Source: Agrobacterium tumefaciens (GTDB lineage: Bacteria > Pseudomonadota > Alphaproteobacteria > Rhizobiales > Rhizobiaceae). Taken from it: 64,000 nucleotides of DNA. Numbering within the stretch: position 1 is the stretch's first letter; every line of letters starts with the position of its first letter. This document shows, piece by piece, positions 1 through 64,000 of this stretch. The DNA lies in contig NZ_CP115841.1 of the NCBI RefSeq assembly GCF_013318015.2, positions 1,984,001 through 2,048,000 on the forward strand. Reading direction: 5' to 3'. A program made the position numbers and the translations under genes. The notes under the pieces were generated by a model. It saw nothing but the letters and a program-made list of their open reading frames with translations, was not told the origin of the DNA and did no database searches.

Positions 1-167
1 TCTTGTCTCCTGATCTGTCTTCAATTTTCTGGCGTTTTGCACGGATCGCTTGGGACCGATCCGCACGGAATTCTTTTGCCGTTTCTTTAGCGCAAGATGC
101 GCTGCGGTGCAGCATAAAAATCGGATTACCAGACGTCAAATCAACGAAACGTCGCACCGCGGGAAGA
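1..167. other. Left-edge intergenic stretch with an outgoing ribosome binding site
   Basis: I see no gene here. At the extreme left the minus strand reads CAGGAGACAAGA running off the window, a good Shine-Dalgarno sequence for a minus-strand gene starting just outside. In rhizobial urease operons ureE commonly follows ureC, so ureE is the natural guess, but nothing of it is visible. Confidence 0.4.
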
Positions 168-836
168 TCAATTGTGCAGCGCTACCGACCAGCGCAACAG
201 TGGCGGCAACGGTGTCCACCAGCCGGTGCGAATGCCGGCTTGCCGCAGCATGGCGGCAGACCACGTGTTGCAGCCGGCCAGCGCATTGAACCAGCCATTA
301 GCCTCGAAAAATCCATCCGTCAGGCTGTAGGAAGCTCCGGGTATAAGCTGAACTTTGTTATTGTCCCGCAGGAAGCTCGCACGAATGCCCGCCACGAGTC
401 GCTGATATCCAGCTTCGGAAATGCGAAGGCGCTTCACCCCGGCAAGGTCGGCGGGAAAATCCCCCGTCACATCCACATGCATCACCGACTGGTCGAGTGT
501 CAGAGAGCGCACGACCGGCATCGGCCTCAGGTCGGCCCATGTCGGCGTCTGTATGTAAAACGACCGGCCACCCCAGCCGAACACCAGATAGGCAGCAGCC
601 GGATGGTTGACAGCGATACCGCCCTCCTGCAATTCGGAAAAGACCCGCCGCAGATCGTCATCAACAGGCAGGGCGATATCGGTATGTATCGGATTGGACA
701 ATAGCAATATCTCGCGATCCCTCACGCCGCTTGTTTCATCGGCAAAAAAGGGTCGCGGCACGACGGTGCCGAGCACAAGAAGCAGGATGGTCAGCAGCAG
801 GCCACCGCCGATCCACCTTGTGATAAATCTCACCAC
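168..836 (-). CDS. DUF2459 / TIGR02117 family membrane-anchored protein
   Basis: A 222-residue protein of unknown function. A single hydrophobic segment at about residues 8-28 suggests an inner-membrane anchor or uncleaved signal, with the rest in the periplasm. The body carries NPIHTDIALPVD, FGWGGRSFYIQTPTWADL and a C-terminal AGCNTWSAAMLRQAG stretch, which I recognise as the TIGR02117/DUF2459 pattern. The start is one of two tandem GTG codons (836 or 833). It begins nine bases after the ureC stop on the same strand, so it is probably co-transcribed with urease, though no urease role is established for the family. Family assignment is fairly sure; function is unknown. Confidence 0.75.
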   Translation of the reverse strand: MVRFITRWIGGGLLLTILLLVLGTVVPRPFFADETSGVRDREILLLSNPIHTDIALPVDDDLRRVFSELQEGGIAVNHPAAAYLVFGWGGRSFYIQTPTWADLRPMPVVRSLTLDQSVMHVDVTGDFPADLAGVKRLRISEAGYQRLVAGIRASFLRDNNKVQLIPGASYSLTDGFFEANGWFNALAGCNTWSAAMLRQAGIRTGWWTPLPPLLRWSVALHN

Positions 837-845
837 GAAACGCCG

Positions 846-2555
846 TCAGAACAGGAAATAACGCTGCGCCATCGGCAGCACCGTCGCCGGTTCACAGGTC
901 AGAAGCTCGCCATCGGCGCGCACCTCATACGTTTCCGGGTCAACCTCGATATGCGGGGTCAGCGAATTGTGGATCATCGAGGCCTTGGAAATACCGCCGC
1001 GCACGTTCTTCACCGCCATCAGCTTCTTGGCAACACCAAGACGCCCTGCAAGGCCGGCATCCAGCGACGCCTGACTGACAAATGTAACCGAGGAATTGGT
1101 GCGCAGCTTGCCATAGGCGGCAAACATCGGGCGGTAATGCATCGGCTGCGGCGTGGGAATGGAGGCATTCGGATCGCCCATGGGTGCCGCGGCGATGGAA
1201 CCGCCAAGCAACACCATCTCAGGCTTCACGCCGAAGAATGCCGGGTTCCACAACACCAGATCGGCACGCTTGCCGACTTCGATGGAGCCGATCTCATGGC
1301 TGACGCCCTGCGCGATGGCCGGGTTGATGGTATACTTGGCGATGTAACGGCGGACGCGGAAATTGTCGTTTTCGCCGGTCTCTTCCTTCAGACGGCCGCG
1401 CTGGCGCTTCATCTTGTCAGCCGTCTGCCAGGTGCGAATCGCCACTTCGCCGACACGGCCCATGGCCTGGCTGTCGGAGGAAATGATCGAGAACGCGCCG
1501 ATATCGTGGAGAATATCCTCCGCCGCGATGGTTTCCTTGCGGATGCGGCTTTCGGCGAACGCGATATCCTCAGGGATGGACGACGACAGGTGGTGGCACA
1601 CCATCAGCATATCCAGATGTTCGGCCAGCGTATTGATGGTGTAGGGCCGCGTCGGGTTGGTGGAAGACGGGATGACGTTCGGATTGCCGCAGACCTTGAT
1701 GATATCAGGCGCATGGCCGCCGCCTGCCCCTTCGGTGTGGAAGGCATGGATGGTGCGGCCCTTGATGGCGGCAACCGTGTCTTCCACGAAACCGCTCTCA
1801 TTCAGCGTATCGGTGTGGATCATCACCTGCACGTCATATTCGTCAGCCACCGTCAGGCAATTGTCAATGGCGGCGGGCGTCGTGCCCCAGTCCTCGTGCA
1901 ACTTCAGCGATGAGGCACCGGCAAGGATCATCTCTTCCAGCGGCGCGGGCAACGAAGCATTGCCCTTGCCCGCCAATGCGAGGTTCATCGGGAAAGCGTC
2001 GAAGCTCTCGATCATCCGCTCGATGTGCCACGCGCCGGTGCAGGTGGTGGCAAGCGTGCCATGCGCGGGGCCGGAACCGCCGCCCAGCATGCAGGTAACG
2101 CCGCTCATCAGCGCTTCCTCGATCTGCTGCGGGCAGATGAAATGGATATGTGCATCCATGCCACCGGCAGTCAGAATCTTGCCTTCGCCGGCAATCGCCT
2201 CTGTCGAAGGGCCGACAATGATTGTCACGCCCGGCTGCGTATCGGGATTGCCCGCCTTACCGATGGCGTGGATGCGCCCGTTCTTCAGGCCCACATCCGC
2301 TTTGTAGATGCCGCTATGGTCGACGATGACGACGTTGGTGATGACGGTATCGACAGCGCCCTCGGCCCGCGTCGCCTGGCTCTGGCCCATGCCGTCGCGA
2401 ATGACCTTGCCACCGCCGAATTTCACTTCCTCGCCATAGGTCGTGTAGTCCTTCTCGATCTCGATGAAGAGTTCGGTATCGGCAAGACGCACCTTGTCGC
2501 CGACGGTCGGGCCGAACATGCCGGCATAGGCGGCGCGGGAAATCTTGTAAGGCAT
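846..2555 (-). CDS. ureC: Urease alpha (catalytic) subunit
   Basis: Hydrolyses urea to ammonia and carbamate in the cytoplasm, as part of the nickel enzyme made with UreA and UreB. The 569-residue length is normal. The metal-binding HIH motif lies near residue 136 (GGMDAHIHF). The lysine that becomes carbamylated and bridges the nickels lies near residue 218 ([10 protein letters not shown]). The catalytic histidine region reads [19 protein letters not shown] and the SSDSQAMGR loop is intact, so the enzyme should be active once UreD and the accessory proteins load nickel. AAGGAG lies nine bases before the ATG. Three small genes separate it from ureA, a typical rhizobial arrangement. Confidence 0.98.
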
Positions 2556-2559
2556 GGGT

Positions 2560-3204
2560 TCAGGCTCCTTCGGACGCGGAGAAAATCGATATGGGAGAAA
2601 TTCGTGTCAGCCGGCCCTCGTGTGTGAGGGCCTCTACAAGCTGTTTTTCGGCGGCAAACGGATGCCCGTTCCAGCCGTGATGACCAAAGCCCGCAATCGC
2701 CACCTCGTCATCACCGCCGCTCACGGTCTCCAGAACATGGGCGATGGCAAGAAGCCCGGTGCTCGGGCAGACGTAAGGGGCCGGCGCATAGACCTGCAAT
2801 GCGTGATCAAGCCGCTCATGCACCCCGCGCGGAATGACGAGGTGGCTCTTGCCGGTCTCTTCGGCTAATGCTACGAAACCGGCGGTATAATCGGCACAAA
2901 AATCGGTCAGTTCGGGCCAGCGAGCGCGGATATCCGGCTCCATCTGCGAAAATTTCGCGGGATCGCGCACCGACCAGATAGCGGAAGCCTGCTGCACCCC
3001 CTCATTGTCGCGCCACGCGGCCCCTTCGCTCATCTCGCGGCCCGGCCGGCCGGTGTTACAAACGGCCACCACATCCGTGCGGCTGCCGCCAGCGCCCAGC
3101 GAACGGCAATCGTTGAAGCGGATGACAATGTCGGAAAGGTCGATGAGATCAGCCACGCCCTGCGGCATTTCTCCGTTTCCGACAATCATGATCCGCCGCC
3201 CCAT
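2560..3204 (-). CDS. Urease-operon accessory protein with sialyltransferase (GT29)-like motifs
   Basis: A 214-residue protein of the type annotated in rhizobia as 'urease operon accessory protein', with no established function. The N-terminus [10 protein letters not shown]...[13 protein letters not shown] resembles the sialyl L motif of GT29 sialyltransferases. The later [14 protein letters not shown]...[17 protein letters not shown] resembles the S motif and the region after it. No signal peptide or membrane segment is visible, so it is probably cytoplasmic, unlike eukaryotic sialyltransferases. It sits four bases upstream of ureC on the same strand. A nucleotide-sugar transferase-like fold is inference from the motifs; the substrate and any link to urease are unknown. 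Confidence 0.6.
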
Positions 3205-3209
3205 ACCGT

Positions 3210-3626
3210 TCAGAAACCTTCGGACAACTGGCGCAGTTCGTCAGCGCGCTTGTTGCTCATATCGGCCAGGCATGAGGAAACCAGCATCGGCTCCATCGTG
3301 CCGCCACGCGCCTGAAACCCGAAGGCATCACAATTGGCATCGCGAAACGCCACCCAGGCACGCTGGGCGGCAACCAATGCATCCACGGCACCCTTGCCGC
3401 TTTCGTCTGCCGTCTTGTCACGCTCCGCAAGCTGCTTGCGAACCTTCTGGTAGGCGGCGTTCAACTGCTTGTCGGCCTTTTCGTAATCCTTGCCGGCGCA
3501 GATTGTCATATCGGCCTGCGTTTGCGGCGAGGTGCAATCGGGCGCGTCATCGGCAAATGCGGAAGACGCCGCAAGAGACAGCAGGACAGCCGCACCGAAA
3601 CAGAATTTTTTCAAAGTCATGGCCAT
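3210..3626 (-). CDS. LprI-like / DUF1311 secreted protein
   Basis: A secreted protein of about 138 residues with a signal peptide ending near AASSAFA-DD. The mature part carries the lysozyme-inhibitor LprI/DUF1311 pattern: paired cysteines (PDCTSPQTQADMTIC), an LNAAYQKVRKQL helix, AQRAWVAFRDANCD, and a final cysteine in SSCLADM. Some members inhibit lysozyme; whether this one does is unknown. I chose the ATG at 3626; a GTG at 3629 and another ATG at 3620 are in frame. It lies between the GFA gene and the sialyltransferase-like gene, all on the urease strand. Confidence 0.8.
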   Translation of the reverse strand: MAMTLKKFCFGAAVLLSLAASSAFADDAPDCTSPQTQADMTICAGKDYEKADKQLNAAYQKVRKQLAERDKTADESGKGAVDALVAAQRAWVAFRDANCDAFGFQARGGTMEPMLVSSCLADMSNKRADELRQLSEGF

Positions 3627-3629
3627 CAC

Positions 3630-3986
3630 TCAGGCAGCCGCGCCATCGAAAGCCTGCGGCTTCAGCGCACGCGGATCGACACCATCAAGGCAATTGGTAT
3701 TCACCGCCACCATCGGCGTCCCATCCGGCCCATCGGCATAGGCAAAACTCTCAATGCCGCAGGTGGAGCAGAACAGATGATGGATCTTGTGCTTGTTGAA
3801 GAGGTATTCCGTCAGCTTGTCGTCGCCGGAAAGCAGGGTGAATTTTTCGCGCGGCGCAAAGGCAAGCGTCGAGGCCAAGCGCTTGCAGCGCGAGCAATTG
3901 CACACGACCGTGTGGTCGAGATCGGCATCGACCTCGAAGCTCACGTCGCCGCATTGGCAACTTCCGTGATAATGTGCCGTCGCCAT
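3630..3986 (-). CDS. GFA-family zinc protein (CENP-V / glutathione-dependent formaldehyde-activating type)
   Basis: A 118-residue protein with the GFA domain: CQCGDVSF near the start, CNCSRCKR around residue 30, and FCSTCGIESF around residue 72. These cysteines bind zinc in the family. Some members act on S-hydroxymethylglutathione adducts, but most are uncharacterised. The start MATAHYHGSC at 3986 lies just past the ureB stop; an upstream in-frame start would run into ureB. It belongs to the ureD-A-B-C transcription unit by position. Substrate unknown. Confidence 0.85.
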   Translation of the reverse strand: MATAHYHGSCQCGDVSFEVDADLDHTVVCNCSRCKRLASTLAFAPREKFTLLSGDDKLTEYLFNKHKIHHLFCSTCGIESFAYADGPDGTPMVAVNTNCLDGVDPRALKPQAFDGAAA

Positions 3987-3987
3987 C

Positions 3988-4293
3988 TCATAACCTCCCC
4001 ATGATCTGTTGACGAAACCCGTAAACCTCACGCTTGCCGGAAAGCGGCACCAGCGTCACTTCCCGCTTCTGGCCGGGTTCAAAACGAACCGCAGTACCAG
4101 CCGGAATGTCGAGACGCATGCCGCGCACCTTATCGCGGTCGAAGACAAGACCCGCATTGGTCTCGAAGAAATGGTAATGGCTGCCCACCTGAACCGGCCG
4201 GTCACCGGTATTGGCAACCTCGATCGTCACCGTCGGCTGGCCGGCATTGAGTTCGATGGTGCCCTCTGCGGCAATGATTTCGCCTGGTTTCAT
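3988..4293 (-). CDS. ureB: Urease beta subunit
   Basis: A 101-residue structural subunit that packs against UreC in the urease trimer. The sequence starts [18 protein letters not shown] and carries [19 protein letters not shown] and [16 protein letters not shown], all diagnostic for UreB. The start at 4293 has AGGGGAGCACC directly upstream; an upstream ATG at 4317 would add eight residues and overlap the DUF1272 gene. In many bacteria ureA and ureB are adjacent or fused; here a DUF1272 gene separates them. Confidence 0.97.
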
Positions 4294-4313
4294 GGTGCTC
4301 CCCTTTGTCTCTC

Positions 4314-4571
4314 TCAAGCAGCGGTGGCTGCCGCGCAGCCTTCAGCCTTCAGCACCCGTGTCGTCGATGCCGGATTGTTGACGAGATTGGCCGCCGGGCG
4401 GATGGGCCTGCGAACCAGCTCGCCGCCGCAATTCGGGCAGGCGCCTTTGAGCACATCGGTCGCGCAGTCGGCGCAAAAGGTGCATTCGAACGAGCAGATC
4501 ATCGCATCCCGGCTGTCGGGGGCAAGATCACGGTCGCAGCATTCGCAATTGGGCCGAAGCTCCAGCGCCAT
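4314..4571 (-). CDS. DUF1272 small zinc-finger-like protein
   Basis: An 85-residue protein with four cysteine pairs: [20 protein letters not shown] and CPNCGG. This is the DUF1272 pattern, probably binding one or two structural zinc ions. No enzymatic function is known. It lies between ureA and ureB on the same strand, ten bases from the ureA stop. The alanine-rich tail after about residue 60 looks unstructured. Confidence 0.85.
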
Positions 4572-4581
4572 ATCGTCCCCC

Positions 4582-4884
4582 TCAGCGTATCGGTTCGTGA
4601 ACGGTCACAAGCTTGGTGCCGTCGGGAAATGTTGCTTCCACCTGCACATCATGGATCATGTCGGCGATGCCTTCCATAACCTGATCGCGGGAAATGACAT
4701 GCGCGCCGGCTTCCATCAGGTCGGCCACCGCGCGACCATCGCGGGCGCCCTCGACAACGAAATCGGTAATCAGCGCAATCGCTTCCGGGTAATTCAGCTT
4801 CACGCCACGCTCCAGCCGGCGGCGCGCCACCATGGCGGCCATGGAAATGAGCAGCTTGTCTTTTTCTCTCGGAGTAAGGTTCAT
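4582..4884 (-). CDS. ureA: Urease gamma subunit
   Basis: A 100-residue structural subunit of the cytoplasmic urease. The start [20 protein letters not shown] is the canonical UreA N-terminus, and [20 protein letters not shown] and [14 protein letters not shown] are diagnostic. An upstream in-frame ATG would add 113 unrelated residues and run into ureD, so the start at 4884 is clear. It lies about 110 bases after the ureD stop. Confidence 0.97.
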
Positions 4885-4993
4885 CGTCGTCCCGCAGCTT
4901 TCGCACCTGTCCCGCAAAACACAGTGTTTCGGGGGCTGATCCGACTTGTTTGACAGACCCCGGAAGGTCGCCTGTCGCGGGCGATCCGGAGCT

Positions 4994-5845
4994 TTACAGA
5001 TTCCAGACTTTCGGCACTGGCGCGCTGTTTCGCAAGAGCGAAATGATCGGAAAAAGTATTTTTCTAAGGGAGAAACCGTCGGCGGCGGACACGCGCACGA
5101 CAAGCTTGCCCTGCCATTCGCTGGCGCCGCCGCTTTCACCGGCAATAGCCCGGATTTTAGGCAAAAGCGCCTCGGCCAGTGGCCCGATATAAAGAAGCGT
5201 GGCAAAGGCCACCTGCCCGGCAAGCACCGCCGGTTTTGCAGTCAGCTCCGCCACTTCTCCCGCAAGCAGCAGCTCTTCGGCATGTACCAGCCGGCCGCCA
5301 TGGCGAATGCGCCATCGATCCCGGAACAGGCCATGCTGCATCGCTTCGCCCATGGCCTGACGCCCGAGCAGCACGGCTTCGACGGCGATGAATTCGGAGG
5401 TTGCGTCGAGATCGGCTTCCAGCCTGCGGGTCAGCGACGCGCGGTCGAAAAGAATGGTTTCCTGCGGCAGCCAGTGCAACCGGGCGCCCGGCCCTGCGGA
5501 AACGCGGGCGGTGACGGTGGCGGTTCCGGAGGATGCCTTGTAGACCTTCTCGCAGGCCTGCGTCGTCACCACCAGCGAGGTGCCGGCCCCGGCAACAGCC
5601 TGCCATTCCATTTCATCTCCGCCGGTCAATCCGCCGGAGGAGTTGATGAGGATGGCCTCGATCTCGTTGGAAAACGTATCCGGCAGGCGGATCTTGGCGC
5701 AACCTTCCTGGAACAATTGGTCCAGCCGGCTGCGACCTTCGACAGCCTTGGTTACAATGCGTCCTCTGCCACGGGCGCGCTGCTGCCGGGCAGGTTCGCC
5801 GTCTTCGAGACCGGAAGGGCGGAAGGCTTGCTGTTCTGGCTGCAC
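4994..5845 (-). CDS. ureD: Urease accessory protein UreD (UreH)
   Basis: A chaperone that, with UreF and UreG, holds the urease apoprotein for nickel insertion. The core [46 protein letters not shown] and [13 protein letters not shown] is typical. The first in-frame ATG (5953) gives an atypical arginine-rich N-terminus inside the neighbouring esterase gene. A GTG at 5845 preceded by GGAG five bases upstream gives a normal 283-residue protein, so I use that. Even so it overlaps the 3' end of the esterase gene by 94 bases in another frame, which suggests translational coupling. Confidence 0.93.
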
Positions 5846-7005
5846 GCGGTCTCCGAAACGGTTGCAGAAGCGGACCCGGCCTTGGCGCCGCAATCTTTTT
5901 TGACGACGGCATCCACCACCATCTGTCCTTCCGTGTTGCGGAAGAAATCCCACATTCTTTCCGCCGCATCAACCGTGCGCGTCACTTCGCCTGTGGGCAT
6001 CTTGCGCTCCACGGCAGGTTCCGCCTTCGGCGTCTGCTCGCCACCAGGCTTGCGGGTAAGGACCGCCGACGCTGCCAGCACTTCCGCCTTCATGGTGGCG
6101 CGCGGCCAGGCATGGTCCCAATTGTCGATGACATAGGACTGGATACGTGCCCCGCCCTTGCAGACGTCATAGGAATTGACGGTGAAGCTCTCGCCCGGTC
6201 TGGTTTTCGCGCCGCCCTTGCAGCCGTCCATTTCCGCCCAGCGTTTCAGCGCCGTCTCGCCGCCATATTGCCAGTAGGACTTGCCACCACCCTGATAGGG
6301 ATTGGCCGGATCCTTCAGACCCGCAAAGGCGATGATCGACATCGGCCGCGCCGGCTTGCAGCTTGCCGCATCCGGTCCCCATTTGCCCTCGGTCTCCAGC
6401 GGATAACCCGCGCGCAACGATGCAACGAAGCCGGCAGCGGTGAAATCCGCGCTGCCATTGCAGATGAATTGCGACAGCATGCGCCCGCCGCCGGAATAAC
6501 CGGAACCGTAAAAGCGCTCCTCATCCACGCAGAACTTGCCTTTCACCATGGCAATTGCATCGCGAATGAAGCTCACCTCATCCAGCCCGCCGGGACGGGT
6601 GGTAACACCAGGAACGTTCCAGGCATGGGTGCCGGGCAATTCGCCATTGAGGCTGCCGGCCAGCGCCACCACCATCAGGCCGTCGCGCTCGGCAAGCTTG
6701 TCCCAGCCGCTGCGGTTCAGCTGTCCGTGCGGATTGCTGTTGGAGCCGTGGAAATCGAACACCACAGGCACCGGTTTTTTTCCGTCATAGGCGGATGGAA
6801 CGAAATAAACGCCTTCGCGTTTCTGACCACTGGAAAGAATGGAAAAATCATGCCTGCCCGGTTCCACGCCGGGTTGAGCAAGCTGACCGCAGGTCGAGGC
6901 CGACGCTGCGACACTCGCGCTCGCGCAGATCGCAAGACCCAGAAACAGGGTGCGGGCGGAGCGGAACAGCCGGGCAGCCCGGCCAAGGGCAAAGTCTTGA
7001 TGCAT
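5752..7005 (-). CDS. Secreted PHB-depolymerase-like esterase (LpqC/COG3509 type)
   Basis: A 417-residue protein with a signal peptide (about residues 1-36, ending near SASA). The alpha/beta-hydrolase core has the oxyanion region [12 protein letters not shown], the nucleophile elbow [10 protein letters not shown] (G-x-S-x-G) and a histidine in NWDHAWPR. Family members hydrolyse polyhydroxybutyrate or ester-linked plant compounds such as feruloyl esters; the substrate here is unknown. The last ~90 residues are low-complexity (Ser/Ala/Pro) and overlap ureD. The start MHQDFALGR at 7005 is chosen because the signal peptide follows directly. It lies between urtE and ureD on the same strand. Confidence 0.8.
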
Positions 7006-7222
7006 TGACACGCCTTTATTGGGCACGGTTTCCCCGACGATACGTCGGACGCGCGTGGAATGTAAGGGATCAACTGTCGCGGCGTGCGAATAGACTTCGT
7101 CTGTGTCTCGCATGCAGCATTTCCGCTGCCAATATCACAGGCGTTTATTCAATGAAATGCTAAAATTGCGCATAAAAGCCATGCAGACACGCATAGACTT
7201 TCAAAATATTAATCGGACGTTT

Positions 7223-7242
7223 GCACGCCGTGATCGGCGTGC
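7223..7242. repeat. Inverted repeat downstream of urtE
   Basis: An 8-bp perfect stem (GCACGCCG/CGGCGTGC) with a four-base loop, 19 bases beyond the urtE stop. No T-run follows on the minus strand, so it is at best a weak terminator or 3'-end stabiliser for the urt transcript. Confidence 0.4.
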
Positions 7243-7260
7243 GTGGCTTCTAGTGTCGAT

Positions 7261-7956
7261 TTATACTGTCAGATGGCGACGCGCCTCGGGCTTATCCAGC
7301 GTTTCGGCAAGCCCCTCATGCACAATTTCGCCGCGGTCCATGATGTAGACATAGTCGGCAAGCTCACGGCAGAAATCCAGATATTGCTCGACCAGCAGGA
7401 TCGCCATACCGGTTGAATCCCTGAGATATTTGATTGCGCGGCCGATATCCTTGATGATCGACGGCTGAATGCCTTCGGTCGGCTCGTCGAGAACGAGGAT
7501 TTTCGGCCGCGTCACCAGCGCCCGGCCGATGGCGAGCTGCTGCTGCTGGCCACCGGACAGGTCGCCGCCGCGTCTGCCCAGCATGGATTGCAGCACCGGA
7601 AACAGGCTGAAAATATCGTCGGGAATGAAACGCTCCTTGCGCGGCAGCGGCGCATAACCGCTTTCAAGGTTTTCCTGCACGCTGAGCAGCGGAAAGATTT
7701 CACGCCCCTGTGGCACGTAGCCGACACCGCGCTTGGCCCGGTGGTAAGGCGCCAGCCCATCCAGTGCCGCTCCTTCAAAGCTGATCGACCCGCCACTGAT
7801 GGCATGCTGGCCGGTGACCGCGCGCAACAACGAGCTTTTGCCTACGCCGTTTCGGCCGAGAACACAGGTGATCTTGCCCATCTCCGCTTTCAGAGACACG
7901 CCCCGCAGGGCTTGGGCTGCGCCATAGTGGAGGTTGATGTTTTCGACGTTCAGCAT
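7261..7956 (-). CDS. urtE: Urea ABC transporter ATP-binding protein UrtE
   Basis: One of two ATPases of the high-affinity urea importer, 231 residues, cytoplasmic face. It has Walker A GRNGVGKSS, signature LSGGQQQQLAIGRAL, Walker B ILVLDEPTEGIQPS and the H-loop-equivalent LLVEQYLD. The GIQPS sequence after Walker B and the LNVENINLHYG start are typical of UrtE within the LivF-like group. It is the last gene of the urt cluster and is separated from urtD by about 200 bases holding a palindromic mosaic repeat. Confidence 0.96.
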   Translation of the reverse strand: MLNVENINLHYGAAQALRGVSLKAEMGKITCVLGRNGVGKSSLLRAVTGQHAISGGSISFEGAALDGLAPYHRAKRGVGYVPQGREIFPLLSVQENLESGYAPLPRKERFIPDDIFSLFPVLQSMLGRRGGDLSGGQQQQLAIGRALVTRPKILVLDEPTEGIQPSIIKDIGRAIKYLRDSTGMAILLVEQYLDFCRELADYVYIMDRGEIVHEGLAETLDKPEARRHLTV

Positions 7957-7990
7957 GGTGCAACTCCATTGATGCTTTGGTGGGCGGCGC

Positions 7991-8145
7991 TACCCCCCTC
8001 TGCCCTGCCGGGCATCTCCCCCACAAGGAGGGAGATCAGATGCCGTTCCCGCTCGTCCCATCGCCTACTGGTCTTGGGGCAGGGTGTTAGCCGCTTGCCG
8101 ATCTCCCCCCTTGTGGGGGAGATGCCCGGCAGGGCAGAGGGGGAT
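7991..8145. repeat. Palindromic mosaic repeat (RIME-like), copy A
   Basis: An imperfect inverted repeat with arms of about 46 bases (7992-8037 and 8099-8144). They share CTGCCCTGCCGGGCATCTCC in the left arm and its complement in the right arm, separated by about 60 unrelated bases. The same arms recur at 11774-11930, 28510-28676 and, collapsed, at 38395-38436. The form matches Rhizobium-specific intergenic mosaic elements. It sits inside the urt cluster, between urtD and urtE, so the transcript would carry a long hairpin here. Confidence 0.85.
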
Positions 8146-8164
8146 AAAGCCGCAGACGCTTCCA

Positions 8165-8926
8165 TCACCGCCCCAGATAATTCTCGATCACCTTCGGATC
8201 GCTGGACACAAAATCGATCGACCCTTCCGCCAGCACCGAGCCCTCGGCAAGACACGTCACCTTCACGCCCAGCTCGCGGATGAAGCCCATGTCGTGCTCC
8301 ACCACCACGACCGAGCGGGTCTTGGCGATTTCCTTCAGAAGCACGGCGGTTTCGGCTGTCTCCGCATCCGTCATGCCGGCCACCGGCTCGTCCACCAGCA
8401 GCAGCTTCGGTTCCTGTGCCAAGAGCATGCCAATCTCCAGCCACTGTTTCTGGCCGTGCGAGAGGTTGGCCGCGAGATCGCCGCGGCGGTGGCTGAGACG
8501 CACGGTGGCGAGGATTTCCTCGATACGCGCCTTGTCCTCCGCTGTCAGCCTGTAGAACAGCGTGGCGAAGACGCCGCGTTTGCGGTTCAACGCCAGTTCC
8601 AGATTGTCCCAGACGGTATGGCTTTCAAACACCGTTGGCTTCTGGAATTTACGCCCGATGCCCAGCTGGGCAATGTCCGCCTCGTCCTTTTTCGTGAGGT
8701 CGATGCTGTCTTCGAACAGCACCGTGCCGGTATCCGGCCGGGTCTTGCCGGTGATGATATCCATCATCGTCGTCTTGCCGGCGCCATTCGGACCGATGAT
8801 GGCCCGCAGCTCGCCCGGCTCCACCACGAAGGACAGGGAATTGAGCGCCCTGAACCCGTCGAAGGAAACGGAAACACCGTCGAGATAAAGCAGGCTTTTG
8901 GTTCTGTTTTCGGAAACCGTGTTCAT
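8165..8926 (-). CDS. urtD: Urea ABC transporter ATP-binding protein UrtD
   Basis: The LivG-like ATPase of the urea importer, 253 residues. Walker A is GPNGAGKTT, followed by the signature LSHGQKQWLEIGM, Walker B LLLVDEPVAGMTDAE and the VVVVEHDMGFIR switch region. The variant signature LSHGQ is typical of UrtD. The start MNTVSENR at 8926 lies seven bases after the urtC stop; a longer in-frame start would overlap urtC by 80 bases. The C-terminus PKVIENYLGR is the usual family ending. Confidence 0.96.
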   Translation of the reverse strand: MNTVSENRTKSLLYLDGVSVSFDGFRALNSLSFVVEPGELRAIIGPNGAGKTTMMDIITGKTRPDTGTVLFEDSIDLTKKDEADIAQLGIGRKFQKPTVFESHTVWDNLELALNRKRGVFATLFYRLTAEDKARIEEILATVRLSHRRGDLAANLSHGQKQWLEIGMLLAQEPKLLLVDEPVAGMTDAETAETAVLLKEIAKTRSVVVVEHDMGFIRELGVKVTCLAEGSVLAEGSIDFVSSDPKVIENYLGR

Positions 8927-8933
8927 ATCAGCC

Positions 8934-10112
8934 TCACTCCGCCGCCTGTTGCGCCGCTGTTGCAGCACTGTCATTGCCCGGTTGTCCGGCCGCACTTGCC
9001 GCCCGCGCAACACGCTTTTCGCGCAGCCCGACCAGATAATGCTGCACGGTGCCGACGATGCCCTTGGGGAAGAACAGCGTCACCGCGATGAACAGCCCAC
9101 CCAGTGCAAACAGCCAGAATTCGGGGAAAGCGCCGGTGAAATAGCTCTTGCCGCCATTGACCAGCAGCGCGCCGATGATCGGCCCGATCAGCGTGCCGCG
9201 CCCGCCGACTGCGGTCCAAACCACCACCTCGATGGAGTTGGCGGGGGAGAATTCGCCGGGATTGATGATGCCCACCTGCGGCACGAACAGCGCACCGGCA
9301 ATGCCCGCCATCATGGCCGAGACGACGAAGGTAAAGAGCTTGATGTTTTCCACCCGGAAACCGAGGAAGCGCACCCGGCGTTCGGCATCGCGCACGCCCA
9401 CCAGCACCTTGCCGAATTTGGAATTGACGATGCCGGATGCAATCAGCAGCGAAAGCGCCAGCATCACGGCCGTCATCGCAAACAGCACGGCACGGGTGCC
9501 ATCCGCCTGCACGGAAAAGCCGAGAATATCCTTGAAATCGGTGAGACCATTGTTGCCGCCAAAACCCATGTCATTGCGGAAGAAGGCAAGCAGCAGGGCG
9601 TAGGTCATGGCCTGCGTGATGATGGAGAGGTAAACGCCGTTGACGCGCGAGCGGAAGGCGAACCAGCCGAACACGAAGGCGAGCAGGCCGGGCACCACCA
9701 GCACCATCAGTGCTGCAAACCAGAACATGTCGAAGCCATGCCAGAACCACGGCAGTTCCTTCCAGTTGAGGAACACCATGAAGTCAGGCAGCACGGGATG
9801 GCCGTAAACACCGCGCGTGCCGATCTGCCGCATCAGATACATGCCCATGGCATAACCGCCGAGCGCGAAGAAGGCGGCGTGGCCGAGCGAGAGAATGCCG
9901 CAATATCCCCAAACCAGATCAAGCGCCAGCGCCAGCAGCGCATAGGCCAGATATTTGCCGAGCATCGACATGATGTAGGTCGGGATGCGGAACGCGCTGT
10001 CAGCCGGCAACAGCAGATTGGAGGCGGGCACCAGCACGGCGATGGCCAGGATGATGCCGATGGCGATGGAAATGCGCCGATCGAGCGCGCGCAGGAGGAA
10101 GCCGGTAATCAT
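8934..10112 (-). CDS. urtC: Urea ABC transporter permease UrtC
   Basis: A LivM-type inner-membrane permease of 392 residues with about ten hydrophobic segments. Conserved stretches include DLVWGYCGILSLGHAAFFALGG and VVWTAVGGRGTLIGPIIGA. It pairs with UrtB to form the urea channel. Its ATG overlaps the urtB stop by four bases, indicating translational coupling. A tail after about residue 365 (AARAASAAGQPG...) is low complexity. Confidence 0.96.
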   Translation of the reverse strand: MITGFLLRALDRRISIAIGIILAIAVLVPASNLLLPADSAFRIPTYIMSMLGKYLAYALLALALDLVWGYCGILSLGHAAFFALGGYAMGMYLMRQIGTRGVYGHPVLPDFMVFLNWKELPWFWHGFDMFWFAALMVLVVPGLLAFVFGWFAFRSRVNGVYLSIITQAMTYALLLAFFRNDMGFGGNNGLTDFKDILGFSVQADGTRAVLFAMTAVMLALSLLIASGIVNSKFGKVLVGVRDAERRVRFLGFRVENIKLFTFVVSAMMAGIAGALFVPQVGIINPGEFSPANSIEVVVWTAVGGRGTLIGPIIGALLVNGGKSYFTGAFPEFWLFALGGLFIAVTLFFPKGIVGTVQHYLVGLREKRVARAASAAGQPGNDSAATAAQQAAE

Positions 10113-11722
10113 GCTTCGATCGCCCTTCCCTTGAGTGCGAAGAGACCACGCGGCCGCTTCTGGATGAACAGGATGATGAGAACGAGCACGAGGATCTTGC
10201 CGAGCACGGCGCCCACCGTCGGCTCAAGGAACTTGTTGAGCACGCCGAGCGACAGCGCACCCACGAGCGTTCCCCAGAGATTGCCGACCCCGCCGAACAC
10301 CACCACCATGAAACTGTCGATGATGTAGCTCTGGCCGAGATTGGGCGAGACATTGTCGATCTGCGACAGCGCTACCCCGGCAAGGCCGGCAACGCCGGAA
10401 CCGAGCGCGAAGGTGAAGGCATCCACCCAGGGCGTGCGGATGCCCATGGAAGAGGCCATGCGGCGGTTCTGGGTCACAGCGCGCATCTGCAAGCCGAAGG
10501 CGGAGCGCTTCAAAAGCACCAGCAGCGCGAAGAAGACGGAAAGCGAGAAGCAGACGATCCACACGCGGTTCCAGGTGAAGTTGAGGTAACCAACGCTGAA
10601 CGAGCCGGACATCCAGCTCGGGCTGCCGACCTCACGGTTGGTCGGGCCGAAGATGGAACGCACGCCCTGTTGCAGGATCAGCGAGATACCCCAGGTGGCG
10701 AGCAGCGTTTCCAGCGGTCGCCCGTAGAGATAGCGGATGACGCCGCGCTCCATGATGAGGCCGACGCAGGCTGTGACCAGAAAGGCGGCCGGCAGGGCAA
10801 TCGCCAGTGACCAGTCGAACAGGCCGGGGAAATGGCTGCGGATCAACTCCTGCACCATGAAGGTGGAATAGGCGCCGATCATCACCATCTCGCCATGCGC
10901 CATATTGATGATGCCCATGACGCCGAAGGTGATGGCAAGACCGATGGCGGCCAGCAGCAGCACCGAGCCGAGCGACAGGCCGTACCAGACATTCTGTGCG
11001 TAATCCCAGAAGGCAAGGGAACTCTCGATGCTGGAAATCGCCTCGTCCACATCCGGCTTCAGGCTCGGATCAACCGTGGGCGTCGCCGCCATCAGAATGC
11101 TGATCGCATCGCGCCCGCCAAGCGCCTTGATGGTGGCGATCGCTTCTTTCTTCACCTCAAGGGGGCGGTCGGAGGAAAGCAGCGAGACAGCCCGCGCCTC
11201 CTCCATCCGCGTCCGCACCTCTTTGTCGGTTTCCTTGGATATGGCCGCTTCCAGCAATTCCAGATTTTCGGCACTGGGGGCTTTCAGAACCGCATCGGCG
11301 GCGGAAAGCCGTACCGAGCGTTCCGGACTGAGCAACGTCAGGCCGCCCATCGCGGCGCGGATGACGCGACGCAGATTGTTGTTGACCCTGATCTTGGTAA
11401 CCGCCGCCTTCGGCGCTTCGCCAGCACTTTCGCCGGTCAGCGGATCGATGAGTGTGAAATTGGAACCCGACGGCTTGGTCATGAACACCAGATTGTCGGC
11501 CTTGCGCACGTAAAGATCGCCTGATGCAAAAGCCTCAAGCGCCAGCACCACCCGCGCGTCGCCGGTGGCAGCAATCTGGCCGATCAATGTTTCGGCCTGC
11601 TTGAAGTCAGCCGTGCCGAGCTGGTCGATCAGCGCCTTCGGATCGCTCTGCGCGAGGGACTGGGCGGCGATCCCCAGGGTGAGCCAGAGGAAGATGGCTC
11701 CGAGAAAAGATCGGATCGTCAT
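10109..11722 (-). CDS. urtB: Urea ABC transporter permease UrtB
   Basis: A LivH-type permease of 537 residues, longer than LivH because of a periplasmic region of about 230 residues after the signal peptide (ending near AQSLAQS). That region has HEAT-like helical repeats, a known feature of UrtB. The permease part has ITFGVMGIINMAHGEMVMIG and VFGGVGNLWGTLVGA. It follows urtA after a 273-base gap holding a terminator-like hairpin and a mosaic repeat, so part of its transcription may come from read-through. Confidence 0.96.
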   Translation of the reverse strand: MTIRSFLGAIFLWLTLGIAAQSLAQSDPKALIDQLGTADFKQAETLIGQIAATGDARVVLALEAFASGDLYVRKADNLVFMTKPSGSNFTLIDPLTGESAGEAPKAAVTKIRVNNNLRRVIRAAMGGLTLLSPERSVRLSAADAVLKAPSAENLELLEAAISKETDKEVRTRMEEARAVSLLSSDRPLEVKKEAIATIKALGGRDAISILMAATPTVDPSLKPDVDEAISSIESSLAFWDYAQNVWYGLSLGSVLLLAAIGLAITFGVMGIINMAHGEMVMIGAYSTFMVQELIRSHFPGLFDWSLAIALPAAFLVTACVGLIMERGVIRYLYGRPLETLLATWGISLILQQGVRSIFGPTNREVGSPSWMSGSFSVGYLNFTWNRVWIVCFSLSVFFALLVLLKRSAFGLQMRAVTQNRRMASSMGIRTPWVDAFTFALGSGVAGLAGVALSQIDNVSPNLGQSYIIDSFMVVVFGGVGNLWGTLVGALSLGVLNKFLEPTVGAVLGKILVLVLIILFIQKRPRGLFALKGRAIEA

Positions 11723-11773
11723 GTCGGGTTCCTTGGAGCGGCGGTGTATTTTATCTGGCGATGAGTAAGTGGC

Positions 11774-11930
11774 TTACCCCCCTCTTCCCTGCCGGGCATC
11801 TCCCCCACAAGGAGGGAGATCGGCAAGACGCGCCTGCGTCGCTCTGTCTCTACAGATGAGAAAGGGCGGAGCCTTGCCGCGAGTCGATCTCCCCACCTGT
11901 GGGGGAGATGCCCGGCGGGGCAGAGGGGGG
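11774..11930. repeat. Palindromic mosaic repeat (RIME-like), copy B
   Basis: Same architecture as copy A: left arm about 11776-11822, right arm about 11884-11930, unrelated centre. Arms share GCCGGGCATCTCCCCCACA and its complement. It occupies most of the urtA-urtB gap. Confidence 0.85.
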
Positions 11931-11953
11931 CATGCTTGTTCAGTTTCGAATGA

Positions 11954-11982
11954 TAAAACCGCCCCCAACGAGGGGGCGGAAA
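11954..11982 (-). terminator. Rho-independent terminator-like hairpin after urtA
   Basis: On the minus strand, CCGCCCCC-TCGTT-GGGGGCGG (11959-11979) forms a stem followed directly by TTTTAT. It lies 17 bases past the urtA stop and upstream of urtB. It would end most transcripts after the binding-protein gene, a common way to make more solute-binding protein than membrane components. Confidence 0.85.
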
Positions 11983-11995
11983 CCACTAACCCCTA

Positions 11996-13285
11996 TCAGC
12001 TACCCTTGCCGCCGCACTTGCCCGTGGCGACGTTGAAGTTGCCGCAGGACATCGGCTTGCGCCAATCCGAAATCAGATCCTTCGAGTCAGGGAGATAATC
12101 CGACCATTCGTCACCCACGACCTGTGGCGTCTGCTGCACGATTTCGAACTGCCCATCGGCCTGGATTTCACCGATCAGCACCGGCTTGGTGATGTGATGG
12201 TTCGGCATGACGGTGGAGTAACCGCCAGAAAGGTTCGGCACGGAAACGCCGATGATGCTGTCAAGAACTGCGTCCGTATCGGTCGTACCTGCGGTTTCGA
12301 CGGCCTTAACCCAGGCGTTGAAACCGATATAGGCGGCTTCCATCGGGTCGTTCGTCACGCGCTTGTCGTTCTTGGTAAACGCATGCCAGGTTTTGATGAA
12401 TTCGGCGTTGACCTCGGTATCGACAGACTGGAAGTAGTTCCAGGCGGCAAGGTGGCCGACCAGCGGCGCGGTATCGAGACCGGCAAGCTCTTCTTCACCG
12501 ACCGAGAAGGCGACGACCGGAATGTCCTCGGCCTTGATACCCTGGTTCGCCAGCTCCTTGTAGAAGGGCACGTTGGCGTCACCATTGATGGTGGAGACAA
12601 CGGCGGTCTTCTTGCCGGCCGAGCCGAACTTCTTGATGTCGGACACGATCGTCTGCCAGTCGGACTGGCCGAACGGGGTGTAGTTGATCATGATGTCGTC
12701 TTCCTTGACGCCCTTCGACATCAGGTAGGCCTTCAGGATCTTGTTTGTGGTCTGCGGGTAGACATAGTCGGTACCGGCCAGAACCCAGCGCTCGACGCCT
12801 TCGGTCTTGGCGAGATAATCGACGGCCGGAATGGCCTGCTGGTTAGGCGCTGCACCCGTGTAGACGATGTTGCGGGAGGATTCTTCACCCTCATACTGCA
12901 CCGGGTAGAACAGCAGGGAATTCAGCTCTTCGAAAACCGGCAGCACGGATTTGCGCGACGAAGATGTCCAGCAACCGAAAACGGCGGCGACCTTGTCCTG
13001 CGAAATCAGCTGGCGGGCCTTTTCGGCAAACAGCGGCCAGTCGGAGGCCGGGTCGACCACGACGGCTTCGAGCTTCTTGCCGAGAACGCCGCCCTTCTTG
13101 TTCTGCTCGTCGATGAGCATCAGCATGGCGTCCTTCAGCGTCGTCTCTGAAATCGCCATGGTGCCGGAAAGAGAATGCAGCACGCCTACCTTGATCGTAT
13201 CGTCGGCGGCAAATGCGCCATGGAAGGCGGTGGTGGACATGATTGCGCCGAGCAGCGCGGCGCTAAGCGTCTTGCGGAATGTCAT
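11996..13285 (-). CDS. urtA: Urea ABC transporter substrate-binding protein UrtA
   Basis: A periplasmic urea-binding protein of 429 residues with a signal peptide ending near AFHGAFA-AD. The N-terminus DTIKVGVLHSLSGTMAISETTLKDA, the FGCWTSSSRKSVLPVFE segment and the NYFQSVD region are characteristic of UrtA. It feeds UrtBC. ATG at 13285 is preceded by AAGGAGAGGGG. It is the first gene of the urt cluster, so the promoter should lie in 13286-13628. Confidence 0.97.
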   Translation of the reverse strand: MTFRKTLSAALLGAIMSTTAFHGAFAADDTIKVGVLHSLSGTMAISETTLKDAMLMLIDEQNKKGGVLGKKLEAVVVDPASDWPLFAEKARQLISQDKVAAVFGCWTSSSRKSVLPVFEELNSLLFYPVQYEGEESSRNIVYTGAAPNQQAIPAVDYLAKTEGVERWVLAGTDYVYPQTTNKILKAYLMSKGVKEDDIMINYTPFGQSDWQTIVSDIKKFGSAGKKTAVVSTINGDANVPFYKELANQGIKAEDIPVVAFSVGEEELAGLDTAPLVGHLAAWNYFQSVDTEVNAEFIKTWHAFTKNDKRVTNDPMEAAYIGFNAWVKAVETAGTTDTDAVLDSIIGVSVPNLSGGYSTVMPNHHITKPVLIGEIQADGQFEIVQQTPQVVGDEWSDYLPDSKDLISDWRKPMSCGNFNVATGKCGGKGS

Positions 13286-13628
13286 CGGAAGAACCCCTCT
13301 CCTTGTTTAGCCCTCACGGGGCTTCAGCGGCATCGTTGACCGCTGCTGGAAGGGACTATCGATCTCGCGGGCAAGAAACCGTATACGTCAATTGACGTAG
13401 GCGGGGTGGCGAAAGCTGCAGGGGGTGTTGGGGAGAGGGAAATCCCGGCCGGGGCAACCGATGTGAAACCTGGCGTTTCAACTTGCTTCTTCTCCGGCAG
13501 GCAAGACGAGAGCAGCAGCGGGTCGAGGGTGCGAGGTCGGAGGCAGACTGAGAAGTCGTCCCTTAATCCGGCGCTTCGCGCCACCTTCTCCCCGGCAGGG
13601 GAGAAGAAACGATCAGCAACGCTTCACA
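13286..13628 (-). promoter_or_regulatory. urtA upstream region with a perfect 16-bp palindrome and leader hairpins
   Basis: This gene-free stretch holds a perfect palindrome TACGTCAATTGACGTA at 13384-13399, about 100 bases upstream of the urtA ATG, in a position for an activator or repressor site. Between it and urtA lie two small inverted repeats (CAGCGG/CCGCTG at 13325-13345 and AGCCC/GGGCT around 13309-13323) in the presumed leader. Near 13583-13606 a CTTCTCCCC/GGGGAGAAG repeat lies close to the end of the gstI-like gene. I found no convincing sigma-54 promoter on the minus strand. Confidence 0.5.
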
Positions 13629-13826
13629 TCAGGCGTGCGGCTTGTCGTCCCGCTCTTCGTCGCGGATCGCATCGTCATGATACCAGGAGCCGAAATCGAC
13701 ATGCGGCTGACGTGCCTCGCGCTCCAGATCGCTCAGCCCGATGTTACGGAACTTTGAGAGCCCCGCGCGTCCGCCGACCGGAAATTGAAAGATCGTTGCC
13801 GTTTCACGATGAAAGCCAGTTGCCAT
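13629..13826 (-). CDS. gstI: DUF2735 protein, probable GstI (glutamine synthetase translation inhibitor)
   Basis: A 65-residue protein, MATGFHRETATIFQFPVGGR..., with a basic/aromatic N-terminus and a hydrophilic tail (YHDDAIRDEERDDKPHA). I assign it to DUF2735. In Rhizobium leguminosarum a small gene divergent from glnII, gstI, encodes a roughly 63-residue inhibitor of glnII mRNA translation. Position, orientation and size match here, so the function is inferred from context and family. An in-frame ATG at 13835 would add MFD and has GTGAG just upstream; the true start is unsure. Confidence 0.7.
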   Translation of the reverse strand: MATGFHRETATIFQFPVGGRAGLSKFRNIGLSDLEREARQPHVDFGSWYHDDAIRDEERDDKPHA

Positions 13827-14025
13827 ATCGAACATCTCACTTTGTTTGCATCGAAGCACTTTGATTGTGAAGCAAACCCGTTAGCTCTGGTTTAGCTCCA
13901 TCTGATTAAAAAAAAATCACGTTGCGAAAAATATAGGCATTAAATGGTCATTCAGCAAGAAAAACCATTCCGGAAGCGCCGGTTTTTGGGGCAAATGCCG
14001 ATCCGTCGTTCGCAATCGAAAACAT

Positions 14026-14042
14026 TGCACCGCAACAGGGCA
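14026..14042 (+). promoter_or_regulatory. Possible NtrC binding site upstream of glnII
   Basis: TGCACC-GCAAC-AGGGCA resembles the NtrC dyad TGCACY-N5-GGTGCA, with a good left half and a poorer right half. It lies about 180 bases upstream of the sigma-54 promoter candidate, a usual enhancer distance. Confidence 0.4.
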
Positions 14043-14204
14043 TTTTGAGCGATGCCACCCGCTATCTGTTAGGAATCACTGACGAAACATTAGGGTTCGA
14101 TTTACCTGCCGCAGTGCAGCATGAGCGGTTAATGGCCATATCAGCCCCCTCGGCCCTGAGCATGCCTGAAAGATTTTTCGAAGAATTCGCAAAACATCGC
14201 CAAT

Positions 14205-14221
14205 CTGGCACGCGGCATGCA
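14205..14221 (+). promoter_or_regulatory. Candidate sigma-54 promoter of glnII
   Basis: CTGGCACGCGGCATGCA matches the -24/-12 consensus TGGCAC-N5-TTGC with one change (ATGC for TTGC); GG and GC have the required spacing. The predicted start, about 12 bases past the GC, leaves a leader of about 85 bases before the glnII ATG. glnII is sigma-54/NtrC-dependent in other rhizobia. Confidence 0.75.
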
Positions 14222-14316
14222 TCTATATGGCCAGCCCTTGAACGCGAATGTGCTTCCGGTGGCGAAAGCCACGGCAAGCCTCAAGGCTTCGCATTGTTAC
14301 CTATGAGAGGTTCGTA

Positions 14317-15351
14317 ATGACTAAGTTCAAACTCGAGTACATCTGGCTTGACGGTTATAAGCCGGTCCCCAACCTGCGCGGCAAGACACAGGTCAAGGAA
14401 TTCGATGAATTCCCGACGCTCGAGCAGCTGCCGCTTTGGGGTTTTGATGGCTCGTCCACGCAGCAGGCCGAAGGCCACTCTTCGGATTGCGTGCTGAAGC
14501 CTGTCGCGATTTACCCCGATCCGGCCCGCACCAACGGCGTACTGGTCATGTGCGAAGTCATGATGCCTGACGGCGTCACCCCGCATGCATCGAACAGCCG
14601 CGCGACCATCCTCGACGACGAGGACGCATGGTTCGGCTTCGAACAGGAATATTTCTTCTACCAGGACGGCCGCCCGCTCGGCTTCCCCGAGCAGGGTTAC
14701 CCGGCTCCGCAGGGTCCGTATTACACCGGCGTCGGCTTCAAGAACGTCGGCTCGGTTGCCCGCGAAATCGTTGAAGAACATCTCGACCTCTGCCTCGAAG
14801 CCGGCATCAACCACGAAGGCATCAATGCCGAAGTGGCCAAGGGCCAGTGGGAATTCCAGGTATTCGGCAAGGGCTCCAAGCGCGCCGCTGACCAGATCTG
14901 GATCGCCCGTTACCTGCTGCTGCGTCTTTGCGAACAGTACGGCATCGACGTCGAATTCCATTGCAAGCCGCTCGGCGATACCGACTGGAACGGTTCGGGC
15001 ATGCATTGCAACTTCTCCACCAAGTTCATGCGTGAAGTTGGCGGCAAAGAGTATTTCGAAGCCCTCATGGCCGCTTTCGCCAAGAACTGGCAGGAGCACA
15101 TCGACGTTTACGGTCCGGACAACCACCTGCGCCTGACCGGCAAGCACGAAACCGCTCCGTGGAACAAGTTCTCCTACGGCGTTGCCGACCGTGGCGCCTC
15201 GATCCGCGTTCCGCACTCCTTCGTCAACAACGGTTACCGTGGTTACCTCGAAGACCGTCGTCCGAACTCGCAGGGCTGCCCTTACCAGATCGCTTCCGTC
15301 GTTCTGAAGACGATTGCAGAAGTGCCGCTCGCAAAGTCGGCTGCTGCCTGA
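14317..15351 (+). CDS. glnII: Type II glutamine synthetase (GSII)
   Basis: Makes glutamine from glutamate, ammonia and ATP in the cytoplasm. The protein is 344 residues, the usual length of the eukaryotic-like GSII, much shorter than GlnA (about 470). MTKFKLEYIWLDGYKPVPNLRGKT and LPLWGFDGSSTQQAEGHSSD form the beta-grasp domain and entry loop. FGFEQEYFF and GQWEFQVF carry metal-binding glutamates, and NHLRLTGKHET and GVADRGASIRVP are catalytic-domain signatures. GSII is not controlled by adenylylation; control is by transcription and, in R. leguminosarum, by GstI. The start at 14317 follows GAGAGG. Confidence 0.97.
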   Translation: MTKFKLEYIWLDGYKPVPNLRGKTQVKEFDEFPTLEQLPLWGFDGSSTQQAEGHSSDCVLKPVAIYPDPARTNGVLVMCEVMMPDGVTPHASNSRATILDDEDAWFGFEQEYFFYQDGRPLGFPEQGYPAPQGPYYTGVGFKNVGSVAREIVEEHLDLCLEAGINHEGINAEVAKGQWEFQVFGKGSKRAADQIWIARYLLLRLCEQYGIDVEFHCKPLGDTDWNGSGMHCNFSTKFMREVGGKEYFEALMAAFAKNWQEHIDVYGPDNHLRLTGKHETAPWNKFSYGVADRGASIRVPHSFVNNGYRGYLEDRRPNSQGCPYQIASVVLKTIAEVPLAKSAAA

Positions 15352-15362
15352 TAACCCAAGAC

Positions 15363-15397
15363 ATGGCGTCGCCCGCAACCGGGCGACGCCATTTTTA
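15363..15397 (+). terminator. Terminator of glnII
   Basis: A perfect 13-bp stem ATGGCGTCGCCCG / CGGGCGACGCCAT with loop CAAC, followed by TTTTAT, 12 bases after the glnII stop. Confidence 0.93.
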
Positions 15398-15569
15398 TGT
15401 CCACCGAACGGCCGGACCGGACAGGCGACCTTTCGCCCTCTGCCCTGCGTGGAATATTCTTGCCTATGCGCAAACTCGAAGACGTTGCGTGGCTTTGACC
15501 AACCGCATCGGCTTTTCCGAAACCGCGGCACGGTTTTCGGTCCGATGCTCTAAAGCAAGAAGGTGAGCG

Positions 15570-16340
15570 ATGGGCATTCTCAAAAAATTCTCTCTCGAAA
15601 ATCGCATCGCCATCATCACCGGCAGCGGCCGCGGTCTCGGTTTCGAAATCGCCAGGGCCTTTGCCGAGGCTGGCGCCCATGTGTGGCTGACCGGCCGTAA
15701 CGCCGAGGCGCTGGAACAGGCAGCAGGCACACTTCGGCAAGCCGGCGGAAAAGCCGATTATGCCGCTTTCGACATTGCCGATACCGCCGCCGGAACTGCC
15801 CTCGTCCACCGCATCATGGACGAATTCGGCCATCTCGATATCCTCGTTAACAATGTTGGCGCACGCGACCGCCGCCCGCTTTCCGAATTCAGCGACGAGG
15901 ACGTGCTGGAGCTTATCCGCACCGACCTCACCTCCTCCGTCTCGCTGTCGCGAGACGCCGCGCAAGCCATGAACACCAACGGTTACGGCCGCATCATCAC
16001 CATCACCTCCATTCTCGGCCACATCGTCAGGCCGGGCGATGCGATCTATCCCGTTGCCAAGCAGGGGCTAACCGGGCTGATGCGCGCAATAGCTGTCGAA
16101 TATGGTGCGCGCGGCATCACCAGCAACGCCATTGCACCCGGCATGTTCGCCACGGAAACCAATGCGGCCCTTGCCGAAAACCCTGACATGGTCGCCTTTG
16201 CCAAGCTGCGCGTGCCGCTTGAACGCTGGGGCAGGCCGGATGAAATCGCCGGTGCAGCCCTGTTTCTGGCCAGCGACGCCTCCTCCTTCGTCAACGGCCA
16301 TGTGCTGACGGTGGATGGCGGCATGTCGGTGCGGCTGTGA
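15570..16340 (+). CDS. SDR-family oxidoreductase (gluconate 5-dehydrogenase-like)
   Basis: A 256-residue classical short-chain dehydrogenase. The cofactor motif TGSGRGLG is at residues 17-24, NNVGA near 94, and the catalytic triad is Ser147 (ITSILG), Tyr160 and Lys164 (YPVAK). The C-terminal PGMFATETNAAL...PLERWGRPDEIAGAALFLASDASSFVNG... region is typical of the FabG/gluconate 5-dehydrogenase group. R43 after the second strand suggests NADP preference. Substrate not determinable. The permease-like kinase gene begins 43 bases downstream, so co-transcription is likely. Confidence 0.85.
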   Translation: MGILKKFSLENRIAIITGSGRGLGFEIARAFAEAGAHVWLTGRNAEALEQAAGTLRQAGGKADYAAFDIADTAAGTALVHRIMDEFGHLDILVNNVGARDRRPLSEFSDEDVLELIRTDLTSSVSLSRDAAQAMNTNGYGRIITITSILGHIVRPGDAIYPVAKQGLTGLMRAIAVEYGARGITSNAIAPGMFATETNAALAENPDMVAFAKLRVPLERWGRPDEIAGAALFLASDASSFVNGHVLTVDGGMSVRL

Positions 16341-16383
16341 GAATGGCAAAACACCTTTTGCGGAAAGGGGCTGGATCCTAGGC

Positions 16384-19300
16384 ATGGCCGCACGGCAACG
16401 CATCATCCCCGTCAGGCGCGAATATAACCGCTGGGTCGCCAACCAGACGCTGGAAGATTATGCGCTGCGCTTCACCGCCAAAAGCGCCCGGCAATTTTCG
16501 TCCAACCGCATCTCCCACACCGCCATCGGCGCTATTTCCTTTCTGGCGCTGGAAGCGATCGGCGGCGCGATCACGCTGTCATACGGCACCACCAACGCCT
16601 TTTACGCCATCATCGTCGCGGCCATTGCCATGCTTGCCGTCGGCCTGCCGATCAGCCGTTACGCCATCCGTCACGGCGTCGATATCGATCTCCTGACACG
16701 CGGCGCGAGCTTCGGTTACATCGGCTCCACCATCACCTCGCTGATCTACGCCGCCTTCACCTTCATGCTCTTCGCCATCGAGGCGTCGATCATGTCCGGC
16801 GCGCTGGAGCTGGCGCTCGGCATTCCGCTGTGGATCGGCTACATCATCTCCGCCGTCATGGTCATTCCGCTCGTCACCCACGGCGTGCGCCTCATCAGCC
16901 GTTTCCAGATCATCACCCAGCCCTTCTGGATCGTGCTGAACGTATTGCCCTTCATCTTCATCGCTTTGATGGACTGGGAAAAATACGACCTGTGGCGGGC
17001 GTTTTCCGGCATTCATCACGCCTCCGGTCCGCCGGGCACCGTGGCCCATTTCAATCTGGTGGAATTCGGCGCGGCGTCTGCCGTCATCCTCGCGCTGATG
17101 TCGCAGATCGGCGAACAGGTGGATTTCCTGCGCTTCCTGCCCGCTGAGGGCCAGAGCCGCCTGCGCCATCGCATCGCGGTCTTTCTGGCCGGTGCTGGCT
17201 GGGTCGTCGTGGGCGTGCCGAAGCTGCTGGCCGGTTCCTTCCTCGTGGTCTTGACCTTCAGTTCCGGCGTCTCGGTGGACCGCGCCGCCGATCCGGCCCA
17301 GATGTACCTGACCGCCTTCGGCTACATGATCCCCAACCATACGGCGGCCATGCTGCTGATGGTCGCCTTCGTGGTGGTCTCGCAGCTGAAGATCAACGTC
17401 ATGAACGCCTATGCGGGCTCGCTCGCCTGGTCCAACTTCTTTTCCCGCCTCACCCACAGCCATCCCGGCCGCGTGGTCTGGCTGGTCTTCAACGTGGTGA
17501 TCGCGCTGCTGTTGATGGAACTCGGCATCTATCGCCTGCTGGAAGAAACGCTCGGCATTTTTTCCATCGTCGCCATGGCCTGGCTCTGCACCATCTCGGC
17601 CGACCTGTTCATCAACAAGCCGCTCGGCCTTGCCCCACCGGGCATCGAGTTCAAGCGCGCCCATCTCTACGATATCAATCCCGTCGGCGTCGGCTCCATG
17701 GCGCTTTCGGCCACCATTGCGCTGATGGCGCATTTCGGCACCTTCGGCGCACTCGCTGCCTCGCTTGCGCCCTATCTCACCCTCATCGTCGCCTTCATCG
17801 CCTCGCCGCTGATCGCCTGGGGCACGAAGGGCAAATTCTATCTGGCCCGCAAGCCGCGCCAGAAATGGCGCGAGCTGAGCGCCATCACCTGCTCCATCTG
17901 CGAACACCCGTTCGAGCCGGAAGACATGGCATGGTGTCCGGCCTATGCGGCGCCGATCTGTTCGCTCTGCTGCTCGCTGGACAGCCGCTGCCATGACATG
18001 TGCAAGCCGAAGGCCAAGCTCAACTATCAGGTAGCGACGGTCGCAAAATCTTTCCTGCCCCACCAACTGGTGGCAAAACTCGCCACACGGCTCGGACGTT
18101 ATGGCATGGCGGCGGCCATCGCCGTCACCGCCATTGGCGGCATATTGGCGCTCATCGCCCATCAGGTCGGCACCGCCTCGCCGGCAACGGCTGACGTGGT
18201 CAACCGCACCATCCTCATCGTGTTTTTCGTCTTTGCCGTCATTGCCGGCATCGTCTGCTGGTTTCTGGTTCTTGCCCATGACAGCCGGGTGGTCGCGGAA
18301 GAGGAATCCTCACGCCAGAACACGCTGCTGTTGAAGGAAATCGCCGCCCACAAGAAGACCGACGCCGCCCTTCAGGACGCCAAGGAAACGGCTGAGGCCG
18401 CCAACCGCGCCAAGAGCCGCTACGTGGTCGGCCTCAGCCACGAATTGCGCACGCCGCTCAACGCTGTTTTAGGCTACGCCCAGATCCTCGAACGCGATGA
18501 GTCCATTCCCGCGCCGCGGCAATCGGCAATCAAGGTCATTCGCCGTTCCGCCGACCATCTCTCCGGCCTGATCGACGGGCTTCTGGATATTTCCAAGATA
18601 GAGGCTGGCCGCCTGCAGGTCTATTCCAACGAGATCAATATTCAGGATTTCCTCGACCAGATCGTCGATATGTTCCGCCCGCAGGCGCAGGCCAAGGGTC
18701 TGGAATTCCGGCATGAACGCGCCCATTCCCTGCCGCAATATGTCCGCACGGATGAAAAGCGTCTGCGCCAGATCCTCGTCAACCTGCTCTCCAACGCCAT
18801 CAAGTTCACCGACGAGGGCAGCGTCACCTTCGATGTCGCCTATCGCAGCCAGGTGGCGAGCTTCACGGTGTCGGATACCGGGCGCGGCATTGCCGAAAAA
18901 GACCTCGCCCGCATCTACGAGCCTTTCCAGCGCGGCGAGGCCGAAAGCGTGCGCCCCATGCCGGGCCTTGGCCTCGGCCTCACCATCACGAGGCTTCTGA
19001 CCAACACGCTGGGCGGCGAGATTTCCGTCTCCAGCGAAAAGGACAACGGCTCCACCTTCCGCGTCCGTCTCATGCTGTCGGCCGTGCACCGGCCAAGTAC
19101 CGCCCCTGCGCCGGAAAAAACCATTCGCTCCTATTCCGGCCCACGCCGCACCATCGTGGTGGTTGATGATAACGAGGATCACCGCGAGCTGATGCGGCAG
19201 GTGCTTTCGCCGCTCGATTTCGTGGTGCTGACCGCCCAGAGCGGACCGGAATGCCTGACACTCATCGAAGGCGTGCAGCCCGACCTCTTTCTCATCGATA

Positions 19301-19779
19301 TCTCCATGCCCGGCATGTCCGGCTGGCAGCTTGTGACAAAGTTGCGTGAAGCAGGCCAGACGGCTCCGCTCATCATGCTCTCGGCCAATATCGGTGACGG
19401 CACCGTAGCGGGTGCCGGAGAAGACAATCACAACGACGCCATCGCCAAGCCGGTCGATATCCGCCACCTGTGCGACAGGCTTGCGGTGCATCTCGGCCTG
19501 AAATGGATTTACGATACCGACCTTCCCCCGGCACCCATCCCCCAGCCGCCGGCGCAGATCGTTCATCCCGGCGCAATTCATATCAAGGATTTGCAGAGGC
19601 TCGGCGAAATAGGCTACATACGCGGCATAGAGGCAAAACTCGCAGATCTCGCCCGCAACACCAACAACCTGCCCTTCACGCAAGAGCTTGGCACCTATGT
19701 GCAGGCCTTCGATCTGGCCGGTTACGCCCATTTTCTAAAGCGGTTTGAAGAGAGCGACAGGGGAGACGGCAAGGCATGA
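16384..19779 (+). CDS. Hybrid histidine kinase with NCS1 permease-like sensor domain and cysteine cluster
   Basis: An 1131-residue membrane protein in four parts. Residues ~35-490 form about twelve hydrophobic segments resembling NCS1 nucleobase:cation symporters (NRWVANQTLEDYALRFT, FGYIGSTITSLIYAAFTFM, VVSQLKINVMNAYAGSLAWSN). Residues ~503-540 hold eight cysteines (CSIC...WC...CSLCC...CHDMC), probably a metal site. Two more membrane helices (~565-622) and a coiled coil follow. Then come HisKA (SHELRTPLN, His686), HATPase (NLLSNAIKF, DTGRGIA, GLGLGLT) and a receiver (DISMPGMSG, Asp972), ending in a helical Hpt-like tail. It probably senses or transports a nitrogenous solute and phosphorylates the overlapping regulator. 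I start it at 16384; 16315 would lie inside the SDR gene. Confidence 0.88.
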   Translation: MAARQRIIPVRREYNRWVANQTLEDYALRFTAKSARQFSSNRISHTAIGAISFLALEAIGGAITLSYGTTNAFYAIIVAAIAMLAVGLPISRYAIRHGVDIDLLTRGASFGYIGSTITSLIYAAFTFMLFAIEASIMSGALELALGIPLWIGYIISAVMVIPLVTHGVRLISRFQIITQPFWIVLNVLPFIFIALMDWEKYDLWRAFSGIHHASGPPGTVAHFNLVEFGAASAVILALMSQIGEQVDFLRFLPAEGQSRLRHRIAVFLAGAGWVVVGVPKLLAGSFLVVLTFSSGVSVDRAADPAQMYLTAFGYMIPNHTAAMLLMVAFVVVSQLKINVMNAYAGSLAWSNFFSRLTHSHPGRVVWLVFNVVIALLLMELGIYRLLEETLGIFSIVAMAWLCTISADLFINKPLGLAPPGIEFKRAHLYDINPVGVGSMALSATIALMAHFGTFGALAASLAPYLTLIVAFIASPLIAWGTKGKFYLARKPRQKWRELSAITCSICEHPFEPEDMAWCPAYAAPICSLCCSLDSRCHDMCKPKAKLNYQVATVAKSFLPHQLVAKLATRLGRYGMAAAIAVTAIGGILALIAHQVGTASPATADVVNRTILIVFFVFAVIAGIVCWFLVLAHDSRVVAEEESSRQNTLLLKEIAAHKKTDAALQDAKETAEAANRAKSRYVVGLSHELRTPLNAVLGYAQILERDESIPAPRQSAIKVIRRSADHLSGLIDGLLDISKIEAGRLQVYSNEINIQDFLDQIVDMFRPQAQAKGLEFRHERAHSLPQYVRTDEKRLRQILVNLLSNAIKFTDEGSVTFDVAYRSQVASFTVSDTGRGIAEKDLARIYEPFQRGEAESVRPMPGLGLGLTITRLLTNTLGGEISVSSEKDNGSTFRVRLMLSAVHRPSTAPAPEKTIRSYSGPRRTIVVVDDNEDHRELMRQVLSPLDFVVLTAQSGPECLTLIEGVQPDLFLIDISMPGMSGWQLVTKLREAGQTAPLIMLSANIGDGTVAGAGEDNHNDAIAKPVDIRHLCDRLAVHLGLKWIYDTDLPPAPIPQPPAQIVHPGAIHIKDLQRLGEIGYIRGIEAKLADLARNTNNLPFTQELGTYVQAFDLAGYAHFLKRFEESDRGDGKA

Positions 19780-20705
19780 GCGGGCAAGGCGCAGCACTGC
19801 CGAGAGACATTGTATTGCTGGTGGATGACAGCCCGGAAGCGCTGGGGTTCCTCACCGATGCGCTGGAACAGTCAGGCTTTTCGGCGCTGATCGCCACATC
19901 CGGTCAGGCCGCGCTCAACATTGCCGAACGCATCACGCCCGATATCATCCTGCTCGATGCGGTCATGCCGGCCATGGACGGTTTCGAAACCTGCCGCCGC
20001 CTGAAGGCCAACGCCGCCGTGGCCCAGGTGCCTGTCATCTTCATGACCGGGCTGACGGAGACCGAACATGTGGTGCGGGCGCTCGAATCCGGCGGTGTCG
20101 ACTATCTGACCAAGCCGATCAACATCGATGAGCTGCGCGCCCGTATCCGTGTGCATCTCTCCAATGCCCGCTCGGCGCAGAGCGCCCGCGTGGCGCTTGA
20201 TGCCGCCGGACGCCACCTGCTTGCCGTGCGCGCCAACGGCGCGATCCACTGGTCCACACCACAGGCAACCCGGCTGGTCAACGCCGCCACCGGCCGTGAT
20301 GATGGGCTGGAGATTGTCGTTGCACATATTTCCGGCTGGCTGGCCGACAGGACAACGGTGGATTCCGCCCGCGATGCACCGCTGACGATCACCGAGGCCG
20401 GGCGGCCCGCTTTGCAGCTCTCCTTCCTCGGCGCAATGGGACCGGACGAATATCTCTTCCGTCTGACAGCCGCCAACGAGAAATCCGACGACCACCTGCT
20501 GAAGGACCACTTTGCCCTGACAACGCGCGAATCGGAAGTTCTGCTCTGGATTGCCAAAGGCAAATCCAACCGCGATATCGGCGATATTCTCGGCCTTTCC
20601 GCCAGAACCGTAAACAAACATCTGGAACAGATCTACGTCAAACTCGGTGTCGAAAACCGCGCCTCCGCCGCCGTCAAGGCCGCGCATATTTTGCATCAGG
20701 GGTGA
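19776..20705 (+). CDS. LuxR/FixJ-type response regulator, partner of the permease-like kinase
   Basis: A 309-residue cytoplasmic transcription regulator. The receiver (residues ~10-130) has VDDSPE, phospho-acceptor Asp61 in LLDAVMPAMDG, T/S in MTGLTE and the conserved lysine in LTKPIN. A linker of about 110 residues carries no motif I recognise. The C-terminal LuxR HTH reads LTTRESEVLLWIAKGKSNRDIG...SARTVNKHLEQIYVKLGVENR. Its ATG overlaps the kinase stop by four bases (ATGA), so the two are translationally coupled and very probably a cognate pair. Targets unknown; the adjacent SDR gene is an obvious candidate. Confidence 0.92.
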   Translation: MSGQGAALPRDIVLLVDDSPEALGFLTDALEQSGFSALIATSGQAALNIAERITPDIILLDAVMPAMDGFETCRRLKANAAVAQVPVIFMTGLTETEHVVRALESGGVDYLTKPINIDELRARIRVHLSNARSAQSARVALDAAGRHLLAVRANGAIHWSTPQATRLVNAATGRDDGLEIVVAHISGWLADRTTVDSARDAPLTITEAGRPALQLSFLGAMGPDEYLFRLTAANEKSDDHLLKDHFALTTRESEVLLWIAKGKSNRDIGDILGLSARTVNKHLEQIYVKLGVENRASAAVKAAHILHQG

Positions 20706-20898
20706 CGGCTGCATCTGATGTGACACGGTTGGAAAAACATATATTTTCCGCTTAAGCGTAGAGCATCGACTTATTCGCCGAGCGAGTGCAGCGTATTTCT
20801 TCTCCCCTCGAGGAAAGAAACAAGCGGCAACGCCGCAATCCAAGTCCCCAAAAACCATCACCTTCCATCCAACCCAAACCCCGCGCGGGGAGGTTCCC

Positions 20899-21435
20899 AT
20901 GCACCATTTCATTATTCTTTCCGGCTGCTCCGGCGGCGGTAAATCAACCCTGCTTGCCGAGCTTGCTCACCGTGGTTTCGCGACCGTCGAGGAACCGGGG
21001 CGGCGCATCGTGATTGAGGAAACGAGAAATAACGGCACCGCCCTCCCCTGGATCGACCTGGAAGCCTTTGCCCGCCGGGCGATCGCCATGGCGCTGGAGG
21101 ACCGGCAAAAGGCGCCAGCGGAAGGCTTCGTCTTCTTCGACCGCGGCCTGATCGACGCCGCCTCAGCACTTCATCATATTAGCGGCGATGGATTCATCGA
21201 AACGCTGCGGCGCACGAACCGCTACAACCCGCTGGTCTTCCTCACCCCGCCCTGGCCGGAGATCTACCGAGGCGACAGCGAGCGCAAGCACGGTTTCGAG
21301 GTGGCAGTGGAGGAATATCAACGCCTGATGCACGACTATGCCCGTCTGGATTATGAGACGATTGTGCTGCCGAAAGCACCCGTCACGGAACGTGCCGATA
21401 TTGTGCTGGAGAGGCTGGCGGCTGAAGCTGGCTGA
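20899..21435 (+). CDS. Small P-loop ATPase (AAA_28 type)
   Basis: A 178-residue protein with Walker A GCSGGGKST at residues 9-17 and a Walker B-like FVFFDRGLIDAA around residue 76. The fold and EEPGRRIVIEE and RYNPLVFLTPPWPEIY segments resemble AAA_28 or nucleoside-kinase-like ATPases. It is annotated in rhizobia simply as ATP-binding protein; substrate unknown. GGGGAGG precedes the ATG. It is separated from the response regulator by 193 bases without clear signals. Confidence 0.75.
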   Translation: MHHFIILSGCSGGGKSTLLAELAHRGFATVEEPGRRIVIEETRNNGTALPWIDLEAFARRAIAMALEDRQKAPAEGFVFFDRGLIDAASALHHISGDGFIETLRRTNRYNPLVFLTPPWPEIYRGDSERKHGFEVAVEEYQRLMHDYARLDYETIVLPKAPVTERADIVLERLAAEAG

Positions 21436-21481
21436 AGGCGCGATCGGAGCCAAGTGTTTCGAGCCTTTCCCATCACCGTCA

Positions 21482-21502
21482 TTCCGTCTTTGAGACGGAA
21501 TC
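21482..21502. repeat. Inverted repeat ATTCCGTCT/AGACGGAAT
   Basis: A 9-bp perfect stem with a three-base loop, between the ATPase gene and livJ, which converge here. No T-run follows; it looks like a small intergenic palindrome related to the GTCAT-type repeats elsewhere. Confidence 0.5.
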
Positions 21503-21590
21503 CGTCTGACGTGCGGCTCGGAAAGTGTTTTAGCCCAAGGACTTGGGCTGGCTGGGTGCTGACGCCGAAAATGCCCCGCACCAGAAAGCA

Positions 21591-21614
21591 GAAAGCCCGG
21601 TCTTGCGACCGGGC
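21591..21614 (-). terminator. Terminator of livJ
   Basis: On the minus strand GCCCGGTC-GCAA-GACCGGGC is followed by TTTC, starting 25 bases after the livJ stop. Stem 21595-21614. Confidence 0.85.
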
Positions 21615-21638
21615 CTCCATATTGCAGTCCAGTAAGAC

Positions 21639-22757
21639 TTACGTCCCCTGCTGGATGTAGGTGAACTTGCCGTCCGGGCCCTTCTTCCACTCGTACATGA
21701 CGTAACCGGGAAGCTTCGGGTCGCCCTTCTCGTCGAAGGAGATATCGCCGAGTGCGGTCGGGAAGGTGCCCTTCTTCAGAGCTTCAGCAACCTTTTCCGG
21801 CTCAACGGAACCGGCAGCCTTGGCAGCACCGGCAATCGCCTGCAGGGCGGCGTAGGAGTAGAGCGTGTAGGCTTCCGGGTTGAAGCCGGCGGCCTTGAAC
21901 TTCTCTACCAGTTCCTTGTTTTCAGGACGCAGCGTCGGATCGGGACCGAAGGTGTTCAGCGTACCTTCGACGGCGTCGCCGGCGATGGAAGCAAGTTCGT
22001 TCGAGACGATACCGTCGCCCGAGATGAGCTTCGCCTTCAGACCCTGGTCAGCCGACTGGCGGATGATCAGACCGGCCTCGGTGTGCAGGCCACCCCAGTA
22101 GATAACGGAAACGCCGGCTTCCTTCATCTTGGAGATCAGTGCGGAGAAGTCCTTGTCGCCGACATTCACGCCTTCATACATGGCTTCCGTCAGGCCGGCC
22201 GCATTGGCTGCCTTCTTGGTTTCGTCGGCAAGGCCCTGACCATAGGGGGTCTTGTCGTGAATGATGGCGATCTTGGCGTCCTTGTAGTGGTCGGCCAGAT
22301 ACTTGCCGGCAATGCCACCCTGCTGGTCGTCACGACCGCAGGTGCGGAAGGTGTTCCACAGGCCACGCTCGGTGAAAACAGGGTTGGTCGCAGCAGGCGT
22401 TACTTCGAGAATGCCGTTTTCGGCATAAACTTCGGAAGCCGGAATGGAAACGCCGGAGTTGAAGTGACCGACGACGAACTTCACGCCATCAGCAACGAAT
22501 TTGTTGGCAACCGAGATACCCTGCTTCGGGTCGGAAACGTCATCGCCGAGAACGATCTTGATCTGCTCGCCGTTGATGCCGCCTGCAGCATTGATATCCT
22601 TCGCAGCCTGTTCAGCACCCTTCTGAAGCTGAGCGCCAAATGCGGCGTTCGGGCCTGTCAGCGGGCCGCCGACAGCGATCACGATATCGGCCCAGGCCGA
22701 ACCGCTGAAGGCGACCATGGCGGTCAGCGCAACGGCGGAAAGAAGAGACTTCTTCAT
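21639..22757 (-). CDS. livJ: Branched-chain amino-acid ABC transporter substrate-binding protein
   Basis: A periplasmic binding protein of 372 residues (Leu/Ile/Val type) with a signal peptide cleaved near GSAWA-DI. The mature start [47 protein letters not shown] and [14 protein letters not shown] are typical LivJ/BraC stretches. The start at 22757 has GGGAG just upstream; the open frame extends 82 codons further without coding character. It is the last gene of the liv cluster, after the DUF6867 gene, and has its own 118-base upstream gap, so a separate promoter is possible. Confidence 0.95.
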
Positions 22758-22875
22758 TACTATACTCCCAGTTCCTTTGGATGGGTTGACTACCAGGACC
22801 TGTTCAGTACCCACCTTAACCGAACAGGAAACGTTCCACTCACGCGAGTATCGTGCAGCCGGAGGAATCCGGCTG

Positions 22876-23229
22876 TCAATCTTTCTTTTTATATGAAAAT
22901 GCCGACGTCCGATCGTAGAGCCAATAGTAGTTATTGACCATCTGGCTCGTCCTGCGCATGCGGAAACCGATGCTGGAAAAAGCCAGAAGAAGAACGACGT
23001 CAAACACGTAGTAGAAGCCGTTGATGAACGGCCCGTTGAAAAGCGCGAAATGCAGAAACCGCATCACGAGCCCCAAAGCCAGCGTATAGATCACCACACG
23101 CGGGAAATCGCCCCAGCCATCGGCGACGGATCTGCCCGTGCGCCACGCCGTCCAGAAACCAAGAAGAACAACCAGTGCGCGCAGAATATAACGCACGCCG
23201 CTATCGGTCTCGAATAAAAGGCCCTGCAT
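22876..23229 (-). CDS. DUF6867-type small membrane protein in the liv cluster
   Basis: A 117-residue protein with about three hydrophobic segments (residues ~14-28, ~45-65, ~72-90) and a basic C-terminus ending in KKKD. I recognise it as the small uncharacterised membrane protein found with liv genes in rhizobia (DUF6867). Whether it belongs to the transporter complex is unknown. It lies between livF and livJ on the same strand. Confidence 0.65.
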
Positions 23230-23400
23230 CTTCTTTCCCCATCAGCGCCGGGATGCAAATGTCCGGCCCTGCCTTGTTTGTCGTCCCGCCGTTTTTCCGG
23301 CAGGCATTTTATTGTTTGCCACCGGCCATTTCCCCTTCGAAAACGGCCGGCGGCGGTTCGTTATCTTGCGCCGCAAAATTTCCGGCGCAAGTAAAATCTT

Positions 23401-24129
23401 TCAGTGCCGGCCGCCTTCGAGATAGGCCGCGCGTACCTGCGGATCAGCCAGCAATTCCCTGCCCGAACCGCTCATCGTCACCTTGCCGTTGACCATCACA
23501 TAGGCGCGGTCGGAAAGCTTCAGTGCCGCAAAGGCGTTCTGCTCCACGAGGAAGACGGTCAGGCCCTCTTCCTGGTTGAGCTTCTTGATGGCCTCGAAGA
23601 TGCCCTTGACGATCAGCGGGGCAAGGCCAAGCGACGGTTCGTCGAGAAGCAGCAGTTTCGGCCGTGCCATCAGCGCGCGGCCGATGGAGAGCATCTGCTG
23701 CTCGCCGCCGGAAAGCGTGCCACCACGCTGGCTCTGACGTTCTTTCAGCCGCGGGAACATGACGAAAATCTTCTCGACGTCCTCTTTGAAATATTTGAGG
23801 TTGTCGAGATTGGCGCCCATCTGCAGGTTTTCCAGCACCGTCATGCGCGGGAAAATCCGGCGGCCCTCGGGTGACTGGGCAATACGCTTGCGGGCGATGA
23901 GGTGCGTCGGCAGGCGGGTAATGTCTTCGCCGTCGAACGTCACCTGGCCAGTGCGCGCCTGCGGGCTGCCGCAGATGGTCATCATCAGTGTCGATTTGCC
24001 GGCGCCGTTGGCGCCGATAAGGCTGACAATCTCGCCCTTGTTGACCTCGACATCGACACCGGCCAAGGCCCGGATGTTACCGTAGTAGGTTTCGACACCC
24101 TGTACTTTGAGAAGCGGTTCACCGGACAT
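23401..24129 (-). CDS. livF: Branched-chain amino-acid ABC transporter ATPase LivF
   Basis: A 242-residue ATPase of the HAAT transporter. Walker A GANGAGKST, signature LSGGEQQMLSIGRAL, Walker B LLLLDEPSLGLAPLIV and FLVEQNAFAALKLSDRAYV are standard LivF. Its ATG overlaps the livG stop by one base. Works with LivG on the LivHM channel. Confidence 0.96.
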   Translation of the reverse strand: MSGEPLLKVQGVETYYGNIRALAGVDVEVNKGEIVSLIGANGAGKSTLMMTICGSPQARTGQVTFDGEDITRLPTHLIARKRIAQSPEGRRIFPRMTVLENLQMGANLDNLKYFKEDVEKIFVMFPRLKERQSQRGGTLSGGEQQMLSIGRALMARPKLLLLDEPSLGLAPLIVKGIFEAIKKLNQEEGLTVFLVEQNAFAALKLSDRAYVMVNGKVTMSGSGRELLADPQVRAAYLEGGRH

Positions 24130-25010
24130 CAGGCCACTCCTCCGTCGAGTTCTTCCGCAATCACGTCTTCCACTTCATCATCCTCGACACCCAGATAGGC
24201 GGCGATGACCTTCGGGTCGTTCTTCACATGGTCCGGCGAACCGTCGGAAATCTTCTGGCCGTATTCGAGAACCACGACGTGATCGGAAATCTGCATCACC
24301 ACCGACATGTCGTGCTCGATCAGAAGCAGCGACGTGCCTTCGTCGCGGATACCGCGCAGCAGCGCATTGAGCGCCAGCGATTCCTTCGGGTTGAGACCGG
24401 CCGCCGGTTCATCGAGGCACAGAAGTTCTGGCCCCGTGCACATGGCGCGGGCGATTTCCAGGCGGCGCTGCGCGCCATAGGGCAGATCGCCGGCCGGGTC
24501 GTCGGCGCGGTCGGTCAGATCGGCCTTGTCCAGCCAGTATTTGGCCCTATCGATCGAACTGTTGACCGCCCTCTTGTAGGCGGGCAGGCCGAGAAGACCG
24601 AGAATGGTGTAGCCCGATGCCTTCATAAGCGCATTGTGCTGCGCCACCAGCAGGTTTTCCAGAACCGTCAGACCCGAAAACAGGCGGATGTTCTGGAAGG
24701 TACGCGCCACCTTCGCCTTCTTGGTGATCTCGAAATCCGGAAGGCGCTCCAGAAGATGCGCCTCGCCGTTTTGCTGACGCATGGTGATCATGCCCATCGT
24801 CGGCTTGTAGAAGCCGGTGATGCAGTTGAAAACCGTGGTCTTTCCAGCACCGTTCGGACCGATCAGCGCCGTGATCTCGCCGCGCTTCGCCTCGAAGGAG
24901 AAGTCATTGATGGCCATCAGGCCGCCAAACCGCATCGAGAGATGTTCGACCTTGAGGATCGTGTCGCCAGTTAGATTGGGTGTCATGTTTGTCGTTCCGG
25001 AAGCCATCAA
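24129..25010 (-). CDS. livG: Branched-chain amino-acid ABC transporter ATPase LivG
   Basis: A 293-residue ATPase, the longer of the two HAAT ATPases. Walker A GPNGAGKTT, an insertion with QNIRLFSGLTVLENLLVAQHN, a signature region PYGAQRRLEIARAM (LSxGQ replaced by LPYGAQ, normal for LivG) and Walker B LLCLDEPAAGLNPKES. The tail after about residue 270 is acidic (EDDEVEDVIAEELDG). It overlaps livM by four bases. MTPNLTG at 24986 is an alternative start. Confidence 0.96.
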   Translation of the reverse strand: MMASGTTNMTPNLTGDTILKVEHLSMRFGGLMAINDFSFEAKRGEITALIGPNGAGKTTVFNCITGFYKPTMGMITMRQQNGEAHLLERLPDFEITKKAKVARTFQNIRLFSGLTVLENLLVAQHNALMKASGYTILGLLGLPAYKRAVNSSIDRAKYWLDKADLTDRADDPAGDLPYGAQRRLEIARAMCTGPELLCLDEPAAGLNPKESLALNALLRGIRDEGTSLLLIEHDMSVVMQISDHVVVLEYGQKISDGSPDHVKNDPKVIAAYLGVEDDEVEDVIAEELDGGVA

Positions 25011-26404
25011 CCGTGACCTTCCTTGGTAAAGCTGCCCGAGACGGCCTTGCGTTCCCTGAGGAAGGCCGTCGGTTCTCGTGAGCCGACAAAGCCGCGCGGC
25101 TTGAACAGCATGACGATGACCATGGCGAGACCGAACAGCAGCATGCGGTAGAGTTCCGGCGTGAAATCAGGCCCGAAGACATGCTTCAGGAATTCCATTT
25201 CGCGCAGCAGCTCCGTGCCGCCGACCATGACGAGGGCGGCAATGGCGATGCCCGTGAGCGAACCCATGCCGCCGAGAACGACAATGGCGAGGATGACGGC
25301 CGATTCCAGGAAGACGAAGCTTTCCGGCGATACGAAACCCTGACGGGCGGCGAAGAACGAACCGGCGAAACCGCCAAACATCGCGCCTGTCGCAAAAGCG
25401 GTAAGCTTGGTGATAACGGTATCGATGCCGAGCGAGCGGCAGGCGATTTCGTCTTCACGCAACGCTTCCCACGCCCGGCCGATCGGCATGCGGCGCAGCT
25501 TGATGGTGACGTAAGCCGTCAGCATGCACAGAAGCAGGATCACGTAGAACAGGAAGATCTTGTAATAGGCCGACGACATCGTCAGGCCGAAGGCCTTGGC
25601 GAAATTGTTCGGCGCGCCGACATCGAAGGACCAGATGCCGAAGATAGACGCCTTGGCGATGCCGGAAATGCCGAAGGTGCCCTTGGTCACATCCGTCCAG
25701 TTCAACAGCACGAGACGGATGATTTCACCGAAGGCGAGCGTGACGATGGCAAGATAGTCGCCACGAAGTCTGAGCACCGGGAAGCCGAGAATGATGCCCC
25801 AGAAGCCTGCGAGAATGCCGGCCACCGGCAGAAGCACCCAGAAGGACAGGCCGAGATGGCTTGACAGCAGCGCGTAGGAATAGGCGCCCACCGCATAGAA
25901 GGCCACATAACCGAGATCGAGCAGGCCCGCGAGGCCGACGACGATGTTGAGGCCCCAGGCCAGCATCACATAGATCAGGATCTGGATGCCGAAATTGTCG
26001 ACGAATTTCAGCGAGCCCTGAAAACCGAACAGCTGCACGGCGACGACGGGGTAAAGCAGCAGCAGGACAAGCGCGAGCTTCAGGAAGTGCTTGTGGAAAA
26101 AGCCTTTTTCCTCGGAGATTTCCAGAATGCCGCTTTTGGCCTTGGCAAGCTTGCGGCGATCCATCGACGGCCGGATGAAGCCGACCATCAGGAAACGGCC
26201 GATGGCGGCGACGCCGACGAAGATCGACAGAAGCCCCCAGCGGGTGCCCCAGATAAGCTGGTTGTTGATGTCCTGATAGGTGACGATACCGACGTATAGA
26301 ATGAACATGCCGAGCGAGACGATGCCCGCAAAGATGCCTTCCTTCACCGCCGTTGCCATCAGGCTCGGGCTGGAAGTGTCGTTTTCGGAAGCGATATTGG
26401 TCAT
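25007..26404 (-). CDS. livM: Branched-chain amino-acid ABC transporter permease LivM
   Basis: A 465-residue inner-membrane permease, longer than typical LivM (about 420) through an N-terminal extension with extra hydrophobic segments before the core. The core shows GLNIVVGLAGLLDLGYVAFYAVGAYSYA in two overlapping conserved blocks, FPVLRLRGDYLAIVTLAFGE and VILAIVVLGGMGSLTGIAIAA. Pairs with LivH. Confidence 0.95.
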   Translation of the reverse strand: MTNIASENDTSSPSLMATAVKEGIFAGIVSLGMFILYVGIVTYQDINNQLIWGTRWGLLSIFVGVAAIGRFLMVGFIRPSMDRRKLAKAKSGILEISEEKGFFHKHFLKLALVLLLLYPVVAVQLFGFQGSLKFVDNFGIQILIYVMLAWGLNIVVGLAGLLDLGYVAFYAVGAYSYALLSSHLGLSFWVLLPVAGILAGFWGIILGFPVLRLRGDYLAIVTLAFGEIIRLVLLNWTDVTKGTFGISGIAKASIFGIWSFDVGAPNNFAKAFGLTMSSAYYKIFLFYVILLLCMLTAYVTIKLRRMPIGRAWEALREDEIACRSLGIDTVITKLTAFATGAMFGGFAGSFFAARQGFVSPESFVFLESAVILAIVVLGGMGSLTGIAIAALVMVGGTELLREMEFLKHVFGPDFTPELYRMLLFGLAMVIVMLFKPRGFVGSREPTAFLRERKAVSGSFTKEGHG

Positions 26405-26408
26405 GGGA

Positions 26409-27311
<903 letters not shown>

Positions 27312-27646
27312 GTCTTTCCCCTGGGCATGACCTCTAATGAGCCACGCCTCGTTTATGTTAATTATAGGGAGAACCTTTTCGATTAGCCCCCACCTGCAAA
27401 ATGCATATCGTGTTCGCTAAAAATGTGAAGTCAAAAACGGGCGATCCTGCACAAAATTTGGAATTTCCACATTCGTTGCCGTTTTCCCGATCAGAATAGC
27501 CAGGATTTCGGCAGTAAGTGCTAAAAAATTGGCGTTCGAATGCTTATTTCAGTGTTGCCTGACGCATTGTTTGACGGGTGGCGGGCAAAAGAGTAGCGAA
27601 ATAGAGGGGTAAAGGATCCCCGGCACGAAATGGCAACGGCAACAAG
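27312..27646. other. Divergent livH-cysQ intergenic region
   Basis: 335 bases without a gene. It is AT-richer than its surroundings and must hold the livH promoter (minus) and cysQ promoter (plus). I see no strong palindrome, terminator or recognisable operator. Confidence 0.4.
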
Positions 27647-28441
27647 ATGATCGACATATTGACGAAAGCGGCGCTGGACGCCGGGCAGGCAATCATGGCG
27701 GTCCATCGCGCCGGGCCACACGTATCGTACAAGGACGATTGCTCACCCGTGACCGAGGCAGACCAGCGGGCGGAGGTGATCATTCTGCAGGCACTGGCTG
27801 CGCATTTTCCCCAAATCCCGGTCATTGCCGAAGAAGCGGTCTCGAACGGCATTGTGCCGGAGACAGGCACGGAATTTTTTCTGGTCGATCCGCTGGATGG
27901 GACCAAGGAATTCATTTCCGGCAAGGATGATTTCACCGTCAATATCGCCCTGATCAGAAACGGCGCGCCGGTTGTCGGCGTGGTTTACGCCCCCTGCCGC
28001 GGCCAGGCCTGGACCGGCAAAGACGACAGCGCCGAAAAGCTCGCAATATCAGGCGAAGGAGCGATCCTCGCGCGCCACCCCATCCGGGCACGCCAGCGCG
28101 GCGCCTCCCCCGTGGCGCTGATCAGCCGCTCGCACTGTACCGCGAAAACGGAAGCCTTCGTGGCCGAACACGGCCTGAAAGACTGCATTTCCGTCGGTTC
28201 CTCACTGAAATTCTGCATGCTGGCGGAAGGTGCTGCCGATATCTATCCCCGCTTCAGCCGCACCATGATGTGGGATACGGCGGCAGGCGACGCCGTACTG
28301 CGCGCCGCCGGTGGCAGAACGCTGGATTGCGAGGGCCGGCTGCTTGCCTATGAGGTGAGAGGCGATGGTGAGGATGCACTCGCCAACCCGGATTTCATTG
28401 CCGAGGGCGCAATGGCAGCGACGGTGGAAATTGCGACATAA
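27647..28441 (+). CDS. cysQ: 3'(2'),5'-bisphosphate nucleotidase CysQ
   Basis: Removes the 3'-phosphate from PAP/PAPS, recycling a by-product of sulfate assimilation; a Mg-dependent, lithium-sensitive enzyme of the inositol monophosphatase superfamily. The 264-residue protein has SPVTEADQRAE, the metal-binding DPLDGTKEFISG (around residue 83) and the second motif MWDTAAGDAVLRAAGG. Length is normal for CysQ (about 250-270). Start at 27647 (AACAAG ATG) has only a weak ribosome site. Confidence 0.93.
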   Translation: MIDILTKAALDAGQAIMAVHRAGPHVSYKDDCSPVTEADQRAEVIILQALAAHFPQIPVIAEEAVSNGIVPETGTEFFLVDPLDGTKEFISGKDDFTVNIALIRNGAPVVGVVYAPCRGQAWTGKDDSAEKLAISGEGAILARHPIRARQRGASPVALISRSHCTAKTEAFVAEHGLKDCISVGSSLKFCMLAEGAADIYPRFSRTMMWDTAAGDAVLRAAGGRTLDCEGRLLAYEVRGDGEDALANPDFIAEGAMAATVEIAT

Positions 28442-28827
28442 GCCTGCGAGGAGACCGCTAGACCTCCTTCGGTGATCAGGCGTTTTTAGGCGTTCGCTTC
28501 GGTGTCTGCGGCTTACCCCCCTTTGCCCTGCCGGGCATCTCTCCCACAGGTGGGGAGATCGACTCGTGGCAAGGTCTCGCAGATCTCAATGTTTGAGAAT
28601 GAAGCGACGGTAAAGCCGCTTGCCGATCTCCACCCTTGTGGGGGAGATGCCCGGCAGGGCAGAGGGGGGTAAGCCGCATACGCCGAGCCCCAAAATCAGT
28701 TCCTCTATATCGATCATACCGGCGTTGAACCGGTATCTCGGAAAATAATTTCATCCCCGCTCATCCCCGCCCCGCCGCGCCGCATCACAATCGCCGGCGA
28801 ACAGCCACGGAGCGCGGAAGAGACATC
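28442..28827. other. Intergenic region between cysQ and the DUF2793 gene
   Basis: 386 bases without a gene, largely occupied by mosaic repeat copy C (28510-28676). I see no other signal apart from a short GGAAGAG before the DUF2793 start. Confidence 0.6.
28510..28676. repeat. Palindromic mosaic repeat (RIME-like), copy C
   Basis: The most symmetrical copy: it starts GCGGCTTACCCCCCTTTGCC and ends with the near-complement around GGGGGGTAAGCCGC. The centre (about 28575-28625) differs from copies A and B. Confidence 0.85.
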
Positions 28828-29871
28828 ATGACTGAACAGACGGCGAGACTTAGGCTTCCTTATATCCTGCCCTCGCAGGCACAGAAACACGTCACCCACA
28901 ACGAAGCGCTGCAGCGGCTGGACGCGATCGTCCAGCTGGTCGTCAAGGACGTGGTCGCCGCCCCGCCCGACAATTCGCCGGAGGGAGACTGCTTCCTGCT
29001 CTCGCTTGACGCGGCTGGTGACTGGGCGGGCAAGGGCGGGAAGCTTGCCTTCCGGCAGGACGGTGCATGGCTGCTGATAGTGCCGCAGCCCGGCTGGACG
29101 GCATGGTTTGCCAGCGAGGGTAAACATCGCGTCCTGCGGGACAGCGCATGGCGGGACGTGCCGCTGCCTGCCGCGGCGACCCTCGAAAAGCTTGGTATTG
29201 GCACACAGGCCGATGTCACCAACCGTCTGGCGCTTGCCGCCCCCGCCAGCCTCTTCACCCACACAGAAGAGAACGGCAACCACCGCATGGCGATCAACAA
29301 GGCGGCAAAGGCCGATACCGCCTCGCTGCTGTTCCAGTCCGGCTGGAGCGGCCGGGCGGAAATGGGCCTTGCAGGCAATGACGGTTTTTCGATCAAGACC
29401 AGCACCGACGGCATTTCCTGGCACACGGCCCTTTTGTGCAGCGGCGACGGCAGGGTCACGATGCCGAACCGGCCCGTGGTTCTGGCCAGCCTGCCTTCGG
29501 GCACGACGAGGCCGGCCAACGGCTCGGCTTCGGGGTTTTCAATGCTCTTCATCGATGAGGGTGGTTTCGTTCTCGGCGACGCGGTCGGCACAGGCGGCGG
29601 AAGGGAACTCGTCGTTCCCGTGAAAGGTCTCTATCTGGCCACCCTGTCGCTTGCCGTGGTGTCCTCATCCGGGCACCGGGTTTCGCTTGCCGTCAACGGC
29701 GCGGCTGGCGGCCTCACTGTAGCGGGCAACGCCTCCAATGCCGGCACCTCGCAGTCGACGACCCTTATCCTGCCCCTCAATGCCGGCGATCGCCTGCGGC
29801 TGGTGCATGAGGGAACCGCGGAATTCGCCCACGGCAGCGGGAAAACGTGCCTTTCGCTTGCGGCGTTGTGA
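28828..29871 (+). CDS. DUF2793 (phage/GTA tail-like) protein
   Basis: A 347-residue protein. The first ~130 residues are DUF2793: RLRLPYILPSQAQKHVTHNEALQRLDA and GDCFLLSLDAAGDWAGKGGKLAFRQDGAWLLIVP. This domain is found in tail or host-contact proteins of prophages and in orphan copies in rhizobial chromosomes. The remaining region (FQSGWSGRAEMGL, SASGFSMLFIDEG, LRLVHEGTAEFAHGSG) looks beta-rich, like fibre heads or C1q/TNF-like folds. No signal peptide. No phage genes flank it. Confidence 0.8.
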   Translation: MTEQTARLRLPYILPSQAQKHVTHNEALQRLDAIVQLVVKDVVAAPPDNSPEGDCFLLSLDAAGDWAGKGGKLAFRQDGAWLLIVPQPGWTAWFASEGKHRVLRDSAWRDVPLPAAATLEKLGIGTQADVTNRLALAAPASLFTHTEENGNHRMAINKAAKADTASLLFQSGWSGRAEMGLAGNDGFSIKTSTDGISWHTALLCSGDGRVTMPNRPVVLASLPSGTTRPANGSASGFSMLFIDEGGFVLGDAVGTGGGRELVVPVKGLYLATLSLAVVSSSGHRVSLAVNGAAGGLTVAGNASNAGTSQSTTLILPLNAGDRLRLVHEGTAEFAHGSGKTCLSLAAL

Positions 29872-30062
29872 GGAAAACAACCGATGGACGATAAAAAACA
29901 CGATTTTTGGAAAAATTTTTTCCCGACAAAATAAGGCGACTCGAACAGATCGGGCGAAACCGTTCAAATTCTTAATAAATTGTCACGAACTGCTTAGGCA
30001 ATTTTTAAAGGTACGGGGCTAAAGTTCCCGTCATATGGTCTTGAGTTTGTATAGAGTGTCCA
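29872..30062 (+). promoter_or_regulatory. sciP upstream region with a CcrM site
   Basis: 191 AT-rich bases. A GANTC methylation site (GACTC) lies at 29938-29942. A TTAA half-site lies at 29972, but no full TTAA-N7-TTAA CtrA box is present. In Caulobacter sciP is CtrA-activated; the sequence here does not settle that. Confidence 0.4.
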
Positions 30063-30338
30063 ATGACCGAAATGATACGCCCACGAGTTAAATATGTCAT
30101 CGGCCCCGATGGCAGCCCTCTGACGATTGCGGATCTTCCGCCGTCAAATACCCGTCGATGGGTTATTCGCAGAAAGGCAGAGGTCGTCGCCGCCGTGCGC
30201 GGAGGACTGCTGAGCCTTGAGGAAGCCTGCGAGCGTTATACGCTCACCGTCGAAGAATTCCTGTCCTGGCAATCGTCGATTGCCGATCATGGCCTTGCAG
30301 GCCTGCGCACCACGCGCATTCAGCAATATCGCCACTAA
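30063..30338 (+). CDS. sciP: CtrA inhibitor SciP (DUF1153)
   Basis: A 91-residue helix-turn-helix protein. In Caulobacter SciP binds CtrA at promoters and blocks recruitment of RNA polymerase, limiting CtrA-activated transcription to the right cell-cycle window. The sequence RPRVKYVIGPDGSPLTIADLP, RRWVIRRKAEVVAAVRGGLL and EEFLSWQSSI...GLAGLRTTRIQQYR is the DUF1153/SciP pattern over its whole length. An ATG at 30072 is an alternative start. ctrA itself lies 2 kb away on the same strand. Confidence 0.93.
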   Translation: MTEMIRPRVKYVIGPDGSPLTIADLPPSNTRRWVIRRKAEVVAAVRGGLLSLEEACERYTLTVEEFLSWQSSIADHGLAGLRTTRIQQYRH

Positions 30339-30384
30339 ACCAGTGCGCCGGCGCGGCAACGCGCCCAAACCGAACTTCCAAAAC

Positions 30385-30408
30385 GCCCCGTCGTATCGAC
30401 GGGGCTTT
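30385..30408 (+). terminator. Terminator of sciP
   Basis: Stem GCCCCGTCG-TAT-CGACGGGGC followed by TTTCGGTTTGATTTT, 47 bases after the sciP stop. Confidence 0.85.
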
Positions 30409-30558
30409 CGGTTTGATTTTGGATTTCCCCTGAAAATTGCCAGACACAGCCGGTGACTGTCACCGGTTTGTGTCCACTGCGTTCGCTATCCCGCTGTTTC
30501 AATTCAGGCGCAGGCCGTTACAGTGGAAAAAACGAAAAGCAATGCGAAGGCAGAGATC

Positions 30559-30840
30559 ATGGATATCAAGACAACCGAAACCGGATCGCGCGGCGAATAT
30601 TCGGCAACCATCGACGGCCACAAGGCCGAGATGACCTATTCGCGCACCTCCCCTTCCCTCATCATCATCGACCATACCGGCGTGCCCGATGCACTGCGGG
30701 GCAAGGGTGTCGGCCAGGCGCTCGCCGCCCATGCCATCGATGAAGCGCGCAAGGGCGGCTGGAAAATCATTCCGCTCTGCCCTTTCTTCAAGGCTCAGAC
30801 GCTACGCCACCCTGACTGGGCAGATGTTATCAAGGGGTAA
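30559..30840 (+). CDS. GNAT-like N-acetyltransferase (YjdJ type)
   Basis: A 93-residue single-domain protein. HTGVPDALRGKGVGQALAAHAIDEARKGGWKIIPLCPFFK matches, in consecutive blocks, the acetyl-CoA loop (RGKGVGQ) and following helix/strand of YjdJ/Gtn-like minimal acetyltransferases; RHPDWADVI is the usual ending. Substrate unknown. I start at MDIKTTETG (30559); an upstream ATG at 30523 would add twelve unlikely residues. Confidence 0.85.
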   Translation: MDIKTTETGSRGEYSATIDGHKAEMTYSRTSPSLIIIDHTGVPDALRGKGVGQALAAHAIDEARKGGWKIIPLCPFFKAQTLRHPDWADVIKG

Positions 30841-30915
30841 CTAGCCAGACGGGCTGAGGCTCGGGACAAAACCTCAAGTTTGTTTTTTAGCGAAAGCGGA
30901 GCCCACACGCTCCGT

Positions 30916-31021
30916 CACCCCGGCCAAGAGCCGGGGTCCAGCCAGCTCAAATCCTTGAGCTTAAGGGAATCTTCCGCCGCGCAGACGCGCGTCGGCTGGA
31001 TGCCGGATCAGGCCCGGCATG
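30916..31021. repeat. Two adjacent GC-rich palindromes (GTCACCCCGG / TGCCGG types)
   Basis: CACCCCGGCCAAGAGCCGGGGT at its core (30916-30937) forms a CCCCGGC/GCCGGGG stem, and TGCCGGATCAGGCCCGGCA (31001-31019) forms a second. Similar GTCAT/GTCACC palindromes occur at 42991, 49915 and 53017, so this is a dispersed intergenic repeat family. Confidence 0.7.
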
Positions 31022-31050
31022 TCGACGGATAATTTTCAGGCTGCCAGCAA

Positions 31051-31254
31051 TCACGCCACCTTCAGCGGCGGTGTTCCTGCATGTATGCTCCTTCGAACTT
31101 CGGCCCGAAATTCCGGCGTATCCTCGGCGCCATGCACTGCCACGGCATGTTGAACCGCCGCTTCCATGAGCTCCTCTGGCGTATCGGCTGAGATGGCGAT
31201 CGAGCATTTGCTGTCGCTCGGGAATTCGCGGCAATCGATATATTGGCGGGCCAT
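31051..31254 (-). CDS. DUF1059 small protein
   Basis: A 67-residue protein, MARQYIDCREFPSDSKCSIAISADT..., with the family's two early cysteines (YIDCREF, SKCSIAI) and the EELMEAAVQHAVAVHGAED helix. DUF1059 proteins are small, predicted soluble, and uncharacterised. GGAGGAAAC precedes the ATG. Confidence 0.85.
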   Translation of the reverse strand: MARQYIDCREFPSDSKCSIAISADTPEELMEAAVQHAVAVHGAEDTPEFRAEVRRSIHAGTPPLKVA

Positions 31255-31566
31255 TTGTTTCCTCCCCGCTTCTGGCCCACCCGCGTCCGCGCTGGGCGCG
31301 CGTGGGACAAGCCTCCGGCTCTTGGTCGGAACTTCACCAAATTACGCCTTTCCCCGGCCCCGGACAATCGAAAACGCAGGGATCCCCTGCATCCCTGCCC
31401 CGCAAGAAACCAGCAGGGCAAGACGCTGCGATGCGCCAAAGCAAAAGGCCGCCAACGAGGGGCGGCCTTCCAGAAAAAAGCATGGGCATCCTGTCATTGA
31501 AAGCCGCCTCCTGATCCACCGGCAGCCGTCAATGAGGACGATCCTTATATGATCTTGCGCCAATAC

Positions 31567-31917
31567 CTAGGCGCGGGCGCGGATCGCTCCGTCGCGGTTT
31601 TCCAGTGCCGCCGCCTTTTCATATTCGGCCTGCACCTCTTCCAGAGAAGCCTCTGCGGCTTCCTGCTGGGTCTTCAGCTCCCGGATCGAGACCTGAAGAT
31701 TGTCCGCACGCTGACGCGCGGCCTTGGCGAAGGTCGGATATGCGAAGTGGGTCGGATCGGTAATGCCAGACTTGCTCTCTTCCAGCGATATCTGATGCAC
31801 CAGTTCCTTTGCCATCCGCTCAAACTCGGACATCATCTGCTGCAACTGGTTAAGTTGCCGGCGTTTTTCATTAACCTGAAATTCTTTCAGGCGAACCAGG
31901 CTGTCACGCGACTTCAT
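31567..31917 (-). CDS. FliJ-like coiled-coil protein next to ctrA
   Basis: A 116-residue, almost wholly helical, charged protein: MKSRDSLVRLKEFQVNEKRR, then long heptad-like stretches and AASLEEVQAEYEKAAALE. Size, charge and N-terminal pattern match FliJ, the soluble component of the flagellar export ATPase complex, and this neighbour of ctrA is annotated FliJ in rhizobia. No other flagellar gene is nearby, so a role in flagellar export rests on family resemblance. It is divergent from ctrA across a 480-base region. The start is the ATG at 31917; a TTG lies two codons upstream. Confidence 0.6.
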   Translation of the reverse strand: MKSRDSLVRLKEFQVNEKRRQLNQLQQMMSEFERMAKELVHQISLEESKSGITDPTHFAYPTFAKAARQRADNLQVSIRELKTQQEAAEASLEEVQAEYEKAAALENRDGAIRARA

Positions 31918-32398
31918 ACGCAATACTCCATGGATAGCGAGACCCGGATCAAAAAGGCACTATGCCCCCTCGATCGGCCCGTTTAACCCGCCCGCTCAAC
32001 CGGCCCGGTTAACCCGTTGTGCCGGAATGATTCCCAAAAGTTACCCGGCGTTAATAAAAAAACGCCGCCGTTAACCTTTCGTTTACGGGCATCGTTAATG
32101 ATAAACACGATCATTTAAGGGTCGGTAAATGCCAGGTCCAAAAAAACGGGCCCGACGATGTAAGAGTCGATTGAATCACTTAGCGAGATATCCTCACGTT
32201 AAGCTTCAATTTTGGCGATGGTGGATTCACGTGCAAAAACAGCGAAATGCCAACTTTGCTTAATAAATTCGATACACCTTGCCAAAGGCAATTAGAATTT
32301 GTTAACCATTTGGTGGCAGCCTGCAAATCAGGCAACGTCTGGATCCGCATCGCGCGAGGCAATGATTTACCAATCTGCGGGCGGCAAAGGGGATAATT
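31918..32398 (+). promoter_or_regulatory. ctrA control region with CcrM sites and CtrA-box-like sequences
   Basis: 481 gene-free, AT-rich bases. Three GANTC sites lie close together: GAGTC (32164-32168), GAATC (32173-32177) and GATTC (32224-32228). A CtrA-box-like TTAA-CCTTTCG-TTTA is at 32071-32085 (one mismatch to TTAA-N7-TTAA), and a TTAACCAT half-site is at 32302-32309, about 90 bases before ctrA. This layout fits control of ctrA by DNA methylation state and by CtrA itself, as known in Caulobacter and inferred in rhizobia. The ribosome site AAGGGGAT precedes the ATG. Confidence 0.7.
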
Positions 32399-33103
32399 AT
32401 GCGGGTTCTACTTATTGAAGACGACAGCGCAACAGCGCAGAGCATCGAACTGATGCTCAAGTCGGAAAGTTTTAACGTCTACACGACCGACCTCGGCGAG
32501 GAAGGCGTGGACCTCGGTAAACTCTACGATTACGACATTATTCTTCTCGATCTCAACCTGCCCGATATGTCGGGTTACGAGGTCTTGAGAACCTTGCGCC
32601 TTTCCAAGGTCAAGACACCCATCCTCATCCTCTCCGGCATGGCCGGCATCGAGGACAAGGTTCGTGGTCTCGGCTTCGGCGCAGACGACTACATGACGAA
32701 GCCGTTCCACAAGGACGAGCTTGTTGCCCGTATTCACGCAATCGTCCGCCGTTCCAAGGGCCATGCGCAATCGGTCATCTCCACCGGCGAGCTGATCGTC
32801 AATCTCGATGCCAAGACGGTTGAAGTGGGCGGCCAGCGCGTTCACCTGACCGGCAAGGAATATCAGATGCTTGAGCTGCTTTCGCTGCGCAAGGGCACGA
32901 CGCTGACCAAGGAAATGTTCCTGAACCACCTTTATGGCGGCATGGACGAACCGGAACTGAAGATCATCGACGTCTTCATCTGCAAGCTGCGCAAGAAGCT
33001 CGCAAATGCTGCAGGCGGCGCAAACTACATCGAAACCGTCTGGGGCCGCGGTTATGTCCTGCGCGAGCCTGATGGAGCCACGGAATTTCTCGAAACCGCC
33101 TGA
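32399..33103 (+). CDS. ctrA: Cell-cycle master response regulator CtrA
   Basis: An OmpR-type regulator of 234 residues that controls division, DNA replication, flagellar and envelope genes in alphaproteobacteria and is essential in many rhizobia. Receiver: [20 protein letters not shown], phospho-acceptor Asp51 in [14 protein letters not shown], lysine in [10 protein letters not shown]. The winged helix carries [40 protein letters not shown] and [11 protein letters not shown], almost a signature of CtrA. The phosphate arrives through ChpT, encoded 2.4 kb downstream on the other strand. The C-terminus ends in Ala-type residues (LETA), as expected for a ClpXP substrate. Confidence 0.98.
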
Positions 33104-33133
33104 TCCCCTTCAGGATATGGCAGTTTTTAAAAG

Positions 33134-33157
33134 ACCCGCTGGCGACAGCGGGTTTTT
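33134..33157 (+). terminator. Terminator of ctrA
   Basis: Stem ACCCGCT-GGCGAC-AGCGGGT followed by TTTTTTG, 31 bases after the ctrA stop. Confidence 0.9.
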
Positions 33158-33185
33158 TGTTGCGATTTCATGATTGGATAGTGCC

Positions 33186-33701
33186 ATGGACCATTCTATC
33201 CCCACCCTCAGAACGGAACGCCTGATTTTGCGCCCGCAGATCATGGCGGATTTCCCCGCCTATAGAGACTTTATGGCGTCAACCCGCTCCATCGGCGTCG
33301 GCGGACCATATGACCTGCCGTCAACCTGGGGCGTTTTTTGTCACGATCTCGCCAACTGGCATTTTTTCGGCCACGGGGCGCTGATGATCGAACTTGGCGA
33401 AACCGGGCAATGTATCGGCCAGGTCGGCATCAATCACGGCCCGCTATTTCCCGAAAAGGAACTGGGCTGGCTGCTTTATGGCGGCCAGGAAGGCCACGGT
33501 TATGCTGCGGAAGCGGCCTCTGCACTGCGCGACTGGGCATTCGAGACCCTGAAATTGCAGACGCTGGTCAGCTATGTCTCGCCGCGCAACAGCAAATCAG
33601 CAGCAGTTGCACAGCGCCTCGGCGGTGTTATCGACCCATCGACACCACGGTCTGATCCCGAAGACCTTGCCTATCGGTATCATCCGCAAAAAGTGGCCTG
33701 A
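33186..33701 (+). CDS. GNAT acetyltransferase (RimJ/RimL-like)
   Basis: A 171-residue protein: PTLRTERLILRPQIMADFPAY at the N-terminus, GQVGINHG, then ELGWLLYGGQEGHGYAAEAAS with the acetyl-CoA loop, and LVSYVSPRNSKSAAVAQRLGG. This is the Acetyltransf_3 pattern of protein or small-molecule N-acetyltransferases. Substrate unknown. The start MDHSIPTL at 33186 has only a weak ribosome site; a TTG at 33174 is possible. Confidence 0.87.
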   Translation: MDHSIPTLRTERLILRPQIMADFPAYRDFMASTRSIGVGGPYDLPSTWGVFCHDLANWHFFGHGALMIELGETGQCIGQVGINHGPLFPEKELGWLLYGGQEGHGYAAEAASALRDWAFETLKLQTLVSYVSPRNSKSAAVAQRLGGVIDPSTPRSDPEDLAYRYHPQKVA

Positions 33702-33751
33702 AGGGTCGGGACGTCGCGCAACGGTTCATCGAGACGTCCCGAACACCTGTC

Positions 33752-34798
33752 TTAATGCATTTCCACGTTCAGGAAGCCGACAATCGCCTCCGCGATCTGC
33801 CGGTGGATTGCCAGGCGGTTCCTGCCACCGCCGTCACGGCAGACGAAACCTTCCCCCGGTGAAAGCTCCTCGACGATTTTTTCGCCGTTTGGCTTGCATG
33901 TCTGCATGAAGCTGAAATGGCTGGCATCCGGTATTTCGCGATAAACCGTGGTCGCCTTTGGCAGATTGCGGGCGATATATTCCGAATCAGCCTTGATAGC
34001 GGCAATCTCGGGCGTTTCCACACCGGCGGCCAGAACCAGAACCGGTACATCGACACGTTTCAGCGTTTCCGGCAGGAAACCGGCAGCCGGGCCAGCGTCG
34101 AGCGCAATCACCGCGCGGATGCGAGCATCGCGCAAATCCATCGAAAGGCGTGGATCGGCCTTGCCACCGTTAACGATTCCGACCTTGGCCAGCAACCGTG
34201 GTGCCTTGCATTGCGGCAGAACCTTCTCCGCATTGCAGTCTTTTAGCGCGCGATCGGCGCTGTAGCGGGCGCCAGTCAGCTCCATGGCGGTCCAGCCTCC
34301 GAGAGAATGGCCGATGACCGCGATGCGTGCCCTGTCGATTTTTCCAGCGAGTTGATCGTTATCGAGCAACGCCGTCAACGTTCGGCTGATGTCGCGCGGG
34401 CGTTCCCATAACGGCACGATCTCCATCGCATTCTCTTCAGTGAATGATTCGCCCGCGTGATCCGGCGCGGCCACGATATAACCCTGCTGAACAAGCTCAC
34501 CGGCGATCCAGTTCAGATTGCGCCAGCTTCCGCCAAATCCGTGTGACAGCAACACCAGAGGACGGGAACCGGCCAGAAACGACGCATCAGGTTGAACCTC
34601 GAGACCATGAAAGGCAGCGTTTTCGCCCACTGTCTCAGTTTTTCCCGATGGTGCGGACGGATACCACAATGACAGGTTCAGCATTCGCGTGCCCGAATCA
34701 TCGGGCAATTTTAGCTGTCTGAAACCAATAGCGTTCTCCGCCATCACGGGCGCAGCGGTGGAGAGGATGGCGATGGCGACCACAAGAAAATAGCGCAT
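33752..34798 (-). CDS. Secreted alpha/beta hydrolase (PAF-acetylhydrolase / dienelactone hydrolase-like)
   Basis: A 348-residue protein with a signal peptide cleaved near TAAPVMA-EN. Core motifs are PLVLLSHGFGGSWRNL (oxyanion region), VIGHSLGGWTAME (G-x-S-x-G nucleophile), and a late histidine in DASHFSFMQTC. The layout matches the family of predicted dienelactone hydrolases/lipase-like enzymes exported to the periplasm. Substrate unknown. The start MRYFLVV at 34798 has GGAG eight bases upstream. Confidence 0.85.
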   Translation of the reverse strand: MRYFLVVAIAILSTAAPVMAENAIGFRQLKLPDDSGTRMLNLSLWYPSAPSGKTETVGENAAFHGLEVQPDASFLAGSRPLVLLSHGFGGSWRNLNWIAGELVQQGYIVAAPDHAGESFTEENAMEIVPLWERPRDISRTLTALLDNDQLAGKIDRARIAVIGHSLGGWTAMELTGARYSADRALKDCNAEKVLPQCKAPRLLAKVGIVNGGKADPRLSMDLRDARIRAVIALDAGPAAGFLPETLKRVDVPVLVLAAGVETPEIAAIKADSEYIARNLPKATTVYREIPDASHFSFMQTCKPNGEKIVEELSPGEGFVCRDGGGRNRLAIHRQIAEAIVGFLNVEMH

Positions 34799-34920
34799 GT
34801 GAAGCTCCAAAAATTGATCTTGGATCAACCCTTGGTTCAAACCGCCACCGTCCGAGACCTCGAACAGGTTTCAGGACGCCCTGAAACGCGATTGAGACGG
34901 CACGGTGGGAATGCGCAGTA

Positions 34921-35448
34921 CTAAACCCCCACCACCCGCTCGAAAAGCCGGATGGGATTGCCCCGGAATGTCGAATCGCGAAACAGGCGGAAGCCGAAAC
35001 GGGCGGCGATGACGAGCGAGGGGGTGTTGAGCGGGTCGATCATGCAGACGGTCCGCTGCGAAATTCCGCTGCGATCAAACCACCCTGTTGCCGCCGCCAC
35101 CGCCTCGGTCGCGACGCCCTTGCCGTTCAGATCAGCATCGATTTTCCACATCGCTTCTGGCACGCCATCGAAATCGGTGCCGTTTCCACGGCGCATATGG
35201 GCAAAGCCCACCTCGCCGACGATACGCCCGGAGCTTGCCTCCTCCACGACAAAGGGACCGAAGCCGAAGACCGACCAATGGCCGATGAAGCGCAAAAGAC
35301 GGGCAAAGGCGATTTCGGGGTCCAGCGACGTAATCGATGTGACCCCTTCGATGGGCCGGACATCCGCGCTCCAGAACGCACAATAAAGCGCTTCATCCGT
35401 GATGGCGTGCGGCCGCAGGACGAGGCGCGCGGTTGTCAGACGTGTCAT
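34921..35448 (-). CDS. GNAT acetyltransferase (RimJ/RimL-like)
   Basis: A 175-residue relative of the acetyltransferase at 33186: LTTARLVLRPHAITDEALYCAF, GEVGFAHMRR, then EAMWKIDADLNGKGVATEAVAAA with the cofactor loop, and VCMIDPLNTPSLVIAARFGF. Substrate unknown. The start MTRLTTARL (35448) is chosen over an upstream ATG that overlaps the chpT terminator. Confidence 0.87.
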   Translation of the reverse strand: MTRLTTARLVLRPHAITDEALYCAFWSADVRPIEGVTSITSLDPEIAFARLLRFIGHWSVFGFGPFVVEEASSGRIVGEVGFAHMRRGNGTDFDGVPEAMWKIDADLNGKGVATEAVAAATGWFDRSGISQRTVCMIDPLNTPSLVIAARFGFRLFRDSTFRGNPIRLFERVVGV

Positions 35449-35469
35449 GAACCTCTTCCCCAAAAGCAA

Positions 35470-35503
35470 AAAAGGCCGGCGCGTCGGAAAACGCTACCCG
35501 GCC
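35470..35503 (-). terminator. Terminator of chpT
   Basis: On the minus strand GGCCGGGTAGCG ... CGCGCCGGCC (35474-35503) is followed by TTTTTTTGC, 31 bases after the chpT stop; a strong hairpin with a slightly imperfect stem. Confidence 0.88.
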
Positions 35504-35534
35504 CTTTCACAAAACTACCTCTGCAACTGAACGA

Positions 35535-36182
35535 TCACGCGGCAACCGTCTTTGCGGTAAACACGATGCGATCCTCATGCACCTTGTATTCCACGGCCAT
35601 ATCGGCCTCCTCCGCCAGAAGCAGCGTGTAATAGGGCTGCACGGAATGGGCGTCGACCGCCTCTTCCAGCCTGCCTTCGTAGATCTCGGCGAATTTGGCC
35701 GGAATGCGCATCATCTTGCCCTTGACGGTGATTTCGAATTTGGCGTCACCCTCAGGGTCTTCCAGCACCACATCCACATTACCCCCGCGCGGGATCGCGC
35801 TGTAGGACACGAGAAAGAGGTTGAGCAAAAGTTTGACACGATTTTTCGCGACGATGGCGCGCGGGCCGTTCCAGGTCACTTCGGCCTTCTTTTCGGCGGC
35901 AGCGAAATCCTTGGCGGCTTTTTCAGCCTCGCCGGTATCGATCGAAGCGCCAGCGGAGCCGGACGCGCCGAAAGCAAGGCGGGCGAACTTCAGCCGCACG
36001 GATGCGTTAAGAGCGGATGTGCGGATGAGATCCAGCGCATCGTCATCGGTGCCGCCCTCGTCCAGCAATTCGAGGCCGTTATTGATGGCGCCGACAGGAG
36101 AGATCACGTCATGGCACACACGACTGCACAGAAGAGCTGCCAGATCGGGGCCGGACAGCGTGATATTGAGTTTGCTCGTCAT
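35535..36182 (-). CDS. chpT: Histidine phosphotransferase ChpT
   Basis: Passes phosphate from the hybrid kinase CckA to CtrA and CpdR. The 215-residue protein has a DHp-like helix with the phospho-histidine in LCSRVCHDVISPVGAINNGLE read as two overlapping blocks (His24), and a degenerate ATPase-like domain (RVKLLLNLFLVSYSAIPRGG) without ATP-binding boxes, as in Caulobacter ChpT. The end SVQPYYTLLLAEEADMAVEY is conserved in the family. With sciP and ctrA it makes most of a CtrA phosphorelay in one 6-kb region; cckA is not in the window. Confidence 0.95.
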   Translation of the reverse strand: MTSKLNITLSGPDLAALLCSRVCHDVISPVGAINNGLELLDEGGTDDDALDLIRTSALNASVRLKFARLAFGASGSAGASIDTGEAEKAAKDFAAAEKKAEVTWNGPRAIVAKNRVKLLLNLFLVSYSAIPRGGNVDVVLEDPEGDAKFEITVKGKMMRIPAKFAEIYEGRLEEAVDAHSVQPYYTLLLAEEADMAVEYKVHEDRIVFTAKTVAA

Positions 36183-36432
36183 AAAATTCTCTCCTGCGCA
36201 AGGGAGGCGCGGACGGTGTGGAAATTGTTAAGCCATAATGACACCATATTTGGTAAACCGATTGTTAATAGGATGGTTTCAAAATGCCAAATGCCTTAAC
36301 AGGCCACCCTGGAGCGCCCTGCGTCCGTTCGGACGTATAAAGGATGCTCTGGAACTTTGAATCTTCGCATGGGCCCTGCCGAAAATCGATTCGGATTTTC
36401 GGGCTGATGCACCAACGAACAGACGGACGGAC
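36183..36432. promoter_or_regulatory. Divergent chpT-eipA control region with a CtrA-box-like site
   Basis: TAAA-CCGATTG-TTAA at 36254-36268 has CtrA-box spacing with two mismatches in the left half. A CGTCCG/CGGACG palindrome (around 36322-36335) lies nearer eipA. The eipA homologue is CtrA-linked in Brucella. Confidence 0.45.
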
Positions 36433-37029
36433 ATGACGATGCGCCTTACGAAAACCCGCACCATTGCACGCCTCGGACTGGGAAAGATTTTTGCGCTCCT
36501 TGCCAGCCTTTTGATGTGGGCCGCACCGGCCTCGGCCCAGAACAGCGATCAATATTCTTTTCAGGAAGTCGTGGATGCAGGCCACGGATTCTTCGGTGAA
36601 ACCACCGGCGGCCTCGCCAAGGTGGTGGAACGCGCCTTCCAGCAATACGGTCTTCCGAACGGTTATATTCTGGGGCAGGAAGGCTCCGGCGCTTTCGTCG
36701 CGGGCCTCACCTATGGCGAAGGCACGCTTTATACCAAGAATGCCGGCCAGCATCCCGTCTTCTGGCAAGGCCCGTCGCTCGGCCTCGATTACGGCGGCCA
36801 GGGCACCCGCGCCATGATGCTGGTCTACAATCTGCCGTCGGTCGATTCGCTTTATCGCCGTTACGGCGGCGTCAGCGGCTCCGCCTTCATCGTCGCCGGC
36901 GTCGGCATGACCTATCTGAAAAGCAGCGATGTCACGCTGGCACCCATTCGCACCGGCATCGGCGCGCGCCTCGGCATCAATGTCGGCTACCTGAAGCTTA
37001 CCCAGGAACCGACCTGGAACCCCTTCTGA
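36433..37029 (+). CDS. eipA: Envelope integrity protein EipA (DUF1134)
   Basis: A 198-residue periplasmic protein with a signal peptide cleaved near APASA-QN. The mature part, FGETTGGLAKVVERAFQQYG, QGSGAFV-like QEGSGAFVAGLTYGEGTLYTK and QGPSLGLDYGGQGTRAMMLVYN, is DUF1134. In Brucella abortus EipA is a small beta-barrel protein needed for envelope integrity, and its gene is CtrA-regulated. Its place beside chpT fits that link. MRLTKTR at 36439 is an alternative start. Confidence 0.9.
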   Translation: MTMRLTKTRTIARLGLGKIFALLASLLMWAAPASAQNSDQYSFQEVVDAGHGFFGETTGGLAKVVERAFQQYGLPNGYILGQEGSGAFVAGLTYGEGTLYTKNAGQHPVFWQGPSLGLDYGGQGTRAMMLVYNLPSVDSLYRRYGGVSGSAFIVAGVGMTYLKSSDVTLAPIRTGIGARLGINVGYLKLTQEPTWNPF

Positions 37030-37172
37030 CGCTGAGATGGGGAGGCACTCTTGCGGCTCCCCGCGCAATTGCCTTGGCGATACCCCTCCCAACGGTTGCA
37101 ATAATAGCGTAACGTGCTCTCGCGCTCCTCTTTCCGAATGCGCGCGTATCTGAGTTTCGGAGACTGTCTCGC

Positions 37173-38372
37173 GTGATTGAATATGCCATTCTTTTCGGAT
37201 TGGGTTTTCTCACCGCAACCCTGCTGGCCTTGCTGATCGCGCCCGCGATCCATCGCCGCATCGTTGCCTATACGGAAAACCGGCTGCGCGCGACAATGCC
37301 CATCAGCCCCCAGGAAGTTCGCGCCCAGAAGGACATGGCACGCGCGCTCTATGCCGCCGAAAACGCCAAGGTTCGTCAGGAACTGGACACCGAACGGGAA
37401 AAGAACACCTCGCTCCGCCTCGCCAACGAGGCAGCATCCAGCGACGCCTATCGCCTCGGCGAGCAGAACCGCGGCCTTTTGCTGAAAATCGAGGAATTGA
37501 CGCTGGAAATCGGCGAATTGCGAGGCGCACTCGACGCCAGCGAGGAACGCGCGAGCGCAATACAGGCAAACCTTCTGGAGCAGGAACAGGCCGCAAATGC
37601 GCGTGCCGGCCAGATGTCTGAGATCACCGCTCGCCTCACCAATCTGACCCGCGAGCTGGATGATTCGAAAATCCTCGCCGCCACCCGCGATCTGGAGGCC
37701 GAGCAGGCAAAACAGACCGCCTCGCGTTTCCGCAAGGAGGGCGAAACGGCGACCCGCGAATTGCAGGATGTCGCTGCCCGCAACAAGGAGGCCATGACGG
37801 CGGTTGCGCGCGAAAGCCGCAAGGTCACCCGGCTGGAAGAACAGATCGCCAGTGTCATGGCAAAAAATGCCGATCTCGACACCATGCTGACCCTGCGCAA
37901 TCAGGAGGTTGCCCGCCTGAAGGAACAGCTTGCCGCAACCGGCGGCCGCGCCGACGACATGATCATTCGTCTGCCCAACCCCGCCGTACTGAACGGGGAA
38001 ACCGCAAGCCAGCCGCAGAAGGCGCCCGTCCTGCCCGAAATCGCGCCCGTGGTCGCGGCAGACATTCCACCGGTCTCAACCGCCATGGAACCGGCAGCGA
38101 CGCCGCCGGAAGGTCTGGAGCAGGAGATCGAGGATATCCGCAATCAGGGAACGGCACTCACCGAACGCCTTCTGAATGTGCGCGGCACCGGCAACGACGA
38201 ACCGATCCGTCGCGAAATCGCCCGCATCGCCGCCCAGATGATCGCGCTCACCGCAGCGCAGGAGGGCGAGAAATCGCCGATCCCGGGGCTGCTTGCGAAA
38301 GCCGCCGCCTCGACCGGCCGTGAGAGCCTTGCGAAGCGGGCGAGTGTGTTGATGGAGAAGCGGAAGGGTTGA
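37173..38372 (+). CDS. Membrane-anchored coiled-coil protein of unknown function
   Basis: A 399-residue protein with one N-terminal membrane helix (IEYAILFGLGFLTATLLALL), a long charged coiled coil (residues ~50-275, rich in Glu/Arg/Ala heptads), a Pro/Ala-rich linker (~285-330) and a C-terminal helical part (LEQEIEDIRNQGTALTERLL ... IARIAAQMIALTAAQEGEK). The start is a GTG at 37173. I recognise it only as a conserved rhizobial hypothetical; the architecture recalls inner-membrane scaffold proteins. It follows eipA on the same strand after 143 bases. Confidence 0.75.
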   Translation: MIEYAILFGLGFLTATLLALLIAPAIHRRIVAYTENRLRATMPISPQEVRAQKDMARALYAAENAKVRQELDTEREKNTSLRLANEAASSDAYRLGEQNRGLLLKIEELTLEIGELRGALDASEERASAIQANLLEQEQAANARAGQMSEITARLTNLTRELDDSKILAATRDLEAEQAKQTASRFRKEGETATRELQDVAARNKEAMTAVARESRKVTRLEEQIASVMAKNADLDTMLTLRNQEVARLKEQLAATGGRADDMIIRLPNPAVLNGETASQPQKAPVLPEIAPVVAADIPPVSTAMEPAATPPEGLEQEIEDIRNQGTALTERLLNVRGTGNDEPIRREIARIAAQMIALTAAQEGEKSPIPGLLAKAAASTGRESLAKRASVLMEKRKG

Positions 38373-38394
38373 TACCTCTACGCCTTTGCGTATG

Positions 38395-38436
38395 CGGCTC
38401 ACCCCCTTATGCCCGGCAGGGCAGAGGGGGGTAAGC
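38395..38436. repeat. Palindromic mosaic repeat, collapsed copy D
   Basis: Only the outer ends of the mosaic repeat remain: GCTCACCCCCTTATGCC joined directly to CGGCAGGGCAGAGGGGGGTA. It looks like an internal deletion derivative of the ~160-base form seen at 7991, 11774 and 28510. Confidence 0.8.
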
Positions 38437-38456
38437 CCCACGCGCAAAGGGTAAAC

Positions 38457-39329
38457 CTAAACCCGCCCTATCGCCCCCGCCATCTGATAAAGCGCCAGCC
38501 CCGAAGCCGTCCCCGCATTCAAACTGTCCAATTGCGGCGACTGCGCAATCCGGGCGGTATGGAACCGAGACAGTACCGATTGCGGCAACCCCTCGCCTTC
38601 CGTGCCGATGACCAGCGCCATGCGCTCCGAACGTGGAATATCGCGAATCTCGGTCTCGCCATTTGGCGAAAGGCTCCAGATCGCAAAACCGGCCTGCGAA
38701 AGCCGCTCCAGCATCTGCACCGCACCACCGCCGCGATGATAGGGAACCGAGAGAACGGAACCGACGGACACCCGGAGCGCCTTGCGATAGAGCGGATCGC
38801 ATGAAGTCTCGTCCAGAAACACCGCATCGGCATAAAAGGCCGCGGCGTTGCGGAACATCGCACCCAAATTGTCGTGGTTGGAAATGCCGCAGCCCACCAG
38901 CACCAGCGACGAGGCGGGAAGCGCGTCCGTCAACCCGTCCAGCGTAATGTCACGCACCCGGCGGCCGAGCGCCAGAATGCCGCGATGCAGGTGAAAACCG
39001 ACAATGCCATCCAGCACCGGCGCTTCCGCCACATAGACCGGCACATCGGGCGGAAAATCGGCAAGGATATCCGCGACGCCGGAAAGCCGGTTCTTGAGGA
39101 TGAGAATGCTTTCCGCCGCAAAAGCACCACCCGCCTTGTGGGCGGCGGCCAACATGCGCAACACAACCGTGCCTTCCGCGATGAAACGGCCCTGGCGACC
39201 GGTGAGATCACGCTCGCGAATATCGCGAAAGGCGGCAATGCGCGGATCGGCCGGGTCTTCGACCGGGATCAGAGCTCGACCGTCCAGGAGCGCATGCGCG
39301 CCCGCCGGATCAATATCCTCACTGGGCAT
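38457..39329 (-). CDS. TrmH/SpoU-family RNA methyltransferase
   Basis: A 290-residue SAM-dependent RNA 2'-O-methyltransferase of the SPOUT class. An N-terminal substrate-binding part (GRQGRFIAEGTVVLRMLAA) precedes the catalytic domain. Motif 1 is ISNHDNLGAMFRNAAAFYAD, motif 2 MALVIGTEGEGLPQSVL and motif 3 IAQSPQLDSLNAGTASGLALY. In motif 3 the usual Asn-Val-Ser is Asn-Ala-Gly. Target (rRNA or tRNA) not determinable. It overlaps the DUF6476 gene by 11 bases. Confidence 0.88.
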   Translation of the reverse strand: MPSEDIDPAGAHALLDGRALIPVEDPADPRIAAFRDIRERDLTGRQGRFIAEGTVVLRMLAAAHKAGGAFAAESILILKNRLSGVADILADFPPDVPVYVAEAPVLDGIVGFHLHRGILALGRRVRDITLDGLTDALPASSLVLVGCGISNHDNLGAMFRNAAAFYADAVFLDETSCDPLYRKALRVSVGSVLSVPYHRGGGAVQMLERLSQAGFAIWSLSPNGETEIRDIPRSERMALVIGTEGEGLPQSVLSRFHTARIAQSPQLDSLNAGTASGLALYQMAGAIGRV

Positions 39330-39711
39330 CGACCGTCACATCGGCGAGAAACCGGCCGGCCGCGACGTTGAAGACCAGCGCCTTGCGGGTGCCGTTGGCA
39401 AGCTTGCCGTAAAACAGCATGTCACCGCCGGAATAGCTGACATTGTCGATTGTAAAGCCCTGCGGCAGGCTGGCGGTCACGGCAAGCGGTCCGTTGCCGG
39501 TGGGAACCGCCAGATTTTGCGGTACGCTCTGCGTTACAACGGTTTTCGATGGTCCTACCGCCTTGTAGACAACCGCGCCGAACACAGCCATAAGGCTGAT
39601 GAACATCACGGAGCCCGACACGATCTGCAAACGGATCATCTTGCGGCGAACTTTATCCATGGCCGGATCAAGCGGCTTGTCTTCCTGTTCGTCTTGCTCG
39701 ATGTGCGTCAT
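39319..39711 (-). CDS. DUF6476-type small membrane protein
   Basis: A 130-residue protein with a charged cytoplasmic N-terminus (MTHIEQDEQEDKPLDPAMDK), one membrane helix (IVSGSVMFISLMAVFGAVVY) and a periplasmic beta-rich domain (LPQGFTIDNVSYSGGDMLFY). Function unknown. It lies between rRNA-modification genes: rluA-type upstream (divergent, 38 bases away) and the TrmH-type gene downstream (overlapping). Confidence 0.7.
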   Translation of the reverse strand: MTHIEQDEQEDKPLDPAMDKVRRKMIRLQIVSGSVMFISLMAVFGAVVYKAVGPSKTVVTQSVPQNLAVPTGNGPLAVTASLPQGFTIDNVSYSGGDMLFYGKLANGTRKALVFNVAAGRFLADVTVDAQ

Positions 39712-39749
39712 CGGGTTCCCTAGAATGCTGATTGATCGGAAAAATAAGA

Positions 39750-40772
39750 ATGAACGACCCCTTTAAACAAGGCGGAGACGCAAGGAAAGTCCTGATTGCC
39801 GGCGAAGACGCCGAAGGCCGCATCGATGTGTGGCTGGCGGGCGAAGTTGGCGGCGATCTGTCGCGCAGCCGCCTGAAAGCCCTGATCGAGCAGGGTGCCG
39901 TTTTATTGAACGGCACGCCGGTGACCGAGCCGAAAAAGAAGGTGCACCCGCACGACCGCGTCGAGATCGTCATGCCGGAGCCGGAAGACCCCGAACCCAA
40001 GGGCGAGGATATCCCGCTCGATGTGGAATATGAGGACGACGACCTGATCGTGCTCGTCAAACCCGCCGGTCTCGTCGTGCATCCCGGCGCCGGAAACTGG
40101 ACCGGAACGCTGGTCAACGCCCTCATCTATCATTGCGGCGACAGCCTCTCCGGCATTGGCGGCGTGAAGCGCCCCGGCATCGTGCATCGGCTGGACAAGG
40201 AAACCTCCGGCGTCATGGTCGTGGCGAAAAACGACAATGCACACCGCCATCTCGCCGCGCAATTTGCCGATCACGGCCGCACCGGCCCGCTGGAACGCGC
40301 CTACAAGGCCGTCGTCTGGGGCCGACCGCGCACGCTGCGCGGCACCATTGACGCCGCACTCGGCCGCGGCGCCGACCGCACCAAACGCGCCGTCAAGCGC
40401 GAGGACACGGACGATGCCCGCGAGGCGATAACCCATTACGAGGTTATGGAACGTTTTCATGAAAAGGCGGATGCGTCCTGCCTCGCCTCGATGGTGGAGT
40501 GCCGCCTGGAAACCGGCCGCACCCATCAGATCCGCGTGCACATGGCCCATATCGGCCATCCGTTGATCGGCGACCCCGAATATGGCGCGGCCTTTCGCAC
40601 CAAGGCGAACCTGCTTGATGAACCGGCAAGAAGCACCGTCAACCGCTTTCCGCGACAGGCGCTGCATGCCTATCTCCTGGCCTTCGAACACCCCCGCACC
40701 GGCGAGGTGATGGAATTCGAAACAGACATGCCTGATGATATGGAAGAACTGCTCATCGCCCTGCGGAGCTGA
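39750..40772 (+). CDS. RluA-family pseudouridine synthase (RluD-like)
   Basis: A 340-residue enzyme that converts uridine to pseudouridine, most likely in 23S rRNA. An S4 RNA-binding domain (GRIDVWLAGEVGGDLSRSRL) is followed by the catalytic domain with HRLDKETSGVMVVAKN (catalytic Asp) and RLETGRTHQIRVHMAHIGHP. Length and S4 domain favour RluD over RluA. In alphaproteobacteria it commonly lies near rpoH, as here. Confidence 0.92.
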   Translation: MNDPFKQGGDARKVLIAGEDAEGRIDVWLAGEVGGDLSRSRLKALIEQGAVLLNGTPVTEPKKKVHPHDRVEIVMPEPEDPEPKGEDIPLDVEYEDDDLIVLVKPAGLVVHPGAGNWTGTLVNALIYHCGDSLSGIGGVKRPGIVHRLDKETSGVMVVAKNDNAHRHLAAQFADHGRTGPLERAYKAVVWGRPRTLRGTIDAALGRGADRTKRAVKREDTDDAREAITHYEVMERFHEKADASCLASMVECRLETGRTHQIRVHMAHIGHPLIGDPEYGAAFRTKANLLDEPARSTVNRFPRQALHAYLLAFEHPRTGEVMEFETDMPDDMEELLIALRS

Positions 40773-40776
40773 AAAT

Positions 40777-40808
40777 GCCGCACGGCGAGGTCAAAAAAAC
40801 CACGCCGT
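40777..40808. repeat. Inverted repeat after the RluA-family gene
   Basis: GCACGGCG and CACGCCGTGC pair around a loop of about 14 bases just after the stop codon. No T-run follows. The rest of the 284-base gap to 41057 shows no gene or clear signal. Confidence 0.4.
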
Positions 40809-41056
40809 GCATCTTGCCGGAAGCCACGGAAAATAAAAAGAGATTAGCGGATAGCGATATTCCCCACATGGTCTTTCTTGTAGACCGCCCCAATTCCGCT
40901 TCAATCGTCGCACCTCTTCGAACCCCGGAAAGCTTGAAATCGTCACCGCGAATGCCGTGGCCGGACCTCTGGCTTGCCGAAAGACAGACGTTGCAAGGAA
41001 CGCCGTTTTATCCGCAGAGCTGAACGGAACCGGCATGACGACGGGATCTATCGCGC

Positions 41057-41881
41057 ATGAACACCGATGAACGCCAGTTTATCTTTCAGGAATTACGAAG
41101 CGTCGAAGGCTATATCGACCCACCCGACGCGCTTGTCTTCAAGGCGCTGCTGCAGGCGCAGACAAGGGACGGCCTGAAGGGCGGCATGGCGGAGATCGGC
41201 GTCTATTATGGCCGCTCCTATTTTCTGCTGCGCAAATTCGCGCAGCCGCAGGAAAAGGTTCTGGGCGTCGACCTGTTCGAACTCGACCCACCCTCGGACC
41301 GAAGCCTCGACCAATATGACCGCCTGATGGAAAACGGCAGGCGGTTGGGTTTTGCGATGGATGAGGACTTGATCATCAAGGGCGACAGCACCCGGCTCGC
41401 ACCCACCGATATTACGTCGCGGACTGGTCCCGTCAGGTTCTTCAGCATTGACGGCGGGCACCACCTGCACCATGTGCTGGCGGACGCGAAACTGGCGCTG
41501 GAGGTGATCGCCCCGCACGGCGTCATCGTCTTCGACGATACCTTCAACCCCGCATGGCCGGAAGTGACCGTTGGCGTCGCCGATTTTCTGCGCACCCACG
41601 GCCACAGCCTCGCCTGCTTCGCAATGACGAAATACAAGACCTATGTCTGCCGCCGTGAATTTCACGCTGTCTACGCGGACGCGATTGCCTCTGGCCCCGA
41701 CTTGCAGACACTCGATCATGTCGAAACGGAGTTTCTTGGCTCCCGGGTCGTTCGCCTGCACAACCCCACCCGCCGGCGGGTCATGTATGAGTTGATGGTG
41801 CGCTCTGGTCTCGGTGGTTTTTCGGAACGAATTTACCGTTCGAAAGTTAAACAGGTCAAAGAAGGTGTCGCCGGGACATAA
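41057..41881 (+). CDS. Class I SAM-dependent methyltransferase (Methyltransf_24 type)
   Basis: A 274-residue protein with the SAM-binding start GMAEIGVYYGRSYFLLRKFA, acidic LGVDLFELD, and later VRFFSIDGGHHLHHVLADAK and GVIVFDDTFNPAWPEV, the Methyltransf_24 pattern. Such enzymes often modify cell-surface sugars or small hydroxylated compounds; the substrate is unknown. It precedes rpoH on the same strand by 165 bases, in which I place a separate rpoH promoter. Confidence 0.8.
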   Translation: MNTDERQFIFQELRSVEGYIDPPDALVFKALLQAQTRDGLKGGMAEIGVYYGRSYFLLRKFAQPQEKVLGVDLFELDPPSDRSLDQYDRLMENGRRLGFAMDEDLIIKGDSTRLAPTDITSRTGPVRFFSIDGGHHLHHVLADAKLALEVIAPHGVIVFDDTFNPAWPEVTVGVADFLRTHGHSLACFAMTKYKTYVCRREFHAVYADAIASGPDLQTLDHVETEFLGSRVVRLHNPTRRRVMYELMVRSGLGGFSERIYRSKVKQVKEGVAGT

Positions 41882-41904
41882 CGCATGTGTGAACGCTGTG
41901 TTCG

Positions 41905-41934
41905 CTTGAAACTCGGCGGGTGCATACATATTTG
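41905..41934 (+). promoter_or_regulatory. Candidate sigma-32 (heat-shock) promoter of rpoH
   Basis: CTTG (41905-41908), 18 bases, then CATATTTG (41927-41934). This fits the alphaproteobacterial heat-shock pattern CTTG-N16-18-CYTATNT imperfectly. In A. tumefaciens rpoH is reported to be transcribed from a sigma-32-type promoter, giving autoregulation. Confidence 0.55.
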
Positions 41935-42046
41935 TTACGTGGGTTCGTGCGGGGTCGGTAACGACCCGCCACTAGCGGTGTGCCTTGGGCGAGTAATCGC
42001 CAGTCGATGAGGGTGCCGTTCCAGACCATAGATAAGGGGGTGCTTT

Positions 42047-42949
42047 ATGGCCCGCAATAGTTTGCCTACAATTACGGCCGGCGAAGCCGGTCTCAATAGA
42101 TATCTCGACGAAATCCGTAAATTCCCGATGCTGGAGCCGCAGGAAGAGTACATGCTTGGCAAGCGTTACGCCGAGCATGGCGACCGCGACGCCGCTCACA
42201 AGCTCGTCACCAGCCACCTGCGCCTTGTTGCCAAGATTGCCATGGGTTACCGCGGTTACGGCCTGCCGATTGGCGAAGTCGTGTCCGAAGGCAATGTCGG
42301 CCTGATGCAGGCGGTGAAGAAGTTTGATCCGGAACGCGGTTTCCGTCTGGCCACCTACGCCATGTGGTGGATCAAGGCTTCGATCCAGGAATATATCCTG
42401 CGTTCGTGGTCGCTGGTGAAGATGGGTACGACTGCCAACCAGAAACGCCTGTTCTTCAACCTGCGCCGGCTGAAAGGCCGTATCCAGGCGATCGACGATG
42501 GCGATCTGAAGCCGGAACACGTCAAGGAAATCGCCACCAAGCTGCAGGTTTCCGAGGAAGAAGTGATCTCGATGAACCGCCGCCTGCACGGCGACGCATC
42601 GCTGAATGCGCCCATCAAGGCATCCGAAGGCGAATCCGGCCAATGGCAGGACTGGCTGGTGGACGACCATGAAAGCCAGGAAGCCGTGCTGATCGAGCAG
42701 GACGAGCTGGAAACCCGCCGCCGCATGCTGGCCAAGGCCATGGGCGTGCTGAACGATCGTGAACGCCGCATCTTCGAGGCCCGCCGCCTTGCCGAAGATC
42801 CGGTGACGCTGGAAGAACTCTCATCCGAGTTCGATATCAGCCGCGAACGCGTGCGCCAGATCGAGGTTCGCGCCTTCGAGAAGGTTCAGGAAGCGGTGCA
42901 GAAGGAAGCCCTCGAAGCCGCCCGCGCGCTGCGCGTGGTGGATGCGTAA
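42047..42949 (+). CDS. rpoH: Heat-shock sigma factor RpoH (sigma-32)
   Basis: A 300-residue sigma-70-family factor directing RNA polymerase to heat-shock genes. Region 2 reads NVGLMQAVKKFDPERGFRLA and TYAMWWIKASIQEYILRSWS. The RpoH box QKRLFFNLRRLKG (about residue 139) is diagnostic and separates it from RpoD. Region 4 is LSSEFDISRERVRQIEVRAFEK. GGGGGTG precedes the ATG. Control is probably at transcription (promoter upstream) and protein stability. Confidence 0.97.
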   Translation: MARNSLPTITAGEAGLNRYLDEIRKFPMLEPQEEYMLGKRYAEHGDRDAAHKLVTSHLRLVAKIAMGYRGYGLPIGEVVSEGNVGLMQAVKKFDPERGFRLATYAMWWIKASIQEYILRSWSLVKMGTTANQKRLFFNLRRLKGRIQAIDDGDLKPEHVKEIATKLQVSEEEVISMNRRLHGDASLNAPIKASEGESGQWQDWLVDDHESQEAVLIEQDELETRRRMLAKAMGVLNDRERRIFEARRLAEDPVTLEELSSEFDISRERVRQIEVRAFEKVQEAVQKEALEAARALRVVDA

Positions 42950-42990
42950 GGCTCGGTCTTTTTAAGAGAGTGGGGCTGAACTTATCGGCT

Positions 42991-43025
42991 ACGTCATACT
43001 CGGGCCTGTCCCGAGGATGACTACG
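42991..43025. repeat. GTCAT-type intergenic palindrome
   Basis: ACGTCATACTCGGGCCTGTC pairs with the following CCGAGGATGACT. It is related to the repeats at 30916, 49915 and 53017. Confidence 0.6.
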
Positions 43026-43112
43026 GAGTAATTGGCTCGACTGCCATCCCATCTCACTCCCCTTGGTGTCCGGCGTGACGAGAGAGTGAGATTCTTTGCC
43101 AGTAAATTTCTA

Positions 43113-43145
43113 AGCCCGCAGATCGCGAGATCTGCGGGCTTTTTA
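43113..43145 (+). terminator. Terminator downstream of rpoH
   Basis: Perfect 12-bp stem AGCCCGCAGATC-GCGA-GATCTGCGGGCT followed by TTTTATTT. It lies 160 bases after the rpoH stop. A-residues on the left side are few, so it acts mainly on the plus strand. Confidence 0.88.
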
Positions 43146-43202
43146 TTTGCAAGACATAAGGAAGAAATGAGGGGACCGGCTTTAGCCGATCCCCCACACA
43201 AA

Positions 43203-45506
43203 TCACTGACCGGTCGCGGGCTTTGCAGCCGCCCATTCGCGTAGCGCCGTGTCGAAGGCGGCGATGCCGTCATTGCCCTTTTGCAAGGTCAGAAGCGCAC
43301 GGCGGCCGTTGCGGTAGGAAACCGGGATGTCGATCCAGTTGCGGCTCTTCAACAGCTCCAGATTGGTCTTCATCGCATCCGGGAAGTCGTTAAGCGCGAT
43401 CATGTGGAAATCGTCGGTGATCTTGGCCGGAACCGCGATCAGGGCGTTACCACGATCCTGCTCCGTGCTCTTCATCGCGATACGCTGGACGCTGTCGATC
43501 GCGCCGCCTTCGAAGCCGGGCGAAACCGAGAAGACGATCTCGATCAGATGGCTTGCCGGAAGCGAAGGATCGGTGTTGCGCTTGAAGGTGATGAGCGCGC
43601 TGAGGCCACGTCCTGGAACCGTGATCTGGCCCTGCACCGTTGCGGACGGACGACCCTCATTGTCGTTCTCCTGCTGCAAGGACCAGGAAACGCTGCCCTG
43701 AATGGCGGTCGGAACCGTCTGGCCCAGCACTTCTTCGTAGAGGAACATGCGGTCGCCCGTGGCGGCAGCGGCCGCAGCAGGCGGCTGTGCCGGCGGCGTA
43801 CCAGCCGGAGTACCCGCAGCCGTATTGGCCGGAGCCTCGCCCGCAGGTGGCGGCGCGACATTCTGCTCATAGACCGACTGCCCTTCCGCCGTGACGGGCT
43901 GGCCATTGGCGCCCGGCGCCGGCCCGTCATCGCGCTCGGTCCCGTCGGCCAGAAGCCGCTGGGTGAACTTGGTGCCGGTGACGGACCCGTCATCGGCATG
44001 CGGCTGCGCCTGATGGTTGGTGGGGCTTGTCGTCGGCTGCTGCCCGCTGGCGGGCGGCTGCTGGGCAGCTGGCGGTGTGGATGTCGGCGTCTGCGCCGTA
44101 TTGGCTGGAGGCGTCTGGGTGCCGCCATCCTTCTGTGCCGATTGCACCAGGCCACCGACCATGTCGTTCAGCGCATCACGGTTCAACCAGAGCGCATAAC
44201 CACCACCGGCAAGAAGCCCGGCGCCCACAAGCGCAAGTACCAGCGAGGCATAATTCCGGCGCGGCTTCTTCTTGACCATGTAAGCGGGCGTCGCGGCACC
44301 AGCACCGAGAGCGGGCATTTCGTTCGTCGTTGCCCGGCTGGAAGACGATGCGCCATCATAGCCGATCAGTTCGTCCAGATCGTCCCAGGGCGTGCGCTCC
44401 TTGTTGTCCTTGGAGGCACGGTCATCGAAGGGATCGTTATCGGCGCGCGGCAACGCAGGCGTGGCCTTCGGCGGGATCGCGAGATCCGTGTCCTCGAAAT
44501 AGGACGAGAAGTCCTCGACGACAGCAGCCTTTTTCGGGGCCGTGTCTTCGGTTTGCCGGGGTTCGGAAAAATCGTCGTGCCCGCCAAAAATCGGATCGTG
44601 ATCGGCAGCAGCGCGGTAACCGGCATGCTCGTTCCCGTCGCGCCGCTCAGGCTCGAAGCTGACATCCGGGGCCTGATAGTGCTGAGCGGAATAACCGGCG
44701 ACGACGGAATGGTCGTCCCTCTCGTGGCGCACTTCGGCCTCGGCAGCCGGGCGAACATCCTCGTCCTGCGCTTCTTCGAGCTTGCGCCAGTCATCCTCGT
44801 CAACCGGCTGCGCCCAATGGGGCGGCACGGAATCATCGGCATGGGGGGCCGCCGCTTCAGGCGCGATATCGTCAACGCGCTCGTCCTCCGGCTGATAGGC
44901 CGGCTCTTCATGCGCGCGGGTGAAATAGGTACCGGCTTCCTCGTGAGGACCGGCTTCATGAACCGGCGCGACACGGGGCGGTTCGGGTGCGTCGTAAAGC
45001 TCCTCCGGCTCACGCGCGCCGTAATGCTGCTCCTCATGCGGGATTAAAGCGGCGACGGGTTCTTCGGGGAGAGGCTCCTCTTCGCGGGCGGGTTCTTCAT
45101 AAACCGGCTCTGGCTGGACAGGATAAACCGGCTCCGAATGTGCGGGCACAACCGGAGCAGGCTCTTCCTCCACCGGCTCGTACCGCTCGGCGGCATGAAC
45201 GGCAGGCTCTTCGGCAACGTCCTGCGGATGATAGACAGCATCCACCTCTTCCGCCACGGGGGAGAAAGCATCATCCTCCTCCAGTGCCGGCAAGGCCTCG
45301 GCATATTCACTGTCCACCTCGGCTATGGCGGCGTCCAGCTTGGCGATCTGCCGGCGCAACAATTCTTCCGGCGGACGTGGCTTCATATTCTCGAGCTGGC
45401 GCACAACCGCACTGCGCGCCTTGTCGTAAACCTTCGCCCGGTTTTCGGGAGTATTGTTCGCCAAGCCATCCACGGCCTTGCGAATGACTGCTACAAAATC
45501 CGCCAT
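43203..45506 (-). CDS. Large proline/acid-rich single-pass membrane protein of unknown function
   Basis: A 767-residue protein. A conserved helical N-terminus (MADFVAVIRKAVDGLANNTP...) is followed by about 300 low-complexity residues rich in Glu, Pro, Ala and His (~90-390). One membrane helix lies near residue 415 (LVLALVGAGLLAGGGYALWL), then a Pro/Thr/Gln-rich stretch (~450-590), then a globular C-terminal domain (~600-767; TVQGQITVPGRGLSALITFK, YRNGRRALLTLQKG). No enzyme motif is visible. It lies 70 bases downstream of purA on the same strand. I know it only as a conserved rhizobial hypothetical. Confidence 0.75.
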   Translation of the reverse strand: MADFVAVIRKAVDGLANNTPENRAKVYDKARSAVVRQLENMKPRPPEELLRRQIAKLDAAIAEVDSEYAEALPALEEDDAFSPVAEEVDAVYHPQDVAEEPAVHAAERYEPVEEEPAPVVPAHSEPVYPVQPEPVYEEPAREEEPLPEEPVAALIPHEEQHYGAREPEELYDAPEPPRVAPVHEAGPHEEAGTYFTRAHEEPAYQPEDERVDDIAPEAAAPHADDSVPPHWAQPVDEDDWRKLEEAQDEDVRPAAEAEVRHERDDHSVVAGYSAQHYQAPDVSFEPERRDGNEHAGYRAAADHDPIFGGHDDFSEPRQTEDTAPKKAAVVEDFSSYFEDTDLAIPPKATPALPRADNDPFDDRASKDNKERTPWDDLDELIGYDGASSSSRATTNEMPALGAGAATPAYMVKKKPRRNYASLVLALVGAGLLAGGGYALWLNRDALNDMVGGLVQSAQKDGGTQTPPANTAQTPTSTPPAAQQPPASGQQPTTSPTNHQAQPHADDGSVTGTKFTQRLLADGTERDDGPAPGANGQPVTAEGQSVYEQNVAPPPAGEAPANTAAGTPAGTPPAQPPAAAAAATGDRMFLYEEVLGQTVPTAIQGSVSWSLQQENDNEGRPSATVQGQITVPGRGLSALITFKRNTDPSLPASHLIEIVFSVSPGFEGGAIDSVQRIAMKSTEQDRGNALIAVPAKITDDFHMIALNDFPDAMKTNLELLKSRNWIDIPVSYRNGRRALLTLQKGNDGIAAFDTALREWAAAKPATGQ

Positions 45507-45576
45507 AAGCACTTTCTCGTCGTGACCGGCGACGTACCGGCCCGATATGGTTTATGAATCTAGATCGCCGAGGACA

Positions 45577-46875
45577 TTAGTCCTCAAACGGATCAGTCAC
45601 AAGTATGGTGTCGTCACGCTCCGGACTTGTCGACAGAAGCGCGACAGGCGCCCCGATCAGTTCTTCCACCTGACGGACATATTTAATTGCCTGAGCAGGC
45701 AAATCCGCCCATTTTCGGGCGCCGACGGTAGATTCTTTCCAGCCTTCCAGCGTGACATAGATCGGCTCAACACGAGCCTGCGCACCCTGGCTTGCGGGAA
45801 GATGATCGATTTCCTGCCCGTCGAGCTTGTAGCCGACGCAGATTTTCAGCTCGTCCAGACCGTCGAGAACGTCAAGCTTGGTGAGCGCGATGCCGGTGAT
45901 GCCGTTGGTGGCGACCGACTGGCGCACCAGCGCTGCGTCAAACCAGCCACAACGACGCTTGCGGCCGGTGACAGTGCCGAACTCATGGCCCTTTTCGCCC
46001 AGGAACTGGCCGATTTCGTCATGCAGCTCGGTCGGGAAAGGACCTTCGCCAACGCGGGTCGTATAGGCCTTGGTGATGCCGAGAATATAACCCAGCGAAC
46101 CCGGACCCATGCCCGAACCGGCAGCGGCCTGACCGGCAACCGTGTTGGAAGAGGTGACATAGGGGTATGTGCCGTGGTCGATATCGAGCAGCGAGCCCTG
46201 CGCGCCTTCGAACAGGATGCGCGCACCGGCGCGGCGCTTCTTGTCGAGCAGCAGCCATACGGTTTCGCTGAACGGCAGGATGCGTTCTGCAACCGAGCTC
46301 AACTCTTCCATGATGGTTTCATGCGAAACTTCAGCAGCGCCGAAGCCGCGACGCAGCGCATTGTGATGCGTCAGGATGCGATCGACCTTGGCGGACAGCG
46401 CCTCCATGTCGGCCAGATCCATGACGCGGATGGCGCGGCGGCCGACCTTGTCTTCGTAGGCCGGGCCGATGCCGCGGCGCGTGGTGCCGATCTTGGTGCC
46501 GCTGTTGGAGGCGGCGTCTTCGCGCATGCCATCAAGTTCGCGGTGCAGGGAAAGAATGAGCGTGGCATTGTCTGCAATGCGCAGGTTTTCCGGCGTAACC
46601 TTTACGCCCTGCACTTCCAGACGGCCGATTTCAGCGATCAGCGCATGCGGATCGACCACGACGCCGTTGCCGATGACGGCGAGCTTGCCCGGACGCACGA
46701 CGCCGGAAGGCAGAAGCGAAAGCTTGTAGCTGATGCCATCGATGACAAGAGTATGGCCGGCATTGTGGCCGCCCTGATACCGCACGACGACATCTGCCCG
46801 CTCGGACAGCCAGTCGACAATCTTGCCTTTGCCTTCGTCGCCCCACTGCGAGCCGACCACCACAACATTCGTCAT
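45577..46875 (-). CDS. purA: Adenylosuccinate synthetase
   Basis: Joins IMP and aspartate using GTP, the first committed step to AMP. The 432-residue length is normal. The N-terminal P-loop [48 protein letters not shown] and [21 protein letters not shown] are all diagnostic when read in blocks. The GTP/Mg-binding and catalytic His (GHNAGHT) are intact. Confidence 0.98.
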
Positions 46876-47114
46876 TTCTTGCTTTCCTGCTCATGGCGCT
46901 TGCGCGCCCGATAACCCGATGGGAAACCCAAACCCGCGAATGTATACTGCGTTGTTTTACGGAAAGCGACCCTGTTTCTTATGGTGAATTTTGCTTTTTC
47001 CGTGACAAAACGTCGAATTCCGCATTATCTCGCCCCGTGGGGGACAAGCGCGGACACAAGGCCGCTATTCACCCCTTAGCCTTTTCCCGCCCCTTGAAGA
47101 AGCGAAACATCAGC

Positions 47115-48002
47115 GTGCCTTCGAAAGCCTATCTCGCCCTCATCATCGCCACGCTCTGCTGGGGTGGCAATACCGTTGCCGGAAAGCTCGCCGTCGGCCA
47201 CATCAGCCCCATGGCGTTTACCTTCCTGCGCTGGGTTTTGGCCGTCGCCATCATCTTCGCCATTTCCTTGCCGCAGCTCATCAAGGACTGGCCGGTGGTG
47301 AAAAAACGCCTGCCTTACTTCTTCGTGCTCGGCAGTATCGGTTACACCGCCTTCAACGTCTTTCTTTATACCGCGCTTCAGCACACCTCCGCCATCAATG
47401 CCGCCGTCATCCAGGCGGGCATTCCCATGGTCATATTCGTGCTGAACTTCATCCTGTTCCGCACTCGCGTGCTGTTCGGCCAGATCGCCGGTTTCTGTCT
47501 CACCATTGCCGGCGTGGCGCTTCTCGCCTCGCATGGTGATCCGGTCTCGCTGCTGCAACTGGAGATGAATGCCGGCGACGCCATCATGCTGCTGGCGGTG
47601 CTGGTCTATGCCATCTACACCGTCATCCTGCGCTGGAAACCAATCGTGGACTGGCGCACGCTGATGGCGATCCCAGCCTTTTTCGCCCTCCTAACCTCAG
47701 TCCCGCTGGTCTTTTGGGAAATCTCACGCGACAACGTCGTCTGGCCCGATCAGAAGGGTTGGGTGCTGGTGGTCTATGCCGCCATCTTCGCGTCGCTCAT
47801 CGCCCAGATCCTGTACATCAAGGGCGTGGAGCAGATCGGCGCCAACCGCGCCGGCCTTTTCATCAACCTCGTCCCCGTCTTCGGCACGCTTCTCTCCGTC
47901 ATCGTCCTCAGCGAAACCCTGCATCCCTACCAGATCGCGGCGCTGGTGATGGCGCTGGCCGGCATTGCCGTGGCGGAACGAAAAAAATCGCCGGCTTCCT
48001 GA
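47115..48002 (+). CDS. EamA-family (DMT) transporter
   Basis: A 295-residue inner-membrane protein with ten hydrophobic segments in two EamA repeats. The N-terminus AYLALIIATLCWGGNTVAGK and the second repeat's ASLIAQILYIKGVEQIGANR and LSETLHPYQIAALVMALAG are typical of drug/metabolite exporters. Substrate unknown. I start it at GTG 47115 because the first helix begins three residues later; the frame is open 74 codons further upstream without coding character. Confidence 0.88.
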   Translation: MPSKAYLALIIATLCWGGNTVAGKLAVGHISPMAFTFLRWVLAVAIIFAISLPQLIKDWPVVKKRLPYFFVLGSIGYTAFNVFLYTALQHTSAINAAVIQAGIPMVIFVLNFILFRTRVLFGQIAGFCLTIAGVALLASHGDPVSLLQLEMNAGDAIMLLAVLVYAIYTVILRWKPIVDWRTLMAIPAFFALLTSVPLVFWEISRDNVVWPDQKGWVLVVYAAIFASLIAQILYIKGVEQIGANRAGLFINLVPVFGTLLSVIVLSETLHPYQIAALVMALAGIAVAERKKSPAS

Positions 48003-48055
48003 TCCCGTAAGGGTCTGGAAAACCGGCGCAGTCTGGCAGGCATGAAAAGTTAGGG

Positions 48056-48595
48056 TTAGAGCGCGGTTTCGCGCTCAACCGGAGAGAAAGCGGCGTTGCC
48101 GAGCACGATATCGCCCTTGTCGGTGCTCACAATGAGCACCTTTTCGAGCGATCCGTCATCATCAAGCAAAAAGGCAAGGCGCAGTGCTGCGGAAGACCAG
48201 CCGGCACCGGCCAGTGCCGTGCGCTTGATCGCGGCACAATCGCCACAATCATTGGCGCTTACCGAAGGCGTTGCCGGAACATCGGCTGAAAAGCCGGAGA
48301 AATAATCATCGAGTGCGCCCATGGTGGCGTTCACATCGCGGTTGACGCGCAGCAGTTCATCGCGGCGTTCGCCGGTCAGCGGTGCGGCAATCGTCGAAAC
48401 GCATTGGCCGGCGGACAGAACGCAGCCATCAAAACCGCCGGGCGCCGAAATACCGATCTGTGTTACGGCGCTCTTTTCGGCTGCGGCAAAGCTGCGTGCA
48501 AAACCGGCGGCACCAGCCGCATCGGCATGAGTGGACATGGAAGCAATGGCAATTCCGCAGATGGCGGCAGCAATAATCTTCTTCAGCATTTTCAT
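48056..48595 (-). CDS. Degenerate transglutaminase-like cysteine peptidase (BTLCP) family protein
   Basis: A 179-residue secreted protein with a signal peptide cleaved near STHADA-AG. NRDVNATMGALDDYF, NDCGDCAAIKRTALAGAGWS and ALRLAFLLDDDGSLEKVLIV follow the BTLCP layout, where a catalytic Cys sits in the GDC motif and a His follows in an (E)GHAVL-type strand. Here the Cys is present but the His position reads LEKVLI, so the triad is probably broken. It may act as a binding or regulatory protein. Start at 48595 or at 48589; GGGG spacing favours 48589. Confidence 0.65.
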   Translation of the reverse strand: MKMLKKIIAAAICGIAIASMSTHADAAGAAGFARSFAAAEKSAVTQIGISAPGGFDGCVLSAGQCVSTIAAPLTGERRDELLRVNRDVNATMGALDDYFSGFSADVPATPSVSANDCGDCAAIKRTALAGAGWSSAALRLAFLLDDDGSLEKVLIVSTDKGDIVLGNAAFSPVERETAL

Positions 48596-48832
48596 ACCCC
48601 GTTTGACGATCCGCCGGCTTGTGCCGGTCTCGATTTCTGTTTTCCGCAGCGGCCCCGTCCTTGCAGGTTGTCCGCTCCTTGTCTGTGATCCCACAATGGC
48701 ACAGCACTGTTTTCAGCCGCTTTAAGCCGATTGCTACAATTTTATCGGTTTTCATTTTTGTACAGGGGGCAGGCTCTCCGGAAACATAGCCCGCGCCCGT
48801 CGCCCCGAAACCGAGGCAACGCTTAGAAGCGA

Positions 48833-48902
48833 TAAAGGGGCCGCATCGCTGCGGGAGTATCAAATGGTGTAGTAGGGTTTTGCAGACGATGCGGCCCCGG
48901 CT
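48833..48902 (-). ncRNA. Possible small structured RNA or long-loop hairpin
   Basis: GGGGCCGCATCG (48837-48848) and CGATGCGGCCCC (48887-48898) are perfectly complementary. CTGC/GCAG extends the stem to about 16 bp with one bulge. The 30-odd-base loop contains CCCTACTACACC on the minus strand. On that strand the stem is followed by TTTATC, like a terminator. It is isolated from both neighbouring genes. Whether it is transcribed is unknown; a repeat remnant is the alternative. Confidence 0.3.
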
Positions 48903-49202
48903 TCAACATGTGACCCGCCCGCCAAACCGGTTCCTGTTTGGAGGATGAGCATATGCCGGCCGCCTCAACCGTGACATCGGGAAACTCCCCGGTTTTGGCC
49001 GCCTGCCCCGCCCACCTTGCGCCGCGCGCACGCTGGATGACCGGGATGGGATAAGCATAAGCGGCTTTGTGAGACCGGGGATGTGCGGGGATGCCGGCAA
49101 TGCCATGCCCGGAAAAAAACGCCACTCACCCCATGGTTTTGCCGCATCCCGGACACAGGAATTTTCAGCGGGTTAACAAGCGCTTGATCGGCGGCATTTG
49201 AA

Positions 49203-49217
49203 TTAACCTTGTCTTAA
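49203..49217 (+). promoter_or_regulatory. Exact CtrA box upstream of the lytic transglycosylase
   Basis: TTAACCTTGTCTTAA is a full TTAA-N7-TTAA match, 54 bases before the ATG of the transglycosylase gene. The CC after the first TTAA also fits the extended consensus. Regulation by CtrA is inferred. Confidence 0.65.
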
Positions 49218-49271
49218 AACCCGACGTTAATGGTTAGCAATTTAAGAATTGCGGAACGAAAGGGTTCCGCG

Positions 49272-49856
49272 ATGCGTGGCGTATTTGCCGTTGTTTTACT
49301 GATGACTGTTCTGGCCGGTTGCGCAACCGCACCGTCGCAGGTCACCAATGCCTGTGCGATTTTCGAGCAGCGGAACGGCCTCTTCAACAACTGGCGACGT
49401 GACGCGAGGGCAGCCGAACGGGAGTTCGGCGTGCCGGTGCCGGTGATGATGGCAACGATCTACACCGAATCTGCCTTCCGCCCCTATGCCCGCCCGCCGC
49501 GCACCAAACTCTTCGGCTTCATTCCCTGGACGCGCCAGTCCACCGCTTACGGTTATGCCCAGGCGCTGGACGGTACATGGGAGGTCTACAAACGCGAAAC
49601 CGGCCGCTGGTCGGCCAGCCGCACGGATTTCACCGACGCAATCCATTTCGTCGGCTGGTATCACGCCAAGAGCCGCCGCGAAAACGGCATTGCGCTGAAC
49701 GATCCCTATAACCTCTACCTCGCCTATTATTCCGGCCATGCCGGTTACGCCAAGGGAAGCTGGCGCAACAATTCCGCCGTCCAGAAAGCCGCCCGCCGCT
49801 CCGCCAACATGGCGCTGCGTTACGAGGCGCAGTTGCAGCAATGCGGATATCGCTAA
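49272..49856 (+). CDS. Lipoprotein lytic transglycosylase (SLT domain)
   Basis: A 194-residue peptidoglycan-cleaving enzyme, probably anchored in the outer membrane. The signal ends in a lipobox LAGC (Cys18). The SLT domain has the catalytic Glu in MMATIYTESAFRPYA (TES), then TAYGYAQALDGTWEVYKRET and LNDPYNLYLAYYSGHAGYAKGSW-type segments. AAAGGG precedes the ATG at 49272. The CtrA box upstream suggests cell-cycle-timed wall remodelling. Confidence 0.88.
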   Translation: MRGVFAVVLLMTVLAGCATAPSQVTNACAIFEQRNGLFNNWRRDARAAEREFGVPVPVMMATIYTESAFRPYARPPRTKLFGFIPWTRQSTAYGYAQALDGTWEVYKRETGRWSASRTDFTDAIHFVGWYHAKSRRENGIALNDPYNLYLAYYSGHAGYAKGSWRNNSAVQKAARRSANMALRYEAQLQQCGYR

Positions 49857-49914
49857 GGCGGGTGTAGCAGGATCGTTCTGCCTGGATGCGATGCGGAAAG
49901 GCGGATCACCTACC

Positions 49915-49952
49915 CTCACCGTCACCCCGGACTAGATCCGGCATGACGGTGA
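49915..49952. repeat. GTCACC/GTCAT-type palindrome
   Basis: CTCACCGTCACCCCGG and CCGGCATGACGGTGAG pair around ACTAGAT with one mismatch, between the transglycosylase gene and the converging hydrolase gene. It could also act as a bidirectional 3' hairpin. Confidence 0.7.
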
Positions 49953-49973
49953 GGAAGGAGGCCGGGCAGAAAG

Positions 49974-50588
49974 CTACCCTCCATAAGGCGCCAGAAACGC
50001 CCGCACCGCCTCGATTTCGTTCGAACGAATTTCATGCCCGCCCGGATGCCACACCGTTTTCACCGTGCCGCCCTGCGCTTCAAGGCTCTTTTCCAGCGCC
50101 TTCGTCAGCGGCACCGGGCAGATGGGATCGCGTTCTCCGGCCGTGATCAACACCCGGCGCGAGGATTTGGCCGCAGCCGCCTGCGGCTCGAACGGGATGA
50201 GCGGATGCATCAGCACGGCGGCATCAAAAAGCTCCGGCTGTTCGATCAGCACATTTGCGAGAATATTCGCGCCGTTGGAAAAACCGAGACCGATAACCGG
50301 ACCAGCCTGATAGTGCTCCCGGTTGGCTTTGACGAAATCCGCCAGCTTGGCTGTTGCCCGCTCTAGATCGGCCATGTCGTAAACGCCCTCACCCGTGCGC
50401 CGGAAAAACCGCGCAGCGCCATGTTCGGCGACATCGCCGAGCGGCGAGACAATCGTGGCATTCGGCAACAGGCCCGAGCCGAAATCGAAGAACTGGTTTT
50501 CATCACCGCCGGTGCCGTGCAGCACGACGAAAAGCGGTGCACCCGCAACGCCGGCACGGGATTTGTGGAAATATGTGTCTTTGGTCAT
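49974..50588 (-). CDS. mhqD: Alpha/beta hydrolase, phospholipase/carboxylesterase family (MhqD-like)
   Basis: A 204-residue cytoplasmic carboxylesterase-like protein. PLFVVLHGTGGDENQFFDFG is the oxyanion region, VIGLGFSNGANILANV holds the nucleophile (G-F-S-N-G), ITAGERDPICP the Asp and HPGGHEIRSNE the His. Together with the dioxygenase gene upstream it matches the mhqO-mhqD pairing known from Bacillus quinone-stress regulons, so a role in handling quinones or catechols is inferred. The symbol is by similarity and context. Confidence 0.75.
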   Translation of the reverse strand: MTKDTYFHKSRAGVAGAPLFVVLHGTGGDENQFFDFGSGLLPNATIVSPLGDVAEHGAARFFRRTGEGVYDMADLERATAKLADFVKANREHYQAGPVIGLGFSNGANILANVLIEQPELFDAAVLMHPLIPFEPQAAAAKSSRRVLITAGERDPICPVPLTKALEKSLEAQGGTVKTVWHPGGHEIRSNEIEAVRAFLAPYGG

Positions 50589-50757
50589 TGGATAATCCTT
50601 TCTGAAAGGAGAAATTCAGCGATACCGAACTCACTCTGCCGCAAGGCATTGGGCATCACATGTCGAGCGAGAGGTTTCAGCGTGTCGTCTTCTCCCCGGA
50701 CGGGGAGAAGAAAAGAGTGGCAAACGTCCTGCCAAAGGATGGCCAGGTCCGATAGGG

Positions 50758-51702
50758 TTAAACCGCCTTCTCGTCACCCAGCGGCTCCAGCTGCTTTTCC
50801 AGCTGGGCGCGCAGATGCGCGTGCTGGGTCGGCAGCTTCAGCGCCTCGCCGAGATGCGCCGTATCCTCATCGCGGTCGAAACCGGGCTCGTTGGTGGCCA
50901 CTTCGAACAGCACGCCGCCGGGCGTGCGGAAATAGATCGCCCAGAAATAATCGCGGTCGATCACCGGGGTCACCTGATAGCCGGTATCCATCAGCGCCTT
51001 GCGGACTTCGAGCTGTTTTTCGCGGTTTTCGACCGCAAAGGCGATGTGGTGCACCGAACCCGCGCCGAGGCGCGCGCCGGAGATGTTCGGCATGGTTTCG
51101 ATGTCGATGACATCAGCACCGTTGCCGCCGGGCATGCCGAGACGCAGCACGCCATCCTGGCGGTCCACTTCCTCATAACCCATGAACTTCAAAAGCTCGG
51201 CGGTCGCCCCTTCGTCACGGAGGCGCAAGGAGGCGCCCTGAAAACCGTGGATCGCCTGATCCGCACTGACCCCATTGCCGGTCCACTGCGTACGGGCATC
51301 ATCCTTGACCTCGACCAGCGCGAAACCATCACCATCGGGACCTTCAAAATGCAGGCGCTTGTTGCCGAATGCCTCGTCAGCCTTCAGACCGTCCACGCCC
51401 GCCTTGGAAAGACGATCCTGCCAGTAGCCGAGCGAGCCTTCCGGGACGGAAAACAGCGTTGTGCCCACTTCGCCGGTGCCGGGACGACCACGGGCAATGT
51501 GCGGGAACGGAAAATAGGTCATGACGGAGCCGGGCGTGCCGACCTCATCGCCATAATAGAGATGGTAGACATCCGGCGCATCGAAATTGACCGTCTTCTT
51601 CACCCGGCGCAGGCCGAGCGTATCGGTGAAAAAGCCGTTGTTCTGGCGCGCACTACCGGCCATGGAGGTGACGTGGTGCAGGCCCTTGATCTGGTTCAAC
51701 AT
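50758..51702 (-). CDS. mhqO: Ring-cleaving dioxygenase of the glyoxalase (VOC) fold, MhqO-like
   Basis: A 314-residue protein with two VOC modules. The first begins IKGLHHVTSMAGSARQNNGF with a metal His and continues LGLRRVKKTVNFD; the second has GAGSVHHIAFAVENREKQLE and GGVLFEVATNEPGFDRDED, where His and Glu metal ligands lie. This is the MhqO/extradiol-type family. It probably opens hydroquinone-like rings. The start MLNQIKG at 51702 has AAGGGG upstream. mhqD-like hydrolase lies 169 bases downstream on the same strand. Confidence 0.8.
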   Translation of the reverse strand: MLNQIKGLHHVTSMAGSARQNNGFFTDTLGLRRVKKTVNFDAPDVYHLYYGDEVGTPGSVMTYFPFPHIARGRPGTGEVGTTLFSVPEGSLGYWQDRLSKAGVDGLKADEAFGNKRLHFEGPDGDGFALVEVKDDARTQWTGNGVSADQAIHGFQGASLRLRDEGATAELLKFMGYEEVDRQDGVLRLGMPGGNGADVIDIETMPNISGARLGAGSVHHIAFAVENREKQLEVRKALMDTGYQVTPVIDRDYFWAIYFRTPGGVLFEVATNEPGFDRDEDTAHLGEALKLPTQHAHLRAQLEKQLEPLGDEKAV

Positions 51703-51867
51703 GATAAACCCCTTTTCGCCTTGGCGGCCCGTCAATCGGGCCAGCCGTGTTCATGGCGTGAAGATGGGGTAAGAAGTGCTGCGGGCATAGACCGGCAACA
51801 GGAACGGATTGTTCCCGATTGGTGAACGATAAAACCGACTGTTCAACTCAGTCGATAGAGGCATGCC

Positions 51868-52938
51868 TCAATGATCGTCGGCGAGGCCCATGCTCCAGTA
51901 ACCGACGGCGCGCAGCGACGCTTTCGGGAAGGAAATCTCATCGGTGAGGAAGGATTTCGCCGCCCTCGCCTCGGACTTCTCGCAGGCGACGAAAACATGC
52001 AGGCCATCATGCTCGCCCGTCCAGGCATGGCCGCGCAACGCCTGTTCGATAAGGCCCGATGTGCCGGCGGGCTTGCCGCGACGATAAAGCCATGTCCATT
52101 CGACATTGGCGGCGCAGACGATCACCTGCCGTTCCGCCTCGTTGTCGATCTCGGCATAGACGCTGAGCGTCTTGCCAACAGGCATTTCCGCCGCCATGCG
52201 CAGCATCACCGGCAGCGCGGTCTCGTCGCCGGCAAAGACGTAACGCTCCGCTTCCGGGCAAGTGCCGCTCGGACCGATGATGCCGAGAACGTCGCCCGGC
52301 TTTGCCGTCGCGCCGAAATTTGCGCCCGGCATGTCATCGCCCTCATGCATGACGAAATCGATATCCACCTCACCGCGGCCGACATCGCCGGAGCGGATGG
52401 TATAGACGCGCCGCGTCAGAAGATCGTCGCCCGCCGGCCAGACGATCGCGCCGGTGGGCGCGAGGTAAGGCCAGACCGCAGCGCGCGCCTGATCGGGAAT
52501 GAGCAGCAGGCGAACATGCATGCCGCCGGTGACAAGCCTTTCAATACCGCTTTCGACGGACACCACGAGACGGCGCATATGCGGCGTCAGATTATAGGCG
52601 CGGGCAACCTTGCCGACGAAGAGATTGGGTAGCTCGCGCTGATAGGCGCCGTGTCCGCTCCAACGGAAATCGAGTCCCGTCTTGCCGGAAAACTCAACGA
52701 TATGCTCAGCCACCATGGCCTTGACCGACGTCAATATATGTTCGGAAACGCAGCTTACCCGGGCGGCGAACCGGCCACCTTCGGCGCTGAAGCTGCCATG
52801 GCCATATTCCGCCTTGAAACGCACCGTCGTCCCTTCCCGCTCCATCTCCATATGCTCCGAAAAATGATCCTCGAAAGCATCGACGATCGATGCGGGATCG
52901 GGCAGCGAGACAGAGGTTTCTGCAGACAGGAGAGACAC
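51868..52938 (-). CDS. DUF2218-siderophore-interacting (ferric reductase-like) fusion protein
   Basis: A 356-residue cytoplasmic protein. Residues ~1-100 are DUF2218 (SIVDAFEDHFSEHMEMEREG, SFSAEGGRFAARVSC). The rest is a siderophore-interacting FAD/NAD(P)H-type module: RLVTGGMHVRLLLIPDQ, the FAD motif RRVYTIRSGD, GDVLGIIGPSGTCP, YVFAGDETALPVMLRMA and HVFVACEKSEARAAKSF. Such proteins reduce ferric siderophores to free iron. The preferred start is a GTG at 52938 preceded by AAGGA; an ATG at 53013 gives a longer, odd N-terminus. No iron-response motif is evident. Confidence 0.85.
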   Translation of the reverse strand: MSLLSAETSVSLPDPASIVDAFEDHFSEHMEMEREGTTVRFKAEYGHGSFSAEGGRFAARVSCVSEHILTSVKAMVAEHIVEFSGKTGLDFRWSGHGAYQRELPNLFVGKVARAYNLTPHMRRLVVSVESGIERLVTGGMHVRLLLIPDQARAAVWPYLAPTGAIVWPAGDDLLTRRVYTIRSGDVGRGEVDIDFVMHEGDDMPGANFGATAKPGDVLGIIGPSGTCPEAERYVFAGDETALPVMLRMAAEMPVGKTLSVYAEIDNEAERQVIVCAANVEWTWLYRRGKPAGTSGLIEQALRGHAWTGEHDGLHVFVACEKSEARAAKSFLTDEISFPKASLRAVGYWSMGLADDH

Positions 52939-53016
52939 GGGCACAAATCCTTCACTTTGTAGTCGAGTATTCTTAAACCGGACCCGACTGCGCTGTAAAG
53001 ATGTTTGCTGCACTCC

Positions 53017-53047
53017 CCGTCATGCCCGTCTTGAGCCGGCATGACGG
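53017..53047. repeat. GTCATGCC-type palindrome
   Basis: CCGTCATGCC and GGCATGACGG form a perfect 10-bp stem around an 11-base centre. It lies between the SIP gene and ung. Same family as the repeats at 30916, 42991 and 49915. Confidence 0.75.
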
Positions 53048-53065
53048 CGGAGGATGGAAGGTTGC

Positions 53066-53758
53066 TTAAGCAGTTTCCGGCAATTGCCAGTCGATAGGCT
53101 CGCGGCCATGGGATACCAGGAAGGCGTTTGCCTTGGAAAAATGGCCATTGCCGAAAAAGCCGTTATGGGCCGAAAGCGGCGAAGGGTGCGGCGAGCGCAG
53201 CACGAGATGTTTTTTCTGGTCCACGAAAGCCGCCTTCTTCTGGGCATACGAACCCCAGAGCAGGAACACCACATGCTCGCATTCGTCATTGACGGCGCGG
53301 ATGACGGCATCGGTGAACTTTTCCCAGCCCTGCCCCTGATGCGAGGCAGCGCGCGATTCTTCCACCGTCAGCACGCTGTTGAGCAAAAGCACGCCCTGTT
53401 TCGCCCAGCTTTCCAGAAAACCGTGACTGACGGGGCGGATGCCGAGATCGCTCTGCAATTCCTTGTAGATATTGACGAGCGAGGGCGGAATGCGCACGCC
53501 GGGCTGCACCGAAAAGCAAAGCCCATGTGCCTGGCCAACCCCATGATAGGGGTCCTGCCCCAGAATGACGACCTTGACCCTGTCGAGCGGGGTCAGATCC
53601 AGCGCCCGGAAATATTCGGCACCCTTGGGAAAGATGTGCTTGCCAGCAGTTTTCTCGGCAAGCAGGAAATCTTTGAGCTTCTGCATGTAGGGGCTGGCGA
53701 ATTCGGTGGAAAGAACACGTTTCCAGCTGTCTTCGAGTTTGACGCCTGCCTCTGCCAT
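53066..53758 (-). CDS. ung: Uracil-DNA glycosylase
   Basis: Removes uracil from DNA, starting base-excision repair. The 230-residue protein has the water-activating motif [20 protein letters not shown] (Asp69), [11 protein letters not shown], and the minor-groove loop [13 protein letters not shown] with its catalytic histidine. Family 1 (Ung). The start [10 protein letters not shown] (53758) is chosen; the open frame runs 24 codons further without coding character. Confidence 0.96.
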
Positions 53759-53772
53759 GTTGTGCCTCTTTG

Positions 53773-54168
53773 TTACTTGAACCGGTTGCCGCGCTGCAGC
53801 ACTTCGATCTTGTAGCCATCCGGATCGCAAATGAAGAAATATTTCGCGAAAGGCTGACCTCTATGGTCGGCTTCGATGATCTTGCCCGGAGACAGGCCAA
53901 GCTCGATGAAACGCTGATGTTCGGCATCCACATCGGCAACGCTGACCGCGAGATGGCCGTAGCCGTCACCCAGCGCATAGGGCACTTCGCGACCCCGGTT
54001 GACAGTCAGCTCCAGCTCGAAATCGCCTTCGGCATTGCTGAGATAGATCAGCGTGAAATTTTCGAACTCGGCACGTTCCGCAATCGCAAGCCCGAAAGCC
54101 TGCTTGTAAAACTCCACCGAACGCTTTTCTTCCAGCACCCGGACCATCGAGTGGATCAGCTTGGCCAT
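53773..54168 (-). CDS. gloA: Lactoylglutathione lyase-like VOC protein (glyoxalase I type)
   Basis: A 131-residue single VOC domain. [21 protein letters not shown] (in blocks), [29 protein letters not shown] and [13 protein letters not shown] supply metal ligands (His, Glu, His, Glu) in the glyoxalase I order. It probably converts the methylglyoxal-glutathione adduct to S-lactoylglutathione. The start MAKLIHSM at 54168 lies 15 bases upstream of ung's strand-mate and is preceded by AAGGAAAAC. Confidence 0.83.
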
Positions 54169-54427
54169 GGTGTTTTCCTTCTGCTTCTTATCTCGTCGTC
54201 GTCCGGTTGTGCTCCGGACATTGCGGACCAACGGGATAAAGACAGAGTGCCGTGCTTTCAACCCTAAAGACGGATTAAGGAGCAGGGGAAACCGCCCGAT
54301 CACGGCAAATGTGATGGCGAAACAGTTGGCGCATGACCTGGGCACGCGGGCTTTCCGGTCAAAATGGCCCTCACATTTCGCCCCGCCGCTCTATCCTGAG
54401 TAGAGAACTCATGATACCGGCATATCC

Positions 54428-54784
54428 ATGCGCCTTCTGTACCTCTGTCTTGGCTGGCTTATGGTCGCGACCGGCATCGTCGGCGCGTTTCTTCCCGTTT
54501 TGCCCACCACGCCATTTCTGCTGCTGGCGCTCTGGTGCTTTTCCCGCTCCTCACCGAAACTCGAGGCGTGGCTTCTGACCCACCCCCGATTCGGCCCGTC
54601 GCTTCGGCAATGGCGCGAACGCGGCGCAATTGCCCGCAAGGCGAAGATTGCGGCCCTGTCGGCCATGTGTGCGAGTTATGCTGCCTTCTGGTTCCTGAGC
54701 GACCCGCCGGCTCTGCGCGCGGCAATCGTTGCCGCCGTCATGCTCGGCTCTGCACTCTTCATCGTCACCCGGCCGGAAAGCTGA
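54428..54784 (+). CDS. YbaN/DUF454 small membrane protein
   Basis: A 118-residue inner-membrane protein with three hydrophobic segments. LGWLMVATGIVGAFLPVLPT and TPFLLLALWCFSRSSPKLEAWLLTHP are the DUF454 signatures. Function unknown; the family is often found near heme or iron genes, as here beside hmuV (convergent). Confidence 0.88.
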   Translation: MRLLYLCLGWLMVATGIVGAFLPVLPTTPFLLLALWCFSRSSPKLEAWLLTHPRFGPSLRQWRERGAIARKAKIAALSAMCASYAAFWFLSDPPALRAAIVAAVMLGSALFIVTRPES

Positions 54785-54855
54785 GGCGACATCACCTTTA
54801 GAGCCTTGTCGCATTTCCTGACGGAAAACCGGGTTCCACTTTTCCTGGAAATACT

Positions 54856-55638
54856 CTAGCGATGCCTCGACTGCGGCAGCACATAAGGAATATGCCGCGC
54901 CGGCAGCCGTCCGACGACGCCGCCAATGCCATAGACCCTTGCAATCGTCTCGTCGCTGATCGTATCCAGCGATGGACCGCTCGCCGTTACCCGGCCGCCA
55001 TGCATGACGATAAGTTGATCGGCAAATTCTGCCGCAAGGTTGAGATCGTGCAGGATGGCAAGCACGAGACCGCCGCCAATAGCGAAATCCCGCGCCGTTT
55101 CCAGCACCGCGATCTGGTGGCCGATATCGAGACTGGCCGTCGGCTCATCGAGAAAGAGAGCCCGCACCTCGCCGTTTTCCACGGGATGCGGCACCTGGGC
55201 GAGAGCGCGGGCAAATTGCACGCGCTGCTGCTCGCCGCCAGACAGCATGTTGTAGGAGCGCTGCTCGAACCCGCGAAGCCCGGCCCTGGCGAGCGCCCGG
55301 CGGGCCTGCTCTTCCGGCGCGCGCGACCCTTGCGCGACAGCGCCCATGCGCACGATTTCGAGCGCGGTGAAAGGAAAGGCAAGCTGGGTATTCTGTGGCA
55401 GAACGGCGCGGATGCGCGCAAGCTGAACCGGCGTAAACAACGGCAGGGCAACATCATTATAGGTCACTGAACCGGCCTCGGCACGCATCTCGCCGGACAG
55501 AACCTTCATCAGCGTCGATTTGCCGGCACCGTTCGGACCGATAATGACATTGACCTTGCCGGGCTTCAGATCGACGCAGACCTCGTCGAGCAGACGGCGG
55601 CCGGAGCGGATGAGGGTGAGGTTTTCGGCCTGGATCAT
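54856..55638 (-). CDS. hmuV: Heme ABC transporter ATPase HmuV
   Basis: A 260-residue ATPase powering heme import. Walker A GPNGAGKST, signature LSGGEQQRVQFARAL, Walker B ALFLDEPTASLDIGHQ, and ILHDLNLAAEFADQLIVMHGGR in blocks. The N-terminus MIQAENLTLIRSGRRLLDEV is typical of HmuV. It overlaps hmuU by four bases. Confidence 0.95.
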   Translation of the reverse strand: MIQAENLTLIRSGRRLLDEVCVDLKPGKVNVIIGPNGAGKSTLMKVLSGEMRAEAGSVTYNDVALPLFTPVQLARIRAVLPQNTQLAFPFTALEIVRMGAVAQGSRAPEEQARRALARAGLRGFEQRSYNMLSGGEQQRVQFARALAQVPHPVENGEVRALFLDEPTASLDIGHQIAVLETARDFAIGGGLVLAILHDLNLAAEFADQLIVMHGGRVTASGPSLDTISDETIARVYGIGGVVGRLPARHIPYVLPQSRHR

Positions 55639-56723
55639 GACATGTTCCGCATGGAAAATCCGCCGCGGCCAAGCAGCAGGAACAGGAAGACCGGCGCGCC
55701 GATCAGCGCGGTGACCACACCGATGGGCAATTCCGCCGGTGCCGCAACCGTGCGGGCAAAACTGTCGGCGAGAAGCAGAAGTGCGGCCCCGCCAAGTGCA
55801 GAGGCCGGCAGCAGGAAGCGGTGCGATGGGCCAATGGCAAGCCGCAGCAGATGCGGCACGACGATCCCGACAAAACCGATGGAGCCGGCAGCCGCCACGC
55901 TTGCCCCGCAGGCAGCGGCAACGGCCAGAATGACGACTCGCTTCAGCCGCTGCACGGGAATGCCCATGTGAAAGGCCGCCGCATCGCCAAGGATCAGCGC
56001 ATCCAGCCCCCTTGCGACAAAGGGAATGATGGCAAGTACGACGACGATGAAGGGCAAGGTGGCGAGAACCTTGGCAGGGGTGGCCCCACCAAGCGAACCG
56101 AGAGACCAGAAGGTGATGTCGCGAAGCGCCCGGTCATCGGCAACAAAAATCATCAGGCCGGTCAGCGCACCGCTGATCGCCGCAACCGCAATGCCGGCCA
56201 GAATAAGCGTTGTCGTGGAGGTGGCGCCATCCCTTGTGGCAATGACGTAAAGCAGCCAGGTGTTCAAAAGCCCGCCGAAAAACGCCATCAGCGGCAGAAA
56301 ATGCGGGCCGAAAAATACGGCGACCGTTGCAAGCGCACCTTCCCCAAGAGAAATGGCCGCAACCGCAAAAAGTGCTGCACCCGAGGTGACACCGACAATG
56401 CCGGGATCGGCCAGCGGATTGCGGAAAAGACCCTGCATCATGGCGCCCGAGACGCCAAGCCCGGCACCGATCAACATGCCGAGCGCCGTGCGCGGCAGTC
56501 GCACCGCCTCGAGAATGACTTTATCACGCGCATCGAGTTGATCCGCGCTGCCAGTCAGATAGGCCCAGAGTTCGGAAATGCCCACACCCGTGGGCCCGCT
56601 GACGAGCGACACGCCACAGGCAAACACCAGGATGCCAACGAGCACGGCAAGGGTAACGACCCCCTGACGGGATCTGTCACCGGCAACCCTGCCCTCCGTG
56701 GAACTCAAGGCAGCAAGGCTCAC
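55635..56723 (-). CDS. hmuU: Heme ABC transporter permease HmuU
   Basis: A 362-residue FecCD-type permease with about ten hydrophobic segments. RLPRTALGMLIGAGLGVSGA, FRNPLADPGIVGVTSGAALF and SIGFVGIVVPHLLRLAIGPS mark the family. It overlaps both hmuT and hmuV by four bases, so the three are translationally coupled. Confidence 0.95.
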   Translation of the reverse strand: MSLAALSSTEGRVAGDRSRQGVVTLAVLVGILVFACGVSLVSGPTGVGISELWAYLTGSADQLDARDKVILEAVRLPRTALGMLIGAGLGVSGAMMQGLFRNPLADPGIVGVTSGAALFAVAAISLGEGALATVAVFFGPHFLPLMAFFGGLLNTWLLYVIATRDGATSTTTLILAGIAVAAISGALTGLMIFVADDRALRDITFWSLGSLGGATPAKVLATLPFIVVVLAIIPFVARGLDALILGDAAAFHMGIPVQRLKRVVILAVAAACGASVAAAGSIGFVGIVVPHLLRLAIGPSHRFLLPASALGGAALLLLADSFARTVAAPAELPIGVVTALIGAPVFLFLLLGRGGFSMRNMS

Positions 56724-57613
56724 GGCTTCACCACATCAGGGTAGAGCTTGTGCGCCAGTTCACGACCGGCGGCGGGCGTGCGCGGGCCAAAACCGATGAG
56801 GTAAAGCCCGTCCATGCTGATCAGCGCCTTCTCCGCAGCAGCCGGCGTGGACTGGAACGCGGGCAGCGCGAAAATCTCATCCGCCTTGCCGGCATGGTCG
56901 CCGCGCGCCATGGTCAGCACCACATCGGGCGCGGAGGCGATGACCGCCTCATCCGTCAACGGCTTGTACCCGCTGATTTCCTGCGCGGCATTGATGCCGC
57001 CGGCCATTTCGATGATCGCCGCCGCTTCGGTGCCCTTGCCCGCCGCCATGATGCGACCGCCGGCGCTGGAGAGCACGAAGAGCACACGCTTCCTGTTCTT
57101 ATCCGGCACGGCTGAGACGTCCTTGGCGAGCACATCAAGCCCGGCTTTGGTTTCCGCGGCCAACGCCTTTGCCTTGTCGGCAAGACCAACTGCCGCACCG
57201 ACATCCTCGATCTTCCTGGGGATGGCGTCGCCGCTCGGCGGAGTATCGACGGTGACGAAAGGCACCGCACTGGCCTTGAGGATGGCAACGACATCCGCCG
57301 GGCCGGACCCGTCTTCAGACAGGATGAGATCGGGCTTCTGCGACAGAATGCCCTCCGACGAGAGCGCCCGCATATAGCCGATATCGGGCTTGGACAGCAC
57401 GTCCGCCGGATAGCTGCTGGTGCTGTCACGCGCAACGATGCGGTCGCTCGCGCCAAGCGCATAAAGGATTTCCGTTACCGTACCGCCGACTGCAACGATG
57501 CGTTTCGCCTCCGGATTGCCCTTGTCCGAAGCTCTAGCTCCGGGCGCGGCAACGGCGATGACGGCGGGCACGAGGGCGGCGAAAACGAACGAGCGAAGGC
57601 TTAAATTCAACAT
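56720..57613 (-). CDS. hmuT: Heme ABC transporter periplasmic binding protein HmuT
   Basis: A 297-residue periplasmic protein with a signal peptide cleaved near PGARA-SD. The binding-protein fold shows KRIVAVGGTVTEILYALGA, DIGYMRALSSEGILSQKPDL (with the heme-ligand Tyr region) and a C-terminal GFGPRTPAAGRELAHKLYP. First gene of the hmuTUV operon. MLNLSLRS at 57613 is preferred; an ATG six codons upstream is possible. The outer-membrane receptor and HmuS are not beside it. Confidence 0.94.
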   Translation of the reverse strand: MLNLSLRSFVFAALVPAVIAVAAPGARASDKGNPEAKRIVAVGGTVTEILYALGASDRIVARDSTSSYPADVLSKPDIGYMRALSSEGILSQKPDLILSEDGSGPADVVAILKASAVPFVTVDTPPSGDAIPRKIEDVGAAVGLADKAKALAAETKAGLDVLAKDVSAVPDKNRKRVLFVLSSAGGRIMAAGKGTEAAAIIEMAGGINAAQEISGYKPLTDEAVIASAPDVVLTMARGDHAGKADEIFALPAFQSTPAAAEKALISMDGLYLIGFGPRTPAAGRELAHKLYPDVVKP

Positions 57614-57809
57614 GACGCTATCCTGAAACACAAGCTGGCACGGGCGGATACGGGATTGCCCATCTTATTTAACTTGAGTTATTTGCACATGTTTATAGAA
57701 GGCGCAATCGATAAGTGGAGTAAAATTGTTCGCTTTATCGTCAGCCTCTTTCCATCCACTCTTCGGCTGGATATCCTGACTGCAACTGTAAACTTAAAGG
57801 GAGACTTCC
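57614..57809. promoter_or_regulatory. Divergent hmuT / heme-monooxygenase promoter region
   Basis: 196 AT-rich bases must hold two divergent promoters, probably under Irr/RirA-type iron control as in other rhizobia. I could not find a convincing ICE or IRO box by eye. Confidence 0.45.
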
Positions 57810-58157
57810 ATGTTTATCGCAATGAACCGTTTTCGCGTCGTACCGGGCTATGAGGATACCTTCGAATCCATCTGGCGCGAGCGTAAATCGCACCTGAGCG
57901 AGCTGCCGGGCTATATCGAATTTCACATGCTCAAAGGCCCGAAGGCGGATGACCACACGCTCTATGCCTCGCACACCGTCTGGGCCACCAAGGACGATTT
58001 CCTGAGCTGGACCAAATCCGAACAGTTCCGTGCCGCCCATGCCAAGGCCGGTGAGAACCGTGGCAAGGTCGAATATCTTTCCGGCCCGCACTTCGAAGGT
58101 TTTGACGTCATCATCCACGAAGACAAGAATGGCGAACGCCGTTCGATTGCCGCCTGA
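57810..58157 (+). CDS. IsdG/HmuQ-like heme-degrading monooxygenase (ABM domain)
   Basis: A 115-residue ABM-fold protein: MFIAMNRFRVVPGYEDTFE, PGYIEFHMLKGPKADDHTLY, ASHTVWATKDDFLSWTKSEQ and FRAAHAKAG. The Asn at residue 6, Trp in the DFLSWT region and His in FRAAHAKAG match the catalytic N/W/H set of IsdG-type heme oxygenases. It probably opens heme in the cytoplasm to release iron. The position between hmuT (divergent) and the heme carrier supports this. Confidence 0.83.
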   Translation: MFIAMNRFRVVPGYEDTFESIWRERKSHLSELPGYIEFHMLKGPKADDHTLYASHTVWATKDDFLSWTKSEQFRAAHAKAGENRGKVEYLSGPHFEGFDVIIHEDKNGERRSIAA

Positions 58158-58166
58158 GGCTCGCCG

Positions 58167-58688
58167 ATGAGCATTGCAGCCCAAAAGACCGATGACCGGC
58201 AGGCCCGCGCTGCCGCAGCACTTGCCGAAAAGCCTGACGGCATCGTGGAAGCCATTGCCGCCAAGGCAGAGGTGACATCAGCCGAAGTTCTGGCGATCCT
58301 GCCGCAAGGTGCGGCCGTTTCGGCTGGTTCCGATCAGTTCGACGCGATCTGGAACGAGATGCGCGGCTGGGGCGAAGTCCTGATGATCGTCCAGACCGGC
58401 GATATCGTGCTGGAAGTGCCGGGCGACCTGCCAGAGGGCAGCGAAAGCCACGGCTGGTTCAACATCCACGGTGACAGCCCCATCGGCGGCCACATCAAGA
58501 AGGACAATTGCACTGGCATCACCTTCGTCGATCGCGGCTTTCACGGCCGACGCTCCTGTTCCGTCTGGTTCATGAATGCCGCCGGCGGCGCCATGTTCAA
58601 GATTTTCGTCCGTCGCGACGAAAACAAGGAACTGCGTGGCGATCAGCTGGCCAAGTTCGAAGCGCTGCGGGACAGTTTCCGTGCCTAA
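58167..58688 (+). CDS. hutX: Heme utilisation cytosolic carrier protein (HutX/HuvX family)
   Basis: A 173-residue cytoplasmic heme-binding protein. VLAILPQGAAVSAGSDQFDAI, GEVLMIVQTGDIVLEVPGDLP, HGWFNIHGDSPIGGHIKKDNC and NAAGGAMFKIFVRRDENKEL mark the family when read in blocks. It receives imported heme and passes it to the degrading enzyme. It lies nine bases downstream of the monooxygenase gene. Confidence 0.9.
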   Translation: MSIAAQKTDDRQARAAAALAEKPDGIVEAIAAKAEVTSAEVLAILPQGAAVSAGSDQFDAIWNEMRGWGEVLMIVQTGDIVLEVPGDLPEGSESHGWFNIHGDSPIGGHIKKDNCTGITFVDRGFHGRRSCSVWFMNAAGGAMFKIFVRRDENKELRGDQLAKFEALRDSFRA

Positions 58689-58843
58689 GTGAATGGGAGG
58701 CTGCTGGTGGTGGCCTCCCTCCTTTCTCATCAATCCGCGATGGCTCAGCCCCACTCGTGAGGAGACATTCACCGGTTCATCGCCCGTTCAGTGCCGTTTT
58801 TTATCATCCGCTGAAATTCGATCAGCAGCACGGAGCAAGCACC

Positions 58844-59620
58844 ATGAACGACCGCCAGCCACTTCTTTCGCGCCGGAATTTCGCAGGGCTCCTCGCGCTT
58901 GCACCGCTTTTTGCAGCGGGCGGTGCGGCTGCCGCACCCGCAAGCCTGCGCGGCAGCGTTTCCTATCGCGAGCGGATCGCCCTGCCGCCGGGCGCGACTG
59001 TTATAGTGCGCCTCATCGATGTCTCGCTGGCGGACGCGCCTTCGCAGACGATCGCCGAAACCACCATACGCCCGCGTGGGCAGGTGCCGGTACCCTTCGT
59101 TTTGCGTTATGACGACCGCGACATCCGTGGCCGCCGCTCCTATGCGCTCAGCGCCGAAATCCGCGAGGGCGACCGGCTGCTCTTCACCACCACGCGCCGT
59201 TACTCGGTTCTGGCCGGTGGGCGTGACGACACCGATCTCGTTCTGGAACGGGTGGCGGCGGCTCCAGGCAGGCCGGAGCCGCAGGCTGGCATTGAGGGGC
59301 GCTGGCTGGCGCAGGAAATCCGTGGCGAAAGGGTTCGCGGCCGCCGCGAGGCAACGCTGGAAATTTCCCGCGAGGGCCGCGTTTCCGGCAATGCCGGCTG
59401 CAACGGCATCGGCGGCGAGGTGAAGATAAGCCGCAACCGCGTCGATTTCGGCCGGATGATTTCCACCCAGATGGCCTGCGCTCCTGACATCATGCGCCAG
59501 GAAAGGCAGTTCATCGAAGCGCTTGAAGGCGCCCGCTCCTTCCGGCTCGAACCGCGCCGCGGCTCGCTGGAGCTGATCGACGGCCGCGGCCGCCCGGCCA
59601 TGCGCCTGCGCCGCGCCTGA
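58844..59620 (+). CDS. Tat-exported YbaY-like / META-domain fusion protein
   Basis: A 258-residue protein. The N-terminus has a twin-arginine signal (SRRNFAGLLALAPLFAAGG). The first domain, SLRGSVSYRERIALPPGATV ... FVLRYDDRDIRGRRSYALSA, is YbaY/PF09619-like. The second, ATLEISREGRVSGNAGCNGI ... MISTQMACAPDIMRQERQFI, is a META (HslJ-type) domain with its two conserved cysteines. Both domains are of unknown biochemical function; some META proteins contribute to stress or drug tolerance. GGAG precedes the ATG at 58844. Confidence 0.83.
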   Translation: MNDRQPLLSRRNFAGLLALAPLFAAGGAAAAPASLRGSVSYRERIALPPGATVIVRLIDVSLADAPSQTIAETTIRPRGQVPVPFVLRYDDRDIRGRRSYALSAEIREGDRLLFTTTRRYSVLAGGRDDTDLVLERVAAAPGRPEPQAGIEGRWLAQEIRGERVRGRREATLEISREGRVSGNAGCNGIGGEVKISRNRVDFGRMISTQMACAPDIMRQERQFIEALEGARSFRLEPRRGSLELIDGRGRPAMRLRRA

Positions 59621-59814
59621 GAGCGGTAACGGCAGGCGGCAACGCCTGCCGCCGCCGTGCTGGCCGTGGAACATTCCATGTCGCTTCCGGCACGGCGCGG
59701 CCCCTTTTCCCGTCTTATGACTTTGCTGCACTCGTCTTGGCGCTTTGCTCCGCCACAGAGCTGCGCTATGGAACGCGCCAACTGCGCCGGTTCAAAGTCT
59801 TTGAGGGAAAACGA

Positions 59815-60699
59815 ATGACAACCTATGTTCTGACAGTAGCCTGCAAATCGACCCGCGGCATCGTCGCCGCGATTTCCGGTTATCTGGCGGAAAAGGGCTG
59901 CAACATCGTCGACAGTTCGCAGTTTGACGACCTCGAGACCGGCAAGTTCTTCATGCGCGTTTCCTTCATTTCCGAAGAGGGCGCGACGATGCAGGCCATC
60001 ACCGAGGGCTTTCAGCCGGTGGCGGAAAAATTCGGCATGGAAGCCCGCATCTATAGCGACGGCCAGCGCATGAAAACACTTCTGATGGTGTCGCGCTTCG
60101 GCCATTGCCTCAACGATCTGCTCTACCGCTGGAAGATCGGCGCGCTGCCGATCGATATCGTCGGCGTCGTCTCCAACCATTTCGAATATCAGAAAGTGGT
60201 GGTCAACCACGATATTCCCTTCCACCACATCAAGGTAACGAAGGAAAACAAGCCGCAGGCCGAAGCGCAGCTGATGGACCTGATCGAGACCAGCGGCACC
60301 GAACTGGTGGTGCTGGCGCGTTACATGCAGGTGCTGTCCGATAACATGTGCCGCAAGATGTCGGGCCGTATCATCAACATCCACCACTCCTTCCTGCCAT
60401 CCTTCAAGGGCGCCAACCCCTACAAGCAGGCCTATGACCGCGGCGTAAAGCTGATCGGCGCGACAGCCCATTACGTCACCGCCGATCTGGACGAAGGCCC
60501 GATCATCGAGCAGGACACGGTGCGCGTCACCCATGCCCAATCTGCCGAAGACTACGTCTCTCTTGGCCGTGATGTGGAAAGCCAGGTGCTGGCACGCGCC
60601 ATCCATGCCCACATCCACCACCGCACCTTCATCAACGGCAACCGCACCGTAGTCTTCCCGCCAAGCCCGGGCAGCTACGCTTCGGAACGGATGGGCTAA
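59815..60699 (+). CDS. purU: Formyltetrahydrofolate deformylase
   Basis: Hydrolyses 10-formyl-THF to formate and THF, balancing one-carbon pools. The 294-residue protein has an N-terminal ACT domain (TYVLTVACKSTRGIVAAISG) and a formyltransferase-like domain with INIHHSFLPSFKGANPYKQA (catalytic His) and GATAHYVTADLDEGPIIEQD (catalytic Asp). AGGG lies ten bases before the ATG. Confidence 0.96.
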   Translation: MTTYVLTVACKSTRGIVAAISGYLAEKGCNIVDSSQFDDLETGKFFMRVSFISEEGATMQAITEGFQPVAEKFGMEARIYSDGQRMKTLLMVSRFGHCLNDLLYRWKIGALPIDIVGVVSNHFEYQKVVVNHDIPFHHIKVTKENKPQAEAQLMDLIETSGTELVVLARYMQVLSDNMCRKMSGRIINIHHSFLPSFKGANPYKQAYDRGVKLIGATAHYVTADLDEGPIIEQDTVRVTHAQSAEDYVSLGRDVESQVLARAIHAHIHHRTFINGNRTVVFPPSPGSYASERMG

Positions 60700-60797
60700 T
60701 ACGCCACGAAAACAACGTGGAATTATTTTTACCGACCGGCAACCGAGCATCCCATGTGACCGTTTCTTCACTGTAGCCCAACAGCGAGGTCTCTCAC

Positions 60798-61127
60798 ATG
60801 AAAAAACTCGTCATTGCCGGCGCCGCGTTTCTCATCGCGGCGGGGTCCAGCTTCGCCCAGCAGCCGCCACCACCGCCGGGACAAGCGGACGCTGGTTCAA
60901 GGGCGGATGCGCCGCCGCCACCTCCTCCGCCCGGCCCTGGTGGTCCGAGGGAAGCAGGCTGGCGGGACGGCCCGCATGGCAAGAGAATGCCACCCCCGCC
61001 CTCCAAGGCAGCGCATTTCAGGATTGAAGACGGCGAGCGCAAAATCGACGTCAAATGTGCCGATGACGAGCCAATGAAGGCCTGCGCTGACATCATGATG
61101 CAGATTATCGATAAGATGAACGAATAG
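60798..61127 (+). CDS. Small secreted proline-rich protein
   Basis: A 109-residue protein with a signal peptide cleaved near GSSFA-QQ. It has two polyproline runs (five and seven prolines) separated by an acidic/glycine stretch, and a conserved-looking C-terminus (HFRIEDGERKIDVKCADDEP, then MKACADIMMQIIDKMNE with two cysteines). Unknown function. The polyproline may need EF-P for translation. Confidence 0.7.
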   Translation: MKKLVIAGAAFLIAAGSSFAQQPPPPPGQADAGSRADAPPPPPPPGPGGPREAGWRDGPHGKRMPPPPSKAAHFRIEDGERKIDVKCADDEPMKACADIMMQIIDKMNE

Positions 61128-61169
61128 GACCGCGAGTCTAATCCAAGGGGACGGCGCAGCAGTGCCGCC

Positions 61170-62546
61170 TCAGGAAAACTCCACCCGGGCCCTTAAGCCC
61201 CGCCCGCCCGCGCCGTCCTCCAGCGTCAGTCGCCCGCCGAACAGCCCGGCGATCTCCTCGATGATCGCAAGGCCGAGGCCGGCGCCGGGGGCGGCGTTGG
61301 CTTCGCCGCGGGCGAAGCGCTGGCGCACCATGGCGCGTTTTTCCGTGGGTATGCCGGGGCCGTTATCTTCCACTTCCAGCCAGACGGCGCCCGCTTGCCT
61401 GCCGACGCGCACGGTGACTTCCGCACCACGCCCCGCGTAGTTGATGGCATTGGAAACGAGATTGCCGATCAGTTCACCGATAAGGAGCGGCTCGGCGAGA
61501 ATTGTCGCTTCGCCCTCGCCTTCGAAACCGAGATCGATGCCGGCGTCGGCCGCGCGTGGCACGAAATCTGCCGTCACGTTTTGCGCCACCGCCACGAGGT
61601 CGATCTCGGAAAAATCATGTTTTTCGCTCGAACCGGCAGCATCGATATTGGCCATGCGTAGCAACTGGGCGAGGATGTGTTCGGCATGGGCCACCGAAGC
61701 GCCGCCCTTGCGGGCCGCCGCCTGCGCGTCTTCGAGACTTGCGGCGCGGGCGGAAAGCGCAAGCTGGGTGCTGATGATGGCAAGCGGCGTGCGCAATTGA
61801 TGGCTGGCATTACCGGTGAAATGCCTGAGCGCATCGAGCGCCGATTGCAGCCGCACCATGAAGGAATTGACCGTTTCCACCAGATTTTCCACCTCCACCG
61901 GCACGGATTGCCGGATTGGATGCAGGTCGTTGGGGCTGCGCTCGGCAATCGCTTCGCTGAGCCGGTAAAGCGGCCGGAGCGAAATCGTCACGGCGATCCA
62001 GACGATGATCGCCGCGCCCACGATCATGAACAGCAGGCGCAAGGCCGAGCGCAGGATGATGGCCTGCGCAAGCTGGCTGCGGGCGATCGTCGTTTCAGCC
62101 ACCGTCACGGAAAAGGGCACGGAATTGATGCCGGTGGAAGCAAAACGGCGGATCGCAGCGATGCGGATCGGCTCGTCACGAAACACGGCATCGCGATAGG
62201 CAGGCGTTTCTCCGGCCGGATTCTCCACCGTCGGCAGATTCTGGTAACCGGTGAGAAATTGCCCGTTTGGCCCGTCGACACGATAAAACACCCGGTCCTG
62301 CGCCGCCGATGTCAGCATTTCCAGCGCAACATAGGGAATATCGACCTCCAGCGAGCCGTCTTCGGCCACCACCACCCGCTCGGCAATCGCAAGCGCAGAA
62401 CCTGACAGCACCCGGTCGGAGACGACATTGGCCGTATTGACCGCCTCGCGCCAGGTATCAGTGAGCGCAACGCAGCCGATGATGGCGGTGGAGATGAGAA
62501 GCCAGCCTAAAAGACGCCGCCTGAGCGAATAGGCGGCCTGTCTCAT
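61170..62546 (-). CDS. tctE: Two-component sensor histidine kinase, TctE type
   Basis: A 458-residue membrane kinase. Membrane helices at ~12-30 and ~170-190 flank a periplasmic 2CSK_N-type domain (VVVAEDGSLEVDIPYVALEM). HAMP-like region, HisKA (GNASHQLRTPLAII, His249), HATPase (LIGNLVSNAINYAG, EDNGPGIP, GAGLGLAII). In enterobacteria TctE senses tricarboxylates; in rhizobia this family controls diverse carbon importers. It overlaps tctD by four bases. Confidence 0.9.
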   Translation of the reverse strand: MRQAAYSLRRRLLGWLLISTAIIGCVALTDTWREAVNTANVVSDRVLSGSALAIAERVVVAEDGSLEVDIPYVALEMLTSAAQDRVFYRVDGPNGQFLTGYQNLPTVENPAGETPAYRDAVFRDEPIRIAAIRRFASTGINSVPFSVTVAETTIARSQLAQAIILRSALRLLFMIVGAAIIVWIAVTISLRPLYRLSEAIAERSPNDLHPIRQSVPVEVENLVETVNSFMVRLQSALDALRHFTGNASHQLRTPLAIISTQLALSARAASLEDAQAAARKGGASVAHAEHILAQLLRMANIDAAGSSEKHDFSEIDLVAVAQNVTADFVPRAADAGIDLGFEGEGEATILAEPLLIGELIGNLVSNAINYAGRGAEVTVRVGRQAGAVWLEVEDNGPGIPTEKRAMVRQRFARGEANAAPGAGLGLAIIEEIAGLFGGRLTLEDGAGGRGLRARVEFS

Positions 62547-63241
62547 TCAGCCATCTCCGGCAGCTTTTCCAGATAATAGCCGATGCCACGCGCCGTCTTC
62601 ACCGTCAGCCCGTGGGGGGCAAGCCGCTTGCGGAGCCGGCTGACATATTGCTCGATGGCGTTGCCTGATATCTCGTCGTCGAAACCGGTCAGCGATTGCA
62701 CGATCGCCTCCTTGGCAACCACCTTGCCCGCCCGCATGAACAGCACCTCGAGCAGCGCCACTTCACGCGCCGGAATATCGAGCGGGCGCCCATCGGCTGA
62801 AAAGGTGCGGGATGTGAGGTCGAACAGGACTTTGCCGAAGCTGAGCGTAGACGAGCGCAGTCCGGCATTGCGGCGCAGCAGCACCCGCACCCTCGCCTCA
62901 AATTCGGTGATGTCGAAGGGCTTGATCATGTAGTCGTCGGCGCCGAGATCGAGCCCCTTGACCTTCTCCTCCGGCGTGCCACGCGCCGTCAGGATCAGCA
63001 CCGCCGCCTTGTCCTGGCGCGAGCGCATGGAGCGCAGCACCTCGATGCCGTCCATTTCCGGCAGGTTGAGGTCGAGAATGACGAGATCGAAATTTTCCGC
63101 CGCAATCGCCGCGTCGGCGGAAGCGCCGTCTGAAACGACATCCACCGCATAACCGCTGCCGCGCAGAAGCGCACACAGCCCTTCCGACAGCACCTGATTG
63201 TCCTCGACCAGCAAAAGACGCAATTCTTCCTCCCGCAACAT
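62543..63241 (-). CDS. tctD: OmpR-type response regulator, TctD type
   Basis: A 232-residue regulator: receiver with VEDNQVLSEGLCALLRGSGY, Asp57 in VILDLNLPEMDGIE, YMIKPFDITEFEARV; winged-helix domain with LDIPAREVALLEVLFMRAGK and QYVSRLRKRL, ARGIGYYLE. Partner of TctE. It is divergent from the solute-binding protein gene by 51 bases, so it probably regulates that gene. Confidence 0.92.
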   Translation of the reverse strand: MLREEELRLLLVEDNQVLSEGLCALLRGSGYAVDVVSDGASADAAIAAENFDLVILDLNLPEMDGIEVLRSMRSRQDKAAVLILTARGTPEEKVKGLDLGADDYMIKPFDITEFEARVRVLLRRNAGLRSSTLSFGKVLFDLTSRTFSADGRPLDIPAREVALLEVLFMRAGKVVAKEAIVQSLTGFDDEISGNAIEQYVSRLRKRLAPHGLTVKTARGIGYYLEKLPEMAE

Positions 63242-63292
63242 TGCCGAGCTTATCCAAGCCCTTGGCGCTTGTGAATGGCAAGCGCGTGCGGC

Positions 63293-64000
63293 ATGATCTT
63301 TTCCATGCGTATCGCCGTTTTTCTCTGTCTCTGTCTTTGCATGGCCTCACCGGCGCTTGCACAAGTCGCCGTTTTCCCTGCACCATCAGGCAAGGCGGAT
63401 GCGGAAACGCTGGTGGTTTATTCCTCGCTGGACGAACCGCTGGCCACGCCGATGATCGAGGGTTTCCAGAAGGCCAACCCCGATATCGCCGTCCATTACG
63501 AGGACATGCTGACCGGCGAAATCTATGATCGCATCGTGAAAGAAACCGATGCGGGCAAAAAGACCGCCGATTTCGCCTTTTCATCCGCCATGGATTTGCA
63601 GGTGAAGTTGAGCAATGACGGTTACGCCCAGCGCTCCGACCTTGCCATGAGCGCGCGCTGGCCCACCTGGGCCAACTGGCGCAACACCGCCTATGCGCTG
63701 ACCTTCGAGCCGGCGGTGTTCGTGTATCACAAGCCGAGCTTCACCACCGAAAAGCCGCCCGCCACCCGTGCCGAATTCGTCGATTATCTTGAGCGCCACG
63801 CCAAGGAAGTGCATGGCCGCATCGCTACCTACGACATTGAGCGCTCCGGCGTCGGCTTCCTGTTCATGTCGCGCGATCAGGAGCAGTTCGGCGATATATG
63901 GAGCGTCATCAAGGCCATGGGCGCGGCCGGCGTGAAGGTCTATTCCACGTCATCCGCCATTCTGGAGCGTGTCTCCGACGGGCGCTTCGTGCTGGGCTAC
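63293..64000 (+). CDS. ABC transporter extracellular solute-binding protein (AfuA/Fe(III)-type), truncated by the window
   Basis: A gene open to the right edge (236 codons visible). A signal peptide (IAVFLCLCLCMASPALA-QV) is followed by TLVVYSSLDEPLATPMIEGF and DIAVHYEDMLTGEIYDRIVK, ADFAFSSAMDLQVKLSNDGY and FEPAVFVYHK. This is the solute-binding family 1 fold used for ferric iron and for phosphorylated or carboxylated compounds. Ligand unknown. ATG 63293 or 63305 may be used. Divergence from tctDE suggests TctD control. Confidence 0.85.
   Translation, partial: MIFSMRIAVFLCLCLCMASPALAQVAVFPAPSGKADAETLVVYSSLDEPLATPMIEGFQKANPDIAVHYEDMLTGEIYDRIVKETDAGKKTADFAFSSAMDLQVKLSNDGYAQRSDLAMSARWPTWANWRNTAYALTFEPAVFVYHKPSFTTEKPPATRAEFVDYLERHAKEVHGRIATYDIERSGVGFLFMSRDQEQFGDIWSVIKAMGAAGVKVYSTSSAILERVSDGRFVLGY

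Follow-up and report, generated by a model that had tools for sequence, protein, structure and literature searches.

Histidine kinases fused to a transporter-like membrane domain are already known, with SLC5/STAC and Amt proteins as the examples. In the passages of the literature that deal with them, the SLC5/STAC kinases CbrA, CrbS/MxtR, RpuS and EmaS share this fusion with the system presented here; CrbS and RpuS likewise carry a hybrid receiver, CrbR and RpuR are LuxR-type regulators, and the target promoters of such systems contain inverted or direct repeats, a likeness to the palindrome described below. For CbrA, a passage on signal transfer states that STAC is thought to relay the signal (PMC13022988). 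A second likeness is offered by Ks-Amt5, presented in passages of its report as an uptake-transporter module working as the histidine kinase sensor for a nitrogen compound, in which a new binding site accompanies the loss of transport (PMC5764959). EmaS and the predicted kinase of EupR were each considered as the same system and rejected, because the passages describing them portray SSS- or MxtR-like proteins with PAS domains.

The locus lies in a window of 64,000 nucleotides (the whole stretch of DNA that was analysed) from an Agrobacterium tumefaciens genome of 6.0 Mb in six contigs. We read it as a two-component system that induces urea uptake, with an NCS1 receptor, a cysteine module and a LuxR-type regulator acting at a palindrome upstream of urtA, and give this reading a probability of about 0.65, on the basis of the NCS1 fold, the invariance of eight cysteines, the linkage to urt, urease and fmdA genes, the distribution of the palindrome and the neighbours of related stand-alone permeases. 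In this proposal, a hybrid histidine kinase would have acquired an NCS1-type permease domain as its receptor, the pocket of which would bind urea here or, in many relatives, a related short-chain amide, formamide for example. The ensuing conformational change would pass to the cysteine module, in which two zinc ions are probably bound, and through two further helices to the HisKA/HATPase part; the phosphoryl group would then reach the LuxR-type regulator, directly or via the kinase's own receiver, and the regulator would bind the 18-bp palindrome upstream of urtA and switch on urtABCDE. The kinase and the regulator are organized as follows:

16384..19779, + strand: hybrid sensor histidine kinase with NCS1-like membrane domain, 1131 aa (ORF, homologue-based start, Pfam domains)
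16384..17850, + strand: NCS1-like membrane domain, about residues 24-512 (AlphaFold model; Foldseek and VIA matches to CodB and Mhp1)
17890..18003, + strand: eight-cysteine module, residues 526-563 (conservation in kinases; weak zinc-domain-like model)
18091..18297, + strand: hydrophobic stretch with two peaks, residues 593-661, between the cysteine module and the kinase part (hydropathy)
18412..18609, + strand: HisKA, residues 700-765 (Pfam, 2.2e-16)
18748..19077, + strand: HATPase_c, residues 812-921 (Pfam, 3.3e-25)
19153..19482, + strand: the kinase's own receiver domain, residues 947-1056 (Pfam, 3.1e-22)
19776..20705, + strand: LuxR/NarL-type response regulator, 309 aa (ORF; receiver, Pfam 3.4e-28; GerE HTH, Pfam 1.1e-18)

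The longest ORF for the kinase in the ORF listing spans 16315-19779 on the + strand (1154 aa, the numbering used throughout). The start at 16384, chosen in the initial annotation, is the better one, since an identical database protein has 1131 aa and the conservation among homologues begins near that point. Hydropathy places a multi-helix membrane domain at about residues 68-506; HisKA, HATPase_c and the receiver were the only domains above the Pfam cut-offs, leaving the first ~690 residues without annotation. These three domains plus the cognate regulator make up a hybrid two-component system, and the order HisKA-HATPase-receiver with two further helices, as initially described, agrees with the Pfam matches and with the two hydropathy peaks at residues 593-661. 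The pairing of kinase and LuxR regulator was also borne out: the end of the former and the start of the latter share four bases (19776-19779), and the regulator adjoins the kinase in 74 of 76 loci. At the nearest named locus, also from Agrobacterium, the kinase is 99% identical.

The NCS1 fold is a five-plus-five inverted repeat, as in Mhp1 and CodB. An NCS1-like membrane domain had been claimed at the outset, and the claim is supported. In its favour, the closest solved folds to the AlphaFold model of the sensor domain were CodB and Mhp1 (Foldseek, VIA), and the predicted structure has the NCS1 fold and does not match SSS/SLC5, NCS1 being nearest. Homology in sequence to accepted NCS1 proteins was found through relatives: the sensor domain is 38-43% identical to 21 stand-alone permeases, two of which (P0170 and P0185) pass the cut-off of the Pfam NCS1 family (PF02133), as does the relative L224. 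A family profile aligned with E. coli CodB as well (E 2.8e-5, 204 columns, probability 74), over the N-terminal half only. On the other side, PF02133 matched neither the whole kinase at E up to 1 nor its membrane domain alone at E up to 10, so that the absence of an NCS1 profile match, which had been named as a result that would speak against the claim, does hold for the kinase itself. The assignment was kept because, in our judgement, the homology via relatives and the fold outweigh the Pfam miss. In the genome of the window, a PF02133 search returned nothing at E 0.001; among solved structures, the family profile of the sensor domain found nothing, and its sequence found only short G-protein matches, regarded as chance.

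Of the membrane-domain positions in one alignment of 59 kinases and 21 permeases, 85 are the same in every sequence, which argues that the domain is under strong constraint. In the same kind of comparison (one alignment), 33 of the first 490 positions separate the two classes systematically. These class-specific positions, including Glu80, kept in at least 97% of 88 kinases and replaced by Phe in the stand-alone permeases, would fit, by analogy with Ks-Amt5, a receptor that binds its ligand without ordinary turnover. A comparison of urease-linked with formamidase-linked kinases yielded weak candidates only, Ala78 to Val/Ile (three clades) and Gly425 (four), and these were not used as evidence; the kinase tree suggests several switches between the two contexts, with 28 of its 86 inner branches open.

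The cysteine module follows the membrane domain. Cys 526, 529, 541, 549, 552, 553, 559 and 563 are each invariant in all 88 aligned kinases (an alignment without the truncated L223 and the stand-alone L224, L225 and L146), as the conserved cluster initially described would have it; Cys425 and Cys648 are Cys in just 12 of the 88. The C-terminal tail of the 21 stand-alone permeases has the same CxxC...CSLC frame: Cys 526, 529, 549 and 552 are kept in 21/21 and position 541 is Cys in 4/21, while Cys 553, 559 and 563 are confined to the kinases (59/59) and absent from these permeases. Pfam gave no match to the module. A model of the module alone (pLDDT 70, pTM 0.49) suggests a hairpin-then-helix order that we read as like a treble clef; many of its Foldseek matches are PHD, RING, LIM and FYVE domains, none of them significant (best E 0.23). 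The cysteine pattern resembles a two-zinc module of structural function more than it does a redox switch, and two zinc ions are probably held by it; the metal or redox gating at this site and the sensing by transport suggested initially are hypotheses. A module search in 142 genomes of the class gave eight matches; six were the kinase itself and five homologues, and the other two (L234 and L235), weak and corresponding to no plausible gene of this kind, were discarded. Among these 142 genomes, then, the module was not found outside the NCS1-like kinase. By analogy with STAC in CbrA, the signal would pass via the cysteine module and the two helices.

The strictness of these cysteines, greater than that of most of the membrane domain, would also suit an explanation in which the urt genes are indeed regulated by the system, the cytosolic part of the kinase reading an internal nitrogen signal, or metal/redox state at the cysteine module, and the permease domain being an anchor or a leftover transporter rather than a urea receptor. 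A passage reporting that the SLC5 domain of CbrA is non-essential for signal perception points the same way (PMC9100948). Set against this are the 85 positions shared by 59 kinases and 21 permeases, the urea and amide genes adjoining the related stand-alone permeases and, in the passages on Ks-Amt5, a transporter-derived domain that is the ligand sensor (PMC5764959). We consider this explanation unlikely, though it is the most serious competitor of an NCS1 domain acting as the receptor.

As regards the targets, the genes proposed to be regulated and their metabolic context are found upstream of the kinase:

11996..13285, - strand: urtA, urea ABC transporter binding protein, proposed target (TIGR03407, 560 bits, cut-off 492.75)
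10109..11722, - strand: urtB permease, proposed target (TIGR03409, 432 bits)
8934..10112, - strand: urtC permease, proposed target (TIGR03408, 445 bits)
8165..9013 (longest ORF), - strand: urtD ATPase, proposed target (TIGR03411, 386 bits, residues 41-282 matched)
7261..7956, - strand: urtE ATPase, proposed target (TIGR03410, 338 bits)
846..2555, - strand: ureC, urease alpha subunit, metabolic context (TIGR01792, 981 bits)
13383..13400, no strand assigned: palindrome ATACGTCAATTGACGTAG, candidate regulator-binding site upstream of urtA (sole exact genome match)

Each of urtA to urtE exceeds its curated NCBIfam cut-off. A glutamine synthetase gene (Pfam; ORF to 15351) lies upstream of the kinase, and a short-chain dehydrogenase (15570-16340; ORF, Pfam) stands between the two. 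The neighbourhood of glnII and a urea/urease island noted initially was recovered in this form, with urtEDCBA and ureC on the strand opposite to the kinase.

The sensor-domain query found matches in 27 of 385 genomes of the class and in 63 of 398 of the phylum; by our count 25 and 52, respectively, are strong, both figures including the own genome, and fragments and distant single permeases make up the remainder. Matches also occurred in 530 plasmid records, 342 of them from Klebsiella. Public names in the kinase family are mostly 'ATP-binding protein' or 'hybrid sensor histidine kinase'. The neighbourhood sample comprised 76 strong loci from the class and phylum lists, with the own genome, fragment L114 and the distant match L115 set aside, and was queried with urt, ure, fmd, gln and amidase genes. 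Within the fetched stretch, urt, urease or fmdA genes lie near the kinase in 70 of the 76 loci (42 with urt and fmdA, 13 with urt only, eight with urt and urease, five with urease and two with fmdA), and an aliphatic amidase of at least 60% identity occurs in 20. Six loci have none of these three: L184 and L223 are short contig ends, and L161, L163, L164 and L168 are complete 20-kb loci that count against the urea-uptake reading. Among the best 80 of 531 Rhizobiaceae loci, urt lies within the 6-kb flanks in all 80, and it is present in the six plasmid loci picked for annotation. In five of the latter, urtEDCBA occupies one strand and the kinase-regulator pair the opposite one, and three of these five have a formamidase gene behind urtE; the sixth has its kinase after a urease cluster.

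These neighbours agree with the nitrogen-scavenging role suggested at the start. They also narrow the solute that had been proposed: the idea of a nitrogen compound holds, while both the neighbours and the DNA sites point to urea or short-chain amides and not to the purines, hydantoins or allantoin then listed. A classical NCS1 substrate (purine, pyrimidine, hydantoin or allantoin) as the ligand, with urt induced for its breakdown to urea, would be in keeping with a fold shared with cytosine/hydantoin carriers and with the public names of the relatives, allantoin or cytosine permeases. On a survey queried with urt, ure, fmd, gln and amidase genes, we nevertheless regard it as the least probable of the explanations weighed here, and very improbable, given that the constant partners in the annotated plasmid loci are urt, urease and formamidase, and that purine breakdown leaves the formamidase-linked loci unexplained.

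The DNA motif tracks the target operons and the presence of the kinase. It was derived from the 450-bp upstreams of 37 representative kinases, a set that to our knowledge held no Rhizobiaceae urtA upstream, its same-family rows being the window and L203. Palindrome dyads dominate in it (up to 21 of the 37 upstreams, none in one shuffled set, where the commonest dyad of any kind reached 8 of 37). The pattern MTACGTCANNTGACGTAK matches the 6.0-Mb genome exactly at a single place, 13383-13400 of the window, 97 bp from the urtA start codon, against a chance expectation of about 0.006 by our arithmetic. Weaker genome matches comprise two sites at two mismatches and the rest at three; up to three mismatches there are 30 sites, versus 40 for the reversed control, a result that counts against the motif, and no claim is made for them for this reason.

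Across 87 loci, 47 sites at up to two mismatches were found, and shuffling every locus once produced none. Two of these sites (L165, +6042; L221, +9657) lie away from an obvious target start. In 78 of the 80 Rhizobiaceae loci, close relatives that are not independent, the site lies 90-155 bp from the start of the urtA match, with none elsewhere, even though the start of the kinase is 0.2-3.2 kb off. Seven loci (L187, L192, L193, L195, L196, L198 and L199) have an extra site about 80-130 bp before a separate fmdA. A looser form (up to one mismatch) occurs upstream of 39 of 46 formamidase-type, 9 of 24 urease/UrtA-type, three of three kinases with urt partly seen and four of five unlabelled kinases, compared with 1.3% of shuffles (L220-L223 left out). 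With 9 of 24, the rule is not universal, and the absence of the strict site from many urease/UrtA-type loci outside Rhizobiaceae was counted against the proposal.

Those gaps, together with the lack of a palindrome upstream of the window kinase itself (L203 has a three-mismatch site upstream of its own), would be expected if the palindrome belonged to another urea/amide regulator and the kinase pair controlled something else. Yet none of 20 above-cut-off urtA genes unlinked to the kinase has an upstream site at up to three mismatches, in contrast to the 78 of 80 kinase loci of Rhizobiaceae. Seven of these 20 come from six genomes that also have a kinase-linked copy and one from G399, whose kinase is ~100 kb off; the remaining twelve belong to genomes without a strong sensor-domain match in the phylum list. 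The looser site persists, moreover, in Acinetobacter baumannii, where urt is replaced by a permease. We thus judge a separate owner of the palindrome improbable and prefer the reading in which the LuxR-type regulator would bind it, presumably as an activator.

Ten of the 18 stand-alone permease matches at 50% identity or more (H61-H78) were examined in their genomic context, and seven of the ten adjoin urease, fmdA, amiE or the kinase. Urease genes lie beside the permease in Acinetobacter ursingii (L146) and Klebsiella pneumoniae (L249), fmdA in Moraxella (L252), Tsukamurella (L305) and Methylovirgula (L251), amiE in Arthrobacter (L250) and Methylovirgula, and the kinase in Methylovirgula and A. 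baumannii (L304). Neither urea/amide genes nor the kinase were found beside the permease in Streptomyces L248 and L306 or Arthrobacter L307. The distant single permeases L224-L227 have no urea/amide neighbours either, and both results were counted against the proposal; L226 and L227 gave no tblastn match to the sensor query. In Methylovirgula, the permease comes after the kinase-regulator pair, and looser sites precede fmdA and amiE. In A. baumannii, the permease, which stands in the place of urt, is oriented divergently to a 1157-aa kinase with the eight-cysteine module and to its regulator, and ATACGCAAAATAACGTAT lies in between. This offers the best evidence that the sensor domain has common ancestry with a presumed urea/amide permease; the A. 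baumannii locus also suggests the permease as the sensor's own target.

We see even odds for a broader proposal: that these proteins form an unnamed and widespread family of transceptors built on NCS1, which respond to urea and short-chain amides and carry a dedicated two-zinc coupling module, and that their sister permeases, mislabelled as allantoin or cytosine permeases, are bacterial urea/amide transporters of a new class, both having a common ancestor and the permease being a possible target of the sensor. If right, these proposals would assign to a conserved kinase family its class of ligand, its target operon and its site on DNA, bring NCS1 into the small set of transporter folds that occur in fusion with kinases, predict a new class of urea/amide permeases, one of them beside the Klebsiella urease genes, and supply a compact system in which to ask how a transporter fold drives a kinase.

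The initial annotation knew of no characterized example of this exact architecture, and searches of the open-access literature yielded none, nor any paper on an NCS1-type sensor kinase, the eight-cysteine module in one or NCS1 urea permeases. In one genome paper, a urtABCDE copy is drawn with a hybrid kinase and a LuxR regulator at its side and with fmdA at the next locus tags (PMC13296017); the passages of this and two other reports (PMC3098086, PMC13209695) leave the kinase's sensor domain, cysteines, DNA site and role undescribed, and fmdA-linked urt copies are proposed in the latter two to carry formamide or acetamide (PMC3098086, PMC13209695). The stand-alone 'allantoin/cytosine permeases' of Acinetobacter, Klebsiella, Streptomyces and others resemble the kinase in their 38-43% identity and in four of the eight cysteines, and differ from it in having no kinase part, in lacking Cys 553, 559 and 563, and at the 33 class-specific positions. 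CodB and Mhp1 are the closest solved folds, but at 13-18% identity in those alignments; they have no kinase part, and the CxxC tail is a feature of the present subfamily. Ks-Amt5, in the passages on its design, differs by its Amt fold, the absence of a receiver, a regulator then still unassigned and its membership of another family (PMC5764959). The SLC5/STAC kinases, as their descriptions portray them, possess an SSS/SLC5 domain and a STAC linker, to which CrbS and RpuS add PAS, whereas the kinase described here combines a fold closest to NCS1, without a Pfam PAS domain, with an eight-cysteine module and two helices at the position of the linker.

Within the kinase, the receiver is followed at the C-terminal end by about 98 residues (window 19483-19776), and for this segment there was no match in Pfam. 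On the 3' side of the LuxR-type regulator, and on the same strand, lies a gene whose product carries an AAA_28 ATPase domain (window 20899-21435). UrtB (window 10109-11722), from the urea ABC transporter, is extended at its N terminus by about 240 residues ahead of the matched permease part, and the length of urtB is equal in S. meliloti and the window.

A variant of the kinase of about 894 aa, lacking the receiver, occurs in loci L218 and L219. The first of these, in which the formamidase gene fmdA is found close by, includes the following features:

L218 7379-10060, shorter kinase form
L218 6114-7379, next gene; its product has a receiver together with HisKA and HATPase domains and lacks a LuxR domain

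The sensor domain matched 530 plasmid records, 342 of them from Klebsiella, and in a conjugative IncF plasmid of K. variicola (L144), urtABCDE and a formamidase gene adjoin the kinase. The sequence ATACGCAAAATAACGTAT lies upstream of the kinase in the kinase-regulator pairs of loci L161, L163 and L164, even though urt, urease and fmdA are absent nearby, and its letters are identical in these three loci and in the A. baumannii locus L304.

In a metagenomic relative of the permeases (P0189, 630 aa), part of the membrane domain recurs within the protein as a long repeat, which may be an assembly error. Five stand-alone NCS1-like permeases adjoin urease, formamidase or aliphatic amidase genes:

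L249 8956-10563, Klebsiella pneumoniae
L146 7950-9557, Acinetobacter ursingii
L252 8926-10569, Moraxella
L305 8953-10641, Tsukamurella
L250 9013-10689, Arthrobacter

These five proteins, annotated as allantoin or cytosine permeases, or as hypothetical, are candidate members of a new urea/amide transporter class.
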